Shown here piece after piece: positions 1 to 64,000 of a stretch of 64,000 nucleotides of DNA. The number at the start of each line of letters is the position of its first letter. The stretch's first letter is position 1. A program made the translations under genes and the position numbers. Source of the stretch: Blattabacterium cuenoti (GTDB lineage: Bacteria > Bacteroidota > Bacteroidia > Flavobacteriales > Blattabacteriaceae); the NCBI RefSeq assembly GCF_014251655.1, contig NZ_CP059225.1:418028-482027 (forward strand). Reading direction: 5' to 3'. The notes beneath the pieces are model-generated. The model was not told where the DNA came from and made no database searches. It worked only from the letters and a program-made list of their open reading frames with translations.

Positions 1-1352
1 TCTACCCATAAAAAAGATTTTCCTCTCAAATTAATTATAGTAGGAAAAAACTTAAATAATGAATAAAAAATAGGAATTTGAAATAATGTAGAAATACATC
101 CAGACATCGGATTAATTCCTACTTTATGATATAATTCCATCATTGCTCTTTGTTTTTTCAAAGCATCTTTACTACCATTACTATATTTTTTATTTATTTC
201 TTCTATTTCTGGACGAATTAATTTCATAATTGCACTTAATTTATATTGCTTATATGTAATTGGATATAATATAAATTTCACTACAATAGTCATTAAAATA
301 ATAATAACACCATAATTTAAATTTGTTTTCTCCAAAAATTGAAAAATTATTAAAAAAAAATACTTATTAATCCATTTTAAAAAACCCCATCCAAATGGAA
401 TTATATTTTCAAATCCACTTTGATATTCTTTTAAAGAATTAAAATCCAAGGGGCCAAAATAAAAACGAAAAGAAAAATAAAATTCTTTATTTTTTTTTGA
501 ATTTTTTATTTTTGTATAAAATTGAATTTTTTTCAAAAAATATCCTGACGAAAAATTTTCAGAACGAATAAAAACATTTCTTAATATTTCCTCAGGAATA
601 AATATAAAAGAAAAAAATTGCTGTTTATGAGCAATCCAATTTATATCAGGAATACCTTTATTTTCTATATTTTTTTCAGATAAATATTTAACTTTCTTAG
701 GTTTAGGAGAAGATCCTGTAGAATAATATACTTGAGTATAAGAATTCTCCCAATCTCTATCCTTTTCTAAGGAAAAAACTTTTTGTTCTAAGTTTAGAAA
801 AACTGATTTATTGAAAGAATGAAAATTTTTTGTTCGTACATAAAAACCAACATCATATTGATTTTTTTTTATTGTATAAATAAAATCTAAAAATCCTTCT
901 CCATATGGATTTTTAGCTCTCATAACAATAATCCGTATTTTTTTTAGATTTGTTATTGAAAAAGGTTTAAATATAAGAGTATTTGTATTAATATTTATCC
1001 CTTTTTTTTTCTTTTTAGAAAAAGAAATATTGTATTCTAAACTAGAATTTTTTACTAAATATAGATCTCTAGAATGAGATGAAAAAGAATTATTATAAGC
1101 CTTATATTTTTTTAAGAAAACTTCACTTATCATTCCTCCTATACAAGATATTTTCAATTTTAAAACATTATTTTCTAATGAAAAAAAATTATTTTTTTTC
1201 TTTTTTGAAGGAATAATTTTTTTTGAAATATATATAGTTTCTTTTTTTTCTTGATTATTATTTACATTGAAATACGTGAAAATTGTTAAAATAAATAATA
1301 TAAGAAATAGTCCTATTATAGAACTATAATCTAATCTATTGTCCTTCATCAT
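1..1352 (-). CDS. yidC: Membrane protein insertase YidC, C-terminus cut by window edge
   Basis: YidC inserts and folds inner-membrane proteins, alone or with SecYEG. About 450 codons are present and the last part of the insertase core lies beyond position 1. The N-terminus has one membrane segment (about residues 9-27, rich in I, L and F). A large periplasmic domain follows, and then the conserved core begins, recognisable by the stretch VVKFILYPITYKQY, an EI..KY segment and NPMSGC. The reading frame is open right up to the edge, ending in NLRGKSFLWV, as in the family. The start is ATG at 1352 or the adjacent ATG at 1349. The upstream pyrG stop overlaps it as ATGA, so the two genes are probably translationally coupled. 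The reading frame is intact throughout despite many poly-A runs. Confidence 0.93.
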   Translation of the reverse strand, partial: MMKDNRLDYSSIIGLFLILFILTIFTYFNVNNNQEKKETIYISKKIIPSKKKKNNFFSLENNVLKLKISCIGGMISEVFLKKYKAYNNSFSSHSRDLYLVKNSSLEYNISFSKKKKKGININTNTLIFKPFSITNLKKIRIIVMRAKNPYGEGFLDFIYTIKKNQYDVGFYVRTKNFHSFNKSVFLNLEQKVFSLEKDRDWENSYTQVYYSTGSSPKPKKVKYLSEKNIENKGIPDINWIAHKQQFFSFIFIPEEILRNVFIRSENFSSGYFLKKIQFYTKIKNSKKNKEFYFSFRFYFGPLDFNSLKEYQSGFENIIPFGWGFLKWINKYFFLIIFQFLEKTNLNYGVIIILMTIVVKFILYPITYKQYKLSAIMKLIRPEIEEINKKYSNGSKDALKKQRAMMELYHKVGINPMSGCISTLFQIPIFYSLFKFFPTIINLRGKSFLWV

Positions 1353-2986
1353 ATAAAAGAATAATTCTGATGATTACAGTATTTGTAATTTTTCGCAATT
1401 TTCACAAAATTTATAAATAAAGGATGCGGATTTGTGACTCTACTCTTATATTCTGGATGGTATTGAACTCCCAAAAAAAATATATGATTTTCTAATTCTA
1501 AAGCTTCTACTAAACCTGTATCTGGATTTATTCCAACTACTTTCATTCCAGCATTAGAAAAACATTCTAAATAATTATTATTAAATTCATATCGATGACG
1601 ATGTCTTTCAAAAACTTCTTTCTTTCCTCCATAAATAGAAAATATTTTTGATCCTTCTATTAAAAGACATTTCCAATTTCCTAAACGCATAGTCCCTCCT
1701 TTATAAATTAATTTTTTTTGTTTTTCCATTAAATTTATTACTGGATGAGAGGTATCTGGATTTATTTCATAACTATTTGCTTTTTTTAATCCTAATACAT
1801 TTCTAGCAAATTCTATAACAGCGATTTGCATTCCTAAACATATTCCAAAAAATGGAATCTTATTTTCTCTTGCATATTTTGCAGCAAGAATCTTTCCTTC
1901 TATTCCTCTATTTCCAAATCCAGGTGCTACTAAAATTCCTGAAACTCCATAGAAATATTTTTTCATATTTTTTTCTTCTATCATATCTGAATAAATCCAT
2001 TTTATATTAATAGAAATTTCACTTTCTGTTCCTGCATGAATTAATGCTTCTGTAATCGATTTATAAGAATCATGTAAAGAAACATATTTCCCAACTAATG
2101 CTATTTTAATTTTATATTTTGGATTTTTATATTTGTTAATAAAAATTTTCCAAATTTCTAGGTTTGGAGCAATGATAGTAGATAAATTTAAATGATTTAA
2201 TACTACTTTATCAAAGTTTTGGAAATGTAATAGACAAGGAATTTCATATATAATTTTTGTATCAATTGATTCTATAACATGTTTTGGTTTTACATTACAA
2301 AACAAGGCTAATTTGTTTCTAATATTTTTAGATATATGTTTTTCTGTTCGACAAACAATAATATCTGCCTGTATTCCTTTTTCCATTAAATTACGAACAG
2401 AATGCTGTGTTGGTTTTGTTTTTATCTCCCCAGTTACTGGAATATATGGAAGTAAAGTCAAATGAATTACTAATCCATTAAATTTTCCTAATTCCCATTT
2501 AAGTTGACGTACTGTCTCTATATATGGTAAACTTTCTATATCTCCAACAGTACCTCCTATTTCGGTAATAATAATATCATAATTTCTAGATTCTCCAAGT
2601 ATTTTTATCCGTCTTTTAATTTCATCAGTTATATGAGGGATAACCTGTATTGTTTTTCCTAAATAATTTCCTTTTCTTTCATTATCAATGACAGTTTTAT
2701 ATATTAAACCAGATGTTACATTATTTTTTCTAGTAGTGGATTGATTCAAAAATCGTTCATAATGACCTAAATCTAAATCTGTTTCTGCTCCATCTTTCGT
2801 TACAAAACATTCTCCATGTTCATAAGGATTTAAAGTCCCCGGATCTACATTAAAATAAGGATCCAATTTTAAAATAGATATTTTATATCCTCTTGCTTTT
2901 AATAACATTCCCAAAGAAGCAGAAACAATTCCTTTTCCCAAAGAAGAGGAGACTCCCCCTGTAATAAAAATGTATTTTGTTTCCAT
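1349..2986 (-). CDS. pyrG: CTP synthase
   Basis: Makes CTP from UTP, ATP and glutamine, the last step of pyrimidine nucleotide synthesis in the cytoplasm. The 545 residues match the usual family length (about 535-550). The N-terminal synthetase domain opens with ITGGVSSSLGKG, the P-loop region. The class I glutamine amidotransferase domain (about 295-540) has its catalytic Cys in FGICLGMQ (near residue 383) and its His/Glu pair in VQYHPE near the C-terminus. An in-frame TTG lies one codon upstream at 2989, but ATG at 2986 is the natural start and gives METKYIFITGG. The 3' end overlaps yidC by four bases. Confidence 0.97.
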   Translation of the reverse strand: METKYIFITGGVSSSLGKGIVSASLGMLLKARGYKISILKLDPYFNVDPGTLNPYEHGECFVTKDGAETDLDLGHYERFLNQSTTRKNNVTSGLIYKTVIDNERKGNYLGKTIQVIPHITDEIKRRIKILGESRNYDIIITEIGGTVGDIESLPYIETVRQLKWELGKFNGLVIHLTLLPYIPVTGEIKTKPTQHSVRNLMEKGIQADIIVCRTEKHISKNIRNKLALFCNVKPKHVIESIDTKIIYEIPCLLHFQNFDKVVLNHLNLSTIIAPNLEIWKIFINKYKNPKYKIKIALVGKYVSLHDSYKSITEALIHAGTESEISINIKWIYSDMIEEKNMKKYFYGVSGILVAPGFGNRGIEGKILAAKYARENKIPFFGICLGMQIAVIEFARNVLGLKKANSYEINPDTSHPVINLMEKQKKLIYKGGTMRLGNWKCLLIEGSKIFSIYGGKKEVFERHRHRYEFNNNYLECFSNAGMKVVGINPDTGLVEALELENHIFFLGVQYHPEYKSRVTNPHPLFINFVKIAKNYKYCNHQNYSFI

Positions 2987-3107
2987 CAAAAAAAATCAAA
3001 TAATACAAAAAAACAATAAATAAAAACTTTAATATCACAGGATATAAACTAATTTATATAAAAAAACAAGAATTTATGATTTTTTTTTTATATTTACACT
3101 AAACAAT

Positions 3108-3210
3108 GGAGCAAGTTCTACACAATCAGCTCCCTATAAAATCCTCCAGGGTGGGAACACAGCAAAGGTAAATAAGGTTTGTAGCGATGTGATGTAGATC
3201 CGCTTGCTCC
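3108..3210 (+). ncRNA. ffs: 4.5S / signal recognition particle RNA
   Basis: This is the RNA scaffold of the bacterial SRP, which binds Ffh and targets membrane proteins. The ends GGAGCAAG (3108-3115) and CTTGCTCC (3203-3210) are perfectly complementary and form the closing stem of a long hairpin. At the apex, GTG-GGAA-CAC forms the GGAA tetraloop helix, flanked by CCAGG and ACAGCA, the Ffh-binding symmetric and asymmetric loops of domain IV. The 3' half carries GATGTAG, as in other 4.5S RNAs. A T-rich tract follows the closing stem and may help terminate transcription. TATATTTA at 3089-3096 is a 7/8 match to a Bacteroidetes -7 element at the right distance. Confidence 0.9.
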
Positions 3211-3250
3211 TTTTATTTATTTTTATGGATAGATAGATGGAATGATTTTT

Positions 3251-4477
3251 ATGGAAGACTCATTATTAAAATGTAATTTTTGTGGAAGAAAAAAAAATGA
3301 AATTCATTTTTTGATATCGGGAATTAGTGGCCATATTTGTAATTATTGCATAGAAAAAACTTACTCTATTATTCATAAAAAATTTTCAGAAAAAAATATT
3401 GATAATAATAAATACGAATCCATAGAAATAAAAAAACCTAGAGAAATAAAATCTTTTTTGGATAAATATGTTATAGGACAAAATGAGGCAAAAAAAATAA
3501 TTTCTGTTGCTGTTTATAATCATTATAAACGTATTTCTCAAAAAGAAAAAGAAAAAGAAAAAAATGAGCAACATACAGAAATAGAAAAATCAAATATATT
3601 ATTGATCGGAAAGACAGGTACAGGGAAAACCTTATTAGCAAAAAGTATATCTAAACTTTTAAAAGTTCCTTTTGCTATAGCTGATGCTACAACTTTAACT
3701 GAAGCAGGATATGTAGGAGAAGACGTTGAATCTATTTTAACAAGATTATTACAATCTGTTAATTACGACATACGTTCCGCGGAAAAGGGAATAATATTTT
3801 TAGATGAAATAGATAAAATTTCTAGAAAAAGTAATAATCCTTCCATCACCAGAGATGTATCTGGAGAAGGAGTCCAACAAGCTCTACTTAAAATACTGGA
3901 AGGATCCGTAATAAATGTCCCTCCACAAGGAGGGAGAAAACATCCGGATCAAAAAATGATACAGATCAATACTGAAAATATATTATTTATAGCTGGAGGA
4001 ACTTTTGATGGAATCGAAAAAATAATTTCTGATAGAATAGAAAAAATATCTATAGGTTTTCTTACCAAAGAAAGAAAAAAAAATAATAGAGAAAAAAATT
4101 ACCATTATCTAAAAAATATTTTAGCTATAGATTTAAAAAAATTTGGTTTAATACCTGAAATCATAGGAAGATTTCCTATAATAACTAATCTAAATCCATT
4201 AGATAAAAACATGTTAAAACAAATACTAATAGAGCCAAAAAATGCTTTGATTAAACAATATAAAAAATTGTTTGATATGGATAAAGTATCTATAAACATT
4301 ACAGATGAAGCTTTAGATATTATAGTAGATAAAACTTTTCAATTAGGTCTTGGAGCTAGAGGATTACGAACTTTTTGTGAAAAAATATTTCTTGATTATA
4401 TGTTCGATATAGAAAACATTAAAAATGTATTGAATGTAGATAAAAATATTGTCATGAAAAAACTTTCTAATTACTAA
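3251..4477 (+). CDS. clpX: ATP-dependent Clp protease ATP-binding subunit ClpX
   Basis: AAA+ unfoldase that feeds substrates to ClpP. The N-terminal zinc-binding domain has its four Cys as CNFC and CNYC. Walker A is GKTGTGKT (about residues 120-127) and Walker B is IIFLDEID (about 181-188). The pore loop GYVGEDVES and the sensor region SGEGVQQALLKILEG are both conserved. An in-frame ATG at 3242 would add MIF. The ATG at 3251 (MEDSLLKC) puts the zinc domain at the usual place. The gene follows the SRP RNA on the same strand. It converges on obgE, and the two coding ends overlap by 11 bases. Confidence 0.96.
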   Translation: MEDSLLKCNFCGRKKNEIHFLISGISGHICNYCIEKTYSIIHKKFSEKNIDNNKYESIEIKKPREIKSFLDKYVIGQNEAKKIISVAVYNHYKRISQKEKEKEKNEQHTEIEKSNILLIGKTGTGKTLLAKSISKLLKVPFAIADATTLTEAGYVGEDVESILTRLLQSVNYDIRSAEKGIIFLDEIDKISRKSNNPSITRDVSGEGVQQALLKILEGSVINVPPQGGRKHPDQKMIQINTENILFIAGGTFDGIEKIISDRIEKISIGFLTKERKKNNREKNYHYLKNILAIDLKKFGLIPEIIGRFPIITNLNPLDKNMLKQILIEPKNALIKQYKKLFDMDKVSINITDEALDIIVDKTFQLGLGARGLRTFCEKIFLDYMFDIENIKNVLNVDKNIVMKKLSNY

Positions 4478-5447
4478 TTAAGTTCCATAACTTATTCTTT
4501 AATTCAATTAATCCTTCTTTTGTAAAAGAAGATATGAAAATAATATTTTCTTTCAAAAAAAGATTCCTTATTTTTCTTTTTTTTTTGTCATCAATTAAGT
4601 CAGATTTAGAAATTGCTAATAAACGTTTTTTATTTAATAATTTATAGCTAAATTTTTTTAGTTCATTTAACAATATAAAATATTCTGTTTTCTTATTTTT
4701 TGTTTCTGAAGAAACAAGAAATAATAAAACAGAATTACGTTCTATATGTCTTAAAAAATAATGTCCTAAACCTTTTCCTTCAGACGCATTTTCTATAATA
4801 CCTGGAATATCTGCAACTAAAAAAGAATTAAAATTCATTTTAACTACACCTAAATGTGGTTTTTTAGTAGTAAAAGCAAAATTTCCTATTTTTGGTTTTG
4901 CTTTTGTAAGAACAGAAAGTAAAGTAGATTTACCCGTATTAGGAAACCCTACAAATCCTACATCTGAAAAAATCTTTAGTTCTAAAAAAATACAATTTTC
5001 TTTTGTTTTTATTCCTGATTGTGCATAATAAGGAGATCGATGAGTTGAACTTTTAAAAAAAGCATTTCCTTTTCCTCCTTTTCCTCCTTCAAATAAAATT
5101 TTTTTATGGAAATCTTTAGTGATCTCCATTATCACATTTTTTTTTTCATTTTTTATTATAGTTCCTATGGGAACTTCTATTAATAAATCTTTACCGTTAC
5201 TTCCTGTTATATTATTTCCTCCACCAGGACAACCAGATTTTGCCATCCAATGTCTTTTATATCTCAAATGAAAAAAAGTATGAATATGAGGATTCCCTTG
5301 GATAATAATATTGCCTCCATTTCCACCTGATCCACCATCAGGCCCTCCTCTTACTATATATTTATCTCTATAAAAATGGATACATCCAGGCCCTCCATCT
5401 CCACTTTTACAATAAATTTTTATAAAATCTATAAAACTATTTTTCAT
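4467..5447 (-). CDS. obgE: GTPase ObgE/CgtA
   Basis: Essential GTPase that binds the 50S ribosomal subunit and acts in ribosome assembly and stress control. The N-terminal Obg fold (about 1-155) is glycine-rich, with repeated GGxGG stretches. The G domain has G1 GFPNTGKST (167-175), G3 in VADIPGIIE, and G4 as SKSD rather than the more usual NKxD. The 326 residues match the short form without a C-terminal OCT domain. It lies two bases downstream of adk, as in many Bacteroidetes. Confidence 0.95.
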   Translation of the reverse strand: MKNSFIDFIKIYCKSGDGGPGCIHFYRDKYIVRGGPDGGSGGNGGNIIIQGNPHIHTFFHLRYKRHWMAKSGCPGGGNNITGSNGKDLLIEVPIGTIIKNEKKNVIMEITKDFHKKILFEGGKGGKGNAFFKSSTHRSPYYAQSGIKTKENCIFLELKIFSDVGFVGFPNTGKSTLLSVLTKAKPKIGNFAFTTKKPHLGVVKMNFNSFLVADIPGIIENASEGKGLGHYFLRHIERNSVLLFLVSSETKNKKTEYFILLNELKKFSYKLLNKKRLLAISKSDLIDDKKKRKIRNLFLKENIIFISSFTKEGLIELKNKLWNLISN

Positions 5448-5449
5448 AA

Positions 5450-6034
5450 TTATTTTTTGATATTTTTTATTTTTTCTTCTATAAAAGTAGAAATTTGATC
5501 TATAGAAAGAGAGGCATTTAATTTTATTATATTATTTTTCCATTTTTTTCCATTATTCCAAATAAAAGAAGTTTCCTTATCATATTCTTTTATTCTTCTT
5601 TGTACTGTAAGAATATTTGCGTCATCATCACGATGACTTGTTTTTCCTCTTTTTAATAATCTATTTATTATCAAATTTTTTTGAATTGAAAAATAGAAAA
5701 TTATATTTATTTTTCCTAGAAAAAATTTTTTTAATCTTCTTTCTAAAGAAAAAATTTGATTTTTTGTTCTAGGATATCCATCATAAATAATACCTTTAGC
5801 ATGAGAATATTTTTGAATTTCTAAATTCAACATATTTGTAGTAATAAGATCAGGGACTAACGTCCCTTTATTAATATAATACCTAACGATTTTTCCTAAA
5901 CTTGTTTTTTTTCTTATATGATCTCTAAAAATCATTCCACTAGATAAGTGAATAAAATTAAATTTATTAGCTATAATTTTAGCTTGGGTTCCTTTTCCAC
6001 ATCCTGGTGGACCAAACAATATAATATGTATCAT
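5450..6034 (-). CDS. adk: Adenylate kinase
   Basis: Converts AMP + ATP to two ADP. The P-loop GPPGCGKGT is at residues 8-16, the NMP-binding region contains LSSGMIFR, and the family signature DGYPRT follows. The lid region is the short form without a zinc knuckle. The open frame extends upstream to 6121, but those 29 codons have no adenylate kinase counterpart. ATG at 6034 gives 194 residues, the normal size, and puts the P-loop at the N-terminus. Transcribed with obgE. Confidence 0.95.
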   Translation of the reverse strand: MIHIILFGPPGCGKGTQAKIIANKFNFIHLSSGMIFRDHIRKKTSLGKIVRYYINKGTLVPDLITTNMLNLEIQKYSHAKGIIYDGYPRTKNQIFSLERRLKKFFLGKINIIFYFSIQKNLIINRLLKRGKTSHRDDDANILTVQRRIKEYDKETSFIWNNGKKWKNNIIKLNASLSIDQISTFIEEKIKNIKK

Positions 6035-6164
6035 AAAACAACAAAAATTATAAACATTCATGTAATATATTAGAACAGAATATTTCATTTCTATCAGTTT
6101 ATTACTTGATTTTTGTATCAACCAAAGAAGTAAATGAGAAGGTTTTTATTTATTGTATAATAAA

Positions 6165-7562
6165 TTATAAATGAATTGCTTTTCCATAAGCATTTGATAC
6201 AGATTCTAAAATAGATTCACTTAATGATGGATGTGGATGTATAGTTCCCATAACTTCATAACTAGTAGCTTCTAATTTTCTTGCAATTACTACCTCTGAT
6301 ATTAAATCAGTTACCTGATTACCTATCATATGACAACCTATCCATTCATCATATTTAGCATCAAAAATTACTTTTACAAATCCATCGGTATATTCATCAG
6401 AAATTGCTCTTCCAATAGCACTAAATGGAAATTTAGAGACTTTTACCTTAAATCCTTTTTCTTTTGATTCTTTTTCAGTATAACCTACTGAAGCAATTTC
6501 AGGAAATGAATATACACATTTAGGAACATTGTTATAATCTATTTTTTGACAACTAAAACCTTTTATATTTTCAATACAATTTATCGCTTCATGTGAAGCA
6601 ACATGAGCTAAAGAAGGAGTATTTATCACATCTCCTATAGCATAATATCCATCTATATTAGTACGGTAATTGTCATCTACTACAATAAATCCTTTTTCAA
6701 TTTGAATTCCTATTTCTTCTAATCCAATTAATTTTATATTAGGAATAATTCCTATAGCATATAAAACTATATCAGTCTCTAAAACGATATGATTGTCTTC
6801 TAAAGTTTTTACTTCAACTAATATTTTTCCATTATTAGTATAGGTGATTTTATTAATAGAAGAAGATGTATAACTTGTAATTCCCATTTTATTTAATGAT
6901 GATTCTAAATAATCAGAAATTTCATCATCTCCATTTGGAAAAAGTTTTGTAGCAATTTCTAAAATAGTAACTTTTGTTCCCATAGAATGGTAAAAATATG
7001 CAAACTCCAATCCTATAGATCCAGAACCCACAATAATTATTTTTTTTGGTAAAGAAAGAGAAGAAAGAGCTTCTTTATATGTTATAATTTTTTTTCCATC
7101 ATATTGAAACTTTTTTTCAATTTTAGGAATTGCTCCAGTAGCGATAACAATGTGTCTAGACTTATATTCTCCTACACTTTTTTCATTTTGAAATATTTCA
7201 ATTTTTTTTTCTTTTTTCAATTTTGCATTTCCATGAATAACATGAATTCCGTTCTTTTTCATTAAAAATGAAATTCCTTTTTTCATTTTATCTACTGCAT
7301 TTCTACTTTTATCAATAATTTTAGAATAATCAATCTTTATTTGATCATTTTTTATTCCAAATAATTCTCCATTTTTTCTGATAGATTGTAAAATTTTTGC
7401 ACTATTTAAAAGAGATTTAGTAGGAATACAACCCCAATTTAAACAAATTCCTCCAAGAGATTCTTTTTCTATTATAGCTGTTTTCATTCCTAATTGTGCA
7501 GCACGTATCGATGATACATAACCAGCTGGACCACTTCCTAAAATAATAATATCAAAATGCAT
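6165..7562 (-). CDS. lpdA: Dihydrolipoyl dehydrogenase (E3)
   Basis: FAD flavoprotein that reoxidises dihydrolipoamide in 2-oxo acid dehydrogenase complexes and in glycine cleavage; gcvT, part of the latter system, is also in this window. The FAD-binding GSGPAGY is near the N-terminus. The redox disulfide is in GGICLNWGCIPTKS (C40, C45). The NAD-binding motif is GSGSIGLEFA, the second FAD motif is YAIGDV, and the catalytic His-Glu pair is HPHPSLSE near the C-terminus. The 465 residues are full length from ATG 7562. A further upstream TTG-type extension to 7586 is unlikely. Confidence 0.96.
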   Translation of the reverse strand: MHFDIIILGSGPAGYVSSIRAAQLGMKTAIIEKESLGGICLNWGCIPTKSLLNSAKILQSIRKNGELFGIKNDQIKIDYSKIIDKSRNAVDKMKKGISFLMKKNGIHVIHGNAKLKKEKKIEIFQNEKSVGEYKSRHIVIATGAIPKIEKKFQYDGKKIITYKEALSSLSLPKKIIIVGSGSIGLEFAYFYHSMGTKVTILEIATKLFPNGDDEISDYLESSLNKMGITSYTSSSINKITYTNNGKILVEVKTLEDNHIVLETDIVLYAIGIIPNIKLIGLEEIGIQIEKGFIVVDDNYRTNIDGYYAIGDVINTPSLAHVASHEAINCIENIKGFSCQKIDYNNVPKCVYSFPEIASVGYTEKESKEKGFKVKVSKFPFSAIGRAISDEYTDGFVKVIFDAKYDEWIGCHMIGNQVTDLISEVVIARKLEATSYEVMGTIHPHPSLSESILESVSNAYGKAIHL

Positions 7563-7645
7563 AAATTTAAATATAATATGAACCAATAAATTTACAGATT
7601 TTTATTTATCGAAAAATCTATTTTCAATTAAGAAAAAAACAATAA

Positions 7646-7678
7646 TTCGTTTTTATTAAACAAAATATTTTAAATTTG
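7646..7678 (+). promoter_or_regulatory. Candidate promoter of the transaldolase gene
   Basis: TAAATTTG at 7671-7678 matches the Bacteroidetes -7 consensus TAnnTTTG exactly. TTCG at 7646-7649 lies 21 bases upstream and resembles the -33 TTTG. Transcription would begin near 7685, leaving a leader of roughly 17 bases before the ATG at 7702. Confidence 0.5.
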
Positions 7679-7701
7679 TACCTTAGAAGATTAAACGATA
7701 T

Positions 7702-8364
7702 ATGAAATTTTTCATAGATACGGCCAATTTAGAAGAAATTCACGAAGCAAGATCATTAGGAATGTTAGATGGAATAACTACAAATCCGTCTTTGATTTCT
7801 AAAGAATCAGTTTCTAATCAAAAAGAAATACGAAGTCATTATTTATCTATATGTCATCTTTTAAAAAATGAAGAAGACATCAGTGCAGAAGTGATTAGTA
7901 CTAACTATGAAGATATGGTTAAAGAAGGAGAAGAATTATCACTTGTACATCCAAGAATTATAGTGAAAATACCTATGACACAAGATGGGATTAAGTCTAT
8001 CAATTTTCTTTCCAAAAAAGGAATAAAAACTAATTGTACTCTTGTTTTTTCTGAAGGACAATCTATTTTAGCCGCTAAATCTGGAGCTTATTATGTTTCT
8101 CCTTTTATAGGAAGAATAGACGATATTTCTTATAACGGACTTCATTTGATAAAAAATATCAAAAAAATATACGAAAATTACAATTTTAAAACAAGAATTT
8201 TGGCTGCTTCAATACGTACTCCTTTACATATTATAGAATGTTCAAAAATTGGAATATATGCAGTTACCTCTCCGATACAAGTTATAAAAAATCTATTACG
8301 TAATCCATTAACGGATATAGGATTAGATAAATTTATGAAAGATTATAAAAACAAAATAATTTAA
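7702..8364 (+). CDS. tal: Transaldolase, short TalC/MipB-type
   Basis: Transfers a dihydroxyacetone unit between sugar phosphates in the non-oxidative pentose phosphate pathway. The protein is the short single-barrel form (220 residues). It starts MKFFIDTANL, has DGITTNPSL, and carries the Schiff-base lysine in IIVKIPMT (K89). SPFIGRIDD and AASIRTP are also family hallmarks. The short family includes fructose-6-phosphate aldolases, so the exact activity cannot be settled from sequence alone. Its end overlaps the convergent rpoZ gene by four bases. Confidence 0.9.
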   Translation: MKFFIDTANLEEIHEARSLGMLDGITTNPSLISKESVSNQKEIRSHYLSICHLLKNEEDISAEVISTNYEDMVKEGEELSLVHPRIIVKIPMTQDGIKSINFLSKKGIKTNCTLVFSEGQSILAAKSGAYYVSPFIGRIDDISYNGLHLIKNIKKIYENYNFKTRILAASIRTPLHIIECSKIGIYAVTSPIQVIKNLLRNPLTDIGLDKFMKDYKNKII

Positions 8365-8660
8365 ATTTTTATTTTTTCATCCAATAAATATTGAATAGAA
8401 ATAGATGTAGCTTTTGGAAGCTGTTCATAAAATTTCGATAATTCTATTTGTTCTTTATTTTCAAAAATTTCTTCTAAATTATTTTTATTTATAATGTTAA
8501 ATTCCTCCAACTTATTATCTAAATCTATTTTTATTTTATCACTAATTTTCTGACTAACTTTTTCTAAAATACATATAGTTTCATATATATTTTTACCTGA
8601 TTTATTTTCTAATTTTATACGATCTATTGTTTCTGTATTGTTAGGAGCATTAAAATTCAT
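8361..8660 (-). CDS. rpoZ: RNA polymerase omega subunit, flavobacterial type
   Basis: A 99-residue protein resembling the Bacteroidetes RpoZ/omega family. The core KNIYETI, a charged middle, and LEEIFENKEQIELSKFYEQLPK are characteristic of flavobacterial omega proteins. It would help assemble and stabilise RNA polymerase. It is translationally coupled to bamD (ATGA overlap at 8657-8660), an order also common in Flavobacteria. The assignment rests on recalled family similarity and neighbourhood, since omega is short and divergent. Confidence 0.8.
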   Translation of the reverse strand: MNFNAPNNTETIDRIKLENKSGKNIYETICILEKVSQKISDKIKIDLDNKLEEFNIINKNNLEEIFENKEQIELSKFYEQLPKATSISIQYLLDEKIKI

Positions 8661-9205
8661 AATTTTTTTAATTTTTTATACAAAAACTTTAACCTCTTTG
8701 CATTAGGAGAATATGGAAAATATTTTATATATTCCTCATACGATTTTACAAAATCGTTTTTCCTTAAAAGATGATATTGAGAAAGACAAATCTTATATAA
8801 AACTTTTTCTTGAAAACAACTATCTGGAAAATCTTTTATAAAATCCTGAAAATACATCAAAGATGCTTTATATCTTCGCATTAAAAAATAAAGATTGGCT
8901 ATATAATAGTTTTTCTTTTCTATTTTCATTAATAAATCGTTCAATAATCTATAAGCTTCTTTGACTCTATAGCTATATGGATAGGTTTGTACAAACTTTT
9001 GTAATTTATTAATAGCAATATGAGTTTTTGTTTGATCCAAATTTAAGTCTAAAGAAGAATAATAAGAACGTTTTCCACTTTCAAACAATGATTCTTCATT
9101 TGTATTGTTTTCATCATATGATAGATGATGTTTTTTTTCTGAAAAAATAGAACAACTTTCAAAAAATATTATGCATAAAAAAAAGATAATTTTTCTTATA
9201 TTCAT
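8657..9205 (-). CDS. bamD: Outer membrane assembly lipoprotein BamD, shortened
   Basis: TPR-containing lipoprotein of the BAM complex that inserts outer-membrane beta-barrels. The signal peptide has a hydrophobic core (IIFFLCIIFF) and a lipidation Cys at residue 18 (ESC). TPR-like helices follow, with the AINKLQKFVQTYPYS and YFQDFIKDFPDS patterns typical of BamD. At 182 residues it is clearly shorter than free-living homologues (about 250-270), lacking the C-terminal repeats, as expected in a reduced genome. It is overlapped by rpoZ. Confidence 0.85.
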   Translation of the reverse strand: MNIRKIIFFLCIIFFESCSIFSEKKHHLSYDENNTNEESLFESGKRSYYSSLDLNLDQTKTHIAINKLQKFVQTYPYSYRVKEAYRLLNDLLMKIEKKNYYIANLYFLMRRYKASLMYFQDFIKDFPDSCFQEKVLYKICLSQYHLLRKNDFVKSYEEYIKYFPYSPNAKRLKFLYKKLKKL

Positions 9206-9211
9206 TGTTTT

Positions 9212-9706
9212 TTATTTATTATGAATTTTTCTTATATCTCTATCTAATAAATATAAACCTCCTTTATCTTCTCCTATTAATTCGATTTTATCCAAAATCG
9301 TCTTAATTAAAGATTCTTCCTCTATTTGTTCCTCTATATACCATTGTAAAAAATTATATGTAAAATAATCCTTCTCTTGCAAAGATAATTCAACTAAAAA
9401 ATTTATTTTACTAGAAATTTTTCTTTCGTGATCAAGTAATTTTTTAAATAATTCTTTTATAGATCCATATATTGTATTTTTAATACAGACTTTATTAAAA
9501 ATAACGTTTCCTCCTCTTTGATTAATATATCTTATTAATTTTAACATATGCATTCTTTCTTCATTTGAATGATCATATAAGAATTCACATATTCCTTCAA
9601 ACCCTGAACTTTCAACATATGAAGCCATGTATAAATATAATTGAGAAGACTCTGATTCTCTATTTATCTGTTTTATTAATTCTATTTGTATTTTTTCACT
9701 AAACAT
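9212..9706 (-). CDS. ftnA: Ferritin (non-haem)
   Basis: Iron-storage ferritin of 164 residues. The four-helix bundle shows the di-iron ligand pattern: an N-terminal helix with RESESSQLYLYMASY, then SNEERMHMLKLIRYINQRGG, and EEQIEEESLIKTIL in the later helices. Start MFSEKIQIELI. It sits between dapA and bamD on the same strand with gaps of only 6-8 bases, so it is likely co-transcribed. Confidence 0.93.
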   Translation of the reverse strand: MFSEKIQIELIKQINRESESSQLYLYMASYVESSGFEGICEFLYDHSNEERMHMLKLIRYINQRGGNVIFNKVCIKNTIYGSIKELFKKLLDHERKISSKINFLVELSLQEKDYFTYNFLQWYIEEQIEEESLIKTILDKIELIGEDKGGLYLLDRDIRKIHNK

Positions 9707-9714
9707 ACAGATTC

Positions 9715-10599
9715 TTATGAATTTATTTGTTTTAATAAATGTAACATTTTCTTTTTTAAGGTAGAAGTTCCTACCAATAATGGTAATCTTACATATGGAT
9801 CACATATTTCTATAAGACTCAAAAGAGTTTTTATTCCTGTAGGATTTCCTTCTTCATAAATAAGATCTATCATGTGAAAAATATCATAAAATATAGAAAA
9901 CGATTTTTCTATTCTATTCTTTCTTGCTAAAAAAATCATTCTAGAAAAAAGTTTAGGAAAACCTTGAGCAATTACAGAAATAACACCTTCTCCACCTCCT
10001 AATATAACAGGTAAAGTGATAAAATCATCTCCTGATATGACACTAAAATTCTGTGGTTTTTTTTCAATAATTTTATAAGACTGTAATATATTTCCAGAAG
10101 CTTCTTTTATTCCTATTATTCTTTTAAAATTTTTAGCTAAACGTAAAACAGTATTAGGTAAAACATTAGATCCTGTTCTTTTAGGAACATTATAAATAAT
10201 TATATCAGCTTCTGTACAATTTACAATTGATTTAAAATGTTGATATATTCCTTCTTGAGAAGGTCTATTATAATAAGGAGAAACTGAAAGAATAGCATAA
10301 AAATCTGATACATTTTTTATGCTATTTATTTGTTTTATAACATTTTTTGTATTATTACCTCCTACTCCTAATAATAAAGGAAGTTTTTTATAATTTGCGT
10401 TTTGAATACATGCAATTACATCTTTTTTCTCTTCTTCTTTTAAAGTAGCTGTCTCAGCAGTAGTACCCAATACCACTAAATAATCAACTTCATTATCTTC
10501 TACATATCTTACAAGCTTTTCAAGTCCATTGAAATCTATTTTTCCATCTTTTTTAAAAGGAGTAACTAACGCTACACCTGTCCCATATAATTTTTTCAT
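9715..10599 (-). CDS. dapA: 4-hydroxy-tetrahydrodipicolinate synthase
   Basis: Condenses pyruvate with aspartate semialdehyde, the first committed step of lysine and diaminopimelate synthesis. Full length (294). Family signature GTTAETATL, catalytic Tyr in IIYNVPKRTG (Y136), and Schiff-base Lys in IGIKEASGN (K165), followed by SGDDFITLP. Lysine supply is a plausible benefit to the host, while diaminopimelate feeds peptidoglycan. Confidence 0.96.
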   Translation of the reverse strand: MKKLYGTGVALVTPFKKDGKIDFNGLEKLVRYVEDNEVDYLVVLGTTAETATLKEEEKKDVIACIQNANYKKLPLLLGVGGNNTKNVIKQINSIKNVSDFYAILSVSPYYNRPSQEGIYQHFKSIVNCTEADIIIYNVPKRTGSNVLPNTVLRLAKNFKRIIGIKEASGNILQSYKIIEKKPQNFSVISGDDFITLPVILGGGEGVISVIAQGFPKLFSRMIFLARKNRIEKSFSIFYDIFHMIDLIYEEGNPTGIKTLLSLIEICDPYVRLPLLVGTSTLKKKMLHLLKQINS

Positions 10600-10689
10600 T
10601 AGATTACTACATTTGCAATATATAAACAGATGTAAAAACGCATATTAATTAAAAAAGAATAATAATACCACAACATATTATTATATACA

Positions 10690-10959
10690 TCAATATCTTT
10701 TTGTTCTTGGTCTAGCTATAGATACAATAATATTTCTTCCCATAAATTCTGTTCCATTTAGTTTTTCTATAGCTTGTTTAGCATTCTCTTCATTAGACAT
10801 TTCTATAAATCCAAATCCTTTGCTTCTTTTGTTTGATGTAGATTCATCAAAAATTATTTTAGCATGAGTCACTTCTCCTATAGATTCGAAATATTTTTTT
10901 AATTCTTGTTCTGTCATGTCATATGATAAGTTACCTACGTATAATTTCGTATTGTCCAT
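10690..10959 (-). CDS. RNA-binding protein with one RRM domain
   Basis: An 89-residue protein that is a single RNA recognition motif. RNP2 is KLYVGNLSY and RNP1 is SKGFGFIEM, with the usual NAKQAIEKLNG helix between and a short Arg/Lys tail. Related proteins in Bacteroidetes are abundant and thought to act on mRNA, but the target here is unknown. ATG at 10959 (MDNTKLYVG) is preferred over an upstream frame extension to 10986. A perfect -7 element lies just upstream on the same strand. Confidence 0.88.
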   Translation of the reverse strand: MDNTKLYVGNLSYDMTEQELKKYFESIGEVTHAKIIFDESTSNKRSKGFGFIEMSNEENAKQAIEKLNGTEFMGRNIIVSIARPRTKRY

Positions 10960-10982
10960 ATTAAAAATAAATTGTTTTAAAA

Positions 10983-11009
10983 GCAAATTTAGAAAAATAT
11001 TTTTTCTAA
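10983..11009 (-). promoter_or_regulatory. -7 element and inverted repeat upstream of the RRM gene
   Basis: On the minus strand, positions 10990-10983 read TAAATTTG, an exact TAnnTTTG match. An inverted repeat with 10-base arms (10987-10996 and 11000-11009, core TTTAGAAAAA, spacer TAT) overlaps its upstream edge. No clear -33 TTTG is seen at the expected spacing. The repeat could be an operator, or a chance A/T palindrome. Confidence 0.35.
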
Positions 11010-11139
11010 AAATATAATATACATACTTATTATTAAAATTAAATAAGGTTTATTCAAAAAAAAATTCTGATTCTAAATTAAGAAAAATGTTCATTTTTTT
11101 TATCTTAAAAAAATGAAATTATTTTTAAGAAAATTTTTA

Positions 11140-12312
11140 ATGAATAATTTTTCTATTGTATCATCGTTATTAGATAACGATTTTTATAAATTCACGATGC
11201 AAAATGCTGTTATAAAATTATTTCCATTAGCAAAAGCTAAATATGAATTTATTAATCGAGGGAAACATACTTTTCCAAAAAATTTTGGATATCTTTTAAA
11301 AGAAAATTTGAAGAAAATGTCTCTTCTAAAACTTTCAAGTGAAGAAAGAATTTATTTAGAAAAATATTGTCCTTATTTAGATTCTTCTTACTTAGATTTT
11401 TTAAATAAATATCAATATAATCCAAAAGAAGTAAATATATATCAAAAAGGAAAGAATATTCAAATGAATATAGAAGGATTATGGAGTAGAACTATTTTAT
11501 GGGAAGTCCCTATAATGGCTATTATTTCTGAATTATATTATAAGTTAACAGGAGCAAAACGAATATCAAACAAAAAAATTACCATTTTAACTAAAGAAAA
11601 ATTGAAAAAATATGAAAGATTAAAAGTTCAAATAGGAGAATATGGGACAAGAAGAAGATATTCCTATCGAGTACATAAACTTGTATTAAAAATACTTATG
11701 GAATACGGATATCCTTTTTTTATAGGAAGCAGTAATCTTCATTTTTCTCATATTTTTTCAATCAAACCAATAGGAACCCAAGGCCATGAATGGATCATGT
11801 TCCATGCAGCAAAATATGGATTTGATGAAGCAGATCGTATAGCAATGGAAAATTGGTTAAACATTTACGGTGGAAATTTAGGGATCGCTTTATCTGATAC
11901 ATATACTTCATCAATTTTTTTCAAAAACTTTAATAAAAAACTATCTAGTATTTTTAAAGGAGTGAGACATGATAGTGGAGATCCTATTTTTTTTGCTAAA
12001 GAAACTATTCAACATTATAAAAAATTTCAAATAAATCCCATCAGAAAAAAAATTATATTTTCGGATAATCTTAATCCATATAAAGTAGCTGATATTTCTT
12101 CTTTTTGCAAAAACAAAATAATTCCTATTTTCGGAATAGGAACTAATTTTACTAATGATGTAGGTCCTCCTAATATGAATATTGTTATAAAAATGGTTCA
12201 AGCTCTTCCAGAAAAAAAATGGGTATCAGTAGTAAAACTATCTAATGTTAAAGAAAAATCTACTGGTAAAAAAAATATGATTTTTTTAGCAAAAAAAACT
12301 CTTCATTTATGA
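11140..12312 (+). CDS. pncB: Nicotinate phosphoribosyltransferase
   Basis: Makes nicotinate mononucleotide from nicotinate, a salvage route to NAD. Family motifs: SLLDNDFYKFTMQ at the N-terminus, YGTRRRYS (the phosphohistidine region differs, but the surrounding motif is conserved), GTQGHEWIMFH, and KGVRHDSGDP in the phosphate-binding site. ATG 11140 gives 390 residues, close to the family norm. An in-frame ATG at 11113 would add nine codons (MKLFLRKFL) with no family counterpart. The gene stands alone, facing away from the RRM gene. Confidence 0.9.
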   Translation: MNNFSIVSSLLDNDFYKFTMQNAVIKLFPLAKAKYEFINRGKHTFPKNFGYLLKENLKKMSLLKLSSEERIYLEKYCPYLDSSYLDFLNKYQYNPKEVNIYQKGKNIQMNIEGLWSRTILWEVPIMAIISELYYKLTGAKRISNKKITILTKEKLKKYERLKVQIGEYGTRRRYSYRVHKLVLKILMEYGYPFFIGSSNLHFSHIFSIKPIGTQGHEWIMFHAAKYGFDEADRIAMENWLNIYGGNLGIALSDTYTSSIFFKNFNKKLSSIFKGVRHDSGDPIFFAKETIQHYKKFQINPIRKKIIFSDNLNPYKVADISSFCKNKIIPIFGIGTNFTNDVGPPNMNIVIKMVQALPEKKWVSVVKLSNVKEKSTGKKNMIFLAKKTLHL

Positions 12313-12383
12313 TAAAAAAGCTTTGATGACATAATGACATTTTATTTTTACCTTTATTTGATTCTAAAAAAAAATTAGATGTA

Positions 12384-13721
12384 ATGGAAGAAAAAAAATC
12401 AAATCAAAATTTTTATATTGAGAGTTATGGATGCCAAATGAATGTATCTGATAGTGAGATCGTTACTTCTATATTATTAAAAAACGGATATTTTTTATCT
12501 CAAGATTTAAAAAAAGCAAACATTATATTATTAAATTCTTGTTCTATACGAGAAAAAGCAGAATTAACTATCAAAAAAAGACTAGAACAATTAGAATTTC
12601 TTAAAAAAAAGAAAAAAATTATGTTTGGAATTATAGGTTGTTTTTCTAAACAAATGGAAAATTTTCTTATAGAAGAAAAAAAAGTAGATTTTATAGTAAA
12701 TCCTAATTCTTATAAAGAAATATCTAATATCATTTATCATGCAAAAATAGGAAAAAGATACTTATATGCTATAAATAGAAATGAAACATATGAAAATATA
12801 AAACCATTTCATATAAATGAAAATAAAGTAACAACTTTTTTAAGTATAACACGAGGATGTAATAATATGTGTACATTCTGCATAGTTCCTTTCACTAGAG
12901 GAAGAGAAAAAAGTAGTAGTCCAAATTCTATAATAGAAAAATGCAAACGTTTATATAAAAATGGATATAAAGAAGTGACTCTATTAGGTCAAAATGTTGA
13001 TTCCTACCAATGGACAGAAAATTTCAATATGAAAAAAAATATAGATTTTTCTGATCTTTTAAATCTTATAGCTAAAGAAAACCCTTTCCTAAGAATTAGA
13101 TTTTCTACATCTAATCCTCATGATATGTCAGATAAAGTATTGAAAGTAATTTCTAAAAATCCCAACATTTGTAAACATATTCATCTTCCTGTACAATCCG
13201 GAAGTAATAAAATATTAAAATTAATGAATAGAAAGTATACCCGTGAAGAATATCTTATTTTAATAAAAAAAATTAGAACTATAATTCCTGAATGCTCTAT
13301 TTCTCATGATATTATGACCGGTTTTTGTAACGAAGAAGAAAGCGACCACCAAGAGACTATCAGTTTAATGAATGAAGTAAAATATGATTACGGTTATATG
13401 TTTTTCTATTCTCCTAGACCCGGAACTTATGCATATAAAAAATTAGAAGATAACGTTCCTATCAATATAAAAAAAAAGCGATTAAAAGAAATTATTAATT
13501 TACAAAAAAATCATTCATACTTAAGAATGAAAAAACATTTAGGAAATGTAGAAGAAATTTTAATTGAAGGAAAATCGAAAAGAAATGATCAATATTGGTA
13601 CGGAAGAAATACACAGAATATTATTGTTGTTTTTCCAAAAAAATCTTCTAAAATAGGAGAATTAGTTCATGTAAAAATAATAAAAAATACATCTGCAACT
13701 TTAATAGGTTTAATTTGTTAA
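12384..13721 (+). CDS. miaB: tRNA-2-methylthio-N6-dimethylallyladenosine synthase
   Basis: Radical SAM enzyme that methylthiolates i6A37 in tRNA. The precursor base is made by MiaA, also encoded in this window. The N-terminal UPF0004 domain has three Cys that hold the auxiliary cluster (C17, C53, C86). The radical SAM cluster is RGCNNMCTFC (C159, C163, C166). A C-terminal TRAM domain occupies about 375-445. It is followed after 19 bases by the sigma-54 activator, probably as one transcript. Confidence 0.95.
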   Translation: MEEKKSNQNFYIESYGCQMNVSDSEIVTSILLKNGYFLSQDLKKANIILLNSCSIREKAELTIKKRLEQLEFLKKKKKIMFGIIGCFSKQMENFLIEEKKVDFIVNPNSYKEISNIIYHAKIGKRYLYAINRNETYENIKPFHINENKVTTFLSITRGCNNMCTFCIVPFTRGREKSSSPNSIIEKCKRLYKNGYKEVTLLGQNVDSYQWTENFNMKKNIDFSDLLNLIAKENPFLRIRFSTSNPHDMSDKVLKVISKNPNICKHIHLPVQSGSNKILKLMNRKYTREEYLILIKKIRTIIPECSISHDIMTGFCNEEESDHQETISLMNEVKYDYGYMFFYSPRPGTYAYKKLEDNVPINIKKKRLKEIINLQKNHSYLRMKKHLGNVEEILIEGKSKRNDQYWYGRNTQNIIVVFPKKSSKIGELVHVKIIKNTSATLIGLIC

Positions 13722-13740
13722 TAAATAAAGAAATAAAAAT

Positions 13741-14988
13741 ATGGAGTCTATCCAAAATATAAAACAAAAATTTGGAATCATTGGATATGATTATACTTTA
13801 CAAAGAGCATTAGAAAAAGCTATACAAGTCGCCCCTACCGATATTTCTGTTTTAGTTCTTGGAGAAAGCGGAGTAGGAAAAGAATTTATTCCAAAAATTA
13901 TTCATCAATTTTCTTGTAGAAAACACCATTCTTATATTGCTGTTAATTGTGGAGCTATTCCGGAAGGAACTATAGATAGTGAACTCTTTGGACACGAAAA
14001 AGGATCTTTTACAGGAGCTACTAGTATGCGAAAAGGTTATTTTGAAGGAGCAAATGGTGGAACTATTTTTTTAGATGAAGTAGGAGAACTTCCATTAACT
14101 ACACAAGTACGTCTTCTTAGAATTTTAGAATCTGGAGAATTTATTAAAGTTGGATCTTCTAAAATTCAAAAAACCAATATACGAGTTGTTGCAGCTACTA
14201 ATTTAAATATGATAGAATCTATACAAAAAGGAAAATTTAGAGAAGATTTATATTATCGTCTTAATACAGTACAAATTAATGTCCCTCCTTTACGTTATCG
14301 TAAAAATGATATCCAATTTTTATTCAAAAAATTTTCCAATGATTTTGCAGAAAAATACCATATGCCTCCTATTAGACTTACTAAAGAGTCTTTAAAATAT
14401 TTAGAAAACTATTCTTGGCCTGGTAATATTAGGCAATTAAAAAATATGACAGAACAAATTGCTGTTGTAGAAACAAAACGGGAAATTTGTGTAGATAAAT
14501 TAAAAGAATACATTCCAGATAATCTTCCCTCAATATCTTTTTCTCATTCTTCTTTTCATGATTTCTCCAAAGAAAGAGATTTTATTTATAAAATTTTATT
14601 TGATATGAAAGAAAATTTTAATAATTTAAAAAATATTACTTTACAATTAATAAAAAACCGTTTTGATCCCAGATTTTTTGAAAAAAACCAACAACTTATG
14701 GAAAAAGTTTTCGGTAAAATAATCCATAATAACAATAGAGATAATTCCATTTTTCAATTAGAAGATTTTTCCAAATTATCTTTAAATGAAAATTTAGATT
14801 ATGAATATGAAGAAGTAGAAGAAGATTCTTTAAAAAATGAATTACCTTCTTTTTCTTTACAAAAAAAAGAAATAGAATTTATTCAAAAAACTCTGAAAAA
14901 AAATAATGGAAAAAGAAAAAAAACAGCAAAAGAATTGGGAATTTCAGAACGAACATTATATAGAAAAATAAAACAGTATGGTTTATAA
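13741..14988 (+). CDS. Sigma-54-dependent transcriptional activator without receiver domain
   Basis: NtrC-class AAA+ enhancer-binding protein that would remodel the RNA polymerase-sigma54 closed complex. The protein begins almost directly with the AAA+ domain: Walker A GESGVGKE (41-48), the sigma-54 contact loop as GSFTGA (88-93, G-S in place of G-A), Walker B GTIFLDEV (about 108-115), and FREDLYYRLN in the arginine-finger region. A Fis-type helix-turn-helix ends the protein (KKTAKELGISERTLYRKIKQ). There is no receiver, GAF or PAS domain, so it may be constitutively active or controlled by its abundance. The same gene order (miaB, activator, lptE, secG) occurs in Flavobacteria. RpoN itself is not in this window. 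Confidence 0.92.
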   Translation: MESIQNIKQKFGIIGYDYTLQRALEKAIQVAPTDISVLVLGESGVGKEFIPKIIHQFSCRKHHSYIAVNCGAIPEGTIDSELFGHEKGSFTGATSMRKGYFEGANGGTIFLDEVGELPLTTQVRLLRILESGEFIKVGSSKIQKTNIRVVAATNLNMIESIQKGKFREDLYYRLNTVQINVPPLRYRKNDIQFLFKKFSNDFAEKYHMPPIRLTKESLKYLENYSWPGNIRQLKNMTEQIAVVETKREICVDKLKEYIPDNLPSISFSHSSFHDFSKERDFIYKILFDMKENFNNLKNITLQLIKNRFDPRFFEKNQQLMEKVFGKIIHNNNRDNSIFQLEDFSKLSLNENLDYEYEEVEEDSLKNELPSFSLQKKEIEFIQKTLKKNNGKRKKTAKELGISERTLYRKIKQYGL

Positions 14989-15456
14989 AAAAATTTTTTT
15001 TTATTCATTTTCTTATTTTTTGTAAATTGTTATCATCCATCTATTCCTTCATTTTTTAATACAAAAAAAACAATAGAAATAGGTAATTTTTCAGAAAAAA
15101 TAAATCTACCAAGAAGATCTATTGCTTTTGATTTTAAGAAATATCTTGAAGATTACATTATGAAGCATAGTCCTTCTAATTTAGTATTAAAAAATGGAGA
15201 TATCCTTGTTGAAGGAATATTTTTAGATTATGCAATTATTCCTACAAATAATTATCCATTAAAAAAAATTAAAATAACAGCTAAAATATATTATATAGAT
15301 AATTTTAATCCTAAAAAAAATTGGGAAGAATGCTTTATAGTTTCAGAAGAATTCTATCACAAAAAAAATTTCTTTTTAAAAGAAACTTTTGATAAGGTTA
15401 TTGAAAAACTAACAATACAAGTATATAAAAAAATATTTATTGATAATAATAAGTGA
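14978..15456 (+). CDS. lptE: LptE-family LPS-assembly lipoprotein, frameshifted in an A7T9 tract
   Basis: LptE plugs the LptD barrel that delivers LPS to the cell surface. The body of the protein is open from 14989 to the stop at 15456. It has no start codon ahead of its apparent signal-peptide end LFFVNC, a lipobox-like Cys. ATG at 14978, overlapping the activator stop by 11 bases, opens another frame as M-V-Y-K-K-I-F-F. That frame enters an A7 (14987-14993) T9 (14994-15002) tract. Adding one base in the tract joins the two frames into MVYKKIFFLFIFLFFVNC, a good lipoprotein signal. The gene is therefore either rescued by slippage or newly inactivated. The family assignment rests partly on its place between the activator and secG. 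Confidence 0.72.
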
Positions 15457-15466
15457 TCAAAAAAAT

Positions 15467-15709
15467 ATGGAAGATTTATTTATAACTATATTCGGATTTT
15501 TTATTATTATAACATGTTTTCTACTTATGTTAATTATTTTAATACAAAATCCTAAAAAAGAAAGTATTCATCATACTTTTATGGAAAAAGATTTTAGATT
15601 TTTTGGAGTAAAAAGAACAAATACTTTTCTTGAAAATATAACTTGGTTTTTATCTGCAGTTATATTTCTTCTAACTTTATTTTTCAATCTAATATTAAAA
15701 TCAAAATAA
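15467..15709 (+). CDS. secG: Preprotein translocase subunit SecG
   Basis: Small accessory subunit of the SecYEG translocon. The 80 residues hold two membrane segments (about 4-24 and 56-76) around a polar loop. The first is followed by ILIQNPK, the typical SecG end of helix 1. The open frame begins at a TTG at 15440, but ATG 15467 gives the expected N-terminus MEDLFITIFG. It overlaps nothing and lies 10 bases after lptE. Confidence 0.88.
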   Translation: MEDLFITIFGFFIIITCFLLMLIILIQNPKKESIHHTFMEKDFRFFGVKRTNTFLENITWFLSAVIFLLTLFFNLILKSK

Positions 15710-15736
15710 TAAAATGAATATTTTCTGCCATATTGA

Positions 15737-15756
15737 CATTTAACATTACTTAAATG
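15737..15756 (+). promoter_or_regulatory. Palindrome upstream of the groES promoter, possible activator-binding site
   Basis: CATTTAA (15737-15743) and TTAAATG (15750-15756) are perfect inverted copies separated by six bases. The site is about 25-45 bases upstream of the -24 element. Dimeric Fis-type HTH domains of sigma-54 activators bind such palindromes, so it is a candidate enhancer for the activator encoded at 13741. In AT-rich DNA a chance palindrome remains possible. Confidence 0.4.
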
Positions 15757-15780
15757 AAAAAAATTCAATTATTTCTCATT

Positions 15781-15796
15781 TGGCATGTTTTTGGCT
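15781..15796 (+). promoter_or_regulatory. Candidate sigma-54 (-24/-12) promoter of groESL
   Basis: TGGCATG (15781-15787), four bases, then TGGCT (15792-15796) fits the consensus TGGCACG-N4-TTGCW. The invariant GG and GC are present and spaced exactly right, with one mismatch in each half. GC-containing words are rare in these AT-rich gaps, so the match stands out. Transcription would start near 15807, leaving about 26 bases before the groES ATG. A TTGACA at 15733 has no convincing partner, and no TTTG / TAnnTTTG pair with normal spacing is present. Confidence 0.6.
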
Positions 15797-15833
15797 TTGA
15801 ACGGGTAGTATCGTTAACCTTAAAATTTATAAT

Positions 15834-17787
<1,954 letters not shown>

Positions 17788-17795
17788 ATAGAAAT

Positions 17796-17829
17796 AAAAA
17801 AAATAGTGTCTTAGGACACTATTTTTTTT
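17796..17829. terminator. Bidirectional rho-independent terminator between groEL and kdsC
   Basis: Arms AAATAGTGTC (17801-17810) and GACACTATTT (17815-17824) are perfect complements around a TTAG loop. A T-run follows on the plus strand and an A-run precedes (a T-run on the minus strand), so it can end both groESL and kdsC transcripts. Confidence 0.9.
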
Positions 17830-17830
17830 A

Positions 17831-18328
17831 TTAAAACCAATTTTTTTGGATTTTTAAAGTTTGTTCGATCACGTCTCTTACACATCCTCTTCCTCCTTTT
17901 TTCGGAGAAATATATTTAGATATATCTTTTACTTCTTGAACAGCATCTATGGGAGAACAAGGTAAAGCTACAGATTTCATTATTTCTATATCTGGGATAT
18001 CATCTCCCATATAAAGAATTTTTTTCTTAGTAATATTGAGAATATTACAATATTCATCTAAATATTTTTTTTTATTATCTGCACCTTGATAAATGTAACG
18101 TATATTCAGTCCTCTTAGACGACGAAAAACCATTATATCAGAACCCCTAGTAATAATACATAAATTATACCCTTTCCTTTTTGCTAACTGCATAGCATAT
18201 CCATCTTTAGCAAACATTTGACGAACCATTCCATATGGAAATAGACTTAAAGTACAATTCGTCAATACCCCATCTACATCAAATATGAAAGTAGTAATAT
18301 CATTCATTATATTTATATAATCATCCAT
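17831..18328 (-). CDS. kdsC: 3-deoxy-D-manno-octulosonate 8-phosphate phosphatase KdsC
   Basis: HAD-family phosphatase that releases KDO for lipid A core synthesis. The nucleophile motif is FDVDGVLT, followed by the Thr motif region (CIITRGSD), the Lys in ADNKKKYLDE, and MGDDIPDIEIM for metal binding. KdsC-like features include GRGCVRDVIEQ at the C-terminus. The 165 residues from the ATG at 18328 are normal in length. ATG 18307 (MNDITTFIFDVDG) is an equally good start. It supports retention of an LPS-type outer membrane together with LptE and the MsbA-like exporter. Confidence 0.9.
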   Translation of the reverse strand: MDDYINIMNDITTFIFDVDGVLTNCTLSLFPYGMVRQMFAKDGYAMQLAKRKGYNLCIITRGSDIMVFRRLRGLNIRYIYQGADNKKKYLDEYCNILNITKKKILYMGDDIPDIEIMKSVALPCSPIDAVQEVKDISKYISPKKGGRGCVRDVIEQTLKIQKNWF

Positions 18329-18360
18329 AAATCAACATATAATCTCATCCATAAATCAAC
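18321..18360. repeat. 16-base direct repeat at the kdsC start
   Basis: TCATCCATAAATCAAC occurs at 18321-18336 and again at 18345-18360, eight bases apart. The first copy covers the upstream start codon of kdsC. It looks like a recent short tandem duplication. Confidence 0.7.
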
Positions 18361-18375
18361 CTTTGATTATAATTA

Positions 18376-18768
18376 TTATATATCTTCAAAATTAATATTC
18401 GTGAAATTTTTTATTTCTGATGTTTTCTTTTTTACTTCTTTAGATTCTTGGTTATAGGTCATATGATTTTTAAAATCCTTTTGATGACGTTCCGAAATAA
18501 CTTCTCTTCCTTTTTCATTAATAATAAATCGAATCATATCATCAAGTATACTCTGAAATTTTGAAAAATCCTCTTTGTACAAATAAATTTTATGTTTTTT
18601 GTAAGTAATTTCTCCAGTTTCGGTAAAACTTTTTTTACTTTCAGTGATAGTTAAATAATAATCTCCTGCTCTTGTTTCTCTGGCATCAAAAAAATATGTA
18701 CGACTTCCAGTTTTTAGAGTTTTTGAACAAATTTCATTTCTTTCTTTAGTATTTTCTTTTTCGTCCAT
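18376..18768 (-). CDS. PUR-family (DUF3276) nucleic-acid-binding protein
   Basis: A 130-residue protein matching the Bacteroidetes DUF3276/PUR family, a PUR-alpha-like fold that binds single-stranded DNA or RNA. Seen in the sequence: SRTYFFDARETRAGDYYLTITESKK, here cited only for its YFFD and YYLTI strands, then KHKIYLYKEDFSKF and a charged C-terminal tail. The spirochaete relative BpuR is a regulator, but the role here is unknown. A -7 element TAGATTTG lies upstream at 18807-18800. Confidence 0.82.
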   Translation of the reverse strand: MDEKENTKERNEICSKTLKTGSRTYFFDARETRAGDYYLTITESKKSFTETGEITYKKHKIYLYKEDFSKFQSILDDMIRFIINEKGREVISERHQKDFKNHMTYNQESKEVKKKTSEIKNFTNINFEDI

Positions 18769-18799
18769 TTCAATAAAATATTATAATCCTATATTTAAG

Positions 18800-18807
18800 C
18801 AAATCTA
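18800..18807 (-). promoter_or_regulatory. -7 promoter element for the PUR-family gene
   Basis: The minus strand reads TAGATTTG, an exact TAnnTTTG match, about 32 bases before the start codon. No convincing -33 TTTG is visible upstream, so support is partial. Confidence 0.35.
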
Positions 18808-18866
18808 AAAAAAAAAATGGATCTTCCTATTTTTAATTCAAAAAAAATTTTTATAATAAAATATTA

Positions 18867-20576
18867 TTATTTTGCTATTTTTGATATTTTTCCATTTTTT
18901 AATACAATAAACAAATCAAAATCAGATATATAAGAAATATCATGAGTAATGATCATAATAGTGGTATTTCTCATTTCCTTTTTTATACAACAAATAATTT
19001 TTTTTCTAGTTTTTTGGTCTATAGCCGAAAAACTATCATCAAATACAAGTATTTTTGGATTTCTAATAAGTGCTCTAGCTATACATATTCTTTGTTTTTG
19101 TCCTCCAGATAAAGTAATTCCTCTTTCTCCTATAACTGTTTTATATCCATTCTTAAAACTCAGAATATCATCTTCTATCATTGCTTTTCTAGCAGCATCA
19201 TATACTTTATAGCATGGAGTTACTTTTTCTATACTTCCTAAAGCAATATTATTATAAATAGAGTCTGAAAAAAGAAAAGATTCTTGAGGAACATACCCTA
19301 TGTTATTTCTAAAATCATATAAATTATGATGTTTCAAAGATAAATTATCTACTAGTATTTCTCCTTTATATGGATCATATAAACGTGAAACTAATCTTCC
19401 TACTGTTGTTTTTCCGGATCCTGTTTCTCCTGTTAAAACCATAGTTTTTCCCTTTCTTAAAATAAAGGATATCTTTCTAATTATTAGTTTTTTATTTTTT
19501 AGTTTGTTATAATAAATAAAACTAACATTTTTAAATTGAACTGTTCCAATAATTTTTTTTTTTATTAAATTTTTATTAAAAATTTCAGGTTTTTCTTTTA
19601 AAAATTCGCTTATTCTAAATTGTGAAACTTTAGCTCTTTCCACAATGGATACGACCCATCCTAATATAATGAAAGGAAATATAAGTATATTAATATATGT
19701 AAGAAATTCAGCAATAGTTCCGATTTCTTTTATTTCTCCTTCAAAATATTTTTTCCCTCCAAAAAAAAGAATTAATAAATGACTAATTCCTATAAAAAAT
19801 AGGATAATAGAAGATAAAATTGTATCAATTTTTGCTAGTTCTATATTTTTTTTTTGATATTTTAATATAATTTTTTTATATTTTTTTTTAAAAAAGGATT
19901 CTGATACAAATGATTTAATGATATGAATTCCAGAAAAAGTTTCTTGAATAAAAGAACATATAAGAGATTGATAATTTTGAACTTTCTCACTATTTTTAGT
20001 AATATGAATACTAATATAATAAATAGAAATAAAAAGAATAGGTATAGGAATAATTACATAAAAAGTTAACATTTGATTAATTCGAAACATTTGTATAAAA
20101 ACCATAAAAAATAAAACTACAAGGTTAACAAAATACATAATTCCAGGACCTATGTACTGTCTTATAAAAGAAACATCTTCTGTTAGTCTATTCATTAAAT
20201 CTCCTGTTGAATTCTTTTTATAAAAAGACAAACTCAATTTTTGATAATGTAAAAAAATTTCATTTTTTATATCAAATTCTATCATTCTAGAAGTAGTAAT
20301 AATACATTGTCGCATATGATACTTGACGAATCCTCCTACAATAGGAACCATTAATATTATCCCGGTATAAATACAAATATTTTTTTTTAAAAAAAAAGAA
20401 TTTGATGTATTTGAAAAATTTATCAATAAATTTTTTATTGTGTCAATAGACTTTCCTATATAAGGAATAGGAAATAAAGTTAAAATATTTGAAATCAGAA
20501 TTAATAAGAACCCTATACAAAAACGTAATCTATATCTTTTACAATATTTTTTGCTAAAAGCAAATAACCCAACCAT
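18867..20576 (-). CDS. ABC transporter, fused permease and ATPase (MsbA-like)
   Basis: Half-size exporter of 569 residues: an N-terminal six-helix membrane domain (about 1-320) and a C-terminal nucleotide-binding domain. Walker A is GETGSGKTT, the signature is LSGGQKQRICIARAL, Walker B is ILVFDDSFSA, and the switch His is in IITHD. Bacteroidetes relatives are often annotated MsbA, the lipid A flippase, which suits an organism keeping kdsC and lptE. Multidrug export cannot be excluded. TATTTTTG (minus strand, 20592-20585) would start transcription almost at the ATG. Confidence 0.88.
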   Translation of the reverse strand: MVGLFAFSKKYCKRYRLRFCIGFLLILISNILTLFPIPYIGKSIDTIKNLLINFSNTSNSFFLKKNICIYTGIILMVPIVGGFVKYHMRQCIITTSRMIEFDIKNEIFLHYQKLSLSFYKKNSTGDLMNRLTEDVSFIRQYIGPGIMYFVNLVVLFFMVFIQMFRINQMLTFYVIIPIPILFISIYYISIHITKNSEKVQNYQSLICSFIQETFSGIHIIKSFVSESFFKKKYKKIILKYQKKNIELAKIDTILSSIILFFIGISHLLILFFGGKKYFEGEIKEIGTIAEFLTYINILIFPFIILGWVVSIVERAKVSQFRISEFLKEKPEIFNKNLIKKKIIGTVQFKNVSFIYYNKLKNKKLIIRKISFILRKGKTMVLTGETGSGKTTVGRLVSRLYDPYKGEILVDNLSLKHHNLYDFRNNIGYVPQESFLFSDSIYNNIALGSIEKVTPCYKVYDAARKAMIEDDILSFKNGYKTVIGERGITLSGGQKQRICIARALIRNPKILVFDDSFSAIDQKTRKKIICCIKKEMRNTTIMIITHDISYISDFDLFIVLKNGKISKIAK

Positions 20577-20629
20577 ATAACATACAAAAATACAAACTTT
20601 TTCAGTTTAATTTTTTATTTATATAATTG

Positions 20630-20650
20630 TTACAAAACCTTATTTTGTAA
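20630..20650. promoter_or_regulatory. Inverted repeat between the ABC exporter and nusB
   Basis: TTACAAAA (20630-20637) and TTTTGTAA (20643-20650) are perfect inverted copies around CCTTA. The site lies in the divergent intergenic region, 31 bases before the nusB ATG. It could be an operator or overlap a -7 element (TTATTTTG, 7/8). Confidence 0.35.
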
Positions 20651-20680
20651 TATAGTATAAATTAACATTATCAAAATAAA

Positions 20681-21619
20681 ATGTCCATAAGACGAAAGTT
20701 CAGGATAATAAGTTTACAATTTTTGTATGCTCAACATTTATCCAAAATGGATTCTAATCAAGTAGAAAAAAATATGCTTCAAAGCATTGAAGAATTACAT
20801 AATTTATATATTAGTCTTCTTTGTCTGATTTTAAAAATACGTGAAAGTATTCTAACAAATAACGGAAATAATAAAAATTTTATACAAAAAAAATTCGCAT
20901 GTAATTCCGTTATAAAAATATTATCCAATAATGAATACTTGATACAAGAATATTATTCTTCAGAAAAAAAAGAAAAAATATTATGGAAAAAACAGGATGA
21001 ATATTTTTTTGTATTACTACAAGACTTACTACAAGTAATGTATACATCTCATCTATGTAAAAAATATTTTGACCATCCATCTTCTTCTTTTGAAGAAGAA
21101 AAAAAATTTATTATAAAATACTATAAAAATTTTATTATTCCCAATAAAAAATTAATAGGATATGCAGAAGATCTATATATAAATGGACAAGAAAACTTAT
21201 GTATAGCTCACTCCATGGTTTGTAAAACTTTACAATTTATCAAACATTCCACTCCATCTAATTTTAGATTATACAATATTTACAAAAACAATGAAAATAT
21301 CAAATTTATTATTGATTTGTATAGAAATACAATTTTTCACAAAAAAGAATTTAATGACTTGATTAGTACTATATCCAATAATTGGGATATAAAAAGAATA
21401 TCAGTTATAGATCTAATCATCTTGCAAATGTCTATTTGTGAGTTTTTGTATTTTCCTAATATTCCTCCAAAAGCTACCATGAATGAATATATAGAAATTA
21501 CAAAAATATTTTGTACGGAAAAAAGTAAAATTTTTATTAATGGAATATTAGATCAAATCTTTAAACTTTTACATAAAAAAAATAAAATATTTAAAGAAGG
21601 AAAGGGACTTACAAAATGA
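20681..21619 (+). CDS. nusB: Transcription antitermination factor NusB
   Basis: RNA-binding factor of the rRNA antitermination complex. The 312 residues are the long Bacteroidetes form. The N-terminus RRKFRIISLQFLYAQ resembles the NusB RNA-binding helix. The C-terminal NusB fold (about 195-305) has NWDIKRISVIDLIILQMSICEF-like helices and the ending YIEITKIFCTEKSKIFINGILD. The stop overlaps the yajC start as ATGA. Confidence 0.9.
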   Translation: MSIRRKFRIISLQFLYAQHLSKMDSNQVEKNMLQSIEELHNLYISLLCLILKIRESILTNNGNNKNFIQKKFACNSVIKILSNNEYLIQEYYSSEKKEKILWKKQDEYFFVLLQDLLQVMYTSHLCKKYFDHPSSSFEEEKKFIIKYYKNFIIPNKKLIGYAEDLYINGQENLCIAHSMVCKTLQFIKHSTPSNFRLYNIYKNNENIKFIIDLYRNTIFHKKEFNDLISTISNNWDIKRISVIDLIILQMSICEFLYFPNIPPKATMNEYIEITKIFCTEKSKIFINGILDQIFKLLHKKNKIFKEGKGLTK

Positions 21620-21960
21620 ATTTATTATCTTATTATTTAATAAAATATTATTGTATGTTTTTACAACAAAATTCCATTGCAAATACTATTTGCATGTTTG
21701 CATTAATTTTCATAATATTCTATTTTTTTATGATACGACCTCAAATAAAAAAACAGAAAACAGAAAAAAAATTCCAAGAAAACTTGAAAAAAGGAAATTA
21801 TATAGTAACAAATTCAGGAATACACGGAAAAATTATAGATATAACAGATACTTTTTGTGTATTAGAAACAATTACAGGAAAAATAAAACTTGAAAAAAAT
21901 ACAGTTTCTAAAGAGTTAACTCAATTAAGATATAATAAAAATCATGAAGAAAAAAAATGA
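21616..21960 (+). CDS. yajC: Preprotein translocase subunit YajC
   Basis: Small membrane protein associated with SecDF. A single membrane helix (about 24-40) ends in FFMIRPQIKKQK, the YajC signature. The polar domain KKGNYIVTNSGIHGKIIDI is typical. Overlapped at both ends by ATGA junctions with nusB and coaE, so the three genes are tightly coupled. A downstream ATG at 21655 is possible, but the coupled ATG at 21616 is preferred. Confidence 0.92.
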   Translation: MNLLSYYLIKYYCMFLQQNSIANTICMFALIFIIFYFFMIRPQIKKQKTEKKFQENLKKGNYIVTNSGIHGKIIDITDTFCVLETITGKIKLEKNTVSKELTQLRYNKNHEEKK

Positions 21961-22580
21961 AATTTATGTTGATAGGAATTACAGGAAAAATGGGATCAGG
22001 AAAAAGTTTATTTTCTTCTTTTTTTGAAAAAAAAGGAATACCCGTTTATTATTCGGATAAAAGAGGAAAAATATTAATGAACCAAAAAAGAGTTATAAAA
22101 GAAAATATTATAAAATATTTTGGAAGAAATTCTTATAATAAAAAAGAAAAAATTAATAAATCTTATTTATCTGAAATAGTTTTTAAAAATCCTATTGCAT
22201 TAAGATTATTAGGTTCTATTGTTCATCCATGTATTTCAATAGATTTTAGAAACTGGATTTCTTCTATATATAAAAAAAAAACTCTATATGTAATCAAAGA
22301 ATCTGCTCTTTTATTTGAAAGTGGAAGTTATAAAAAATGTGATTTAGTTATAACTATAACATCTCCAATGGAAAAAATGATTGAAAGAATAATAAAAAGA
22401 GATAATTTAAATAAAAATCAAATTATCAATCGTTTGAAAAATCAAATGTCTAATCAAAAAAGAAAGAAAAAATCTAATATTATCATTAAAAACCATTTTT
22501 CTAAAGCTTATCTTCAAAAAGAAGCCGATAGAATGCACAAATTATTCAAAAACTTATTTCATTATGGGAAAAGGAGATAA
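21957..22580 (+). CDS. coaE: Dephospho-CoA kinase
   Basis: Last step of coenzyme A synthesis. P-loop TGKMGSGKS (9-17), a later LLFESG motif (YVIKESALLFESG), and SPMEKMIERIIKRD in the lid region. The 207 residues are normal. It follows yajC with an ATGA overlap. Its last 17 bases contain the start of the thx gene. Confidence 0.92.
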   Translation: MKFMLIGITGKMGSGKSLFSSFFEKKGIPVYYSDKRGKILMNQKRVIKENIIKYFGRNSYNKKEKINKSYLSEIVFKNPIALRLLGSIVHPCISIDFRNWISSIYKKKTLYVIKESALLFESGSYKKCDLVITITSPMEKMIERIIKRDNLNKNQIINRLKNQMSNQKRKKKSNIIIKNHFSKAYLQKEADRMHKLFKNLFHYGKRR

Positions 22581-22680
22581 AAAAACAAGAAGAGGAAAAA
22601 TAAGAAATAAAACTTATGGGAATCTTCGACCAAATTCAAAAAATGTTAGAAGAAAGAAAAAAAAAACTAATTCAAGTTAG
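22564..22680 (+). CDS. thx: 30S ribosomal protein Thx
   Basis: A 38-residue, strongly basic peptide beginning MGKGDKKTRRGKI and continuing NKTYGNLRP, the signature of the small ribosomal protein bTHX, which sits at the head of the 30S subunit in Thermus and Bacteroidetes. The C-terminus is an extra Lys/Arg-rich tail. It overlaps the coaE 3' end in another frame. Its stop overlaps the convergent peptidase stop by four bases. Confidence 0.88.
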   Translation: MGKGDKKTRRGKIRNKTYGNLRPNSKNVRRKKKKTNSS

Positions 22681-23378
22681 TGATCTTCTTTTTCCGTTGT
22701 TGTAAACATAGATAAAAAATATAATAGTTGTGCTAAACTTCCTAAAGCAGAAACAACATAAGTCATAGCCGCCCAATTAAGGGATTCTTTTGCTTTTTGG
22801 TATTCTTGATAATTAACTATATTTTTATTTTTCATCCAATTTAAAGCTCTATTACTGGCGTTAAATTCTATTGGTAATGTTATAAAAGAAAAACATACAA
22901 CTAAGAAGAAGGAACCAATTCCTAATTGAAGGATAAAAGAGTTATTACCTCCTGAATTATAAAAAAGGGTTAATCCAGATATTATAGCTAGATTAATAAA
23001 TATGGAACTAAAGTTTAAAATAGAAATTAAATGATTACGAAATTTTAATAAATTGTAACCTAATTTATGTTGCAAAGCATGGCCACATTCATGAGAAGCA
23101 ACGGCTATAGCAGCTGTACTACTTTCGTAATAAACTTTTTCGCTTAAATTTATTGTTTTGTTCAAAGGATTATAATGATCCATTAAGTCTCCTTCTGTAT
23201 AAAGTACTTTAACATCATAAATTCCATGATCTATTAACATTTTTTCAGCTATTTCTTTTCCACTCATATTAGTAGAATGTAAGCGAAGTTTAGAATAAGT
23301 TATAAATTTATTTTTTAAAATTGTATTTACAATAATACTCACTAAAAAAGTGATTCCTATAATCAGATAATAAGTCAT
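22677..23378 (-). CDS. Membrane zinc metallopeptidase, YugP-like
   Basis: A 233-residue integral membrane protein of the Zn-dependent neutral peptidase family (YugP). The catalytic HExxH is ASHECGHALQH (H96, E97, H100). Membrane segments lie at about 3-20, 122-142, 150-172 and 205-225. The substrate is unknown in this family. Widespread in Bacteroidetes. It stands alone between the convergent thx gene and the divergent ndh. Confidence 0.85.
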   Translation of the reverse strand: MTYYLIIGITFLVSIIVNTILKNKFITYSKLRLHSTNMSGKEIAEKMLIDHGIYDVKVLYTEGDLMDHYNPLNKTINLSEKVYYESSTAAIAVASHECGHALQHKLGYNLLKFRNHLISILNFSSIFINLAIISGLTLFYNSGGNNSFILQLGIGSFFLVVCFSFITLPIEFNASNRALNWMKNKNIVNYQEYQKAKESLNWAAMTYVVSALGSLAQLLYFLSMFTTTEKEDH

Positions 23379-23438
23379 AAAATCTTTTTTTTAAACAAAA
23401 TTATTTTCAATTAAAAATATATATAAATTAGCTTATGT

Positions 23439-23452
23439 GTCAAATTTTTGAC
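23439..23452. repeat. Short palindrome at the ndh translation start
   Basis: GTCAAA-TT-TTTGAC (23439-23452) ends one base before the ndh ATG at 23454, covering the ribosome-binding position. It could be a weak operator or RNA hairpin. Confidence 0.3.
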
Positions 23453-23453
23453 T

Positions 23454-24746
23454 ATGAATATTCCAACAGTAAATAATCTAAAAAGAGTCGTTATTATTGG
23501 AGCTGGATTTTCTGGGTTACAAGTAGCCAAAAAACTGAGAAAGGACAAATTTCAAGTTGTACTTGTAGATAAAAATAATTATCATACTTTTCAACCTTTA
23601 TTATATCAGGTAGCTACAGCGGGATTAGAACCAGATTCTATAGCTCATTCTATTAGAAATATTATTAAAAAAACAAAAAACTTTTTTTTCAGATTAGCAA
23701 ACGTTCATTATATCAATACAGAAAAACAAAAAATATATACAAATGTAGGTTATTTATCTTATGACCATTTAATTGTAGCTACTGGATCAATTACTAATTA
23801 TTTTGGGAACAAGAATATTGAATATTTCTCATTTCCAATGAAATCTATTCCAGAAGCTTTAAATATTAGAAGTCTTATTTTACAAGATTTTGAATCGGCT
23901 TTACTAAAGAAAGATGACCAAGAAAGAAAAAGACTTATGACTTTTGTAATTGTGGGAGGAGGCCCTACTGGGGTCGAATTGGCTGGAGCTTTAGCTGAAA
24001 TGAAAAAATATGTATTACCTCATGATTATCCAGATTTAGATATACAATTAATGAATATTCATTTACTACAAGCTACTTCTAGGTTATTAGATGGAATGTC
24101 TAAAAAATCATCAGAACAAGCTTATAAAAATTTGAAAGAATTAGGAGTTAATATTTGGTTAAATTGTTTAGTTAAAGATTATGATGGTCAAATCGTTTTT
24201 ATGGAAAAAAATAAAAAAATAGAATCTGATAATGTAATATGGGCTGCTGGAGTGAAAGGAGCTTTAATTAAAGGGTTTTTAAAAGAAGATATAGAACACC
24301 ATAGAATTTTAGTAGATAATTATCTTAGAGCTATTAGATACAAAAATATTTTTGCAATTGGAGACGTTGCTTATATGAATTCTTATCCTAGTGGACCCCC
24401 TATGACTGCACCACCTGCTATACAACAAGGTAATTATTTAGCAAAAAATTTTAATCTTTTTTCATCAAAAAAAAATATAATAAAACCTTTTGTCTATAAA
24501 AATATAGGTTCTATGGCTACTATTGGTAGAAATAAAGCTGTATGTGATTTTACTTTTTTTAAATTAAAAGGTTTTTTAGCATGGATAGTTTGGATGGTTG
24601 TTCATTTAGTAAGCTTAGTAGGTTTTAGAAATAGAGTAATAGCTTTAACAAACTGGATTATTCAATACTTTCATTATAATAAAAGTGTACGTTTAATTAT
24701 AAGACCTTTTCATAGAAAAAAAAAAAATTATTTAAAAAAGAGTTGA
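23454..24746 (+). CDS. ndh: Type II NADH dehydrogenase (NDH-2)
   Basis: Single-subunit, non-proton-pumping NADH:quinone oxidoreductase. FAD-binding GAGFSGLQVA near the N-terminus, NYHTFQPLLYQVATAGLEP (quinone and FAD contacts), the second Rossmann GGGPTGVELAG (about 168-178), AIGDVAYM, and QQGNYLAKN. The C-terminal amphipathic membrane anchor is around FLAWIVWMVVHLVSL. The frame runs back to a TTG at 23448, but ATG 23454 is preferred (430 residues). It would pass electrons to menaquinone, whose synthesis gene menF is next door. Confidence 0.93.
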   Translation: MNIPTVNNLKRVVIIGAGFSGLQVAKKLRKDKFQVVLVDKNNYHTFQPLLYQVATAGLEPDSIAHSIRNIIKKTKNFFFRLANVHYINTEKQKIYTNVGYLSYDHLIVATGSITNYFGNKNIEYFSFPMKSIPEALNIRSLILQDFESALLKKDDQERKRLMTFVIVGGGPTGVELAGALAEMKKYVLPHDYPDLDIQLMNIHLLQATSRLLDGMSKKSSEQAYKNLKELGVNIWLNCLVKDYDGQIVFMEKNKKIESDNVIWAAGVKGALIKGFLKEDIEHHRILVDNYLRAIRYKNIFAIGDVAYMNSYPSGPPMTAPPAIQQGNYLAKNFNLFSSKKNIIKPFVYKNIGSMATIGRNKAVCDFTFFKLKGFLAWIVWMVVHLVSLVGFRNRVIALTNWIIQYFHYNKSVRLIIRPFHRKKKNYLKKS

Positions 24747-25774
24747 GACAAAATATTTTTTATTTTATTTTCTGTTTCTACATATTCTTGATTTATATTA
24801 CTATTTATAGTGATTCCACTTCCAGCATATAAAGTTATTTCGTTTTCTTTAACTTTTGCACATCTTAAATTAAGATATAATTCCATATTTTTTTCATTTA
24901 CAGTTCCAAGATATCCTGCATAAAATTTTCTTTCATACCCTTCGTTTTTATTTATAAAACTTAAAGATTCTTTTTTTGGAAATCCACATATAGAAGGAGT
25001 AGGATGCATATAATTTAATAATTCATAATAGTTAGGTTTTTCAAAAAAAGAAAAAAAAATTGGAGTTTCTAAATGTGTTAAATGACCTACTCGTATAATT
25101 TTAGTTTTTTCTAAATAAATATGGCCTTTATAAGATTGTAATAATAATTGGGATATGTATTTTACTACGATTTGATGCTCTTTTATTTCTTTTTTAGTCC
25201 ATTGATGATTTCCCCAAATCGTTCCTGCTAAAACTGATGTTTTAAATTTTTTTTTATGACATTTCATTAATAATTCTGGAGATGATCCTATCCAAAATCC
25301 ATGATCTACGTTATACCAAAGACTAATGAAAGTATTAGGATAAGAACATACTAATTTTTGAAAGGTTTTTTTTAAATCAATAATATGAAAAGAAATTTTT
25401 ATAGATCTAGATAATACTACTTTTTGAAAAAAACCTTGTTTTATATTTTCAATTGCTTTTTTAATTATATTTTTATATGCAGAAGATAAAATTAAAAGGG
25501 AAGAATTTCTTTCATAATAAGAAGAAGAATAGTCATTATATCTATTTTCTAATTTTTGTATATCTACAAAATAGATATGTTTTGGTTTTATTTTTATTGT
25601 GTAATTATGATCAAAATCTTGAATTAAAAAAAATTCTTTTCCATTATTTGGATAATGAGAATAAAAAAAAATTTTTTTTTCATAAGGTTTTCTAAAAATG
25701 ACAAAATTATTACGTATCCAATAATTTTTTATAATTTTTTTATATAACGAAAAAATACTGATTTTCTTTATCAT
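24728..25774 (-). CDS. menF: Isochorismate synthase
   Basis: Converts chorismate to isochorismate, the first step of menaquinone synthesis. The 348-residue protein has the chorismate-binding domain in its C-terminal two thirds: QKVVLSRSIKI, GSSPELL, SVLAGTIWGN (the residue after LAGT marks the family), HPTPSICGFPK, and EGYERKFYAGYLG with LNLRCAKV and YAGSGIT. The N-terminal part is short and diverged. Chorismate comes from AroC, encoded at 31389. The adjacent hotdog thioesterase is likely in the same transcript. PabB/TrpE-like activity is less likely because of the HPTPxxCG motif. Confidence 0.88.
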   Translation of the reverse strand: MIKKISIFSLYKKIIKNYWIRNNFVIFRKPYEKKIFFYSHYPNNGKEFFLIQDFDHNYTIKIKPKHIYFVDIQKLENRYNDYSSSYYERNSSLLILSSAYKNIIKKAIENIKQGFFQKVVLSRSIKISFHIIDLKKTFQKLVCSYPNTFISLWYNVDHGFWIGSSPELLMKCHKKKFKTSVLAGTIWGNHQWTKKEIKEHQIVVKYISQLLLQSYKGHIYLEKTKIIRVGHLTHLETPIFFSFFEKPNYYELLNYMHPTPSICGFPKKESLSFINKNEGYERKFYAGYLGTVNEKNMELYLNLRCAKVKENEITLYAGSGITINSNINQEYVETENKIKNILSQLFFK

Positions 25775-25779
25775 AAAAA

Positions 25780-26217
25780 CTATTTTTTTTGTATTAACAT
25801 ATTCGTCATTTTACAAAAACTAATGATATTTCTTTTTTCATTATAAACGTTAATTTGAACAATATGTAAAGTTTTTCCTTTATGAACTATTCTAGCTTTA
25901 GAAAATAAAAATCCTTTTTTTATACTACGAATATGGTTTGCAGAAATTTCTATATTAAAAATATTCATATTATTATTTTTTTCTTTATTAATAATAAAAG
26001 ATATAGAACTTCCTACACTTTCAGATAATGTCATTATAGCTCCTCCATGAAGATAACCAAAAGGTTGTAGTATATTCTTATTGATAGGCATTTTTGCAAT
26101 TAATATATCTAATTTTGTAGATAGATAAATAAACCTGATATTCATAATACTTATCAGTGTATTTTTTGTTAAATTATTTAATTCATTTAAAAGATTATGA
26201 ATATTTTTTTTCATCAT
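25780..26217 (-). CDS. PaaI-family hotdog thioesterase, probable DHNA-CoA thioesterase
   Basis: A 145-residue hotdog-fold protein. The family signature FGYLHGGAIMTLSESVGS contains the conserved His-Gly-Gly and the catalytic acid on the following helix. Its position immediately upstream of menF suggests it hydrolyses 1,4-dihydroxy-2-naphthoyl-CoA in menaquinone synthesis, an arrangement common in Bacteroidetes. The substrate cannot be proved from the sequence. Confidence 0.82.
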   Translation of the reverse strand: MMKKNIHNLLNELNNLTKNTLISIMNIRFIYLSTKLDILIAKMPINKNILQPFGYLHGGAIMTLSESVGSSISFIINKEKNNNMNIFNIEISANHIRSIKKGFLFSKARIVHKGKTLHIVQINVYNEKRNIISFCKMTNMLIQKK

Positions 26218-26299
26218 GGAAAAATACCTACTATTAAAAAAGTATATATAACTAATTTACGATACTTTATTTTTATCAAAAAAAAACTAATATTTAGAT

Positions 26300-26821
26300 A
26301 TGGATAATGATTATTGTATTCCTTTAATAGGAAAAAAAAACAATATTGTTGGATTTGAAAAAAAATATAAAATACATGTAAAAGGTTTATTTCATAGGGC
26401 TGTATCTGTATTCATTTTTAATTTCAGAAATGATTTAATGTTGCAAAGAAGATCTTCAACAAAATATCATTCTTCTTTACTTTGGACCAATACATGTTGT
26501 AGTCATCCTAGAAAAAATGAATCGGTTTTAGAAGCGGCACATCGTTGTCTTATAGAAGAAATGGGTTTTGATTGTTTTTTAGAACTAAAATTTAGTTTTA
26601 CTTATCATGAATATTTCAATAATGGATTGATAGAAAACGAATTAGATCATGTTTTTTTAGGTTTTTACGATAAATATCCAACTATAAATTACAAAGAAGT
26701 TGAAAATTGGAAATGGATTCCTTTAAAAAAATTAATTAAAAACGTTCATATAAACCCAGATTCTTATACAATATGGCTAAAAATTATTCTTAAAAATTAT
26801 ATAAATCAACTATTAAAATAA
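26300..26821 (+). CDS. idi: Isopentenyl-diphosphate delta-isomerase, type 1
   Basis: Interconverts IPP and DMAPP for isoprenoids such as menaquinone side chains and for the i6A tRNA modification made by MiaA. Catalytic Cys in TNTCCSHP, Nudix-like metal site with EAAHRCLIEEMG, and second Glu region in ENELDHV. The 173 residues are normal in length. The stop overlaps the start of queD (TAATG-type junction at 26819-26823). Confidence 0.93.
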   Translation: MDNDYCIPLIGKKNNIVGFEKKYKIHVKGLFHRAVSVFIFNFRNDLMLQRRSSTKYHSSLLWTNTCCSHPRKNESVLEAAHRCLIEEMGFDCFLELKFSFTYHEYFNNGLIENELDHVFLGFYDKYPTINYKEVENWKWIPLKKLIKNVHINPDSYTIWLKIILKNYINQLLK

Positions 26822-27234
26822 TGAAAGCTACCATAAACAAAAAAGGTCATTTTAGTGCAGCCCACAGGCTTTATAACAATCATTGGGATTATCAAAAAAA
26901 TATAGAAATATTTGGAAAATGTGCTTATTTAAATTATCATGGACATAATTATGAATATATCACAAGTATAACCGGTGAAATAGATATAGAAACTGGTTTT
27001 GTTTTTAGTTTACAAAAATTAAAAAATATTCTTCATGAAGAAATAGAAGAACTTTTTGATCATAAAAATATTAATTTGGATATAAAAGAATTTTATTCTA
27101 TTAATCCAACTATGGAAAATATTGTGATTTTTATGTGGAATAAAATAAATCAAAGAATATCATCTTATTTAGACTTAAAAATAACTTTATACGAAACAAA
27201 AAATAACTTTGTTGAATATGACGGAAAATCATAA
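26821..27234 (+). CDS. queD: 6-carboxytetrahydropterin synthase / PTPS family
   Basis: Zinc enzyme of the 6-pyruvoyl-tetrahydropterin synthase family. Zn-binding His are in GHFSAAHRL (H10, H15) and HGHNYEY, the catalytic Cys is in FGKCAYLN, and FDHKNIN is conserved. In bacteria the family usually works in queuosine (preQ0) synthesis. A role in pterin or folate metabolism is possible, and no other queuosine gene is in view. Overlaps gcvT by 17 bases. Confidence 0.85.
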   Translation: MKATINKKGHFSAAHRLYNNHWDYQKNIEIFGKCAYLNYHGHNYEYITSITGEIDIETGFVFSLQKLKNILHEEIEELFDHKNINLDIKEFYSINPTMENIVIFMWNKINQRISSYLDLKITLYETKNNFVEYDGKS

Positions 27235-28342
27235 AAAATTGATAAAAACTAGTTTATACAAAAACCATGTGAAGTTAGGGGCAAAAATGATTAATTATTC
27301 AGGTTTTTGTATGCCACTCCAGTACACTTCTTCTTTAATAGAACATATGTCAGTTAGAAATACAGCTGGTATTTTTGATGTGAGTCATATGGGAAAATTT
27401 ATTTTGAAAGGAAAATACGCTATGGATTTAATCCAGTATTTAACCACAAATGATTTATCTAAAATAAAAATAGGACAAGCCCAATATTCTTGTTTAATTA
27501 ATGATAATGGAGGAATCATAGATGATTTAGTGATTTATAAAATTTCGGAAAATAAATTTTTACTTATAGTTAATGCAGCTAATATCGAAAAAAATAAACA
27601 ATGGATTATTTCACATATAAAAAAGAATATATTGTATGATAATATAGAATTCATAGATTTTTCTCAAGAATATTCTCTTTTAGCTATTCAAGGTCCATTA
27701 TCTTTATATTATATTCAAAAATTAACAAATATTTCGTTACATAAAATTCCCTTTTATCATTTTGAGATAGGAGATTTTTCTGGAATAAAACAAGTATTAA
27801 TTTCTTGTACAGGATATACAGGATCTAAAGGAGTAGAAATTTATGTACCTAATAAATATGTAGAAAAAATATGGAATGATATATTAGAAATAAAAGAATA
27901 TAAAATAATTCCTTGTGGAATAGCAAGTAGAAATTCATTAAGAATAGAAATGGGATATCGTTTATATGGACAAGATCTTTCTGAAGAAATAAGCCCTATA
28001 GAAGCTGGATTATCTTGGATTGTCCAGTTCGAAAAAAAAGAATTTCTTGCAAAGAAAAAATTACAAATACAAAAAAAAGAAGGAAAATATAAAAAATTTA
28101 TATCTTTTATTGTAGAAAAAAAAGGTAAAATCCCCAGAAAAAATTATCCATTAATAGATGAAAATGAAATTATTATTGGAAATGTTACGTCTGGAATTTT
28201 TTCTCCGGTTTTAAAAAAAGGAATAGGATTAGGATATTTGTATAATAATAAAAAAGAAAAAAAATTTGTTTATATTTTGATAAGAGGAAAAAAAGTTCCT
28301 ATTACAATGACAAAATTACCTTTCATTAAAAAAAAAATATAA
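27218..28342 (+). CDS. gcvT: Aminomethyltransferase (glycine cleavage T protein)
   Basis: T protein of the glycine cleavage system, moving the aminomethyl carbon to tetrahydrofolate. Conserved: GVFDVSHMG-like GIFDVSHMGKF, SCLINDNGGIIDDLVIYK, CTGYTGSKGVEIYVP, and GIASRNSLRIEMGYRLYGQD. The 374 residues run from ATG 27218. An open TTG-led extension to 27209 is not needed. Folate is completed by FolC (33466) and the E3 subunit by LpdA, both in this window. Confidence 0.94.
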   Translation: MTENHKKLIKTSLYKNHVKLGAKMINYSGFCMPLQYTSSLIEHMSVRNTAGIFDVSHMGKFILKGKYAMDLIQYLTTNDLSKIKIGQAQYSCLINDNGGIIDDLVIYKISENKFLLIVNAANIEKNKQWIISHIKKNILYDNIEFIDFSQEYSLLAIQGPLSLYYIQKLTNISLHKIPFYHFEIGDFSGIKQVLISCTGYTGSKGVEIYVPNKYVEKIWNDILEIKEYKIIPCGIASRNSLRIEMGYRLYGQDLSEEISPIEAGLSWIVQFEKKEFLAKKKLQIQKKEGKYKKFISFIVEKKGKIPRKNYPLIDENEIIIGNVTSGIFSPVLKKGIGLGYLYNNKKEKKFVYILIRGKKVPITMTKLPFIKKKI

Positions 28343-29677
28343 ATACATAAATATTCTGTACATTTCAAAAAAAATTTTTTATTAGCTTTTCCTGTCATTT
28401 TTTCCCAATTAGGAGTAATATGTATAGGTCTATCTGATAACTTAATGGTAGGTTTTTTAGGAAAAAAAGCTTTAGCTTCTGTTTCATTAGCTAATTCCGT
28501 TTTTTTTATAACGATTATTTTTGGATTAGGAATTTCTACTGCTATTTCTTCTTTAATAGCATCTATAGATGCTAAAAAAGAATATGAAAAAGGTGCTATT
28601 ATTTTTTATCATGGATTAATTATAAATTTTTTTTTATCCATATTTATGTATGGATTAATATATGTATTTATTTACATTTTTCCTTACTTAGGACAACCTA
28701 AAGAAATTTTAAATGAAACCATCTATTTTTTGAAGATTATTGCTTTTTCTTTTATTCCATGGATGATATTTGAAGTTTTTAGAAAATTTTCCGAAGGGTT
28801 ATCTCTGGTATATCCAAATCTTATTGTTATTTGGATTGCAGCTTTCATTAACATAATATTAAATTACATATTTACCAATGGATTTTTTGGTTTTTGTAAA
28901 TTAGGGATAATAGGAGTAGCTTATGCTACTTTAATATCTCGTACCATAATGGTAATAGGAATTTTTATACTGTTATACAGATATAAAAAAGTACATTATT
29001 ATTATCATTACTTGAATTTTTTTTTTATAAAGAAAAAATACATAAAAAAAATACTAAAAATAGGGATTCCTTCCGGATTACATATGTTATTTGAAATGAG
29101 TGCTTTCGCTGTTTCCTCGTTCATATCAGGAAAATGTGGAATTAAAGTACTTGCTGCTCATCAAATAGTTATTAATTTAGTTTCTTCTATCTTTCTTCTC
29201 AGTACTGGTCTTTCTGTGGCAGCTACAATCAGAATAGGGAATCAGCTAGCTTTAAAAAATTATTACGAATTAAGAATGGTAGGAAAATCTATTTTCTTTA
29301 TGGGGATTATATTCATGCTAATTTGTAGCTTTTTCCTTATCTACTTACGTAGTAAAATTACTTATATATATATAAATGATCAAGAAGTAATTTTACTTGC
29401 AAAAAAAATGATTATAATTGCTGGATTATTTCAATTATCTGATGGATTACAAGGAATTATTCTTGGAGCTTTAAGAGGATTGCAAGATGTTCACATTCCT
29501 ATGTGGATTAGTTTTTTTTCTTATTGGATTATTGCTTTACCTACAGCTTGGTTTTTATCTATTAAAATAGGAGGGATAGGCGTTTGGATTGGATTAGGAT
29601 TAGGACTTACTCTATCAGCTATATTACTTTTTATGAGATATGAAATTATAACTAAAAGATTTATAAAAAAAATATAA
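28343..29677 (+). CDS. MATE-family efflux transporter with non-standard start
   Basis: Twelve-helix MATE exporter. The open frame begins right after the gcvT stop, in the same frame. The protein reads HKYSVHFKKNFLLAFPVIFSQLG then LSDNLMVGFLG, which is the normal MATE N-terminus and first membrane helix. No ATG, GTG or TTG exists before ATG 28445. Starting there would delete most of helix 1. The best-placed start is ATA at 28343, giving 444 residues, a normal length. Helices continue to the end with no interruption. The natural substrate is unknown. The alternative is a start-codon-loss pseudogene. Confidence 0.78.
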   Translation: MHKYSVHFKKNFLLAFPVIFSQLGVICIGLSDNLMVGFLGKKALASVSLANSVFFITIIFGLGISTAISSLIASIDAKKEYEKGAIIFYHGLIINFFLSIFMYGLIYVFIYIFPYLGQPKEILNETIYFLKIIAFSFIPWMIFEVFRKFSEGLSLVYPNLIVIWIAAFINIILNYIFTNGFFGFCKLGIIGVAYATLISRTIMVIGIFILLYRYKKVHYYYHYLNFFFIKKKYIKKILKIGIPSGLHMLFEMSAFAVSSFISGKCGIKVLAAHQIVINLVSSIFLLSTGLSVAATIRIGNQLALKNYYELRMVGKSIFFMGIIFMLICSFFLIYLRSKITYIYINDQEVILLAKKMIIIAGLFQLSDGLQGIILGALRGLQDVHIPMWISFFSYWIIALPTAWFLSIKIGGIGVWIGLGLGLTLSAILLFMRYEIITKRFIKKI

Positions 29678-29733
29678 CAAATAACTAATATTCAATAGAA
29701 TTAATCCTTCATAGTTTGTAACTAATAATTATT

Positions 29734-29741
29734 TATATTTG
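29734..29741 (+). promoter_or_regulatory. -7 promoter element for deaD
   Basis: TATATTTG matches TAnnTTTG exactly, 14 bases before the deaD ATG. A TTTG lies 15 bases upstream (29715-29718), shorter than the usual 19-21 spacing, so support is partial. Confidence 0.35.
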
Positions 29742-29755
29742 TTATTTACTATTGT

Positions 29756-31381
29756 ATGAAAACATTTAAAGAATACAATTTTTTTAACGATAAAATTCTT
29801 CAATCTCTAGAAGAGATTGGATTTAAATATCCAACACCAATACAAAAGAAGGTGATATCCTTTTTATTTGCTTCAAATAAAGATATTATCGCATTAGCTC
29901 AAACCGGTACTGGAAAAACAGCCGCTTTTGGTTTACCAATTATACAAAAAGTTAATTTTGAATTAAAAAAACCTCAATCCTTAATTTTATGTCCTACAAG
30001 GGAGTTATGTATACAAATAACACGTGATCTTTGTCGTTTTTCTAAATTTTTATCATCGATTCGAATTATTCCTTTATATGGAGGTGTTAATATAGAATAT
30101 CAAATTAAATCTATACAAAAAAAAACTCATATTATAGTAGGGACTCCAGGAAGAATAATTGATTTAATAAAAAGAAAAAAATTATTTCTTAATGAAATTA
30201 AACATTTAATACTTGATGAAGCAGATGAAATGATGAATATGGGTTTTAAAGAAGAATTAGATTATATAATAGCTCAATTGCCAAAAAAAAGACAAAGTCT
30301 TCTTTTTTCTGCTACCATGTCTAAGTATATGAACGTTATAGCAAACACTTACTTAAAAGATCCTGTAGAAATCATTATTGGAAGAAAAAATGTTGGATCT
30401 GATGATGTAAAACATATCTACTATATAGTAGATCAATTAAGAAAAAAATATTTAGTTTTAAAAAGAATTATAGATATAAATCCAGAAATCTATGGAATTA
30501 TATTTTGTAGTACAAAAAAAGGAACTAAAGAAATAGCTGAATATTTAATAAAAGATGGGTATAACGCGGATGCTTTATATGGAGATCTTTCGCAAACACA
30601 ACGTGAATATGTCATGAATAGATTTAGAAATAAAAATTTACAATTTTTAGTAGCTACGGATGTAGCTGCTCGTGGTCTAGATGTAAATAATATAACTCAT
30701 GTAATCAATTACAATATCCCCAAAGAAAGTGAAATTTATGTACACAGAAGTGGTCGTACTGGTAGAGCGGGTAATTCTGGAATTTCTGTTTGTATCGTAC
30801 ATGCTAGAGAAACCAGAAATTTAAAAGAATTTGAAAAAAAAATTGGAATCAATTTTTATAGGAAAATGGTCCCAACAGGAAAAGAAATATGTGAAAAACA
30901 ATTACTATATTTTATAGAAAGAGTGAAAAAAGTTGTTGTAGATGATAAACTTATGAAAAGATTTATTCCTGAAATACAAAAAAATTTAAAATTTTTTGAT
31001 AAAGAAGAATTAATAAAACGTTTTTCTTGGATAGAGTTTAACCGATTTATAAATTATTATAAAGATTCTAAAGATATAAATCCTATTTATTTAGGAAAAA
31101 AAATAAAAAAAAAATCTTTTGTAAAGTCTAAAAAATTAAAAAAAGAATCTTTTTCTAAACTTTTTTTGAACATAGGATATAAAGATAATTTAACAAAATT
31201 AGGATTAATTAATTTAATAAATCAAGCGGTTAACAACTCACGTATTAATATTGGTCATATAGAAATATTATCGAATTTCTCATTATTCGAAGTAGAAAAA
31301 CGTTTTAAACGTAAAATATTAGTAGGAATGAGTAGAATAAATCATTTTGGAAGACCTATTTCTATAGAAATTAAAAATTAA
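29756..31381 (+). CDS. deaD: DEAD-box RNA helicase
   Basis: ATP-dependent RNA helicase. Motifs in order: Q motif with YPTPIQKK, motif [40 protein letters not shown], and [10 protein letters not shown]. The C-terminal part (about 440-541) ends with a small RNA-binding module ([21 protein letters not shown]), as in DbpA and CsdA helicases. Likely role in ribosome assembly or mRNA turnover. The 541 residues match the bacterial DeaD/CshA class. Confidence 0.93.
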
Positions 31382-31388
31382 AACTTTG

Positions 31389-32474
31389 ATGGCAGGAAAT
31401 ATTTTTGGAAATTTATTTAGAATTAGTACTTTTGGAGAAAGTCATGGAGAAGCTTTAGGTGGGGTTATTGATGGATGTCCATCTGGATTAGAATTAAATT
31501 TTGATGAAATTCAATACGAATTAAATCGTAGAAAACCAGGACAATCTTCTATTGTAACTAAAAGAAGTGAGCCTGATAAAGTTAAATTTTTATCTGGAAT
31601 TTTTAATAATCAAACAACAGGATCTCCTATAGGATTCATTGTTTATAATCAAGATCATAAATCCGTTGATTATAACCATATTAAAAATGTATATCGTCCA
31701 TCTCATTCAGATTTCACATATGAAAATAAATATGGAATTCGTGATTATAGAGGAGGAGGACGTTCTTCCGCAAGAGAAACGATCTGTAGAGTAGTAGCTG
31801 GGGCCGTAGCTAAACAATTAATAAAAGATATCACTATTACTTCTTATGTTTCTTCTGTAGGAAACATATCTATTCATAAATCTTATCAAGAATTAGACTT
31901 GTCCAAAGAATCAATAGAAGGAAATCCTATAAGATGTCCTGATCCAGGTACTGCAGAAAAAATGATATCTAAAATTAAAAAAATAAAAAATAAAGGGGAT
32001 ACAATAGGAGGAACTATTACATGTATCATTAATGATATTCCAATAGGAATTGGAGAACCTGTTTTTGAAAAATTACATGCAGAACTAGGAAAAGCTATGT
32101 TATCGATTAATGCAGTTAAAGGATTTGAATATGGAAGTGGATTTAAAGGAACTGAATTAACTGGTTCTCAACATAATGATTTGTTTACTCAAGATGGAAA
32201 AACTAAAACTAATTTATCTGGAGGAATTCAAGGAGGTATTTCTAATGGGATGGATATTTATTTTAAAATTGCTTTTAAACCTGTAGCTACAATAATGAAA
32301 AAACAACAAACTATAGACAAACATAAAAATATTGTTTTAATGGAAGGGAAAGGGAGACATGACCCCTGTGTTTTACCCCGTGCAGTTCCTATTGTAGAAT
32401 CTATGACTGCTTTGGTTTTAGCAGATTATTGGATGTACGCTAAATTATCTAAATATTCTTCATTTTTGAATTAA
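31389..32474 (+). CDS. aroC: Chorismate synthase
   Basis: Last step of the shikimate pathway, using reduced FMN. Signatures: [52 protein letters not shown], and [13 protein letters not shown]. The 361 residues are full length from ATG 31389; a TTG directly before it is unlikely. Chorismate supplies menaquinone (menF here) and the aromatic amino acids. The next gene, miaA, begins at the base after the stop codon. Confidence 0.97.
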
Positions 32475-33404
32475 TTGAATCATAAATATTTAATTTTCAT
32501 TTTAGGGCCAACATCTGTCGGAAAAACATCTATGTCCTTATTCTTAGCTAATAAGTTCAAAACGGAAATTTTATCTTGTGATTCCAGAAAATTTTATAAA
32601 GAACTAAGGATTGGAACGGCTATGCCCACTATAAAAGACCTTTGTAGGATCCCCCATCATTTTATAGGACATTTGAGTATTCATCAAATCTATAACTCTA
32701 AATTATTTGAAATAGATTCTTTATATAAAATTTCAAATTTATTTAAAAAATATTCTATATTGATTATGGTAGGAGGATCCAGTTTATATGAAAGAGCTGT
32801 AACAAAAGGATTATCGGAAATTCCTAAAATAAATTTAAATATTAGAAATAACTTAATTTTACATTTTCAAGAAAAAGGAATTTCTTTCCTTCAAAAAGAA
32901 TTTATAAAATTAAAAAAAAAAGGAGAATCAATAGATATTAATAATCCAAGACGATTGATAAGATATTTAGAAATTATCAAATCTACAGGACAACATCCTT
33001 CCTTTTTTTTTAAAAAAAAAAAAATATACAAAAGGGATTTTTGTATTTTAAAAATAGGATTGATTATTCCAAAATATGAAATTCATTCTAGAATAAATAA
33101 AAGGGTAGATAAAATGATGAAAAAAGGATTATTAGATGAAGCTAAACTCTATTATCATTATAGAAATTTAAATAGTTTGCAAACAATAGGATACAAAGAA
33201 TTATTTGAATTTTTTTCGAAAGATAAAAATTGTTTAAATGAAGCTGTAGAAAAAATAAAAAGAAATACTAGAAAATATGCAAAAAGACAATTAACTTGGT
33301 ATAGAAAAGATCCATCTATTATATGGTTTGATCCAAAAGAAAAAGAAAAAATTTTTAATTTTATTTTAAATAGAATGAATGGGAATGGGCAATACTGGAT
33401 TTGA
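32475..33404 (+). CDS. miaA: tRNA dimethylallyltransferase
   Basis: Adds dimethylallyl to A37 of tRNAs reading UNN codons; MiaB then methylthiolates the base. P-loop GPTSVGKTS is at residues 11-19. The tRNA-contact and catalytic regions are SCDSRKFYKEL, GGSSLYERAVTKG, and NPRRLIRYLE. The start is TTG immediately after the aroC stop; any later ATG would lose the P-loop. The last codons lie inside the antisense of tRNA-Val. The stop TGA (33402-33404) is the complement of the tRNA T-loop. Confidence 0.94.
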   Translation: MNHKYLIFILGPTSVGKTSMSLFLANKFKTEILSCDSRKFYKELRIGTAMPTIKDLCRIPHHFIGHLSIHQIYNSKLFEIDSLYKISNLFKKYSILIMVGGSSLYERAVTKGLSEIPKINLNIRNNLILHFQEKGISFLQKEFIKLKKKGESIDINNPRRLIRYLEIIKSTGQHPSFFFKKKKIYKRDFCILKIGLIIPKYEIHSRINKRVDKMMKKGLLDEAKLYYHYRNLNSLQTIGYKELFEFFSKDKNCLNEAVEKIKRNTRKYAKRQLTWYRKDPSIIWFDPKEKEKIFNFILNRMNGNGQYWI

Positions 33405-33460
33405 ACCAGTGACCTCCTGCTTGTAAAACAGATGCTCTAAACCAACTGAGCTAATTGCCC
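33387..33460 (-). tRNA. tRNA-Val (UAC)
   Basis: Seventy-four bases fold as a cloverleaf. The acceptor GGGCAAT pairs with ATTGCCC, the D-stem is GCTC/GAGC, the anticodon loop TTTACAA gives anticodon TAC, and the T-arm contains GGTTCAAATCC. The 3' end overlaps the antisense miaA coding end by 18 bases. It lies five bases downstream of folC on the same strand. Confidence 0.96.
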
Positions 33461-33465
33461 TTTGT

Positions 33466-34737
33466 TCAAATGTAAGAAAAATTTTTATAGTATAACAAAA
33501 TTTCAGATACAATAAACGTACTTCCACTTATTAAGATCAAATCATTTTTATTAGCTTTATCTTTTGCAGATAAAAAAGCTTTTTCTACAGAATCAAAAAA
33601 ATTTATTTTACTACTACTACAATTTTTAAATATTTTTTTTACTAATATTTTTAAATCATAAATAGGAAATTTTCTATCTATAGAAGGTTGACAAAAATAA
33701 TAGAAAGATTCGATAGGAAAATATTTTAATAATATGTCTACTTGTTTTTCTTTAACAAAACCCAAAACTAAATGTAACATATCATATGACTCTTTTTTTA
33801 ATTGATGAGTAATCATAGAAACCCCTTCTTCATTATGAGCTATATCACAAATAATTTTAGGGTATTTTTTTTGTAAAATATGCCAACGACCTTTGAAAGT
33901 CGTATTTTTTACGATATTTTTTAATCCTTTTTTTATCGATTTATGAGATACAAAAATATTTTTTCTATAATGTAGAATACTTATAATTTTTAATACAATA
34001 TTTCTATTTAAAGTTTGATAATCAGCTTCAAAAGGAATTGAATATTTGATATCTTCTTTTTTTTTTATAGAAAAATAAATTGGAGCATTTTTATTTAAAG
34101 CTGTTTTAAAAAAAATAACTTGAATATCTTTTGATACATTGCACCCTATTATAACTGAAACGTTTTTCTTGATTATTCCTGCTTTTTCCAAAGCAATTTT
34201 ACATTTACTATTTCCAAGTGTTTCTCCGTGATCTATACTGATATTAGTTATTACTGATATTTCCGGAATGATAATATTAGTAGAATCCAATCTTCCACCC
34301 ATACCTACTTCTATAATGGCTATGTTTACTCCTTTTTTTTTAAAATACTGAAAGGCTAAAGCTGTATTCATTTCAAAAAATGATATTTTTTCTTTTTCTA
34401 TAAATTTTTGATTTTTTTCAATAAAATCTACAATAAAGTCTTTTTCTATTAAAGATCCATTGTAGGTTATTCTTTCTCTAAAATCTATTAAATGAGGAGA
34501 AGTAAATAATCCTATTTTATATTTTTCTTCTTGTAAAATGGAAGATAACATATGAACTGTAGAACCTTTTCCATTCGTTCCTCCTACATGGATACTTTTA
34601 AAAAAATTTTGAGGATTTCCTAAATAAGAACAAAAATTTTGTATTCTTTTTAAACCTGGTTTATATGATTTTAAACCAATTTTCTGATAAATGGGAAGAC
34701 GTTTAAAAATCCATTGAACAGTTTCTAAATAATTCAA
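33466..34737 (-). CDS. folC: Bifunctional folylpolyglutamate / dihydrofolate synthase
   Basis: Adds glutamate to dihydropteroate and folates. Mur-ligase fold. The ATP loop is HVGGTNGKGSTVHML, then NTALAFQYF, IEVGMGGRLDSTN, DHGETLG with the metal His, and a C-terminal ligase domain with KGRWHIL and DIAHNEEG. The 423 residues are normal. It supplies the cofactor for gcvT. Probably co-transcribed with the downstream tRNA-Val. Confidence 0.94.
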   Translation of the reverse strand: MNYLETVQWIFKRLPIYQKIGLKSYKPGLKRIQNFCSYLGNPQNFFKSIHVGGTNGKGSTVHMLSSILQEEKYKIGLFTSPHLIDFRERITYNGSLIEKDFIVDFIEKNQKFIEKEKISFFEMNTALAFQYFKKKGVNIAIIEVGMGGRLDSTNIIIPEISVITNISIDHGETLGNSKCKIALEKAGIIKKNVSVIIGCNVSKDIQVIFFKTALNKNAPIYFSIKKKEDIKYSIPFEADYQTLNRNIVLKIISILHYRKNIFVSHKSIKKGLKNIVKNTTFKGRWHILQKKYPKIICDIAHNEEGVSMITHQLKKESYDMLHLVLGFVKEKQVDILLKYFPIESFYYFCQPSIDRKFPIYDLKILVKKIFKNCSSSKINFFDSVEKAFLSAKDKANKNDLILISGSTFIVSEILLYYKNFSYI

Positions 34738-34835
34738 CTTATTTATTTAAATATTAAAATAATATAGCAAAAATATATTTTTTAAAAAAATTAGTTATAT
34801 TCGCATTAAATTGGTTTTTTAATTATTCTATTGTC

Positions 34836-36497
34836 ATAAAATCACACTTACATTTTGTTGAAAAAATTATAGAGGAAGATATTAAAAATGGATTTCACAG
34901 AGAAAAAATAAAATTTCGTTTTCCTCCTGAACCAAATGGACACCTTCATATTGGTCATATTAAAGCTATATGTCTCAACTTTGAGTTGGGTAAAAAATAT
35001 AAATCTCCAGTTCATTTAAGATTCGACGATACTAATCCTATAGGAGAAGAAAAAAATTTTATAGAATCTATAAAAAAAGATATTCTTTTTTTAGGGTTTA
35101 AATGGGATAGTGAATGTTATGCATCCGATTATTTTCAACAACTTTATGAATGGGCTATTAAATTAATTAAAAAAAGTAAAGCTTATGTCGATGATCAGCC
35201 TCAAAGTATCATTAAATTTCAAAGGAAAACCCCTTTTGAAAAGGGAATTATCAGTCTTTATAGAAAAAGATCCGTAGATGAAAATCTATATCTTTTTGAA
35301 AAAATGAAAAGTGGAATCTTTCAAGAAGGATCTTGTGTATTAAGAGCAAAAATTAACATGAATTCTTCAAATATGAATATGAGAGATCCGATTATGTACA
35401 GAATAATCTTACGAAAAAAACATCATAAAACTAAAAATAAATGGTGTATCTATCCTACTTATGATTGGACTCATGGACAATGTGATTATATTGAACAAAT
35501 ATCTCATTCTTTATGCTCATTAGAATTTGAAAATAGACGTCCATTATATAATTGGTATTTAGATCAAATTTGTGATTCTAATTCGGAAAAAATAAGACCA
35601 AAACAAATAGAATTTTCAAGATTAAATTTAAGTAATACTATAACTAGCAAAAGAAAAATACAATATTTAATTGAAAAAAAAATAATCCAATCTTGGAACG
35701 ATCCACGAATTTTAACAATTTCTGGATTACGTCGTAAAGGATACACTCCTACCGCTTTAAAAAATTTTGTTCGTCAGATAGGGGTGACAAAAAGAAATAA
35801 TATTATTGATGTATCTTTTTTAGAATTTTGTATTAGAGAACATTTGAATAAAATAGCTCCTAGAGTTATGGTAGTATTGCGTCCTATTAAACTAATTATT
35901 GATAATTACTCTATCAATTATACAGAATGGATAAAAGCTGAAAACAATCCAGAATATCCTAATTCCGGATATAGAAAAGTTCCTTTTTCTAAATTTCTTT
36001 ATATTGAAAAAGATGATTTTTTAGAAAAAGAACAAATAAATTTTTTTAGGCTTTGTATAGGAAAAGAAGTAAGACTTAAGAATGCCTATATTATAAAAGC
36101 AAATTACATAATAAAAAATTCTAAAGGAGAGATAAAAGAAATACATTGTACCTACGATCCAAAAAGTAAATCTGGAAAAAAAAGAAAAATAGAAGAAAAA
36201 AGAAGAATAAAAAGTACTTTACATTGGGTTTCCATAAAACATTCTTTTTCTGTAGAAATTAATTTATATTATTCTCTTTTTTTAAAAAAAAATCCGGATA
36301 TTGATTTTCATCAGTGCATAAATCCAAAATCTATAGATAAAATTACAGGTTATGCAGAACCTGATTTGAAAAAAGCAAAAAAAGGAAATCACTTTCAATT
36401 CCAAAGAATTGGTTATTTTTATGTAGAAAAAGTTAGCGAAAAAAAAATTATTTTTAATCAAACAGCATCTATAAAAAATAAATGGAAAAAAAATTAA
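34836..36497 (+). CDS. glnS: Glutaminyl-tRNA synthetase without a canonical start codon
   Basis: Class I synthetase charging tRNA-Gln. HIGH motif in [19 protein letters not shown]-type loop SKRK after LNLSNTIT, and a C-terminal anticodon-binding beta-barrel pair. The frame is open back to a stop at 34755. Homology begins around [14 protein letters not shown], near 34851. Between the upstream stop and 34986 there is no in-frame ATG, GTG or TTG. The best start is ATA at 34836 (553 residues, the normal GlnS length) or ATT at 34830. The TTG at 34986 would delete the HIGH motif. Its stop overlaps the convergent rpoC end by four bases. Confidence 0.9.
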
Positions 36498-39400
36498 ATC
36501 AATTCTACATGAATATTTTCATATTCTCTTAATCCGGTTCCTGCAGGAATCTTATGTCCTACTATTACATTTTCTTTTAATCCATATAAATAATCTGTTT
36601 TACTACTTATAGCGGCTTCACTTAGAACTTTTGTAGTTTCCTGAAATGAAGCTGCAGATATGAAAGATTTAGTTTGTAAAGCGGCCCTTGTTATTCCTTG
36701 TAATATGGGTCTAGCTGTAGCAGGTATAGCATTTCTAGTTTTTATTAATTTCTTATTTTTATACTTTAGAACAGCATTTTCATTTCTAAAATCTCTATAA
36801 CTAATTATATCTCCATTTTTAAAAATATGAGAATCCCCTGAATTCTCTATTACTTTCATTTGAAAAATTCTATCATTTTCTTCTATAAAATCATCTTTAT
36901 ACTCAATATGTCCTTCTAAAAATTTTGTATCTCCTACATCTATAACTTCTACTTTTCTCATCATTTGCAATACAATTACTTCAAAATGTTTATCGTTAAT
37001 TTTTACACCTTGTAAACGGTATACTTCTTGTATTTCTTTAATCAAATATTCTTGAACAGACCTAGCCCCTTTTATATTTAATATATCATTAGGAGTAACG
37101 GCTCCATCTGATAAAGGCATTCCTGCTTTTACATAATCATTTTCTTGCACAAGAATTTGATTAGATAATTTTACAAGATATTTTCTAATTTCTCCAGTTT
37201 TAGATTCTACTATAATTTCTCTATTACCTCGTTTTATTTTTCCATGACTAACTATTCCATCCATTTCTGATACTACCGCTGGATTAGAAGGATTACGTGC
37301 TTCGAATAACTCAGATAAACGAGGCAACCCTCCCGTAATATCTCCAGATTTAGCTGATCTTCTAGGAACTTTTACTAAAATTTTTCCAACATCTATTTTT
37401 TCCTCATTTTCTACCATTAAATGAGCTCCTACTGGAAGATTATACACTCTTAATTCTTCGTTTTGATCATTCAATATTTTTAACGTTGGAACTAAATTCC
37501 TATTTCTTACTTCCGTAATAACTTTTTCTTGAAAACCAGTTTGTTCATCTATCTCTATTTGAAAAGTAACTCCCTGTTCTAAGTGTTGATATGATATAAA
37601 TCCGGAAAACTCTGCTACTATAACTGCGTTATATAAATCCCATTTACAAATTAAATCTCCTGATTTTAATTGATCTCCATGTTTTACATATAGAGAAGAT
37701 CCATAAGGAATATTATTCACCATTAATACAGACGATTTTTTTTGATTCAAAAGTTTCATTTCTGTAGATCTAGAAATTACTATTCCTACTTTTTCAGTAT
37801 CTACTTTTGTTGTTACAAATCTTAAATCTTCAAATTCTATAATTCCATCATATTTAGCTCTTATTTTTGAAGACTCCGTGATATTACCAGCAGTTCCTCC
37901 AACATGAAAAGTACGTAGTGTTAATTGAGTCCCGGGTTCTCCAATAGATTGTGCAGCAATGACTCCAACAGCTTCTCCCTTTTGTACTATTTTTCCTGTA
38001 GATAAATTACGTCCATAACATTTAGAACAAATACCCATTTTAGATTCACAAGTAAGAGGAGATCTTACTTCTACCATTTCTATTTCATATTTATCAATGA
38101 TTTTAGCTATTTTTTCATTAATCATCTCTCCTGAAGCAACTATTAATTTATTTTTTTTTGGATAAAAAACGTCATTTAAAGATATACGACCTAAAATTCT
38201 ATCAGATAAAGGATCAACTATTTCTTCATTTTTTTTTAATGCAAACATTTCTAAACCGCGTAATGTATTACAATCTTCCATTGTTATAATCACATCTTGA
38301 GCCGCGTCTACCAATCGTCTAGTTAGATATCCTGCATCTGCCGTTTTTAAAGCAGTATCAGCTAATCCTTTTCTAGCTCCATGAGTAGATATAAAATATT
38401 CTAAAATAGAAAGTCCTTCTCTAAAATTAGATAAAATAGGATTTTCAATAATTTCTCCTCCAGAAGATCCTGTTTTTTGAGGTTTAGCCATTAAACCTCG
38501 CATTCCGGAAAGTTGACGTATTTGTTCTTTAGATCCTCTAGCTCCAGAATCTAACATCATATATACAGGATTAAATCCTTGTTTATCTTCTCGCATATGC
38601 CTCATTACTTTTTCTGTAAGCATAGCATTTGTATTTGTCCATATATCAATAACTTGATTATAACGTTCATTATTTGTAATTAATCCCATATTATAATTCA
38701 TCTTTACATTATCTACATGTTTAATCGCATGATCAACCATATCTTTTTTATTATCAGGAATAATGATATCTCCTAATCCAAAGGAAAGACCTCCTTTAAA
38801 TGCGTTGTAAAAACCTAATTCTTTAATATTATCTAAAAAATTAGCAGTAGTAGGAACATCTGTTAAATGTAATATTTTTCCTATAATTTCTCTTAATGAT
38901 TTTTTCGTAAGAGATTCATTGATATATCCTACTTTTTGAGGAACTACCTGATTAAATAATACTCTACCTACAGTAGTTTCTATCAACTTTTCTAAAAAAT
39001 TATCTTCTTCACGAATATTAACTTTAACTTTGATTAAAGCGTGTAAATCTACTACTTTTTGATTATATGCTATTTCAACTTCTTCTGGAGAATAAAAAAT
39101 AAGTCCTTCTCCTTTTACTTTATTTTTAGCATCTGATAATAAAGGTTTAGTCATATAATATAAACCTAAAACCATATCCTGAGAAGGAACTGTAATAGGA
39201 GATCCATTAGCAGGATTTAATATATTTTGAGACGCTAACATTAAAAGTTGAGCTTCTAAAATAGCTCCATGGGATAATGGAAGATGAACGGCCATTTGAT
39301 CTCCATCAAAATCAGCATTAAAAGCTGCACAAACTAAAGGATGCAATTGTATGGCTTTTCCTTCTATCAGTTTCGGTTGAAAAGATTGAATTCCTAATCT

Positions 39401-40732
39401 ATGTAAAGTAGGAGCTCTATTTAATAATACAGGATGTCCTTTCAAAACATTTTCCAAAATATCCCATATCATAGGATCCCGTTTATCTATTATTTTTTTA
39501 GAAGATTTTACTGTTTTTACTATTCCTCTTTCAATTAATTTTCTTATGATAAAAGGCTTGTAAAGTTCTGCAGCCATATCCTTAGGGAGCCCACATTCAT
39601 GTAATTTTAAATGAGGTCCTACTACAATAACAGATCTTGCAGAATAATCTACTCTTTTTCCAAGAAGATTCTGTCTAAAACGACCTTGTTTCCCTTTTAG
39701 AGCATCAGATAATGATTTTAAAGGACGATTAGATTCAGATTTTACTGCAGATACTTTTCTTGAATTATCAAAAAGAGAATCTACTGCTTCTTGAAGCATT
39801 CTTTTTTCATTTCTTAAAATCACTTCAGGAGCTTTAATTTCTATAAGTCTTTTTAACCGATTGTTCCTTATAAGTACACGACGATACAAATCTGTCATAT
39901 CAGAAGCAGCGTAACGACCTCCATCTAAAGGAACTAAAGGCCTCAATTCAGGAGGTATCACGGATAATACATGAATAATCATCCAAGATACATCCCCTCC
40001 ATTTTTCTTTCCTTCTCTAAAAGATTCCACCACTTGTAAACGTTTTAATGCTTCAATACGTCTTTGTTTGGAAGTTTCATTATGAGCTTGATTTCTTAAT
40101 TCAATAGATAAATCGTCCAAATCTATACGATTTAACAATTCTTCTATACATTCACCTCCCATTTTAGCAATAAATTTATTAGGGTCAGAATTTTCCAATT
40201 GTTGGTTTTCTTTTGGTAATTTATTTAAAGCTTGTATATACTCTTCCTCAGTAAGAAAATCTCCTTTATGAAAAGAAGATCCATCTGAATGGAATGCTAA
40301 TCCTCCTTGAATAACGACATAACGTTCATAATAAATAATCATTTCTAGTTTCTTAGATGATAATCCTAATAAATATCCAATTTTATTAGGAGACGAACGG
40401 AAACACCAAATATGTACAACAGGAACTACAAGACTTATATGCCCCATACGTTCTCTTCTAACTTTTTTTTCAGTAACCTCTACTCCACATCTATCACAAA
40501 CAATTCCTTTATAACGAATTCTTTTATATTTTCCACATGCACATTCATAATCTTTTACTGGTCCAAAAATACGTTCACAAAAAAGACCATCTCTTTCTGG
40601 TTTGTGAGTCCTATAATTTATTGTTTCTGGTTTCAATACTTCTCCATGAGATTCTTTTAATATAGCTTCAGGAGATGCTAATCGAATAGTTATTTTTCTA
40701 AATTTATTATTTTTTTTTCTATTCATTTTCAT
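36494..40732 (-). CDS. rpoC: RNA polymerase beta' subunit
   Basis: Largest RNA polymerase subunit, 1412 residues. The N-terminal zinc ribbon is [11 protein letters not shown] then CDRCG. The catalytic loop [12 protein letters not shown] coordinates the active-site magnesium. The bridge-helix and trigger-loop region is [22 protein letters not shown] in part, and the second zinc site has [13 protein letters not shown]. The C-terminal assembly region ends in [16 protein letters not shown] 40732 or the second ATG two codons later are possible starts. It follows rpoB after 60 bases. Confidence 0.98.
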
Positions 40733-40792
40733 TGTTTTTTTTGATAAATATTATAATATTATTCATTATGTAATGAACTATAATTTTATCCT

Positions 40793-43700
40793 TCATTTTT
40801 CTAAACGAATATCTAATCCTAACCCTTTTAATTCATAACAAAGAACATTAAAAGATTCTGGATTATTAGGTTCAGGCATTGGTTCTCCTTTTACTATAGA
40901 TTCATAAGTTTTTGCTCTTCCTACTACATCATCAGATTTCACGGTTAATATCTCACGTAAAAGATTGGATGCTCCAAAAGCTTCTAAGGCCCAAACTTCC
41001 ATTTCTCCAAAACGTTGTCCTCCGAATTGTGCTTTTCCACCTAATGGTTGCTGTGTAATTAAAGAATAAGGACCTATTGAACGAGCATGCATTTTATCAT
41101 CTACCATATGTCCCAATTTTAACATATATATCACCCCAACTGTAGCTGGTTGATCAAATCTTTCTCCAGTTCCTCCATCAAATAAATAGGTTGTTCCAAA
41201 ACGAGGGATTCCTGCTTTTTCTGTATGATCACAAATCTGTTCGATAGTTGCTCCATCAAATATAGGAGTAGAAAATTTTACATCTAATTTTTTTCCAGCC
41301 CAACCTAATACCGTCTCATAGATTTGTCCTATATTCATTCTGGAAGGCACCCCTAATGGGTTTAAAACAATATCGACAGGACTTCCATCTTCTAAAAAAG
41401 GCATATCTTCTACTCTAAGAATACGAGCTACTACCCCTTTGTTACCATGTCTTCCTGCCATCTTGTCTCCTACTTTTAATTTTCTTTTTTTTGCAATGTA
41501 TACTTTTGCCATTTTCACAATTCCAGAAGGTAATTCATCTCCCACTGTAATAGTAAATTTTTTGTGTTTTAAAGAACTAGTTAAATCATTTACTGCTATT
41601 TTATAATTATGAAAAATTTCTAATACAGAATTATTAATTTCAATATCATCTACCCAAGCATCAGAATATACATCCACATGTTCGGAAATGTTCTCAAGTG
41701 TTTTTTCAGTAAATTTCATTCCTATCTCTATTACTTTCTCTTTCTTTTCATTAAAAACAGATCTATGACATTTTTTACCATTTAAGATAGACAATAACTT
41801 TTTTAATAAAAGATTTTTAAGATGAGAGAATTTTTTTTCATATTCTTTTTCTAAATATTCTATTTGTATTTTATCCTTAGCTCTAGATGTTTTATCTTTT
41901 ATACTTCTTGTAAAAAGTTTTGTATCTATAACTATTCCAAATAAAGAAGGTTCAGCTCTCAAAGAAGCATCTTTAACATTTCCTGCTTTATCTCCAAAAA
42001 TAGCTCTTAATAATTTTTCTTCCGGGGTAGGATCTGATTCTCCTTTTGGAGTTATTTTTCCAATAAGAATATCTCCCGGTTTTACTTCAGCTCCTACTCT
42101 TATAATCCCATTTTCATCTAAATCTTTAGTCGCTTCCTCACTTACATTAGGTATATCATTAGTTAATTCTTCCATTCCTAATTTTGTATCACGAACCTCC
42201 AAAGAATATTCATCTATATGTATAGAAGTAAACCAATCTTCACTTACCACTTTTTCAGAAATCAAAACAGCATCTTCAAAATTATATCCATTACACGGAA
42301 TAAAAGCTGCTTTTAAATTTCTTCCTAAAGCTAGTTCTCCTTTTTCTGTTGCATATCCTTCGCACAAAATCTGTCCTTTCACAACTTTCATTCCTTTTTT
42401 AACAATAGGTTTTAAAGTAATACATGTATTTTGATTCGTTTTTCTAAATTTAATTAAGTCATAAACTTGTATATTAGAATTAAAATTGACCAATTGATCT
42501 CTATTCGTTTGATCATAACGAATAATTATTTTTCTGGCATCAATAAAATCCACTACTCCATTTTTTTCTGCATTAATTAAAATACGAGAATCTATTGCTA
42601 CTTGTCTTTCTAACCCAGTTCCTACGATAGGGGATTCAGGTTTTAATAATGGAACGGCTTGACGCATCATATTAGACCCCATAAGGGCTCTATTAGCATC
42701 ATCATGTTCTAAAAAAGGAATTAAAGAAGCCGATATAGAAGCTATTTGATTGGGAGCTACATCTATATAATCTATCTGATCAGGATTAACAATAGGAAAA
42801 TCTCCATCTTCACGAGCTATAATTCTATCTGATAAAAAATTACCATTTTTATCAATAGCATTAGCTTGTGCTATTATTTTTCCTTCCTCTTCTTCTGCAC
42901 TTAAATATGTAACTTTAGACTTTAAATTTACTTTTTTATGATGCACAATACGATAAGGAGTTTCTACAAAACCCATATTGTTTATTTTTGCAAATACAGA
43001 AAGAGAAGAAATTAATCCTATATTAGGGCCTTCTGGAGTTTCTATTGGACATAATCTACCATAATGAGAATAATTAACATCTCTAACTTCAAATCCTGCT
43101 CTCTCTCTAGATAAACCACCTGGACCTAAAGCAGATAATCTTCTTTTATGAGTGATTTCAGATAAAGGATTTGTTTGATCCATAAATTGAGATAACTGAT
43201 TTGTACCAAAAAAAGTATTTATTACAGATGATAACGTTTTAGCATTGATTAGATCTACAGGCATAAAAACCTCATTATCACGAACATTCATTCTTTCTCT
43301 TATGGTTCTAGCCATTCTAGCTAACCCAATACTAAATTGGGTATAAAGTTGTTCCCCTACAGTTCGTACTCTTCTATTAGATAAATGATCTATATCATCA
43401 ACTTCTCTTTTAGAATTAAATAAAGCATTTAAATGTTCTATTATAGCAATAATATCTTGTTTAGTTAAAACTAAATAATTAGGATCTATTTTTAAACCAA
43501 GACGTTTATTCAAACGATATCTACCTACAGGTCCTAAACTATATCTATTATCGGAAAAAAAAAGTTTATCTATAACTCCTCTAGCTATTTCTTCATCTGG
43601 AGGATCAGTATTTCTAAGTTGTCTATAAATGTATTCTACCGCTTCTTTTTCTGAATTTGTTGGATCTTTATATAAAGTATTATAAATAATCGAATAATCT

Positions 43701-44605
43701 TTTTTTCTTCCTCCTTCCTTATGTAACAAAACTCTCTTTATTTCATGATTATTCATAATATCAATATGTTCTTGTTTTAAAAGAACATCTCTATCTATAA
43801 GAATTTCATTTTTTTCTACAGAAACCACTTCTCCTGTCTCTTCATTTACAAACTCTTCATTCCAAATCTTTAAAACTCTGGCAGCTAAAGTTCTATTAAT
43901 AATATTTTTTCCATTATTTTCTATCTCTATTTCTTCAGTTAAATCAAAAATTTCCAATATATCTTTATCTCTTTCATATCCTATAGCACGTAATAAAGTT
44001 GTCATAGGTAATTTTTTTTTCCTATCGATATAGGCATACATGACACTATTAATATCTGTAGCAAATTCTATCCATGATCCTTTAAACGGAATAATTCTGG
44101 CAGAATAAAGTTTCGTTCCATTAGCATGATGAGATTGACCGAAAAAAACACCTGGAGACCGATGTAATTGAGATACTATTACTCTTTCTGATCCATTAAA
44201 AATAAAAGATCCAGAAGGAGTCATATATGGACATGTACCTAAATAAACGTCTTGATATACCGTTTCAAAGTCTTCATGCTCAGGATCTGTACAATAAAGT
44301 TTTAGTTTAGCTTTTAAAGGAACACTATAAGTTAAACCCCTTTCAATACATTCTTCTATAGAATATCTAGGAGAATCTAAGGAATACCCTTTAAATTCTA
44401 AAACAAAAGAATTTCTTGCATCAGAAATAGGAAAATTTTCTGTAAAAGCTTTGAATAATCCTTCATTTTTTCTATTTATAGGATTTGTATCTAATTGAAA
44501 AAATTCTTTAAATGACTTAATTTGAATATCCAAAAAATCAGGAAATTCTACTTGTTTTGCCACTGAAGAAAAAGTGATTCTTTTTGATATTTTTTCTGTA
44601 TTCAC
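40793..44605 (-). CDS. rpoB: RNA polymerase beta subunit
   Basis: Beta subunit. The rifampicin-pocket region reads [31 protein letters not shown] in part, with [12 protein letters not shown] and [18 protein letters not shown] following. The C-terminus has [24 protein letters not shown] in part. No ATG lies near the N-terminus. The open frame reaches a TTG at 44632, but GTG at 44605 gives [23 protein letters not shown], which aligns best with the start of flavobacterial RpoB (1270 residues). Downstream of rplL in the same operon. Confidence 0.97.
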
Positions 44606-44657
44606 CAATTTTAATTTAATGGATCTTTGCAAGATTTTTTTTATTAAAAAAACATAT

Positions 44658-45032
44658 TCATTTTAATTCTATTTCAGCTCCTATTTCTTCGAATTTATTT
44701 TTTACATCCTCTGCTTCTTTTTTAGAAATAGATTCTTTAAGAGTACTAGGAATACGGTCTACCAAGTCTTTAGATTCCTTAAGACCTTTCCCTGTTATTT
44801 CTTTTACTAATTTTACCACAGATAATTTTGAATTACCGGATGATTTTAAAATTATATTGAAAATACTTTTTTCTTTTTTTTCAGTAATTTTTCCATTTTC
44901 ATTAGATGATGAAGTCTCTGATTTAACTAAACTATATGGTTCTATTCCATATTTTTTTTTCAAAAGAATAGATAATTCATTAACTTCTTTGACAGTTAAA
45001 TTCACTAATTGTTCTGCTAACTTTTCTATCAT
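44658..45032 (-). CDS. rplL: 50S ribosomal protein L7/L12
   Basis: Stalk protein that recruits translation factors. The N-terminal dimerisation helices ([16 protein letters not shown]) are followed by a hinge rich in Ser, Glu and Lys. The C-terminal domain has [24 protein letters not shown] and ends in EIGAEIELK. The 124 residues are normal. Between rplJ and rpoB. Confidence 0.96.
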
Positions 45033-45077
45033 TTTATTATTTTATTTTTAATTCAAAAGTCTAGAATAGAAACATTT

Positions 45078-45626
45078 TTATTTTTTTTTTATAGAAGATA
45101 AAGATTCTAAAATTCCAAAAATCCTATTTTCTGTTGATTTTAAAAAAGATAATACAATTTTTAGTATTGGAGATCGTAACGTTTTTAAAATATCAATAAT
45201 AAGATCTTCTTTAGATTTAATATTTATTATTTTTTCCAAATCTTTATTTCCAAAATAAAAGGATTCCTGAACATAAGCAACTTTTAGATATGGTATTTCT
45301 ATTTGTTCTTGAATATGAAATTTTTTTATAATTTTTGCCCCCATATTTCCTATTCCAAAATTTGAAAATAACAATGTTGTATTTCCTTTTAAAATAGAAA
45401 AAAAAGAGTCTAATTTTTTAGATTCTATTTTTTCTAAAGACTTTTTCAACAAAGTATTTTTAACTACTTTCATTCTAATATCGTGATCATGAAATCTTTT
45501 TCTTAAAAAAGAAATTTGATTAGAACTTAAATTAGATATATCAATTAAATATATTGTTTCATAATTAGATATTATAGAAATTAATTCTAATACTTCTTTT
45601 TCTTTTTTCTTTTTATCCTTATTCAT
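45078..45626 (-). CDS. rplJ: 50S ribosomal protein L10
   Basis: Anchors the L7/L12 stalk on 23S rRNA. Start MNKDKKKKEKEVLELISII; the core has VVKNTLLKKSLE and LKGNTTLLFS, as in L10. The 182 residues are slightly longer than the E. coli protein. Its start overlaps the rplA stop by four bases (ATGA-type). Confidence 0.93.
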   Translation of the reverse strand: MNKDKKKKEKEVLELISIISNYETIYLIDISNLSSNQISFLRKRFHDHDIRMKVVKNTLLKKSLEKIESKKLDSFFSILKGNTTLLFSNFGIGNMGAKIIKKFHIQEQIEIPYLKVAYVQESFYFGNKDLEKIINIKSKEDLIIDILKTLRSPILKIVLSFLKSTENRIFGILESLSSIKKK

Positions 45627-46321
45627 GTTTTCACAAAGCTTTTTAACTCTAATGGAATACTATGACTCATTGTAGTAGATAAATAAATATTTTTTATATA
45701 AACTCCTTTGGAACTAGAAGGTTTATTTCGAATAATTATTGCCATAAATTCCTTAATATTATCGAACAAATGTTCCTTTGAAAAGGAAATTCGTCCTATT
45801 GAAGCATGAACAATTCCATAACGATCTGCTTTGAAAGATATTCTACCAAATTTTATTTCTTTAATAGATTTTACTGGATCCATAGAAACAGTATCCATTT
45901 TAGGATTAGGCATTAATCCTTTGGGTCCTAAAATTTTTCCGATAGAACTCAACTTATTCATCACGGAAGGAGTTGCAACAATAATATCAATATCAGCCCA
46001 TCCAGATTTTATTTTTTCAATATAATCCAACCCCACATGATCCGCTCCAGCTTCTTTAACTTCTAATTCTTTATCTCTAGGAACCAGAGCTAAAATACGT
46101 ACATTTTTTCCTATACCATGTGGCAATAAAACTGTTCCTTTAACCATTTGATTGGGTAAACGGATATCTATTCCAAGACGAACAGTAATATCAACAGATG
46201 CATCAAATTTAACAAAATTTATTTCTTTCATAAGAACTATAGCTTCATCTAACAAAAAATATTTTTTTCTAGAAATTTTATCTATAATTCTTTTTCTATT
46301 TCTAGTTAATTTTTTTAACAT
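45623..46321 (-). CDS. rplA: 50S ribosomal protein L1
   Basis: L1 stalk protein that helps release deacylated tRNA from the E site. FVKFDASVDITVRLGID, LPHGIGK, IGKILGPKGLMPNPK and the later SSKGVYIKNIYLSTTMS are L1 signatures. The 232 residues are full length. In many bacteria L1 represses its own operon; no leader mimic is evident here. Confidence 0.96.
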   Translation of the reverse strand: MLKKLTRNRKRIIDKISRKKYFLLDEAIVLMKEINFVKFDASVDITVRLGIDIRLPNQMVKGTVLLPHGIGKNVRILALVPRDKELEVKEAGADHVGLDYIEKIKSGWADIDIIVATPSVMNKLSSIGKILGPKGLMPNPKMDTVSMDPVKSIKEIKFGRISFKADRYGIVHASIGRISFSKEHLFDNIKEFMAIIIRNKPSSSKGVYIKNIYLSTTMSHSIPLELKSFVKT

Positions 46322-46348
46322 ATAGACTAATATAGAACATTTTAATAA

Positions 46349-46786
46349 TCAATCTACTTCTATACCCATAGATTTAGCAGTTCCAGAAATCATAGATATA
46401 GCAGATTCCAATGAAAAACAGTTTAAATCTTCCATTTTATCTTTTGCAATTTTCTTTATTTCATTTAAACTTATTTTTCCTATTTTCAAACGATTAGGGG
46501 ATTTAGACCCTTTATCTATTTGTAATAGATTAAGTAATTGAATAGATATCGGTGGTTTTTTGATGGAAAAAGAAAATGATTTGTCTTCATATACGGTAAT
46601 TACAACAGGACATAAATCTCCTTTTTTTTCTTGAGTGCAAGAATTATATTGATTACAAAATTCCATAATATTAACTCCTGAACTACCTAATATAGGTCCT
46701 ATAGGGGGAGCTGGACTTGCTTTTCCTCCATTTATTTTTTGTATTTTAATTCTTTTTATCACTATTTTTTTTTTCTCATGACCCAT
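46349..46786 (-). CDS. rplK: 50S ribosomal protein L11
   Basis: Part of the GTPase-associated centre. KINGGKASPAPPIGPILGSSGVNIMEFC is in the N-terminal domain (cited in part), and the C-terminal rRNA-binding domain has KMEDLNCFSLESAISMISGTAKSMGIEV in part. The 145 residues are normal. Four bases downstream of nusG. Confidence 0.96.
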   Translation of the reverse strand: MGHEKKKIVIKRIKIQKINGGKASPAPPIGPILGSSGVNIMEFCNQYNSCTQEKKGDLCPVVITVYEDKSFSFSIKKPPISIQLLNLLQIDKGSKSPNRLKIGKISLNEIKKIAKDKMEDLNCFSLESAISMISGTAKSMGIEVD

Positions 46787-46790
46787 GATT

Positions 46791-47351
46791 CTAAATTTTT
46801 TCTATTTGTGTAAAATTTAATTCTAATGGAGTTTTTCTACCAAAAATAAGAACTGATAATTCTAACTTTCTTTTTTCTTCATGAATTTTTTCAATTGTTC
46901 CATTAAAACCAGTAAAAGGTCCATCTATCACCTTAATTGTTTCTCCAACTATAAAAGGAATACTTATATTTTCATAATAATTTTCAGACAATTGATCTAT
47001 TTTTCCTAACATTTTATTAACTTCTTCTTCTCTCATAGGAATAGGGATAGCAGTACTTCCTTTTCCTTCACTTAAAAAATTAATAACTCCGGGAACATTT
47101 TTAATTGCATGAATAGTTTCTCCTTCCAAATTGGCTTCTACCATAACATATCCGGGATAATGAACTTTTTCTCTATGAATTTTTTTTCCTTTTCTCATTT
47201 GGATAACTTTTTCAATAGGAACCAAAACTTTTCCTATATATTCTTGAAATCCATTATTTCTCACCTCATTTTCAATATATAATTTAACTTTTTTTTCTTG
47301 TCCACTAATAGTTTTAATGACATACCATTTTCTTCCTAAATCCTCCATCAT
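46791..47351 (-). CDS. nusG: Transcription termination/antitermination factor NusG
   Basis: Links RNA polymerase to the ribosome and Rho. The NGN domain starts KWYVIKTISGQEKKV and contains PGYVMVEANLEG and VPGVINFL. The C-terminal KOW domain has GETIKVIDGPFTGFNGTIEKI. Two adjacent ATG codons (47351, 47348) could start it. Follows secE after eight bases. Confidence 0.96.
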   Translation of the reverse strand: MMEDLGRKWYVIKTISGQEKKVKLYIENEVRNNGFQEYIGKVLVPIEKVIQMRKGKKIHREKVHYPGYVMVEANLEGETIHAIKNVPGVINFLSEGKGSTAIPIPMREEEVNKMLGKIDQLSENYYENISIPFIVGETIKVIDGPFTGFNGTIEKIHEEKRKLELSVLIFGRKTPLELNFTQIEKI

Positions 47352-47359
47352 TAATAATT

Positions 47360-47545
47360 TTATAAAGAAAATAATTTCTTAATTAAAAAAATAATGATAC
47401 TATCTACTCCATATAAAAATATGGATAGAAATATAGAAAAAAAAGATACTATCATAGTTGTTAATTGTAAATCCTCCCACTTAGACCATGTCATACAATG
47501 AAAAAATTCTTCATAAATTTCCAAAAAAAAATTATTTTTTTTCAT
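47360..47545 (-). CDS. secE: Preprotein translocase subunit SecE
   Basis: Small essential translocon subunit. The 61 residues have a conserved amphipathic helix (EEFFHCMTWSKWEDLQ, cf. the family pattern E..KV.WP) and one membrane helix (TTMIVSFFSIFLSIFLYGVDSIIIF region). ATG 47545 (MKKNNFFLEIYEE) is preferred to the open extension at 47566. Located, as usual, between tRNA-Trp and nusG. Confidence 0.9.
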   Translation of the reverse strand: MKKNNFFLEIYEEFFHCMTWSKWEDLQLTTMIVSFFSIFLSIFLYGVDSIIIFLIKKLFSL

Positions 47546-47567
47546 ATTGTGTATATAAAAAAACATG

Positions 47568-47640
47568 CACGGACGGTAAGAATCGAACTTACGACCTTCG
47601 GTTTTGGAGACCGATGCTCTACCGACTGAGCTACATCCGT
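47568..47640 (-). tRNA. tRNA-Trp (CCA)
   Basis: Cloverleaf with acceptor ACGGATG/CGTCCGT (one G-U pair), discriminator G, D-stem GCTC/GAGC, anticodon loop CTCCAAA giving CCA, and T-arm GTTCGATTC. It lies between tuf and secE, the conserved flavobacterial position. Confidence 0.96.
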
Positions 47641-47679
47641 ATTAAAAAAAATATTCAACAATTCCATTTATATAAATAA

Positions 47680-48867
47680 TTAATCTAAGATACGAAGAAC
47701 TTGTCCGGCTCCTACTGTCCTTCCTCCTTCACGAATAGCAAAACGTAAATTATCACTTAATGCAACTGGTTGATGTAACTCCACTTCCATAGAAACATTA
47801 TCTCCAGGCATTACCATTTCTATTCCTTTTGGAAGATGAATTTCTCCTGTAACATCTGTTGTTCTTAAATAAAATTGAGGACGATATTTATTATGGAAAG
47901 GAGTATGTCTACCTCCTTCTTCTTTTGTTAGAATATATACTTCCGCTTTAAATTTTTTATAAGATTTTATAGTTCCCGGTTTTCCAATAACCATTCCTCT
48001 TCGAATATCTTGTTTTTCAATCCCACGTAATAATATACCTACATTATCTCCTGCTTGCCCCTTATCCAATATTTTCCTAAACATTTCTACTCCTGTAACA
48101 GTAGAAGATAATTTCTTTTCTCCCATTCCTATAATGTCTACTAAATCTCCTGTATGAACTATTCCACTTTCAATACGACCTGTAGCCACTGTTCCTCTTC
48201 CTGTTATCGTAAAAACATCTTCTATAGGCATTAAAAATGATTTATCCATTTCCCTAATTGGTTCAGGAATATAATCATCTAAAACCTTCATAAGGTCTTT
48301 TATTTTTTCAATCCATTTATTTTCTCCATTTAAAGCTCCTAAAGCAGATCCTTGTATAATAGGAATATTTTCTCCATCATATTCATATTTAGAAAGCAAT
48401 TCTCTAATTTCCATTTCTACTAATTCCAATAATTCCGGATCATCTACTTGATCTACTTTATTCATAAATACTACAATTTTTGGAACTCCTACTTGACGTG
48501 CTAATAGTATATGTTCTCTAGTCTGAGGCATCGGACCATCTGTAGCAGCTACAACTAGAACTGCTCCATCCATTTGAGCTGCTCCCGTTATCATATTTTT
48601 CACATAATCAGCATGGCCAGGACAATCTACATGGGCATAATGACGCTTTAGTGTTTCATATTCTACATGAGAGGTATTAATCGTTATTCCTCTAGCTTTT
48701 TCTTCTGGGGCATTATCTATTGAATCAAAGCTCTTTTCTTCTGCTAATCCTACTTCAGATAATACTTTTGTAATAGCAGCAGTTAATGTTGTCTTTCCAT
48801 GATCTACATGACCTGTAGTTCCTATATTTAAATGGGGTTTATCTCGTTTAAATTTTTTTTTTGCCAT
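47680..48867 (-). CDS. tuf: Elongation factor Tu
   Basis: GTPase delivering aminoacyl-tRNA to the ribosome. G1 [10 protein letters not shown]2 [13 protein letters not shown]3 [13 protein letters not shown]4 MNKVD, and domains 2 and 3 complete to [10 protein letters not shown]. The 395 residues run from ATG 48867 ([16 protein letters not shown]). The open frame extends upstream to 48963 through the tRNA-Thr antisense-side sequence, which is not coding. Confidence 0.98.
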
Positions 48868-48905
48868 GGTAAAATTCTTGTTATAAATAAAAAGTTCAAA
48901 AAGAA

Positions 48906-48977
48906 AGCCAATGTCGGGAATTGAACCCGTGCCCTCTTCCTTACCAAGGAAGTGCTCTTCCACTGAGCTACATTGGC
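48906..48977 (-). tRNA. tRNA-Thr (GGU)
   Basis: Seventy-two bases. Acceptor GCCAATG/CATTGGC, D-stem GCTC/GAGC, anticodon stem CTTCC/GGAAG with loop TTGGTAA (anticodon GGT), and T-arm ACGGGTTCAATTCCCG. First tRNA upstream of tuf. Confidence 0.96.
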
Positions 48978-48985
48978 AACATAAG

Positions 48986-49058
48986 AGCGGAAGACGGGAT
49001 TCGAACCCGCGACATTCAACTTGGAAGGCTGATGCTCTACCAACTGAGCTACTTCCGC
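48986..49058 (-). tRNA. tRNA-Gly (UCC)
   Basis: Acceptor GCGGAAG/CTTCCGC with discriminator U, D-stem GCTC/GAGC, anticodon loop CTTCCAA (anticodon TCC), and T-arm GCGGGTTCGAATCCCG. Confidence 0.96.
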
Positions 49059-49081
49059 TTACAATAAATCATAATCACCAA

Positions 49082-49165
49082 TGGGAAGAGCAGGATTCGA
49101 ACCTGCGAAGGCCATGCCAACAGATTTACAGTCTGTCCTCGTTAACCAAACTTGAGTATCTTCCC
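49082..49165 (-). tRNA. tRNA-Tyr (GUA)
   Basis: Class II tRNA of 84 bases with a long variable arm. Acceptor GGGAAGA/TCTTCCC, discriminator A, anticodon stem ACAGA/TCTGT with loop CTGTAAA (anticodon GTA), and T-arm GCAGGTTCGAATCCTGC. Confidence 0.96.
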
Positions 49166-49176
49166 AAAATTAAAAA

Positions 49177-49250
49177 AGCCGGCGGAGGGATTCGAACCCA
49201 CGACCCCGAGATTACAAATCACGTGCTCTGACCAACTGAGCTACACCGGC
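49177..49250 (-). tRNA. tRNA-Thr (UGU)
   Basis: Acceptor GCCGGTG pairs with CGCCGGC, D-stem GCTC/GAGC, anticodon loop TTTGTAA (anticodon TGT), and T-arm GTGGGTTCGAATCCC. First gene after the promoter at 49290-49320, so it leads the whole tRNA-tuf-rpoBC operon. Confidence 0.96.
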
Positions 49251-49289
49251 AAATCAAATTTGTTCGTAACAATGAAAATCAGATCGATA

Positions 49290-49320
49290 CAAATCTATAG
49301 AGATTTTTATAATTCTCAAT
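49290..49320 (-). promoter_or_regulatory. Promoter of the tRNA-tuf-secE-nusG-rpl-rpoBC operon
   Basis: On the minus strand ATTG (49320-49317) is followed by 19 bases and TAGATTTG (49297-49290). This matches the Bacteroidetes promoter pattern (-33 TTTG, -7 TAnnTTTG, spacing 19-21) with one mismatch in the upstream element. Transcription would start near 49284, about 34 bases before the first tRNA. It begins just after the lspA stop codon. Confidence 0.65.
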
Positions 49321-49329
49321 AATAAATTA

Positions 49330-50031
49330 TCACAAAATTTTTACATTTTTTATCTTATTTTTAAATAAAAGCAATAAACTAAATCCAGCAAATATAACTA
49401 TATCAGATAAATTAAAAACTGGTTTAAAAAATTTAAAATGTTGACCTCCAAAAATAGGAATCCAATGAGGGATATAAGTATCTATTATTGGAAAATAAAA
49501 TAGATCCACTACGCATCCTCCCATAAAGGAGGCATATCCACCTAAATTAACCAAATTTTTATTCTTTAAAAAGTTATAAAAAAAATAATTTATTTTAGAT
49601 ATTCCGTTGTAAGGAATCCATTTACAATATTCATTATTATAAACTGTTCCTGTATCAAACAATAATCCATATAAAGCACTATCTAAAAAATTCCCTATAG
49701 CTCCTGATAAAATTAAACTGATAGGAATAGTGAAATAATAAGAAGATCCTTTCTTTACATTTTTATAAAGAAAAAAAAATATAAAAAAAACTAAAAAAAA
49801 ACGAAAAACACTTAATAATATTTTTCCACAGTATCCATTTCCAAAATGAATTCCATAAATCATTCCAGGATTTTCCACAAAAAAAATCCAAAAGAAAGGA
49901 AAAATAGAAACTCCGGATCCTAACTCAAAATGAGTTTTTATGTAAATTTTTAAAATTTGATCAATCAATAAAATAAAAAAAACAATTAAAAAAATTCTTT
50001 TCAAAAAATTAATATTTATTATTTTTTCCAA
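49330..50031 (-). CDS. lspA: Lipoprotein signal peptidase (signal peptidase II)
   Basis: Inner-membrane aspartyl protease that cleaves prolipoproteins such as BamD, LptE and the small lipoprotein in this window. Four membrane segments. The catalytic Asp residues lie in VVDLFYFP and FNLSDIVIFAG, with GAIGNFLDSALYG also typical. The 233 residues are longer than the E. coli protein (164) because of an insertion around 125-170, as in other Bacteroidetes. Separated from the upstream ileS by a terminator-containing gap. Confidence 0.93.
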   Translation of the reverse strand: MEKIININFLKRIFLIVFFILLIDQILKIYIKTHFELGSGVSIFPFFWIFFVENPGMIYGIHFGNGYCGKILLSVFRFFLVFFIFFFLYKNVKKGSSYYFTIPISLILSGAIGNFLDSALYGLLFDTGTVYNNEYCKWIPYNGISKINYFFYNFLKNKNLVNLGGYASFMGGCVVDLFYFPIIDTYIPHWIPIFGGQHFKFFKPVFNLSDIVIFAGFSLLLLFKNKIKNVKIL

Positions 50032-50325
50032 TTGGATGGAACAAAAAAACTACATCAAACGTTTTTATATATATATCAATTCTTTTTGTTACATAAAAAA
50101 AACCCATAATCTTTACTTTTGTAAGGTTATGAATAATAAATTCATATTTATTTATTGATAAATTTTTGATAAATTAAATATTGTTGTGTTTTCATAATTT
50201 TTTTTCTTAATGTAAGAAAACTTGAAAAAATAGGAAAAGAAAGTATATCATATGTTCTGTTTATTATTAGATGATTTTTCTAATCTTTTCAGTATAAAAT
50301 CAACGAAATTTTTTTTATTTCTTAC
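50032..50325. other. 294-base gap between ileS and lspA
   Basis: No gene can be supported here. The longest minus-strand ATG frame in the middle (near 50200) is about 15 codons and resembles nothing known. In Flavobacteria a dksA-like gene often lies at this position, but no remnant of its zinc finger is recognisable. The gap holds the terminator at 50095-50131. Confidence 0.6.
50095..50131 (-). terminator. Rho-independent terminator downstream of ileS
   Basis: On the minus strand an imperfect hairpin (arms 50131-50123 and 50113-50105, nine pairs including one G-U, loop nine bases) is followed by GG and eight Ts (50102-50095). It would end the ileS transcript before lspA, which then needs its own promoter. 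Confidence 0.6.
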
Positions 50326-53300
50326 TTATTGGATTTCTTTTTTTTTCTTCCATATTTGGATATATAATATTATTTTTTCTGAAAAACAGATTTTTTCTCC
50401 TTTTTTTTGTTCTAAATCTAAAAATATATCTATAGAAAGAGTTTCCTTACAAATAAATTTTTTATTTCTTTGTATAAGAGATTGTATTTTTTGATTTGGA
50501 ATATGAATATATACAAAAATTTTTTCAACTACATTATAGTTATGCATTTTTCTTAATTTTTGTATAGATCTAATCAAACCTCTAATAAACCCTTCTTCCC
50601 ATAAAGAATCTGTAATATGTAAATCTAATGCAATTGTTAATTCATTATCATATAAAATATCCCAATTTTTAATGTATTCTGTCGTAATTTTTACATCTTT
50701 TAAGAATAAAAGAATTTTTTCTCCTTGAAAAAAAACAGTACATTGTTTTTTTTCTTCTATTTCTTTAATTTTTTCTTGAGTAAATTTTTCTATAATATTG
50801 GAAATACATTTCGTTTTATTTCCAAATTTAGGACCTAAAGATTGATAATTCGGTTTAATATGTTTAACCGATTCTAAATTTTTATAAGAATAAGGAAATT
50901 CTAATTCCTTTACATTAGCTTCAGTTATAATAATTTTTAATGATTTTCTTAATTGATAACGTATTGTTTCATCGGAAATAAGAATAAGCAATTTTTGCAA
51001 AGGTTGACGATTTTTGATTCTATTTTTTTTTCGAATAGAAAATACCATAGCAACAATTTTTTGAACCAAATACATTCTATTTTCTAATTCCTTGTTAATT
51101 AATCCAAAATCATAATGAGGAAATTTAGTTAAATGAACACTATTAAAGTTTTCTTTTCTAGTAACAGAATTTAAATCTAAATACAATTTTTCTGAAAAAA
51201 ATGGAGTAATAGGAGATATTAATTTAGTAACAATAATTAAACATTTATATAATATTTGATATGCAGATATTTTGTCCAATGTATATTTTTCTTTCCAAAA
51301 TCTCCTACGACATAATCTTATATACCAATTACTCAATTTATCTAATACAAAAGAATAAATTAAACGTGCAGCTCTAGTTGGATTATAATTAGCATAATAA
51401 AAATCTGTTTTTTTGATTAGAGTATTTAACTCGGAAATAATCCAAAAATCTAATTCTGTATAATTGGAACATTCTTCTTCTTCATAAGAAAATCCATCAA
51501 TATTAGCATACAGTACAAAAAAAGAATAAATATTGTATAGTGTCCCAAAAAATTTTTTAATCATAGAAGAAATACCTTCCACATTGAATTTTAAATTATC
51601 CCAAGGTTCAGAATTAAATATAATATACCAACGAATAGCATCAGGTCCATAAATATTGATTAAATCAAAAGGATTTACAGTATTCCCTTTACTTTTAGAC
51701 ATTTTATATCCATTTTTATCCAAAACCAACCCTGTTGATATAACATTTTTATATGCTATAGAATCAAATACCATACTACTAATAGAATGTAAGGTAAAAA
51801 ACCACCCTCTTATTTGATCAATTCCTTCCGAAACAAAATCAGCAGGGAACAACAAATTATTATCTATAAATTCTTTATTTTCAAATGGATAATGAAATTG
51901 AGCATATGGCATCGCCCCAGAATCAAACCAAACATCTATTAAATCTTCTTCTCGTTTCATTGGATCACCGTTAGATGAAACTAATATAACTTTATCTAAA
52001 ACATCTTTATGTAAATCTATTTTATTATAATTATCATCGCTCATATCATCTAAAACAAAATCTTTGAATATATTATGAGACATAAATCCATATTTAATAG
52101 AATTTTCAATTTCTATAAACAATTCCTTAATTGATCCAATAACTATTTCTTCATCTCCTTTTTCTGTTCTCCAAATGGGAATAGGAGTTCCCCAGTATCT
52201 AGTACGTGATAAATTCCAATCTTTTGCATTCTTCAACCAAGAATCAAAACGTTTTTTACCTATAAAATCAGGATACCATTTTATTTTCTTATTCAAAAGG
52301 ATCATTTTATCTTTCAATTCTGTAGTTTTTATAAACCATGAATTTAAAGGATAATAAAGAATTGGTTTTTCTGTTCTCCAACAATGTGGATAAAAATGGG
52401 TATGTTTTTCTACCCTAAATATTTTTCTTTCTTTTTCTAAAAAAAAAACAATTTCTTGATCTACTGAAAAAGAATTTTCATTTTTTGTATTAAAATGATT
52501 TTTAACATATTTACCTCCAAATCCATGAGGAAAACTATTTAAAAATTTTCCTTGCAAATCTACTAAAGGAATAATATGATTACTATCATCTAAAACTAAC
52601 ATTAAAGGAATATTATATTTTTTGGCTATCATAAAATCTTCCATTCCAAATGTAGGAGCAATATGAACAATTCCAGTTCCTTCTTCTACATTTACGAAAT
52701 CTCCTGTTACTATTTGAAATGCATTTTTTTCGTTTTTATAAGGTTTAAACCAAGGTAATAATTGTTCATATTTACTAAATAGTAAATCTTTTCCTTTAAA
52801 CTTATTTATGATCAAATAAGGAATATGATGATTTTCCATATCAGATATATTAAAATGTAATTCAATATCATTTGATACAGAATAAAATACGCTAGATAAT
52901 AATATTTTATGAATTAATTTTTCAGCAAAAATGATATGTTCTATCAAATAAGTATAAGTATTATAAGTTTTTACTAAAACATAATCTATGTCATTTCCTA
53001 CAGCTAATGCTGTATTTGAAGGTAAAGTCCAAGGAGTAGTGGTCCATGATATTAAATATATATCTCCTAATACATTATTAAATTTTTTAGGTAAAGAACT
53101 ATTTATAATTTTAAATTTTAAAAATGGAGATATTTCTTCTACCTTCTTATAAGTTCCTGGCATATTTAATTCGTGATGACTCAATCCTGTTCCGGCTGCA
53201 GGAGAATAAGGCTGTATGGTAAAACCTTTATAAATTAAATCTTTATAATATAATTTTTTGATTAACCACCAAACGCTTTCTATATACTTTGTATTACAAG

Positions 53301-53760
53301 TAATGAAAGAGTGATTCAAATCTATCCAATAACCTATCTTATCTGTAAATAAAAGCCATTCTTTTAATGACTTTTTTACAAAACTTTTACAAAAATTATT
53401 ATACTCTTCGACAGTTACTTTTTTTCCTATATCATTTTTAGTAATCCCCATTTTTTTTTCTACATTTAGTTCAATAGGAAGTCCATGTACATCCCAACCC
53501 GCTATTCTAAACACTTTTTTACCTTTAAGAGTATGATATCTACAAAAAATATCTTTTATTGTTCTTACTAACATATGATGTATCCCAGGACGTCCATTTA
53601 AAGAAGGTGGACCTTCATATAAGACATATGAAAAAGAATCTTTTTTATTAAAAAAACTAAAATTATTTTGAAAAATATTATGTTTTTTCCAATATCGAGA
53701 TATTTCCTTAGTTATCTTATTAAGATCTAGATTTTTATATTCTTTAAATATTTTTGACAT
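50326..53760 (-). CDS. ileS: Isoleucyl-tRNA synthetase
   Basis: Class Ia synthetase with editing domain. The HIGH motif is present as GIHHM after EGPPSLNGRP (about residues 49-63). The editing (CP1) region has SWTTTPWTLPSNTALAV. The catalytic loop is KMSKSKGN (about 686-693), and the anticodon-binding domain follows. The 1144 residues match the long Bacteroidetes form. Stands opposite mutS with a 45-base divergent gap. Confidence 0.97.
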   Translation of the reverse strand: MSKIFKEYKNLDLNKITKEISRYWKKHNIFQNNFSFFNKKDSFSYVLYEGPPSLNGRPGIHHMLVRTIKDIFCRYHTLKGKKVFRIAGWDVHGLPIELNVEKKMGITKNDIGKKVTVEEYNNFCKSFVKKSLKEWLLFTDKIGYWIDLNHSFITCNTKYIESVWWLIKKLYYKDLIYKGFTIQPYSPAAGTGLSHHELNMPGTYKKVEEISPFLKFKIINSSLPKKFNNVLGDIYLISWTTTPWTLPSNTALAVGNDIDYVLVKTYNTYTYLIEHIIFAEKLIHKILLSSVFYSVSNDIELHFNISDMENHHIPYLIINKFKGKDLLFSKYEQLLPWFKPYKNEKNAFQIVTGDFVNVEEGTGIVHIAPTFGMEDFMIAKKYNIPLMLVLDDSNHIIPLVDLQGKFLNSFPHGFGGKYVKNHFNTKNENSFSVDQEIVFFLEKERKIFRVEKHTHFYPHCWRTEKPILYYPLNSWFIKTTELKDKMILLNKKIKWYPDFIGKKRFDSWLKNAKDWNLSRTRYWGTPIPIWRTEKGDEEIVIGSIKELFIEIENSIKYGFMSHNIFKDFVLDDMSDDNYNKIDLHKDVLDKVILVSSNGDPMKREEDLIDVWFDSGAMPYAQFHYPFENKEFIDNNLLFPADFVSEGIDQIRGWFFTLHSISSMVFDSIAYKNVISTGLVLDKNGYKMSKSKGNTVNPFDLINIYGPDAIRWYIIFNSEPWDNLKFNVEGISSMIKKFFGTLYNIYSFFVLYANIDGFSYEEEECSNYTELDFWIISELNTLIKKTDFYYANYNPTRAARLIYSFVLDKLSNWYIRLCRRRFWKEKYTLDKISAYQILYKCLIIVTKLISPITPFFSEKLYLDLNSVTRKENFNSVHLTKFPHYDFGLINKELENRMYLVQKIVAMVFSIRKKNRIKNRQPLQKLLILISDETIRYQLRKSLKIIITEANVKELEFPYSYKNLESVKHIKPNYQSLGPKFGNKTKCISNIIEKFTQEKIKEIEEKKQCTVFFQGEKILLFLKDVKITTEYIKNWDILYDNELTIALDLHITDSLWEEGFIRGLIRSIQKLRKMHNYNVVEKIFVYIHIPNQKIQSLIQRNKKFICKETLSIDIFLDLEQKKGEKICFSEKIILYIQIWKKKKEIQ

Positions 53761-53805
53761 AAGGTTTTTATTATTAAAAAATATTCTATAAAATAATATT
53801 CTATT

Positions 53806-56238
53806 ATGAATACAAATGATAATAATTCTTCTTGTAAAAAAAAAGAAGATACTCCATTAATTAAACAATATAATAATATAAAAACTAAATACCTAGATAC
53901 CATTTTATTATTTCAAGTTGGAGATTTTTACGAAACTTTTGGAGAAGATGCCGTAAAATGTTCTAAAACATTAAATATTGTTTTAACTAAACGATCTAAT
54001 ATTCATTTAGCTGGATTTCCTTGTCATTCATTAAATACTTATTTACCAAGATTAATACAATCAGGTTTTAGAATTGCTATTTGTGATCAATTAGAAGAAC
54101 CCAAAAAAGGAAAAAATATCGTAAAAAGAGGCGTAATAGAATTATTAACTCCAGGAATAACTATAGATGAAAATATTTTACAAACTAAACATAATAATTT
54201 TTTAGCTTCTATTCATGTAGAAAAAAATAACTTAGGACTAAGCTTTTTAGATATTTCTACTGGAGAATTTTTGATAACCGAAGATAAAAAAAGTAATGTA
54301 TTACAATACTTAAAACTTTTTAATCCTAGCGAAATCATTTTTCAAAGAAAAGAAAAAAATTTTTTTTTTCAACTTTTAAAAGATAAATATTATACATATT
54401 TAATGGAAGATTGGATGTTTGATTATGCTTTTGCATATGAAAAACTCATATCCCATTTTAAAACAAATTCTTTAAAAGGATTTGGAATTGAAAACCTAAA
54501 ATTAGGCATTATTTCATCTGGAGTTATACTATCCTACTTGCATAGTACACAACATTTTAATATTCAACATATTTCTACTATACGAAGAATAAAAAAAGAA
54601 GAACACATGTGGATAGATGATTTTACTTTTCAAAACCTAGAAATTTTTCATTCTTTAAATAAAGAAGGAGTATCCTTGATTAAAGTTATAGATCAAACCA
54701 CTACCCCTATGGGGGGTAGATTATTAAAAAATTGGATTCTATTTCCATTGATAAATTTATTTCACATAGAAAAACGTCATAATATAGTACAAGAATTATA
54801 TGCTAATAAACCCATTCGTCTTTTTATAAAAAAGAAACTAAAAAATATTCATGATATAGAGAGAATCATTTCTAAAATGACTACCAGAAAAATATCTCCA
54901 CGAGAAATATATATTTTGCACAAATCCTTAATTTCTATTGTAGAAATACAAAAAAATTTTTTATCTCAAAAATCTAAAATACTTATAGATTTTGGAAAAT
55001 CTTTTCAAGATTGCAGTCTTGTATCTAATATAATAATGAATACCATAGAAGAGGATCCTCCTCATCAAATAGAAAAAGGAAAAGGAAATGTCATAAAAAT
55101 AGGAATTTCTAAAGAATTAGATGAAATACGAATACTGTATTTTTCTCAAAAAGAATATTTGAAAAAACTTTGTATAAAAGAACAATTAAATACAGGTATA
55201 ACCAATTTAAAAATTGGATATAATAATATTTTCGGATACTTTTTTGAAGTAAAAAATTCAAAAAAACATAATATCCCATCTGTTTGGATACGAAAACAAA
55301 CATTAACAAATGTATCCAGATATGTTACTGAAGAATTAAAAAACTATGAGCTAAAAATTTTAAAAGCAGAACAAAAAATGTTTTTTTTAGAAAAAAAAAT
55401 ATTGAATCATTTAATTCATAAAATACTAGAAAAAATAAAACCATTACAGAAAAATGCTAAAAAAATTGCAGAATTAGATGTCTTATACACCTTTTCTAAT
55501 TTAGCATTAGAAAATAATTATGTCAAACCAAAAATCAACCAATCTTTAAAAATCAATATCATAAAAGGAAGACATCCAGTTATTGAAAGACAATTTATAT
55601 CTAAAACTGCTTATATTCCTAATAATATTATTATCAATAAATACAATCAACAAATACTTATCATTACAGGACCAAACATGTCCGGAAAATCCGCTATTTT
55701 AAGACAAACTGCTATTATTATCCTAATGGCTCATATCGGAAGTTTTGTTCCTGCTAAATATGCAGAAATAGGATTAATAGATAAAATATTTAGTAGAGTT
55801 GGTGCTTCTGATAATATTTCTTTAGGAGAATCCACTTTCATGGTAGAAATGAACGAAACAGCAAACATTCTAAACAATCTTTCTAAAAGAAGTTTTCTTA
55901 TTTTAGATGAAATAGGAAGAGGAACAAGCACCTATGATGGGATTTCCTTAGCAAAATCTATTGTTGAATTTTTATACAAAAGTAAATTCCGTCCTCTCAC
56001 TTTATTTGCTACTCATTATCACGAATTAAATGAAATGACTCTACTTTTTAAAAGAATAAAAAATTATAATATTTCCGTAAAAAAAATTAATGATAATATT
56101 ATTTTTATGCATAAGTTAATAACAGGAGGTAGCAAACATAGTTTTGGAATTCATGTAGCAAAAATATCTGGAATGCCTACAAAAGTTATTTCTAGAGCAA
56201 AAGAAATATTAAAAACACTAAGTAAAAAAAAACCATAA
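53806..56238 (+). CDS. mutS: DNA mismatch repair protein MutS
   Basis: Recognises base mismatches and small loops. The N-terminal mismatch-binding domain has the Phe-x-Glu contact in LLFQVGDFYETFGEDA. The ATPase domain has Walker A GPNMSGKSA (about 622-630), then GESTFMVEMNETANIL, Walker B ILDEIGRGTSTYDG, and ATHYHELNE. The 810 residues are slightly short of the usual 850, mostly at the C-terminus. MutL is not in this window. Confidence 0.96.
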   Translation: MNTNDNNSSCKKKEDTPLIKQYNNIKTKYLDTILLFQVGDFYETFGEDAVKCSKTLNIVLTKRSNIHLAGFPCHSLNTYLPRLIQSGFRIAICDQLEEPKKGKNIVKRGVIELLTPGITIDENILQTKHNNFLASIHVEKNNLGLSFLDISTGEFLITEDKKSNVLQYLKLFNPSEIIFQRKEKNFFFQLLKDKYYTYLMEDWMFDYAFAYEKLISHFKTNSLKGFGIENLKLGIISSGVILSYLHSTQHFNIQHISTIRRIKKEEHMWIDDFTFQNLEIFHSLNKEGVSLIKVIDQTTTPMGGRLLKNWILFPLINLFHIEKRHNIVQELYANKPIRLFIKKKLKNIHDIERIISKMTTRKISPREIYILHKSLISIVEIQKNFLSQKSKILIDFGKSFQDCSLVSNIIMNTIEEDPPHQIEKGKGNVIKIGISKELDEIRILYFSQKEYLKKLCIKEQLNTGITNLKIGYNNIFGYFFEVKNSKKHNIPSVWIRKQTLTNVSRYVTEELKNYELKILKAEQKMFFLEKKILNHLIHKILEKIKPLQKNAKKIAELDVLYTFSNLALENNYVKPKINQSLKINIIKGRHPVIERQFISKTAYIPNNIIINKYNQQILIITGPNMSGKSAILRQTAIIILMAHIGSFVPAKYAEIGLIDKIFSRVGASDNISLGESTFMVEMNETANILNNLSKRSFLILDEIGRGTSTYDGISLAKSIVEFLYKSKFRPLTLFATHYHELNEMTLLFKRIKNYNISVKKINDNIIFMHKLITGGSKHSFGIHVAKISGMPTKVISRAKEILKTLSKKKP

Positions 56239-56315
56239 AATTTTTATACAAATAATTTATTAATTTGCTATATTATAATATTCTAATTGATAGCTATAAA
56301 TTAATCGTTCAATCC

Positions 56316-56390
56316 GCGAGAATAGCTCAGTTGGTATAGAGCACAACCTTGCCAAGGTTGAGGCCACGGGTTCAATTCCCGTTTCTCGCT
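56316..56390 (+). tRNA. tRNA-Gly (GCC)
   Basis: Seventy-five bases. Acceptor GCGAGAA/TTCTCGC with discriminator U, anticodon stem CAACC/GGTTG with loop TTGCCAA (anticodon GCC), and T-arm ACGGGTTCAATTCCCGT. Nine bases upstream of tRNA-Leu, likely one transcript. Confidence 0.96.
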
Positions 56391-56399
56391 CTTTTATTT

Positions 56400-56484
56400 G
56401 CCCGGATGGTGGAATTGGCAGACACACAGGACTTAAAATCCTGTGATCATTACGATCGTACGGGTTCAAATCCCGTTCCGGGTA
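56400..56484 (+). tRNA. tRNA-Leu (UAA)
   Basis: Class II tRNA of 85 bases. Acceptor GCCCGGA/TCCGGGT (one G-U at the end), discriminator A, anticodon stem CAGGA/TCCTG with loop CTTAAAA (anticodon TAA), a variable arm of about 14 bases, and T-arm CGGGTTCAAATCCCG. The 3' 19 bases overlap the antisense end of guaB. Confidence 0.96.
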
Positions 56485-57947
56485 CTCGTATTTTGAAAAT
56501 AATTAGGAGTTTCTTTTGTAATTCTTACACTATGTGGATGATTTTCTTTCAATCCAGAATTAGTTATTCTTACAAATCTTCCTTTTTTTATTAGTTCTGG
56601 AATAGAAGAAACTCCACAATATCCCATCCCAGAACGTAATCCTCCACAAATTTGATAAATAACATCTTTTATTTTTCCTTTATAAGGAACCATCGCTTCT
56701 ATTCCTTCTGGAACAGACTTTTCATTAAATTGAAAATATCGATCTTTACTTCCTCTTTTCATAGCAATTAAAGATCCCATTCCTACATAAGTTTTAAATT
56801 TTCTTCCTTGAAAAATAACTTCTTCTCCAGGGGATTCATCCGTTCCTGCAAACAAACTACCAATCATAACAGTACTAGCTCCAGCAGCAATAGCCTTAAC
56901 TATATCTCCTGAATATCTAATTCCACCATCAGAAATTACATTTACATTTTTCTTTTTAGCATATTCATATACATCATTAATCGCTGTTATTTGAGGCATT
57001 CCTACTCCAGCTATAACTCTCGTTGTACAAATTGAACCAGACCCAATTCCTACTTTTAAAACGGTAGAACCTGCCTCTATTAAATCTTTAGCTCCTTCCA
57101 TTGTTACTACATTTCCAGCCAATAATGGTATTTTTGGAAAAGAAGATCGGATTGACCTTATCATTTGTAATACTCTAGAAGAATGACCATGCGCAGAATC
57201 TATTGATAAAACATCTACTCCTACTTTTACTAATGAGTCAACTCTTTCTAATGTTTTTTTATCTATTCCTATTGCAGCTCCCACACGAAGACGTCCTCTA
57301 TAATCTTTGCATGCATTAGGATATTCTATTAAATTATCAATGTCTCTAATCGTAATCAATCCTATTAATTGATTGGAATCATTTACAATAGGTAATTTTT
57401 CTATTCTTTCTTTTAATAAAATATTTTTTGCTTCTTCCAAAGTTATATCTTTTTTAGAAGTAATTAAATTTTCTTTTGTCATCGATTCTTCCACTAATGA
57501 ATCTAAACCAGTACGATATTTTATATCTCTTTTAGTAATAATTCCTAACAATAGATAATTTTCATCTATTACAGGAAGACCTGAAATTTTATATTTTTTC
57601 ATAAGATATTGAGCCTCTCTTAAGGTAGAATTTTTAGAAAGAGTAATAGGATCATCAATCATTCCACTTTCACTTCTTTTTACTCGATAAACTTCTTCGG
57701 TTTGATTTTTTATGTTCATATTTTTATGGATAATTCCCATCCCACCTTCTCTAGCTATAGATATTGCTAAAGAAGATTCAGTTACCGTATCCATAGCTGC
57801 ACTTAATATAGGAATATTAAGAACAATATCAGATGTTAAATAAGTTTTAAGAGAGACTTCTGATGGAAGAATTGAAGAATAAGAGGGAATAAGTAATACA
57901 TCATCAAAAGTTAAAGCCTCTTTTAAAATCTTTTTATTTACAAACAT
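56466..57947 (-). CDS. guaB: Inosine-5'-monophosphate dehydrogenase
   Basis: Oxidises IMP to XMP, committing purines to guanine nucleotides. N-terminal [12 protein letters not shown], a CBS-domain pair (about 90-210), catalytic Cys in [10 protein letters not shown] (near residue 305), [18 protein letters not shown], and the flap region [10 protein letters not shown]. The 493 residues are normal. The C-terminal tail after PNY ([10 protein letters not shown]) is non-conserved because it is read from the antisense of tRNA-Leu, whose T-loop complement supplies the stop TGA at 56468-56466. Confidence 0.96.
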
Positions 57948-58002
57948 AATTTTTACTTATTAATATATAATTTTGTTTAAGTTTAATTTTAATGAAAAAT
58001 AT

Positions 58003-58018
58003 ATGTTAATTTTAACAT
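58003..58018. promoter_or_regulatory. Palindrome in the divergent guaB / lipoprotein gap
   Basis: ATGTTAA-TT-TTAACAT, with perfect seven-base arms, lies about 60 bases upstream of guaB and 140 upstream of the lipoprotein gene. TATATTTT (minus strand), a 7/8 match to TAnnTTTG, directly adjoins it. A possible operator; the rest of the 212-base gap shows only the -7 element at 58118. Confidence 0.3.
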
Positions 58019-58117
58019 TCTTATTTTCAAACTAAATAAAGAGAAAAAATAAAATTTCATTATAATGATTTTTACATTTACTAGTAATGATATATTTTTT
58101 CATTCCAAATTTTTATA

Positions 58118-58125
58118 TAAATTTG
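58118..58125 (+). promoter_or_regulatory. -7 promoter element for the small lipoprotein gene
   Basis: TAAATTTG is an exact TAnnTTTG match, 34 bases before the ATG. The -33 region is not convincing (TTTC with short spacing). Confidence 0.4.
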
Positions 58126-58159
58126 TCCAGAATATGTAATAACTGAAATACTACTGATT

Positions 58160-58444
58160 ATGATGAAAAAATTAAGAATTACTGTTACTACGATTCTATT
58201 AGCAATATTTTTGTTTACTATTAGTTGTAACAACAAGAATAAAAATGAAACTCCTTCTACTACAAACGAAGAGGAAAAATCTGCTAATAGCAATGAAAAT
58301 CAAACGGAATCCAATAATAATACAACAACGACTCCTCCTGAAAATTCTAGTGAGGAATCCTCAAAAAAGAATAATGAGGATAATGGGAGTACATCTGAAA
58401 AAGAAAAAGGAACTACTGAAGAAAACGAAAAAAACAATAAATAA
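58160..58444 (+). CDS. Small low-complexity lipoprotein of unknown function
   Basis: A 94-residue product not recognised as any known family. It starts MMKKLRITVT (ATG 58160 or 58163), with a hydrophobic core and a lipidation Cys at residue 23 (FLFTISC). The rest is hydrophilic and disordered, almost all N, E, T, S and K, with runs such as NNNTTTTPPENSS. It has its own -7 element and a strong terminator, which argues that it is expressed. It would be a membrane-anchored flexible tail. Function cannot be inferred. Confidence 0.75.
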   Translation: MMKKLRITVTTILLAIFLFTISCNNKNKNETPSTTNEEEKSANSNENQTESNNNTTTTPPENSSEESSKKNNEDNGSTSEKEKGTTEENEKNNK

Positions 58445-58449
58445 TTAAA

Positions 58450-58477
58450 AAAAAGAGAGAGAATTCTCTCTCTTTTT
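58450..58477. terminator. Bidirectional terminator between the small lipoprotein gene and rplS
   Basis: A perfect palindrome with 14-base arms (58450-58463 and 58464-58477), centred on GAATTC and made of alternating GA/CT flanked by A and T runs. With an AATT loop it forms a long hairpin followed by Ts on either strand, ending both convergent transcripts. Confidence 0.85.
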
Positions 58478-58499
58478 CTTTTACAGAAAAAGAATCTTT

Positions 58500-58844
58500 T
58501 CAACTTTTTACTCTTGCTTTTTTTCCTTTTAGGGATCTAAAGTAATAAATTCTTGCTCTTCGAACCTTCCCTTTTTTATTAACTTCTATTTTTTTAATAC
58601 TTGGTTGATTAAGAATAAATATACGTTCTATTCCTATTCCTCCACTTATTTTACGAATAGTAAATGTTTTAGTCAACCCTTTTCCTTGTTTTTTAATAAT
58701 TACCCCTTTAAAAGATTGTATTCTTTTTTTTTCTCCTTCTTTAATTTCAAAGAAAACAGTGATTGTATCTCCAGAACAAAATGATGGATAATGAAGTTTT
58801 TTAATCCATTTTTCTTCTGTATATTTAACTAGATTATATAGCAT
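58500..58844 (-). CDS. rplS: 50S ribosomal protein L19
   Basis: Subunit-interface ribosomal protein. FCSGDTITVFFEIKEGEKKRIQSFKGVII, cited in part, then GIERIFILNQPSIKKIEV and RARIYYFRSLKGKKAR are L19 signatures. The 114 residues are normal. Last gene of the minus-strand run accA-dnaB-permease-mutase-rplS. Confidence 0.96.
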   Translation of the reverse strand: MLYNLVKYTEEKWIKKLHYPSFCSGDTITVFFEIKEGEKKRIQSFKGVIIKKQGKGLTKTFTIRKISGGIGIERIFILNQPSIKKIEVNKKGKVRRARIYYFRSLKGKKARVKS

Positions 58845-58846
58845 AA

Positions 58847-60232
58847 TTATAATTTTTTTACCTCATTTATAATCTCTTTTGATAAAAAATCAGCTCTTAT
58901 TTTAGAATTACTTTCTGTATGTATTCTAATGATATTTTCAGTATTAGATTTTCTAATATGGATCCATTCGTCATTTAAATAAATTTTAATTCCATCACTA
59001 AAATCCATTTTTTTTCCTTTGTATTTTTCTTTGATTATTTTAAATAATGTTTGAATTTGGTCATAAGAAAAAAATCGAACTTTTTTTTTTGACATAAAAT
59101 AATTAGAATATCTTTTTCTTAAGTTAGATAATGAAATTCTATAAAGTTTAGCTACTTGAGTTAAAAACAAAGCAATTCCTACTAAGGCATCTCTTCCATA
59201 ACGTAAGTCAGGATAAATGATTCCACCATTTCCTTCTCCTCCAATGACAGCATGAACTTGTTTCATTTTTTTAACTACATGGACTTCTCCTACAGAAGTG
59301 GAATAATAAGGAACCCCTTTTTTCAAAGAAAGATCTTTTAATGCGTGAGAAGAAGATAATGTAGTAACTACAGGCCCATGTTTATTTTCCAAAACAAAAT
59401 CTGCTATAGATATTAAAGTATATTCTTCTCCAAAGAAATCTCCATTTTCACAAATAAAAACAACACGATCAACATCAGGATCTACCGATATACCTAAATC
59501 TGCTTTTACTTTAGGAACTTGTTTACATATTTCTTTCAAATTTTTTTTTATAGGTTCAGGATTGTGAGTAAAATCTCCATGAGGATCACAATACATTTTT
59601 ACTACATGAACTCCTAAATATTTTAAAAGAATAGGAACAGCTATTCCTCCTGTAGAATTAATTCCATCTACCAAAATTTTAAATTTTGCATTTTTTATAA
59701 TTTTCCTATCTATGATAGGTAAAGAAAGAATTTTTTTTATATGTTTCTTGATATAATTTTTTACATAAAAAATACTACCTAATTTTTTATAAGAAGAAAA
59801 ACTAAAATTTTTTTTTTCTACTATATCAAACAACTGTTTAAAATCTTTTTCGGATAAAAATTCTCCACATGAATTAAACATTTTTAATCCATTCCAATTT
59901 TTTGGATTATGACTAGCCGTTAACATTACCCCTCCATCAGCTTTTTCATTTAAAACAGCTATTCCAACGGTTGGTGTAGTTGATAACCCAATATTTATAA
60001 CATCGACTCCAAGAGTTTGAAAAGTTATTGTTAAAAATTGTTGAAATAAAGTAGAAGTCAATCTCCCATCTCTCCCTAATATAACTAGATATTTTTTTTT
60101 CTTTTTATATTTTTTTTTCATCCAATAAACATATCCAGCAGAAAATTTAATTATCTCTATAGGAGAAAAACCTTCTCCTATTTTTCCTCCTAATGTCCCT
60201 CTTATTCCAGATGAAGATTTTACAAGTGTCAA
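58847..60232 (-). CDS. glmM: Phosphohexomutase, probable phosphoglucosamine mutase
   Basis: Alpha-D-phosphohexomutase family enzyme, in this position most likely GlmM, making glucosamine-1-phosphate for cell-wall and LPS precursors. The phosphoserine loop is TASHNP (Ser107). The metal-binding loop is DPDVDRV, the sugar-binding loop is GGEGNGG, and the phosphate loop is near the C-terminus (IRIHTES). No ATG is available. TTG at 60232 gives TLVKSSSGIRGTLGG, the normal family N-terminus; the frame extends to a further TTG at 60259. Phosphomannomutase activity cannot be excluded. Confidence 0.86.
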   Translation of the reverse strand: MTLVKSSSGIRGTLGGKIGEGFSPIEIIKFSAGYVYWMKKKYKKKKKYLVILGRDGRLTSTLFQQFLTITFQTLGVDVINIGLSTTPTVGIAVLNEKADGGVMLTASHNPKNWNGLKMFNSCGEFLSEKDFKQLFDIVEKKNFSFSSYKKLGSIFYVKNYIKKHIKKILSLPIIDRKIIKNAKFKILVDGINSTGGIAVPILLKYLGVHVVKMYCDPHGDFTHNPEPIKKNLKEICKQVPKVKADLGISVDPDVDRVVFICENGDFFGEEYTLISIADFVLENKHGPVVTTLSSSHALKDLSLKKGVPYYSTSVGEVHVVKKMKQVHAVIGGEGNGGIIYPDLRYGRDALVGIALFLTQVAKLYRISLSNLRKRYSNYFMSKKKVRFFSYDQIQTLFKIIKEKYKGKKMDFSDGIKIYLNDEWIHIRKSNTENIIRIHTESNSKIRADFLSKEIINEVKKL

Positions 60233-60283
60233 AAGAATTCTCTTAATTTTAGAAAACAAAAATACAAAATTAAATTTTCAAAA

Positions 60284-61533
60284 TTATTCAAATTCTATAA
60301 CTTTTATAGGTGGAATTTTGTTTATAATAAAAAAAGTGGGAAAAAATATGGTAAAAAAACAAATAGAAATAATAAAAAAATTGATCATGATAATATGATT
60401 GATATTAAAGTAAACTGGTACGTAATTTATAAAATATTGTATCTTATTTAATGATAAAAAATGAAATTTTGTTTGCATTTTTAATAAAGTAATTCCTATC
60501 CCATTTCCTATAATAAATGAAGGAATAAATACTCTCAGTATATAGAATAAAAATATTTTGTATATGATTTGGTTTTTTGCTCCTAAAGTCTTTAAAATTC
60601 CTATAGTTCTCATTTTTTCTAAAAGAAGTATTAAAATAAATACAATCATATTTATAACTACAGATAAAAAGACAATCGAACTAATAACGATAATATTTAT
60701 ATGGAACAAATTGATCCAATCTTTACGATGATTTTTATCGTCGTCTATAGTTTCTACTAAAAAATCATTAGGTTTTTTTTTTAAAATTTTTTTTTTATAT
60801 TGTCTTTGACAAAACAAGAATATACAAATATTTCAAGTCCTTCTGATAAATCTTCTGTACATTTATAAATTTCTTGAATGGATTTTATATTTCCAATAAT
60901 ATAAATATCATCAAATTCCGGTATTCCAGTTTCATATAAACCAAAAACTTTAAATTTTTTGGAAATAATAGTAGGTGTTTCTTTATTTCTAAAAAAAAGG
61001 AAGTCTATTTTCACATTTGATCCAATATCTAATCCTAATGAAGAAGAAATTTTTTCGGATAAAATAACGTTTGTATTAAAAGAAAAATTTTTTTTTATAT
61101 TTAAAATATTTCCTTTTACTAAAAAGTTTTGAAAAAATAAAGGATTATAGTCTTTATATAATCCTTTATAAATATATCTATCTATTTTATTATTTGTTCT
61201 AATAATCACATTATTTTCAGCAATACCATAAATTTTTTTTATATAATTAAGATAAAAAAATTTCTTTGAAAAAGCATTTTTGTTTTTCATAGAAAAATTT
61301 AACGGAACATTTTTTATGAAATTCTTCTTTTTTACAAAAATTTGTCCCCTAATATTGAATAGTTTATCTTCTATCATCTTTTGGAATCCAAATCCTATAG
61401 AAAAAGTTAAAATAGTTATAATTAAACTGAAAACTATTGTTGTTTGTGTTATGAAAACTATCGATCTAAAAATTTTATTTTTACCGTAATTTTTCCATCC
61501 TGTTTTTTGAGAGAAATTCCATTCAAAATTCAA
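60284..61533 (-). CDS. FtsX/LolE-type ABC permease, split by a frameshift in an A10 tract
   Basis: Lipoprotein-release-type permease (LolC/LolE family). The first half (61533-60781, 250 residues) has the N-terminal membrane helix and the periplasmic domain. The second half (up to 60817, ending 60284) has the three C-terminal helices with the FtsX pattern MRTIGILKTLGAKNQIIYKIF. The halves are in different frames. They meet at A10-TTTT-A10 on the minus strand (60796-60773). One extra A gives I-K-K-K-I-L-K-K-K-P and an intact protein of about 416 residues, normal for the family. Both halves keep good coding quality, so slippage rescue or very recent loss is more likely than an old pseudogene. 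Confidence 0.82.
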
Positions 61534-61541
61534 TACCTTAT

Positions 61542-63125
61542 TTATTTAATATTTTCATCTAAATAATTTTCTTTATCAAAATCTATTCCATGACTTCCGT
61601 TATTAGTAGTAGTATCCGGTATAGGCAATGATTGTCCAAAATCTTCATATGATGAAGACGACATAAAAAAACTTTCTTTCTTTTTATCAAGAACATTATA
61701 ATCTTCTTCCCAATCTAAAAAAGTCTGTTCTTTTTCTTCCATGTTTTCAAATTTAGCTTGATTACTGATAAATTTTAAACGAAATCTATCTAATCCTCCG
61801 TTTCTATGTTTAGCTATTATGATTTCTGCTTGACCAATGCAAGAATTATTGTCCTCATCAGAATCCCAAATATTGAATCCATAATATTCAGGCCTATAAA
61901 TAAATAAAACTATATCTGCATCTTGCTCAATAGCTCCAGATTCTCGTAAATCAGACAATAAAGGACGTTTACTTCCTCCTCTAGTCTCTACTGCCCTAGA
62001 AAGTTGAGATAAAGCTATTATAGGAATGTCAAGTTCCTTCGCTATAGACTTCAAACTTCTAGAAATAATTGATATTTCTTGTTCTCTATTTTGAAATTTT
62101 GGACCATGATCATGTATTCCCATTAATTGCATATAATCTATCAATATTAATTTTATTCCATGTTTGGATATTAAACGACGACACTTTGTACGTAAACTGA
62201 ATACAGATAAAGAAGGAGTATCATCTATAAATAAAGGAGTTTCTTTTAGATTATTAGTTTTATGAATTAAACATTCCCAATCTAAATTAGATAAATTAGC
62301 TCTTTTAATTTTATCTGAAGAAATACCAGTTTCCAAAGATATAAGCCTTGTAATTAATTGAATAGAAGACATTTCTAATGAAAAAATGATAACCGGAATT
62401 TTTTGTTTCACCGCAATATTATTAACCATGGATAACATAAAAGTTGTTTTTCCCATACCTGGTCTAGAAGCTAGTATAATTAAATCGGAGTTTTGCCATC
62501 CAGAAGTAATCTGGTCCATTCTATGAAATCCAGAAGATATTCCACTAACCCCTTCTTTTTCCGTTTTTTTTATTTTATCAATAGCCTTTTTTATCAGAGA
62601 TTGAGTAGTTTCATATCTTTTTGTAATTAAATATTTTTGGTTTACTTCAAATAGTTTAGATTCTGCAGAATCCAAAAGATCAAAAACATCTGTAGTTTCT
62701 TCATAACATTTTTGAATAATATCAGAAGATATACTAATTAATTTTCTCAAAATAAATTTTTGTAGAACTATACGACTATGATATTCTATATGTGCGGAAG
62801 AAATCACTTTTTGTGTTAATTCAACCAAATAAAATTCTCCTCCTATGAATTCTAATTTTCCAATTTTTCTAAGTTCATTGGATACAGTGTACAAATCAAC
62901 AGGTTTAGAGTTATGATATAACCTTTGTATAGCTAAAAAAATAGCTTGATGTGCTTTTTTGTAGAAAACTTCAGGAAAAAGTATATCCATAATTTCATCT
63001 AAACCCTTTTTGTCTATCATAAGAGCTCCTATGATAGTTTCTTCCAAATCTAATGCCTGAGGGGGGATCTTTATTTTTTTATAATGAAAATTATTTCCTT
63101 GTTTGGAACTATCTATTTGATTCAT
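61542..63125 (-). CDS. dnaB: Replicative DNA helicase DnaB
   Basis: Hexameric helicase that unwinds the replication fork. The N-terminal collar domain has PPQALDLEETIIGALMID. The RecA-like motor has Walker A SRPGMGKTT (about 215-223), IFSLEMS, LILIDYMQLM (Walker B), and LSQLSRAVETR with LSDLRESGAIEQDADIV. The 527 residues from ATG 63125 are normal; the open extension to 63149 is not needed. No intein or insertion. Confidence 0.96.
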   Translation of the reverse strand: MNQIDSSKQGNNFHYKKIKIPPQALDLEETIIGALMIDKKGLDEIMDILFPEVFYKKAHQAIFLAIQRLYHNSKPVDLYTVSNELRKIGKLEFIGGEFYLVELTQKVISSAHIEYHSRIVLQKFILRKLISISSDIIQKCYEETTDVFDLLDSAESKLFEVNQKYLITKRYETTQSLIKKAIDKIKKTEKEGVSGISSGFHRMDQITSGWQNSDLIILASRPGMGKTTFMLSMVNNIAVKQKIPVIIFSLEMSSIQLITRLISLETGISSDKIKRANLSNLDWECLIHKTNNLKETPLFIDDTPSLSVFSLRTKCRRLISKHGIKLILIDYMQLMGIHDHGPKFQNREQEISIISRSLKSIAKELDIPIIALSQLSRAVETRGGSKRPLLSDLRESGAIEQDADIVLFIYRPEYYGFNIWDSDEDNNSCIGQAEIIIAKHRNGGLDRFRLKFISNQAKFENMEEKEQTFLDWEEDYNVLDKKKESFFMSSSSYEDFGQSLPIPDTTTNNGSHGIDFDKENYLDENIK

Positions 63126-63161
63126 AATAAAATTAAAAAAAATATGCAAATGAATAAAAAT

Positions 63162-64000
63162 TTATTCATCAAAAAAACCTATGGAAATATACTTATTTTT
63201 TCTATTTCTAATCATAGATTCTATATCAATTGAAGATAATTCTTTATAATACTTTACAATTTTCTTTTTAACAATTTTATAAGCTTTATTTGGACAAAAA
63301 TGTGCTCCACCTAATGGTTCTTTAATAATATCATCTATAAGATTTAGCTTATGCATATCTCCTGCAGTAAGTTTTAATGCTTCTGCTGATTTTTCTTTTT
63401 GATCCCAATTACCCCAAAGTATTGTTGAACAGCTTTCTGGAGAAATAACAGAAAACCATGAATTTTCCATCATAGAAACTATATCTCCTATTCCAATCCC
63501 TAAAGCTCCACCACTAGCTCCTTCTCCTATAATTAAAATAATAATAGGAACTTTCAAACACATCATCTCATAAATATTTTTACCTATAGCTTCCCCCTGT
63601 CCTCTTTCTTCCGCTTCAATTCCAGGAAATGCTCCTGGAGTATCAATGAAACTTACGATAGGTTTACGGAACTTTTCTGCTAATTTCATAAGACGTAAAG
63701 CTTTTCTATATCCTTCTGGATTAGGCATTCCAAATCTCCTGTACTGTCTATCTTTAGTATTTTTTCCTTTTTGTGTCCCTATTAACATAAAAGTATGATC
63801 TTCTATTTTTCCAAAACCACCTACAATAGCTTTATCATCTCCAAAATTCCTATCTCCATGTAACTCTATAAAAGTTTTTTTTGTAATAAACTCTATATAA
63901 TCTAAAGTATAAGGTCTATTAGGATGTCTAGATAATTGTACTCTTTGCCAAGGAGTTAAATTATGATGTACTTTTTGAATAGTTTTTTCTAATTTTAATT
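63162..64000 (-). CDS. accA: Acetyl-CoA carboxylase carboxyltransferase alpha subunit, N-terminus beyond window edge
   Basis: Carboxyltransferase subunit making malonyl-CoA for fatty acids. The frame is open to position 64000, well beyond the internal ATG at 63788. Upstream residues include [16 protein letters not shown] and [17 protein letters not shown], the AccA signature. [19 protein letters not shown]-like [34 protein letters not shown] and [12 protein letters not shown] follow. Only the first 30-40 residues should be missing. Confidence 0.96.

Follow-up and report, generated by a model that had tools for sequence, protein, structure and literature searches.

A predicted sigma-54 promoter and activator site at groESL of Blattabacterium cuenoti, and the reduced chaperone regulon to which they may belong

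Insect endosymbionts contain much GroEL and few regulators, and what drives the chaperonin is usually unknown. At the groESL locus of Blattabacterium cuenoti, the question is which signal starts transcription and which proteins read it. The locus was analysed in a window of 64,000 nucleotides (the whole stretch of DNA under study), which lies in a genome consisting of a single contig of 621,203 bases. The original prediction placed a sigma-54 promoter before groES and a palindrome where an activator dimer could bind, and envisaged a minimal local circuit running from activator to RpoN to groESL.

Walczuchella, Uzinura and Blattabacterium keep RpoD together with RpoN, which is unusual among insect endosymbionts (PMC3971599, from the part available). 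Sigma-54 control of flavobacterial chaperones is already in print, and the promoter type is known (available parts of PMC9723704 and PMC12316311). In F. psychrophilum, mapped 5' ends are associated with a sigma-54 motif (SM4) at groESL, dnaK, grpE-dnaJ, lon, htpG, skp and clpB (PMC9723704), and a 2025 survey of sigma-54 reports GroES, GroEL, DnaK, DnaJ and GrpE as enriched targets in Bacteroidota, most highly in Flavobacteriia (PMC12316311). The survey is a scoring-matrix prediction over many genomes, and the part of it available does not treat insect symbionts, an activator site or phasing (PMC12316311). In the open-access literature searched, with subscription journals largely outside it, we met no statement on the dyad described below, on its phasing or on a collapse of the regulon to chaperones in these symbionts.

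The -24/-12 element upstream of groES

The features at the promoter are the following.

15440 to 15709, plus strand: secG (PF03840, TIGR00810)
15781 to 15796, plus strand: candidate sigma-54 -24/-12 element of groESL, TGGCATGTTTTTGGCT, from word score, genome uniqueness and genus conservation
15834 to 16112, plus strand: groES (PF00166)
16144 to 17787, plus strand: groEL (PF00118; TIGR02348 over cut-off)

The consensus of sigma-54 promoters, TGGCAYG-N4-TTGCW, contains a GG (-24) and a GC (-12) separated by 10 bases. In TGGCATGTTTTTGGCT the GG occupies 15782-83 and the GC 15794-95, and 37 bases separate the end of the element from the groES ATG (15834). The word of the type TGGCATG-N4-TGGCT that had been predicted here is thus present, and it exceeds chance: of the 815 GG-N10-GC words that the 621 kb genome contains, it alone reaches the full score of 14.8, and 0 of 12 simulated genomes of matched dinucleotide make-up contained a full-score word. 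Within the 64 kb window the exact word occurs once, and allowing up to one mismatch yields two matches against 0.15 expected, the second of which (49104-49119, minus strand) lies inside a tRNA.

The -24/-12 GG and GC, whose conservation in related strains was to be checked, are kept as a GG-N10-GC core at groES in 49/49 genomes of the genus (three read by hand). The exact 16-mer TGGCATGTTTTTGGCT stands at groES in 45/49, and the 15-mer TGGCATGTTTTTGGC has exactly one copy per genome in 46/49; the genomes are interrelated, and these counts are not independent. The variants comprise TGGCATGTTTTTGGCA, TGGCACATTTTTGGCA in genome G045, TGGCATATTTTTAGCT in G052 and TGGTATGTTATTAGCT in G048, where the core is degenerate.

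A usable TTTG/TAnnTTTG pair near groES, whose absence the original prediction noted, was likewise not found when one spacing was searched with one mismatch allowed; a sigma-70-like pair (9/12) at 15797-15826 does not exceed chance (2 in the stretch against 1.6 expected). The start signal of groESL looks like a genuine sigma-54 promoter, and transcription is predicted to begin near 15807 from the usual 12-base offset.

Just past this predicted start, at 15797-15818, an inverted repeat (AACGAT..ATCGTT) appears in the groES leader of some relatives, though not all. In a Blattabacterium genome, a 33-base stretch upstream of GroEL was left uncovered by pyrosequencing, probably owing to secondary structure (PMC2768785, from the part available).

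The sigma factor, its activator and the upstream dyad

A sigma-54 promoter for groESL presupposes both the sigma factor and an activator. The rpoN gene, whose presence in the complete genome had been named as a check, is there and intact, as one match (E 4e-48) in an open frame of 490 aa that carries the motif ARRTIAKYRDQ; rpoN is found in 49/49 genomes of the genus and is open in all. The second component lies upstream of secG.

12384 to 13721, plus strand: miaB, next to the activator gene on its upstream side (TIGR01574 over cut-off)
13741 to 14988, plus strand: sigma-54 activator, a bacterial enhancer-binding protein (PF00158, PF25601, PF02954)
15160 to 15456, plus strand: small ORF, LptE-like by position only, with no Pfam match; the name rests on synteny with the F. 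psychrophilum table in the available part of PMC9723704

The activator gene is, as predicted, the third gene upstream of groES and shares its strand. Its product comprises an AAA+ domain whose GAFTGA-type loop reads GSFTGA, a lid, a conserved linker with the motif ERxxxYKxLF after the lid, and a Fis-type helix-turn-helix. Enhancer-binding proteins of the NorR/NifA/NtrC type have a GAFTGA-type AAA+ domain and a Fis-type helix-turn-helix, and they bind an upstream site on one face of the helix. The window protein resembles them in its AAA+ loop, its helix-turn-helix and a predicted upstream site on one helix face, but differs in the absence of an N-terminal sensor or receiver domain and in the dyad TGnCA-N3-TGnCA. 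A search for such an N-terminal domain gave no match, with Sigma54_activat beginning at residue 13; an NtrC-type response regulator, which would have a receiver domain, was rejected as its identity. All its matches to NorR/NifA/NtrC-type families fall below curated cut-offs, and no named equivalog fits.

There is one strong PF00158 gene per genome in 49/49 genomes of the genus, open in all, and the gene at 13741-14988 is the sole strong sigma-54 activator gene of its genome, as suits the likely partner of the groESL promoter that it had been taken to be. Weak PF00158 matches (up to 42 bits among the matches listed) fall in long frames, mostly of 700-930 aa, which we infer to encode ClpB/FtsH-like AAA+ proteins; PF00158 matches also occur in 14/14 control genomes. 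With element, intact rpoN and activator all in place, the case for a sigma-54 promoter at groESL appears well supported.

Among the best 80 of 588 free-living groES loci, an activator orthologue precedes groES on the same strand in 29/80, counted within the upstream stretch available per locus. An alignment of 23 of these 29 with the window protein (24 sequences) gives identities of 53-64% to the latter, and the recognition helix LGISERTLYRKIK is invariant in all 24.

Where this protein might bind is suggested by a dyad upstream of the element.

15726 to 15738, no strand: proposed activator-binding dyad, TGCCATATTGACA / TGTCATAATGACA, of class TGnCA-N3-TGnCA, from genus conservation and genome copies
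15737 to 15756, no strand: palindrome of the original prediction, 7-6-7, 20 bases, overlapping the end of the dyad; exact in the window
12327 to 12339 (genome 430354), no strand: another TGnCA-N3-TGnCA dyad, TGACATAATGACA, 45 bases upstream of the ATG of miaB

The groES dyad is exact in 45/49 genomes of the genus, has one mismatch in 3 and is lost in G048. The 621 kb genome holds 4 copies of the class against 1.2 expected, upstream of groES, grpE and miaB and, for the fourth, elsewhere at 348402; over the 49 genomes, table sums give 170 forward matches against 32 for a reversed control pattern. Across the genus, dyad and -24 are separated by 25, 45-48 or 55-59 bases at groES; at grpE the spacing is 24-26 or 34 bases. 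These values differ by steps of about one helical turn and would place the dyad in helical register with -24, as expected of an upstream activator site.

The palindrome at 15737-15756 is exact in the sequence, but as a site for an activator dimer it compares poorly with the dyad: its exact word recurs in 9/49 genomes of the genus, and any perfect 7-6-7 inverted repeat at its place in 11/48. A perfect repeat of this kind lies somewhere in the 60 bases before -24 in 22/49 genomes against 2% of letter shuffles, many of these repeats being pairs of A-runs and T-runs nearer -24. The palindrome was accordingly rejected as the main activator site for want of conservation, though it is beyond pure chance, and some members of the genus may retain an additional site at its position. 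In G006 and G049, both arms of the perfect repeat at this place have changed in a matching way.

Upstream of miaB, where 18 of 37 loci tried could be read and one proved incomplete, the dyad is present in 13 of the 17 genomes counted. No -24/-12 element is visible near it, and it is possibly an autoregulation site of the miaB-activator operon.

Extent and distribution of the predicted regulon

The whole genome was scanned for TGGCA-N8-G, considering the words outside ORFs of at least 90 aa and requiring the exact -24 word; a narrower scan that demands GC at -12 misses the dnaK site. Of 39 words, 8 lie outside such ORFs: 2 in the 16S rRNA gene, 2 within tRNA genes or at their margins, 1 inside an open frame of 128 codons (RsfS-like by our reading), and the remaining 3 upstream of groES, dnaK and grpE-dnaJ. 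For htpG, lon, clpB and skp the result is that of this exact-word scan, made by word and not gene by gene, in which no further gene-upstream TGGCA-N8-G appears in the genome.

At dnaK, TGGCATAAT[G/C]ATTG stands upstream in 49/49 genomes of the genus, with TTGG, TTGA or TTGT rather than GC at -12, and the dyad is one letter off the class, mostly as TGACTTTTTGTCA, in 48/49. The grpE site has GC at -12 and is found in 42/49 genomes, having been lost in 7; its dyad is present within one mismatch in 41 of the 42. Sigma-54 sites thus accompany groESL, dnaK and grpE-dnaJ alike, as in a flavobacterial protein-quality regulon. F. psychrophilum likewise has -24/-12 signals at groES-groEL, dnaK and grpE-dnaJ and a sigma-54 regulator gene beside lptE near groESL, but its sigma-54 activators are predicted to number three and its regulon is wider, taking in gliding motility, against one activator and three operons here; the available part of that account names no activator site, for which the dyad is proposed here (PMC9723704).

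Nineteen further genomes of the family outside the genus comprise 6 with rpoN and 13 without. A strong groES site is present in 4/6 of the rpoN-bearing genomes (G064, G065, G068 and G080; 0/300 shuffles as good). In G081 (263,431 bases) the site is weakened by eye, with TGGCAT kept and -12 lost, and the Walczuchella-like G082 keeps rpoN and the activator with no recognisable groES site, while a dnaK site and a dyad are present. Upstream of dnaK, TGGCA is found in 4/6 rpoN-bearing genomes (G065, G068, G081 and G082), and in G064 and G080 the word is one letter off by eye. Among genomes lacking rpoN, 0/13 have TGGCA within 220 bases of dnaK, and of those with a groES match 0/11 have a groES site above 8.9 of 14.8. 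A strict co-loss of groES site and rpoN is not upheld, since G081 and G082 keep rpoN with the site damaged or unrecognisable; the co-loss holds better at dnaK than at groES. G066 has no activator gene between miaB and secG.

An activator-like gene in G067, which lacks rpoN, was considered as a counterexample and rejected, as it lies on a phage-like contig (C1) away from the miaB-groES locus. This contig of 19,636 bases (L285 1-16100 / L084) encodes an ATP-dependent DNA ligase, a DNA polymerase exonuclease-type protein and its own sigma-54-activator-like ATPase with SFTGA, and L285 holds 5 sigma-54-type words (TGGCAC...TGC) on both strands. It is perhaps a phage of another, sigma-54-bearing host.

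In free-living Bacteroidota, TGGCAY stands 35-130 bases before the start of the groES match in 72/80 loci (best 80 of 588) against 277/6861 control windows, and is absent in 8/80; in the 72, -12 reads GA in 39 and GC in 23. Around these 72 loci, from the same best 80 of 588, the 21.6 kb upstream contain 31 exact dyads, compared with 25 in 641 kb of other sequence, and 30 of the 72 carry an exact dyad within 180 bp. At a period of 10.5 bp, and within the same best 80 of 588, the distances from dyad to -24 are strongly phased (n=30, R=0.73, p ~1e-7; 0/100,000 random sets as high), and remain so with one entry per distinct dyad word (n=23, p ~8e-6) or with distinct distances alone (n=20, p ~1e-4), whereas measured to the ATG the phase gives R=0.19. 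The Blattabacterium distances fit the phase predicted from this free-living set (V 0.73, n=12 distinct values, u=3.6). Phasing at dnaK is weaker (u=2.9; 20 distinct distances, R=0.55). In two free-living loci (L028 and L030), a terminator-like hairpin and T run are seen by eye between secG and groES.

Since the dyad and a phased -24 recur before groES in free-living Bacteroidota, the predicted sigma-54 promoter of groESL is inherited, in an arrangement common to that group. A groESL-only circuit particular to the symbiont is ruled out both by this arrangement and by the sigma-54 signals at dnaK and grpE-dnaJ. Of the original interpretation, then, the sigma-54 promoter, rpoN and the activator as likely partner hold, whereas the palindrome as main binding site and the local circuit do not.

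Proposed mechanism and its alternatives

Judged from sequence, it is very probable that sigma-54 polymerase at 15781-15796 drives groESL with the activator working through the dyad, as part of a three-operon chaperone remnant. RNA polymerase with sigma-54 would transcribe groESL from this element, and the single activator (13741-14988) would bind TGnCA-N3-TGnCA, an assignment made from co-occurrence. From 24-120 bp before -24, at distances changing by steps of about one helical turn, the bound activator would contact the closed sigma-54 complex on the matching face of the DNA, and its AAA+ ATPase would open that complex through the GSFTGA loop. As there is no N-terminal sensor domain, the activator may be always on, giving a steady high output of chaperones, or may be kept in check, either by way of the conserved linker or by some partner, for instance free chaperone. 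Sigma-54 would here act as a sigma factor for chaperones, its three target operons being what is left of the larger protein-quality regulon reported for free-living flavobacteria.

A possible though less likely alternative is that the sigma-54 promoter is secondary, most groESL message coming from read-through of miaB-activator-secG or from an unrecognised sigma-A promoter. No terminator-like site lies in the 124-base gap between secG and groES in the window, and sigma-A promoters can be hidden by AT-rich DNA; however, the sigma-54 word and the dyad are fixed while the flanking bases drift, so that their loss seems costly, and the signals also occur at dnaK and grpE, where that upstream operon is absent.

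It is unlikely that the dyad serves another protein, such as a repressor or nucleoid protein, with the activator working through another sequence or none. Activation by enhancer-binding proteins does not always require a specific site, the link between dyad and activator is one of co-occurrence, and the copy of the dyad upstream of miaB has no visible -24/-12 beside it, as could be the case for a repressor site; yet an activator site at miaB could equally serve autorepression, the recognition helix is invariant, and the distance from dyad to -24 tracks the helical repeat across the phylum, as expected for a partner of polymerase at -24. It is highly improbable that the -24/-12 word has no function in the symbiont and survives as a relic or arose by chance: decay is ongoing, with damaged sites in G048, G081 and G082, but the exact 16-mer persists in 45/49 genomes, rpoN and activator are open in 49/49, and no other word in the genome reaches full score.

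What these results most probably describe is a sigma-54 chaperone regulon that was inherited and has shrunk to three operons and a single activator. On balance, we favour the wider reading that in these symbionts sigma-54 now serves as a sigma factor dedicated to chaperones, a functional counterpart of the enterobacterial heat-shock sigma factor, genome reduction having spared rpoN and one sensor-less activator for the sake of groESL, dnaK and grpE-dnaJ, with the sites lost where rpoN is lost, and the dyad in register with -24 phylum-wide. A chaperone role would then be a reason why rpoN survives in regulator-poor genomes, where the available part of an earlier account suggested a nitrogen role; the sites found here point to chaperones (PMC3971599). 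Given the phylum-wide helical register, this regulation would be readable from sequence in thousands of genomes, and the phased dyad would offer a sequence signature for chaperone control in Bacteroidota, where heat-shock circuitry is poorly known. For the symbionts themselves, it would provide a concrete and testable wiring of one sigma factor, one activator and three chaperone operons.
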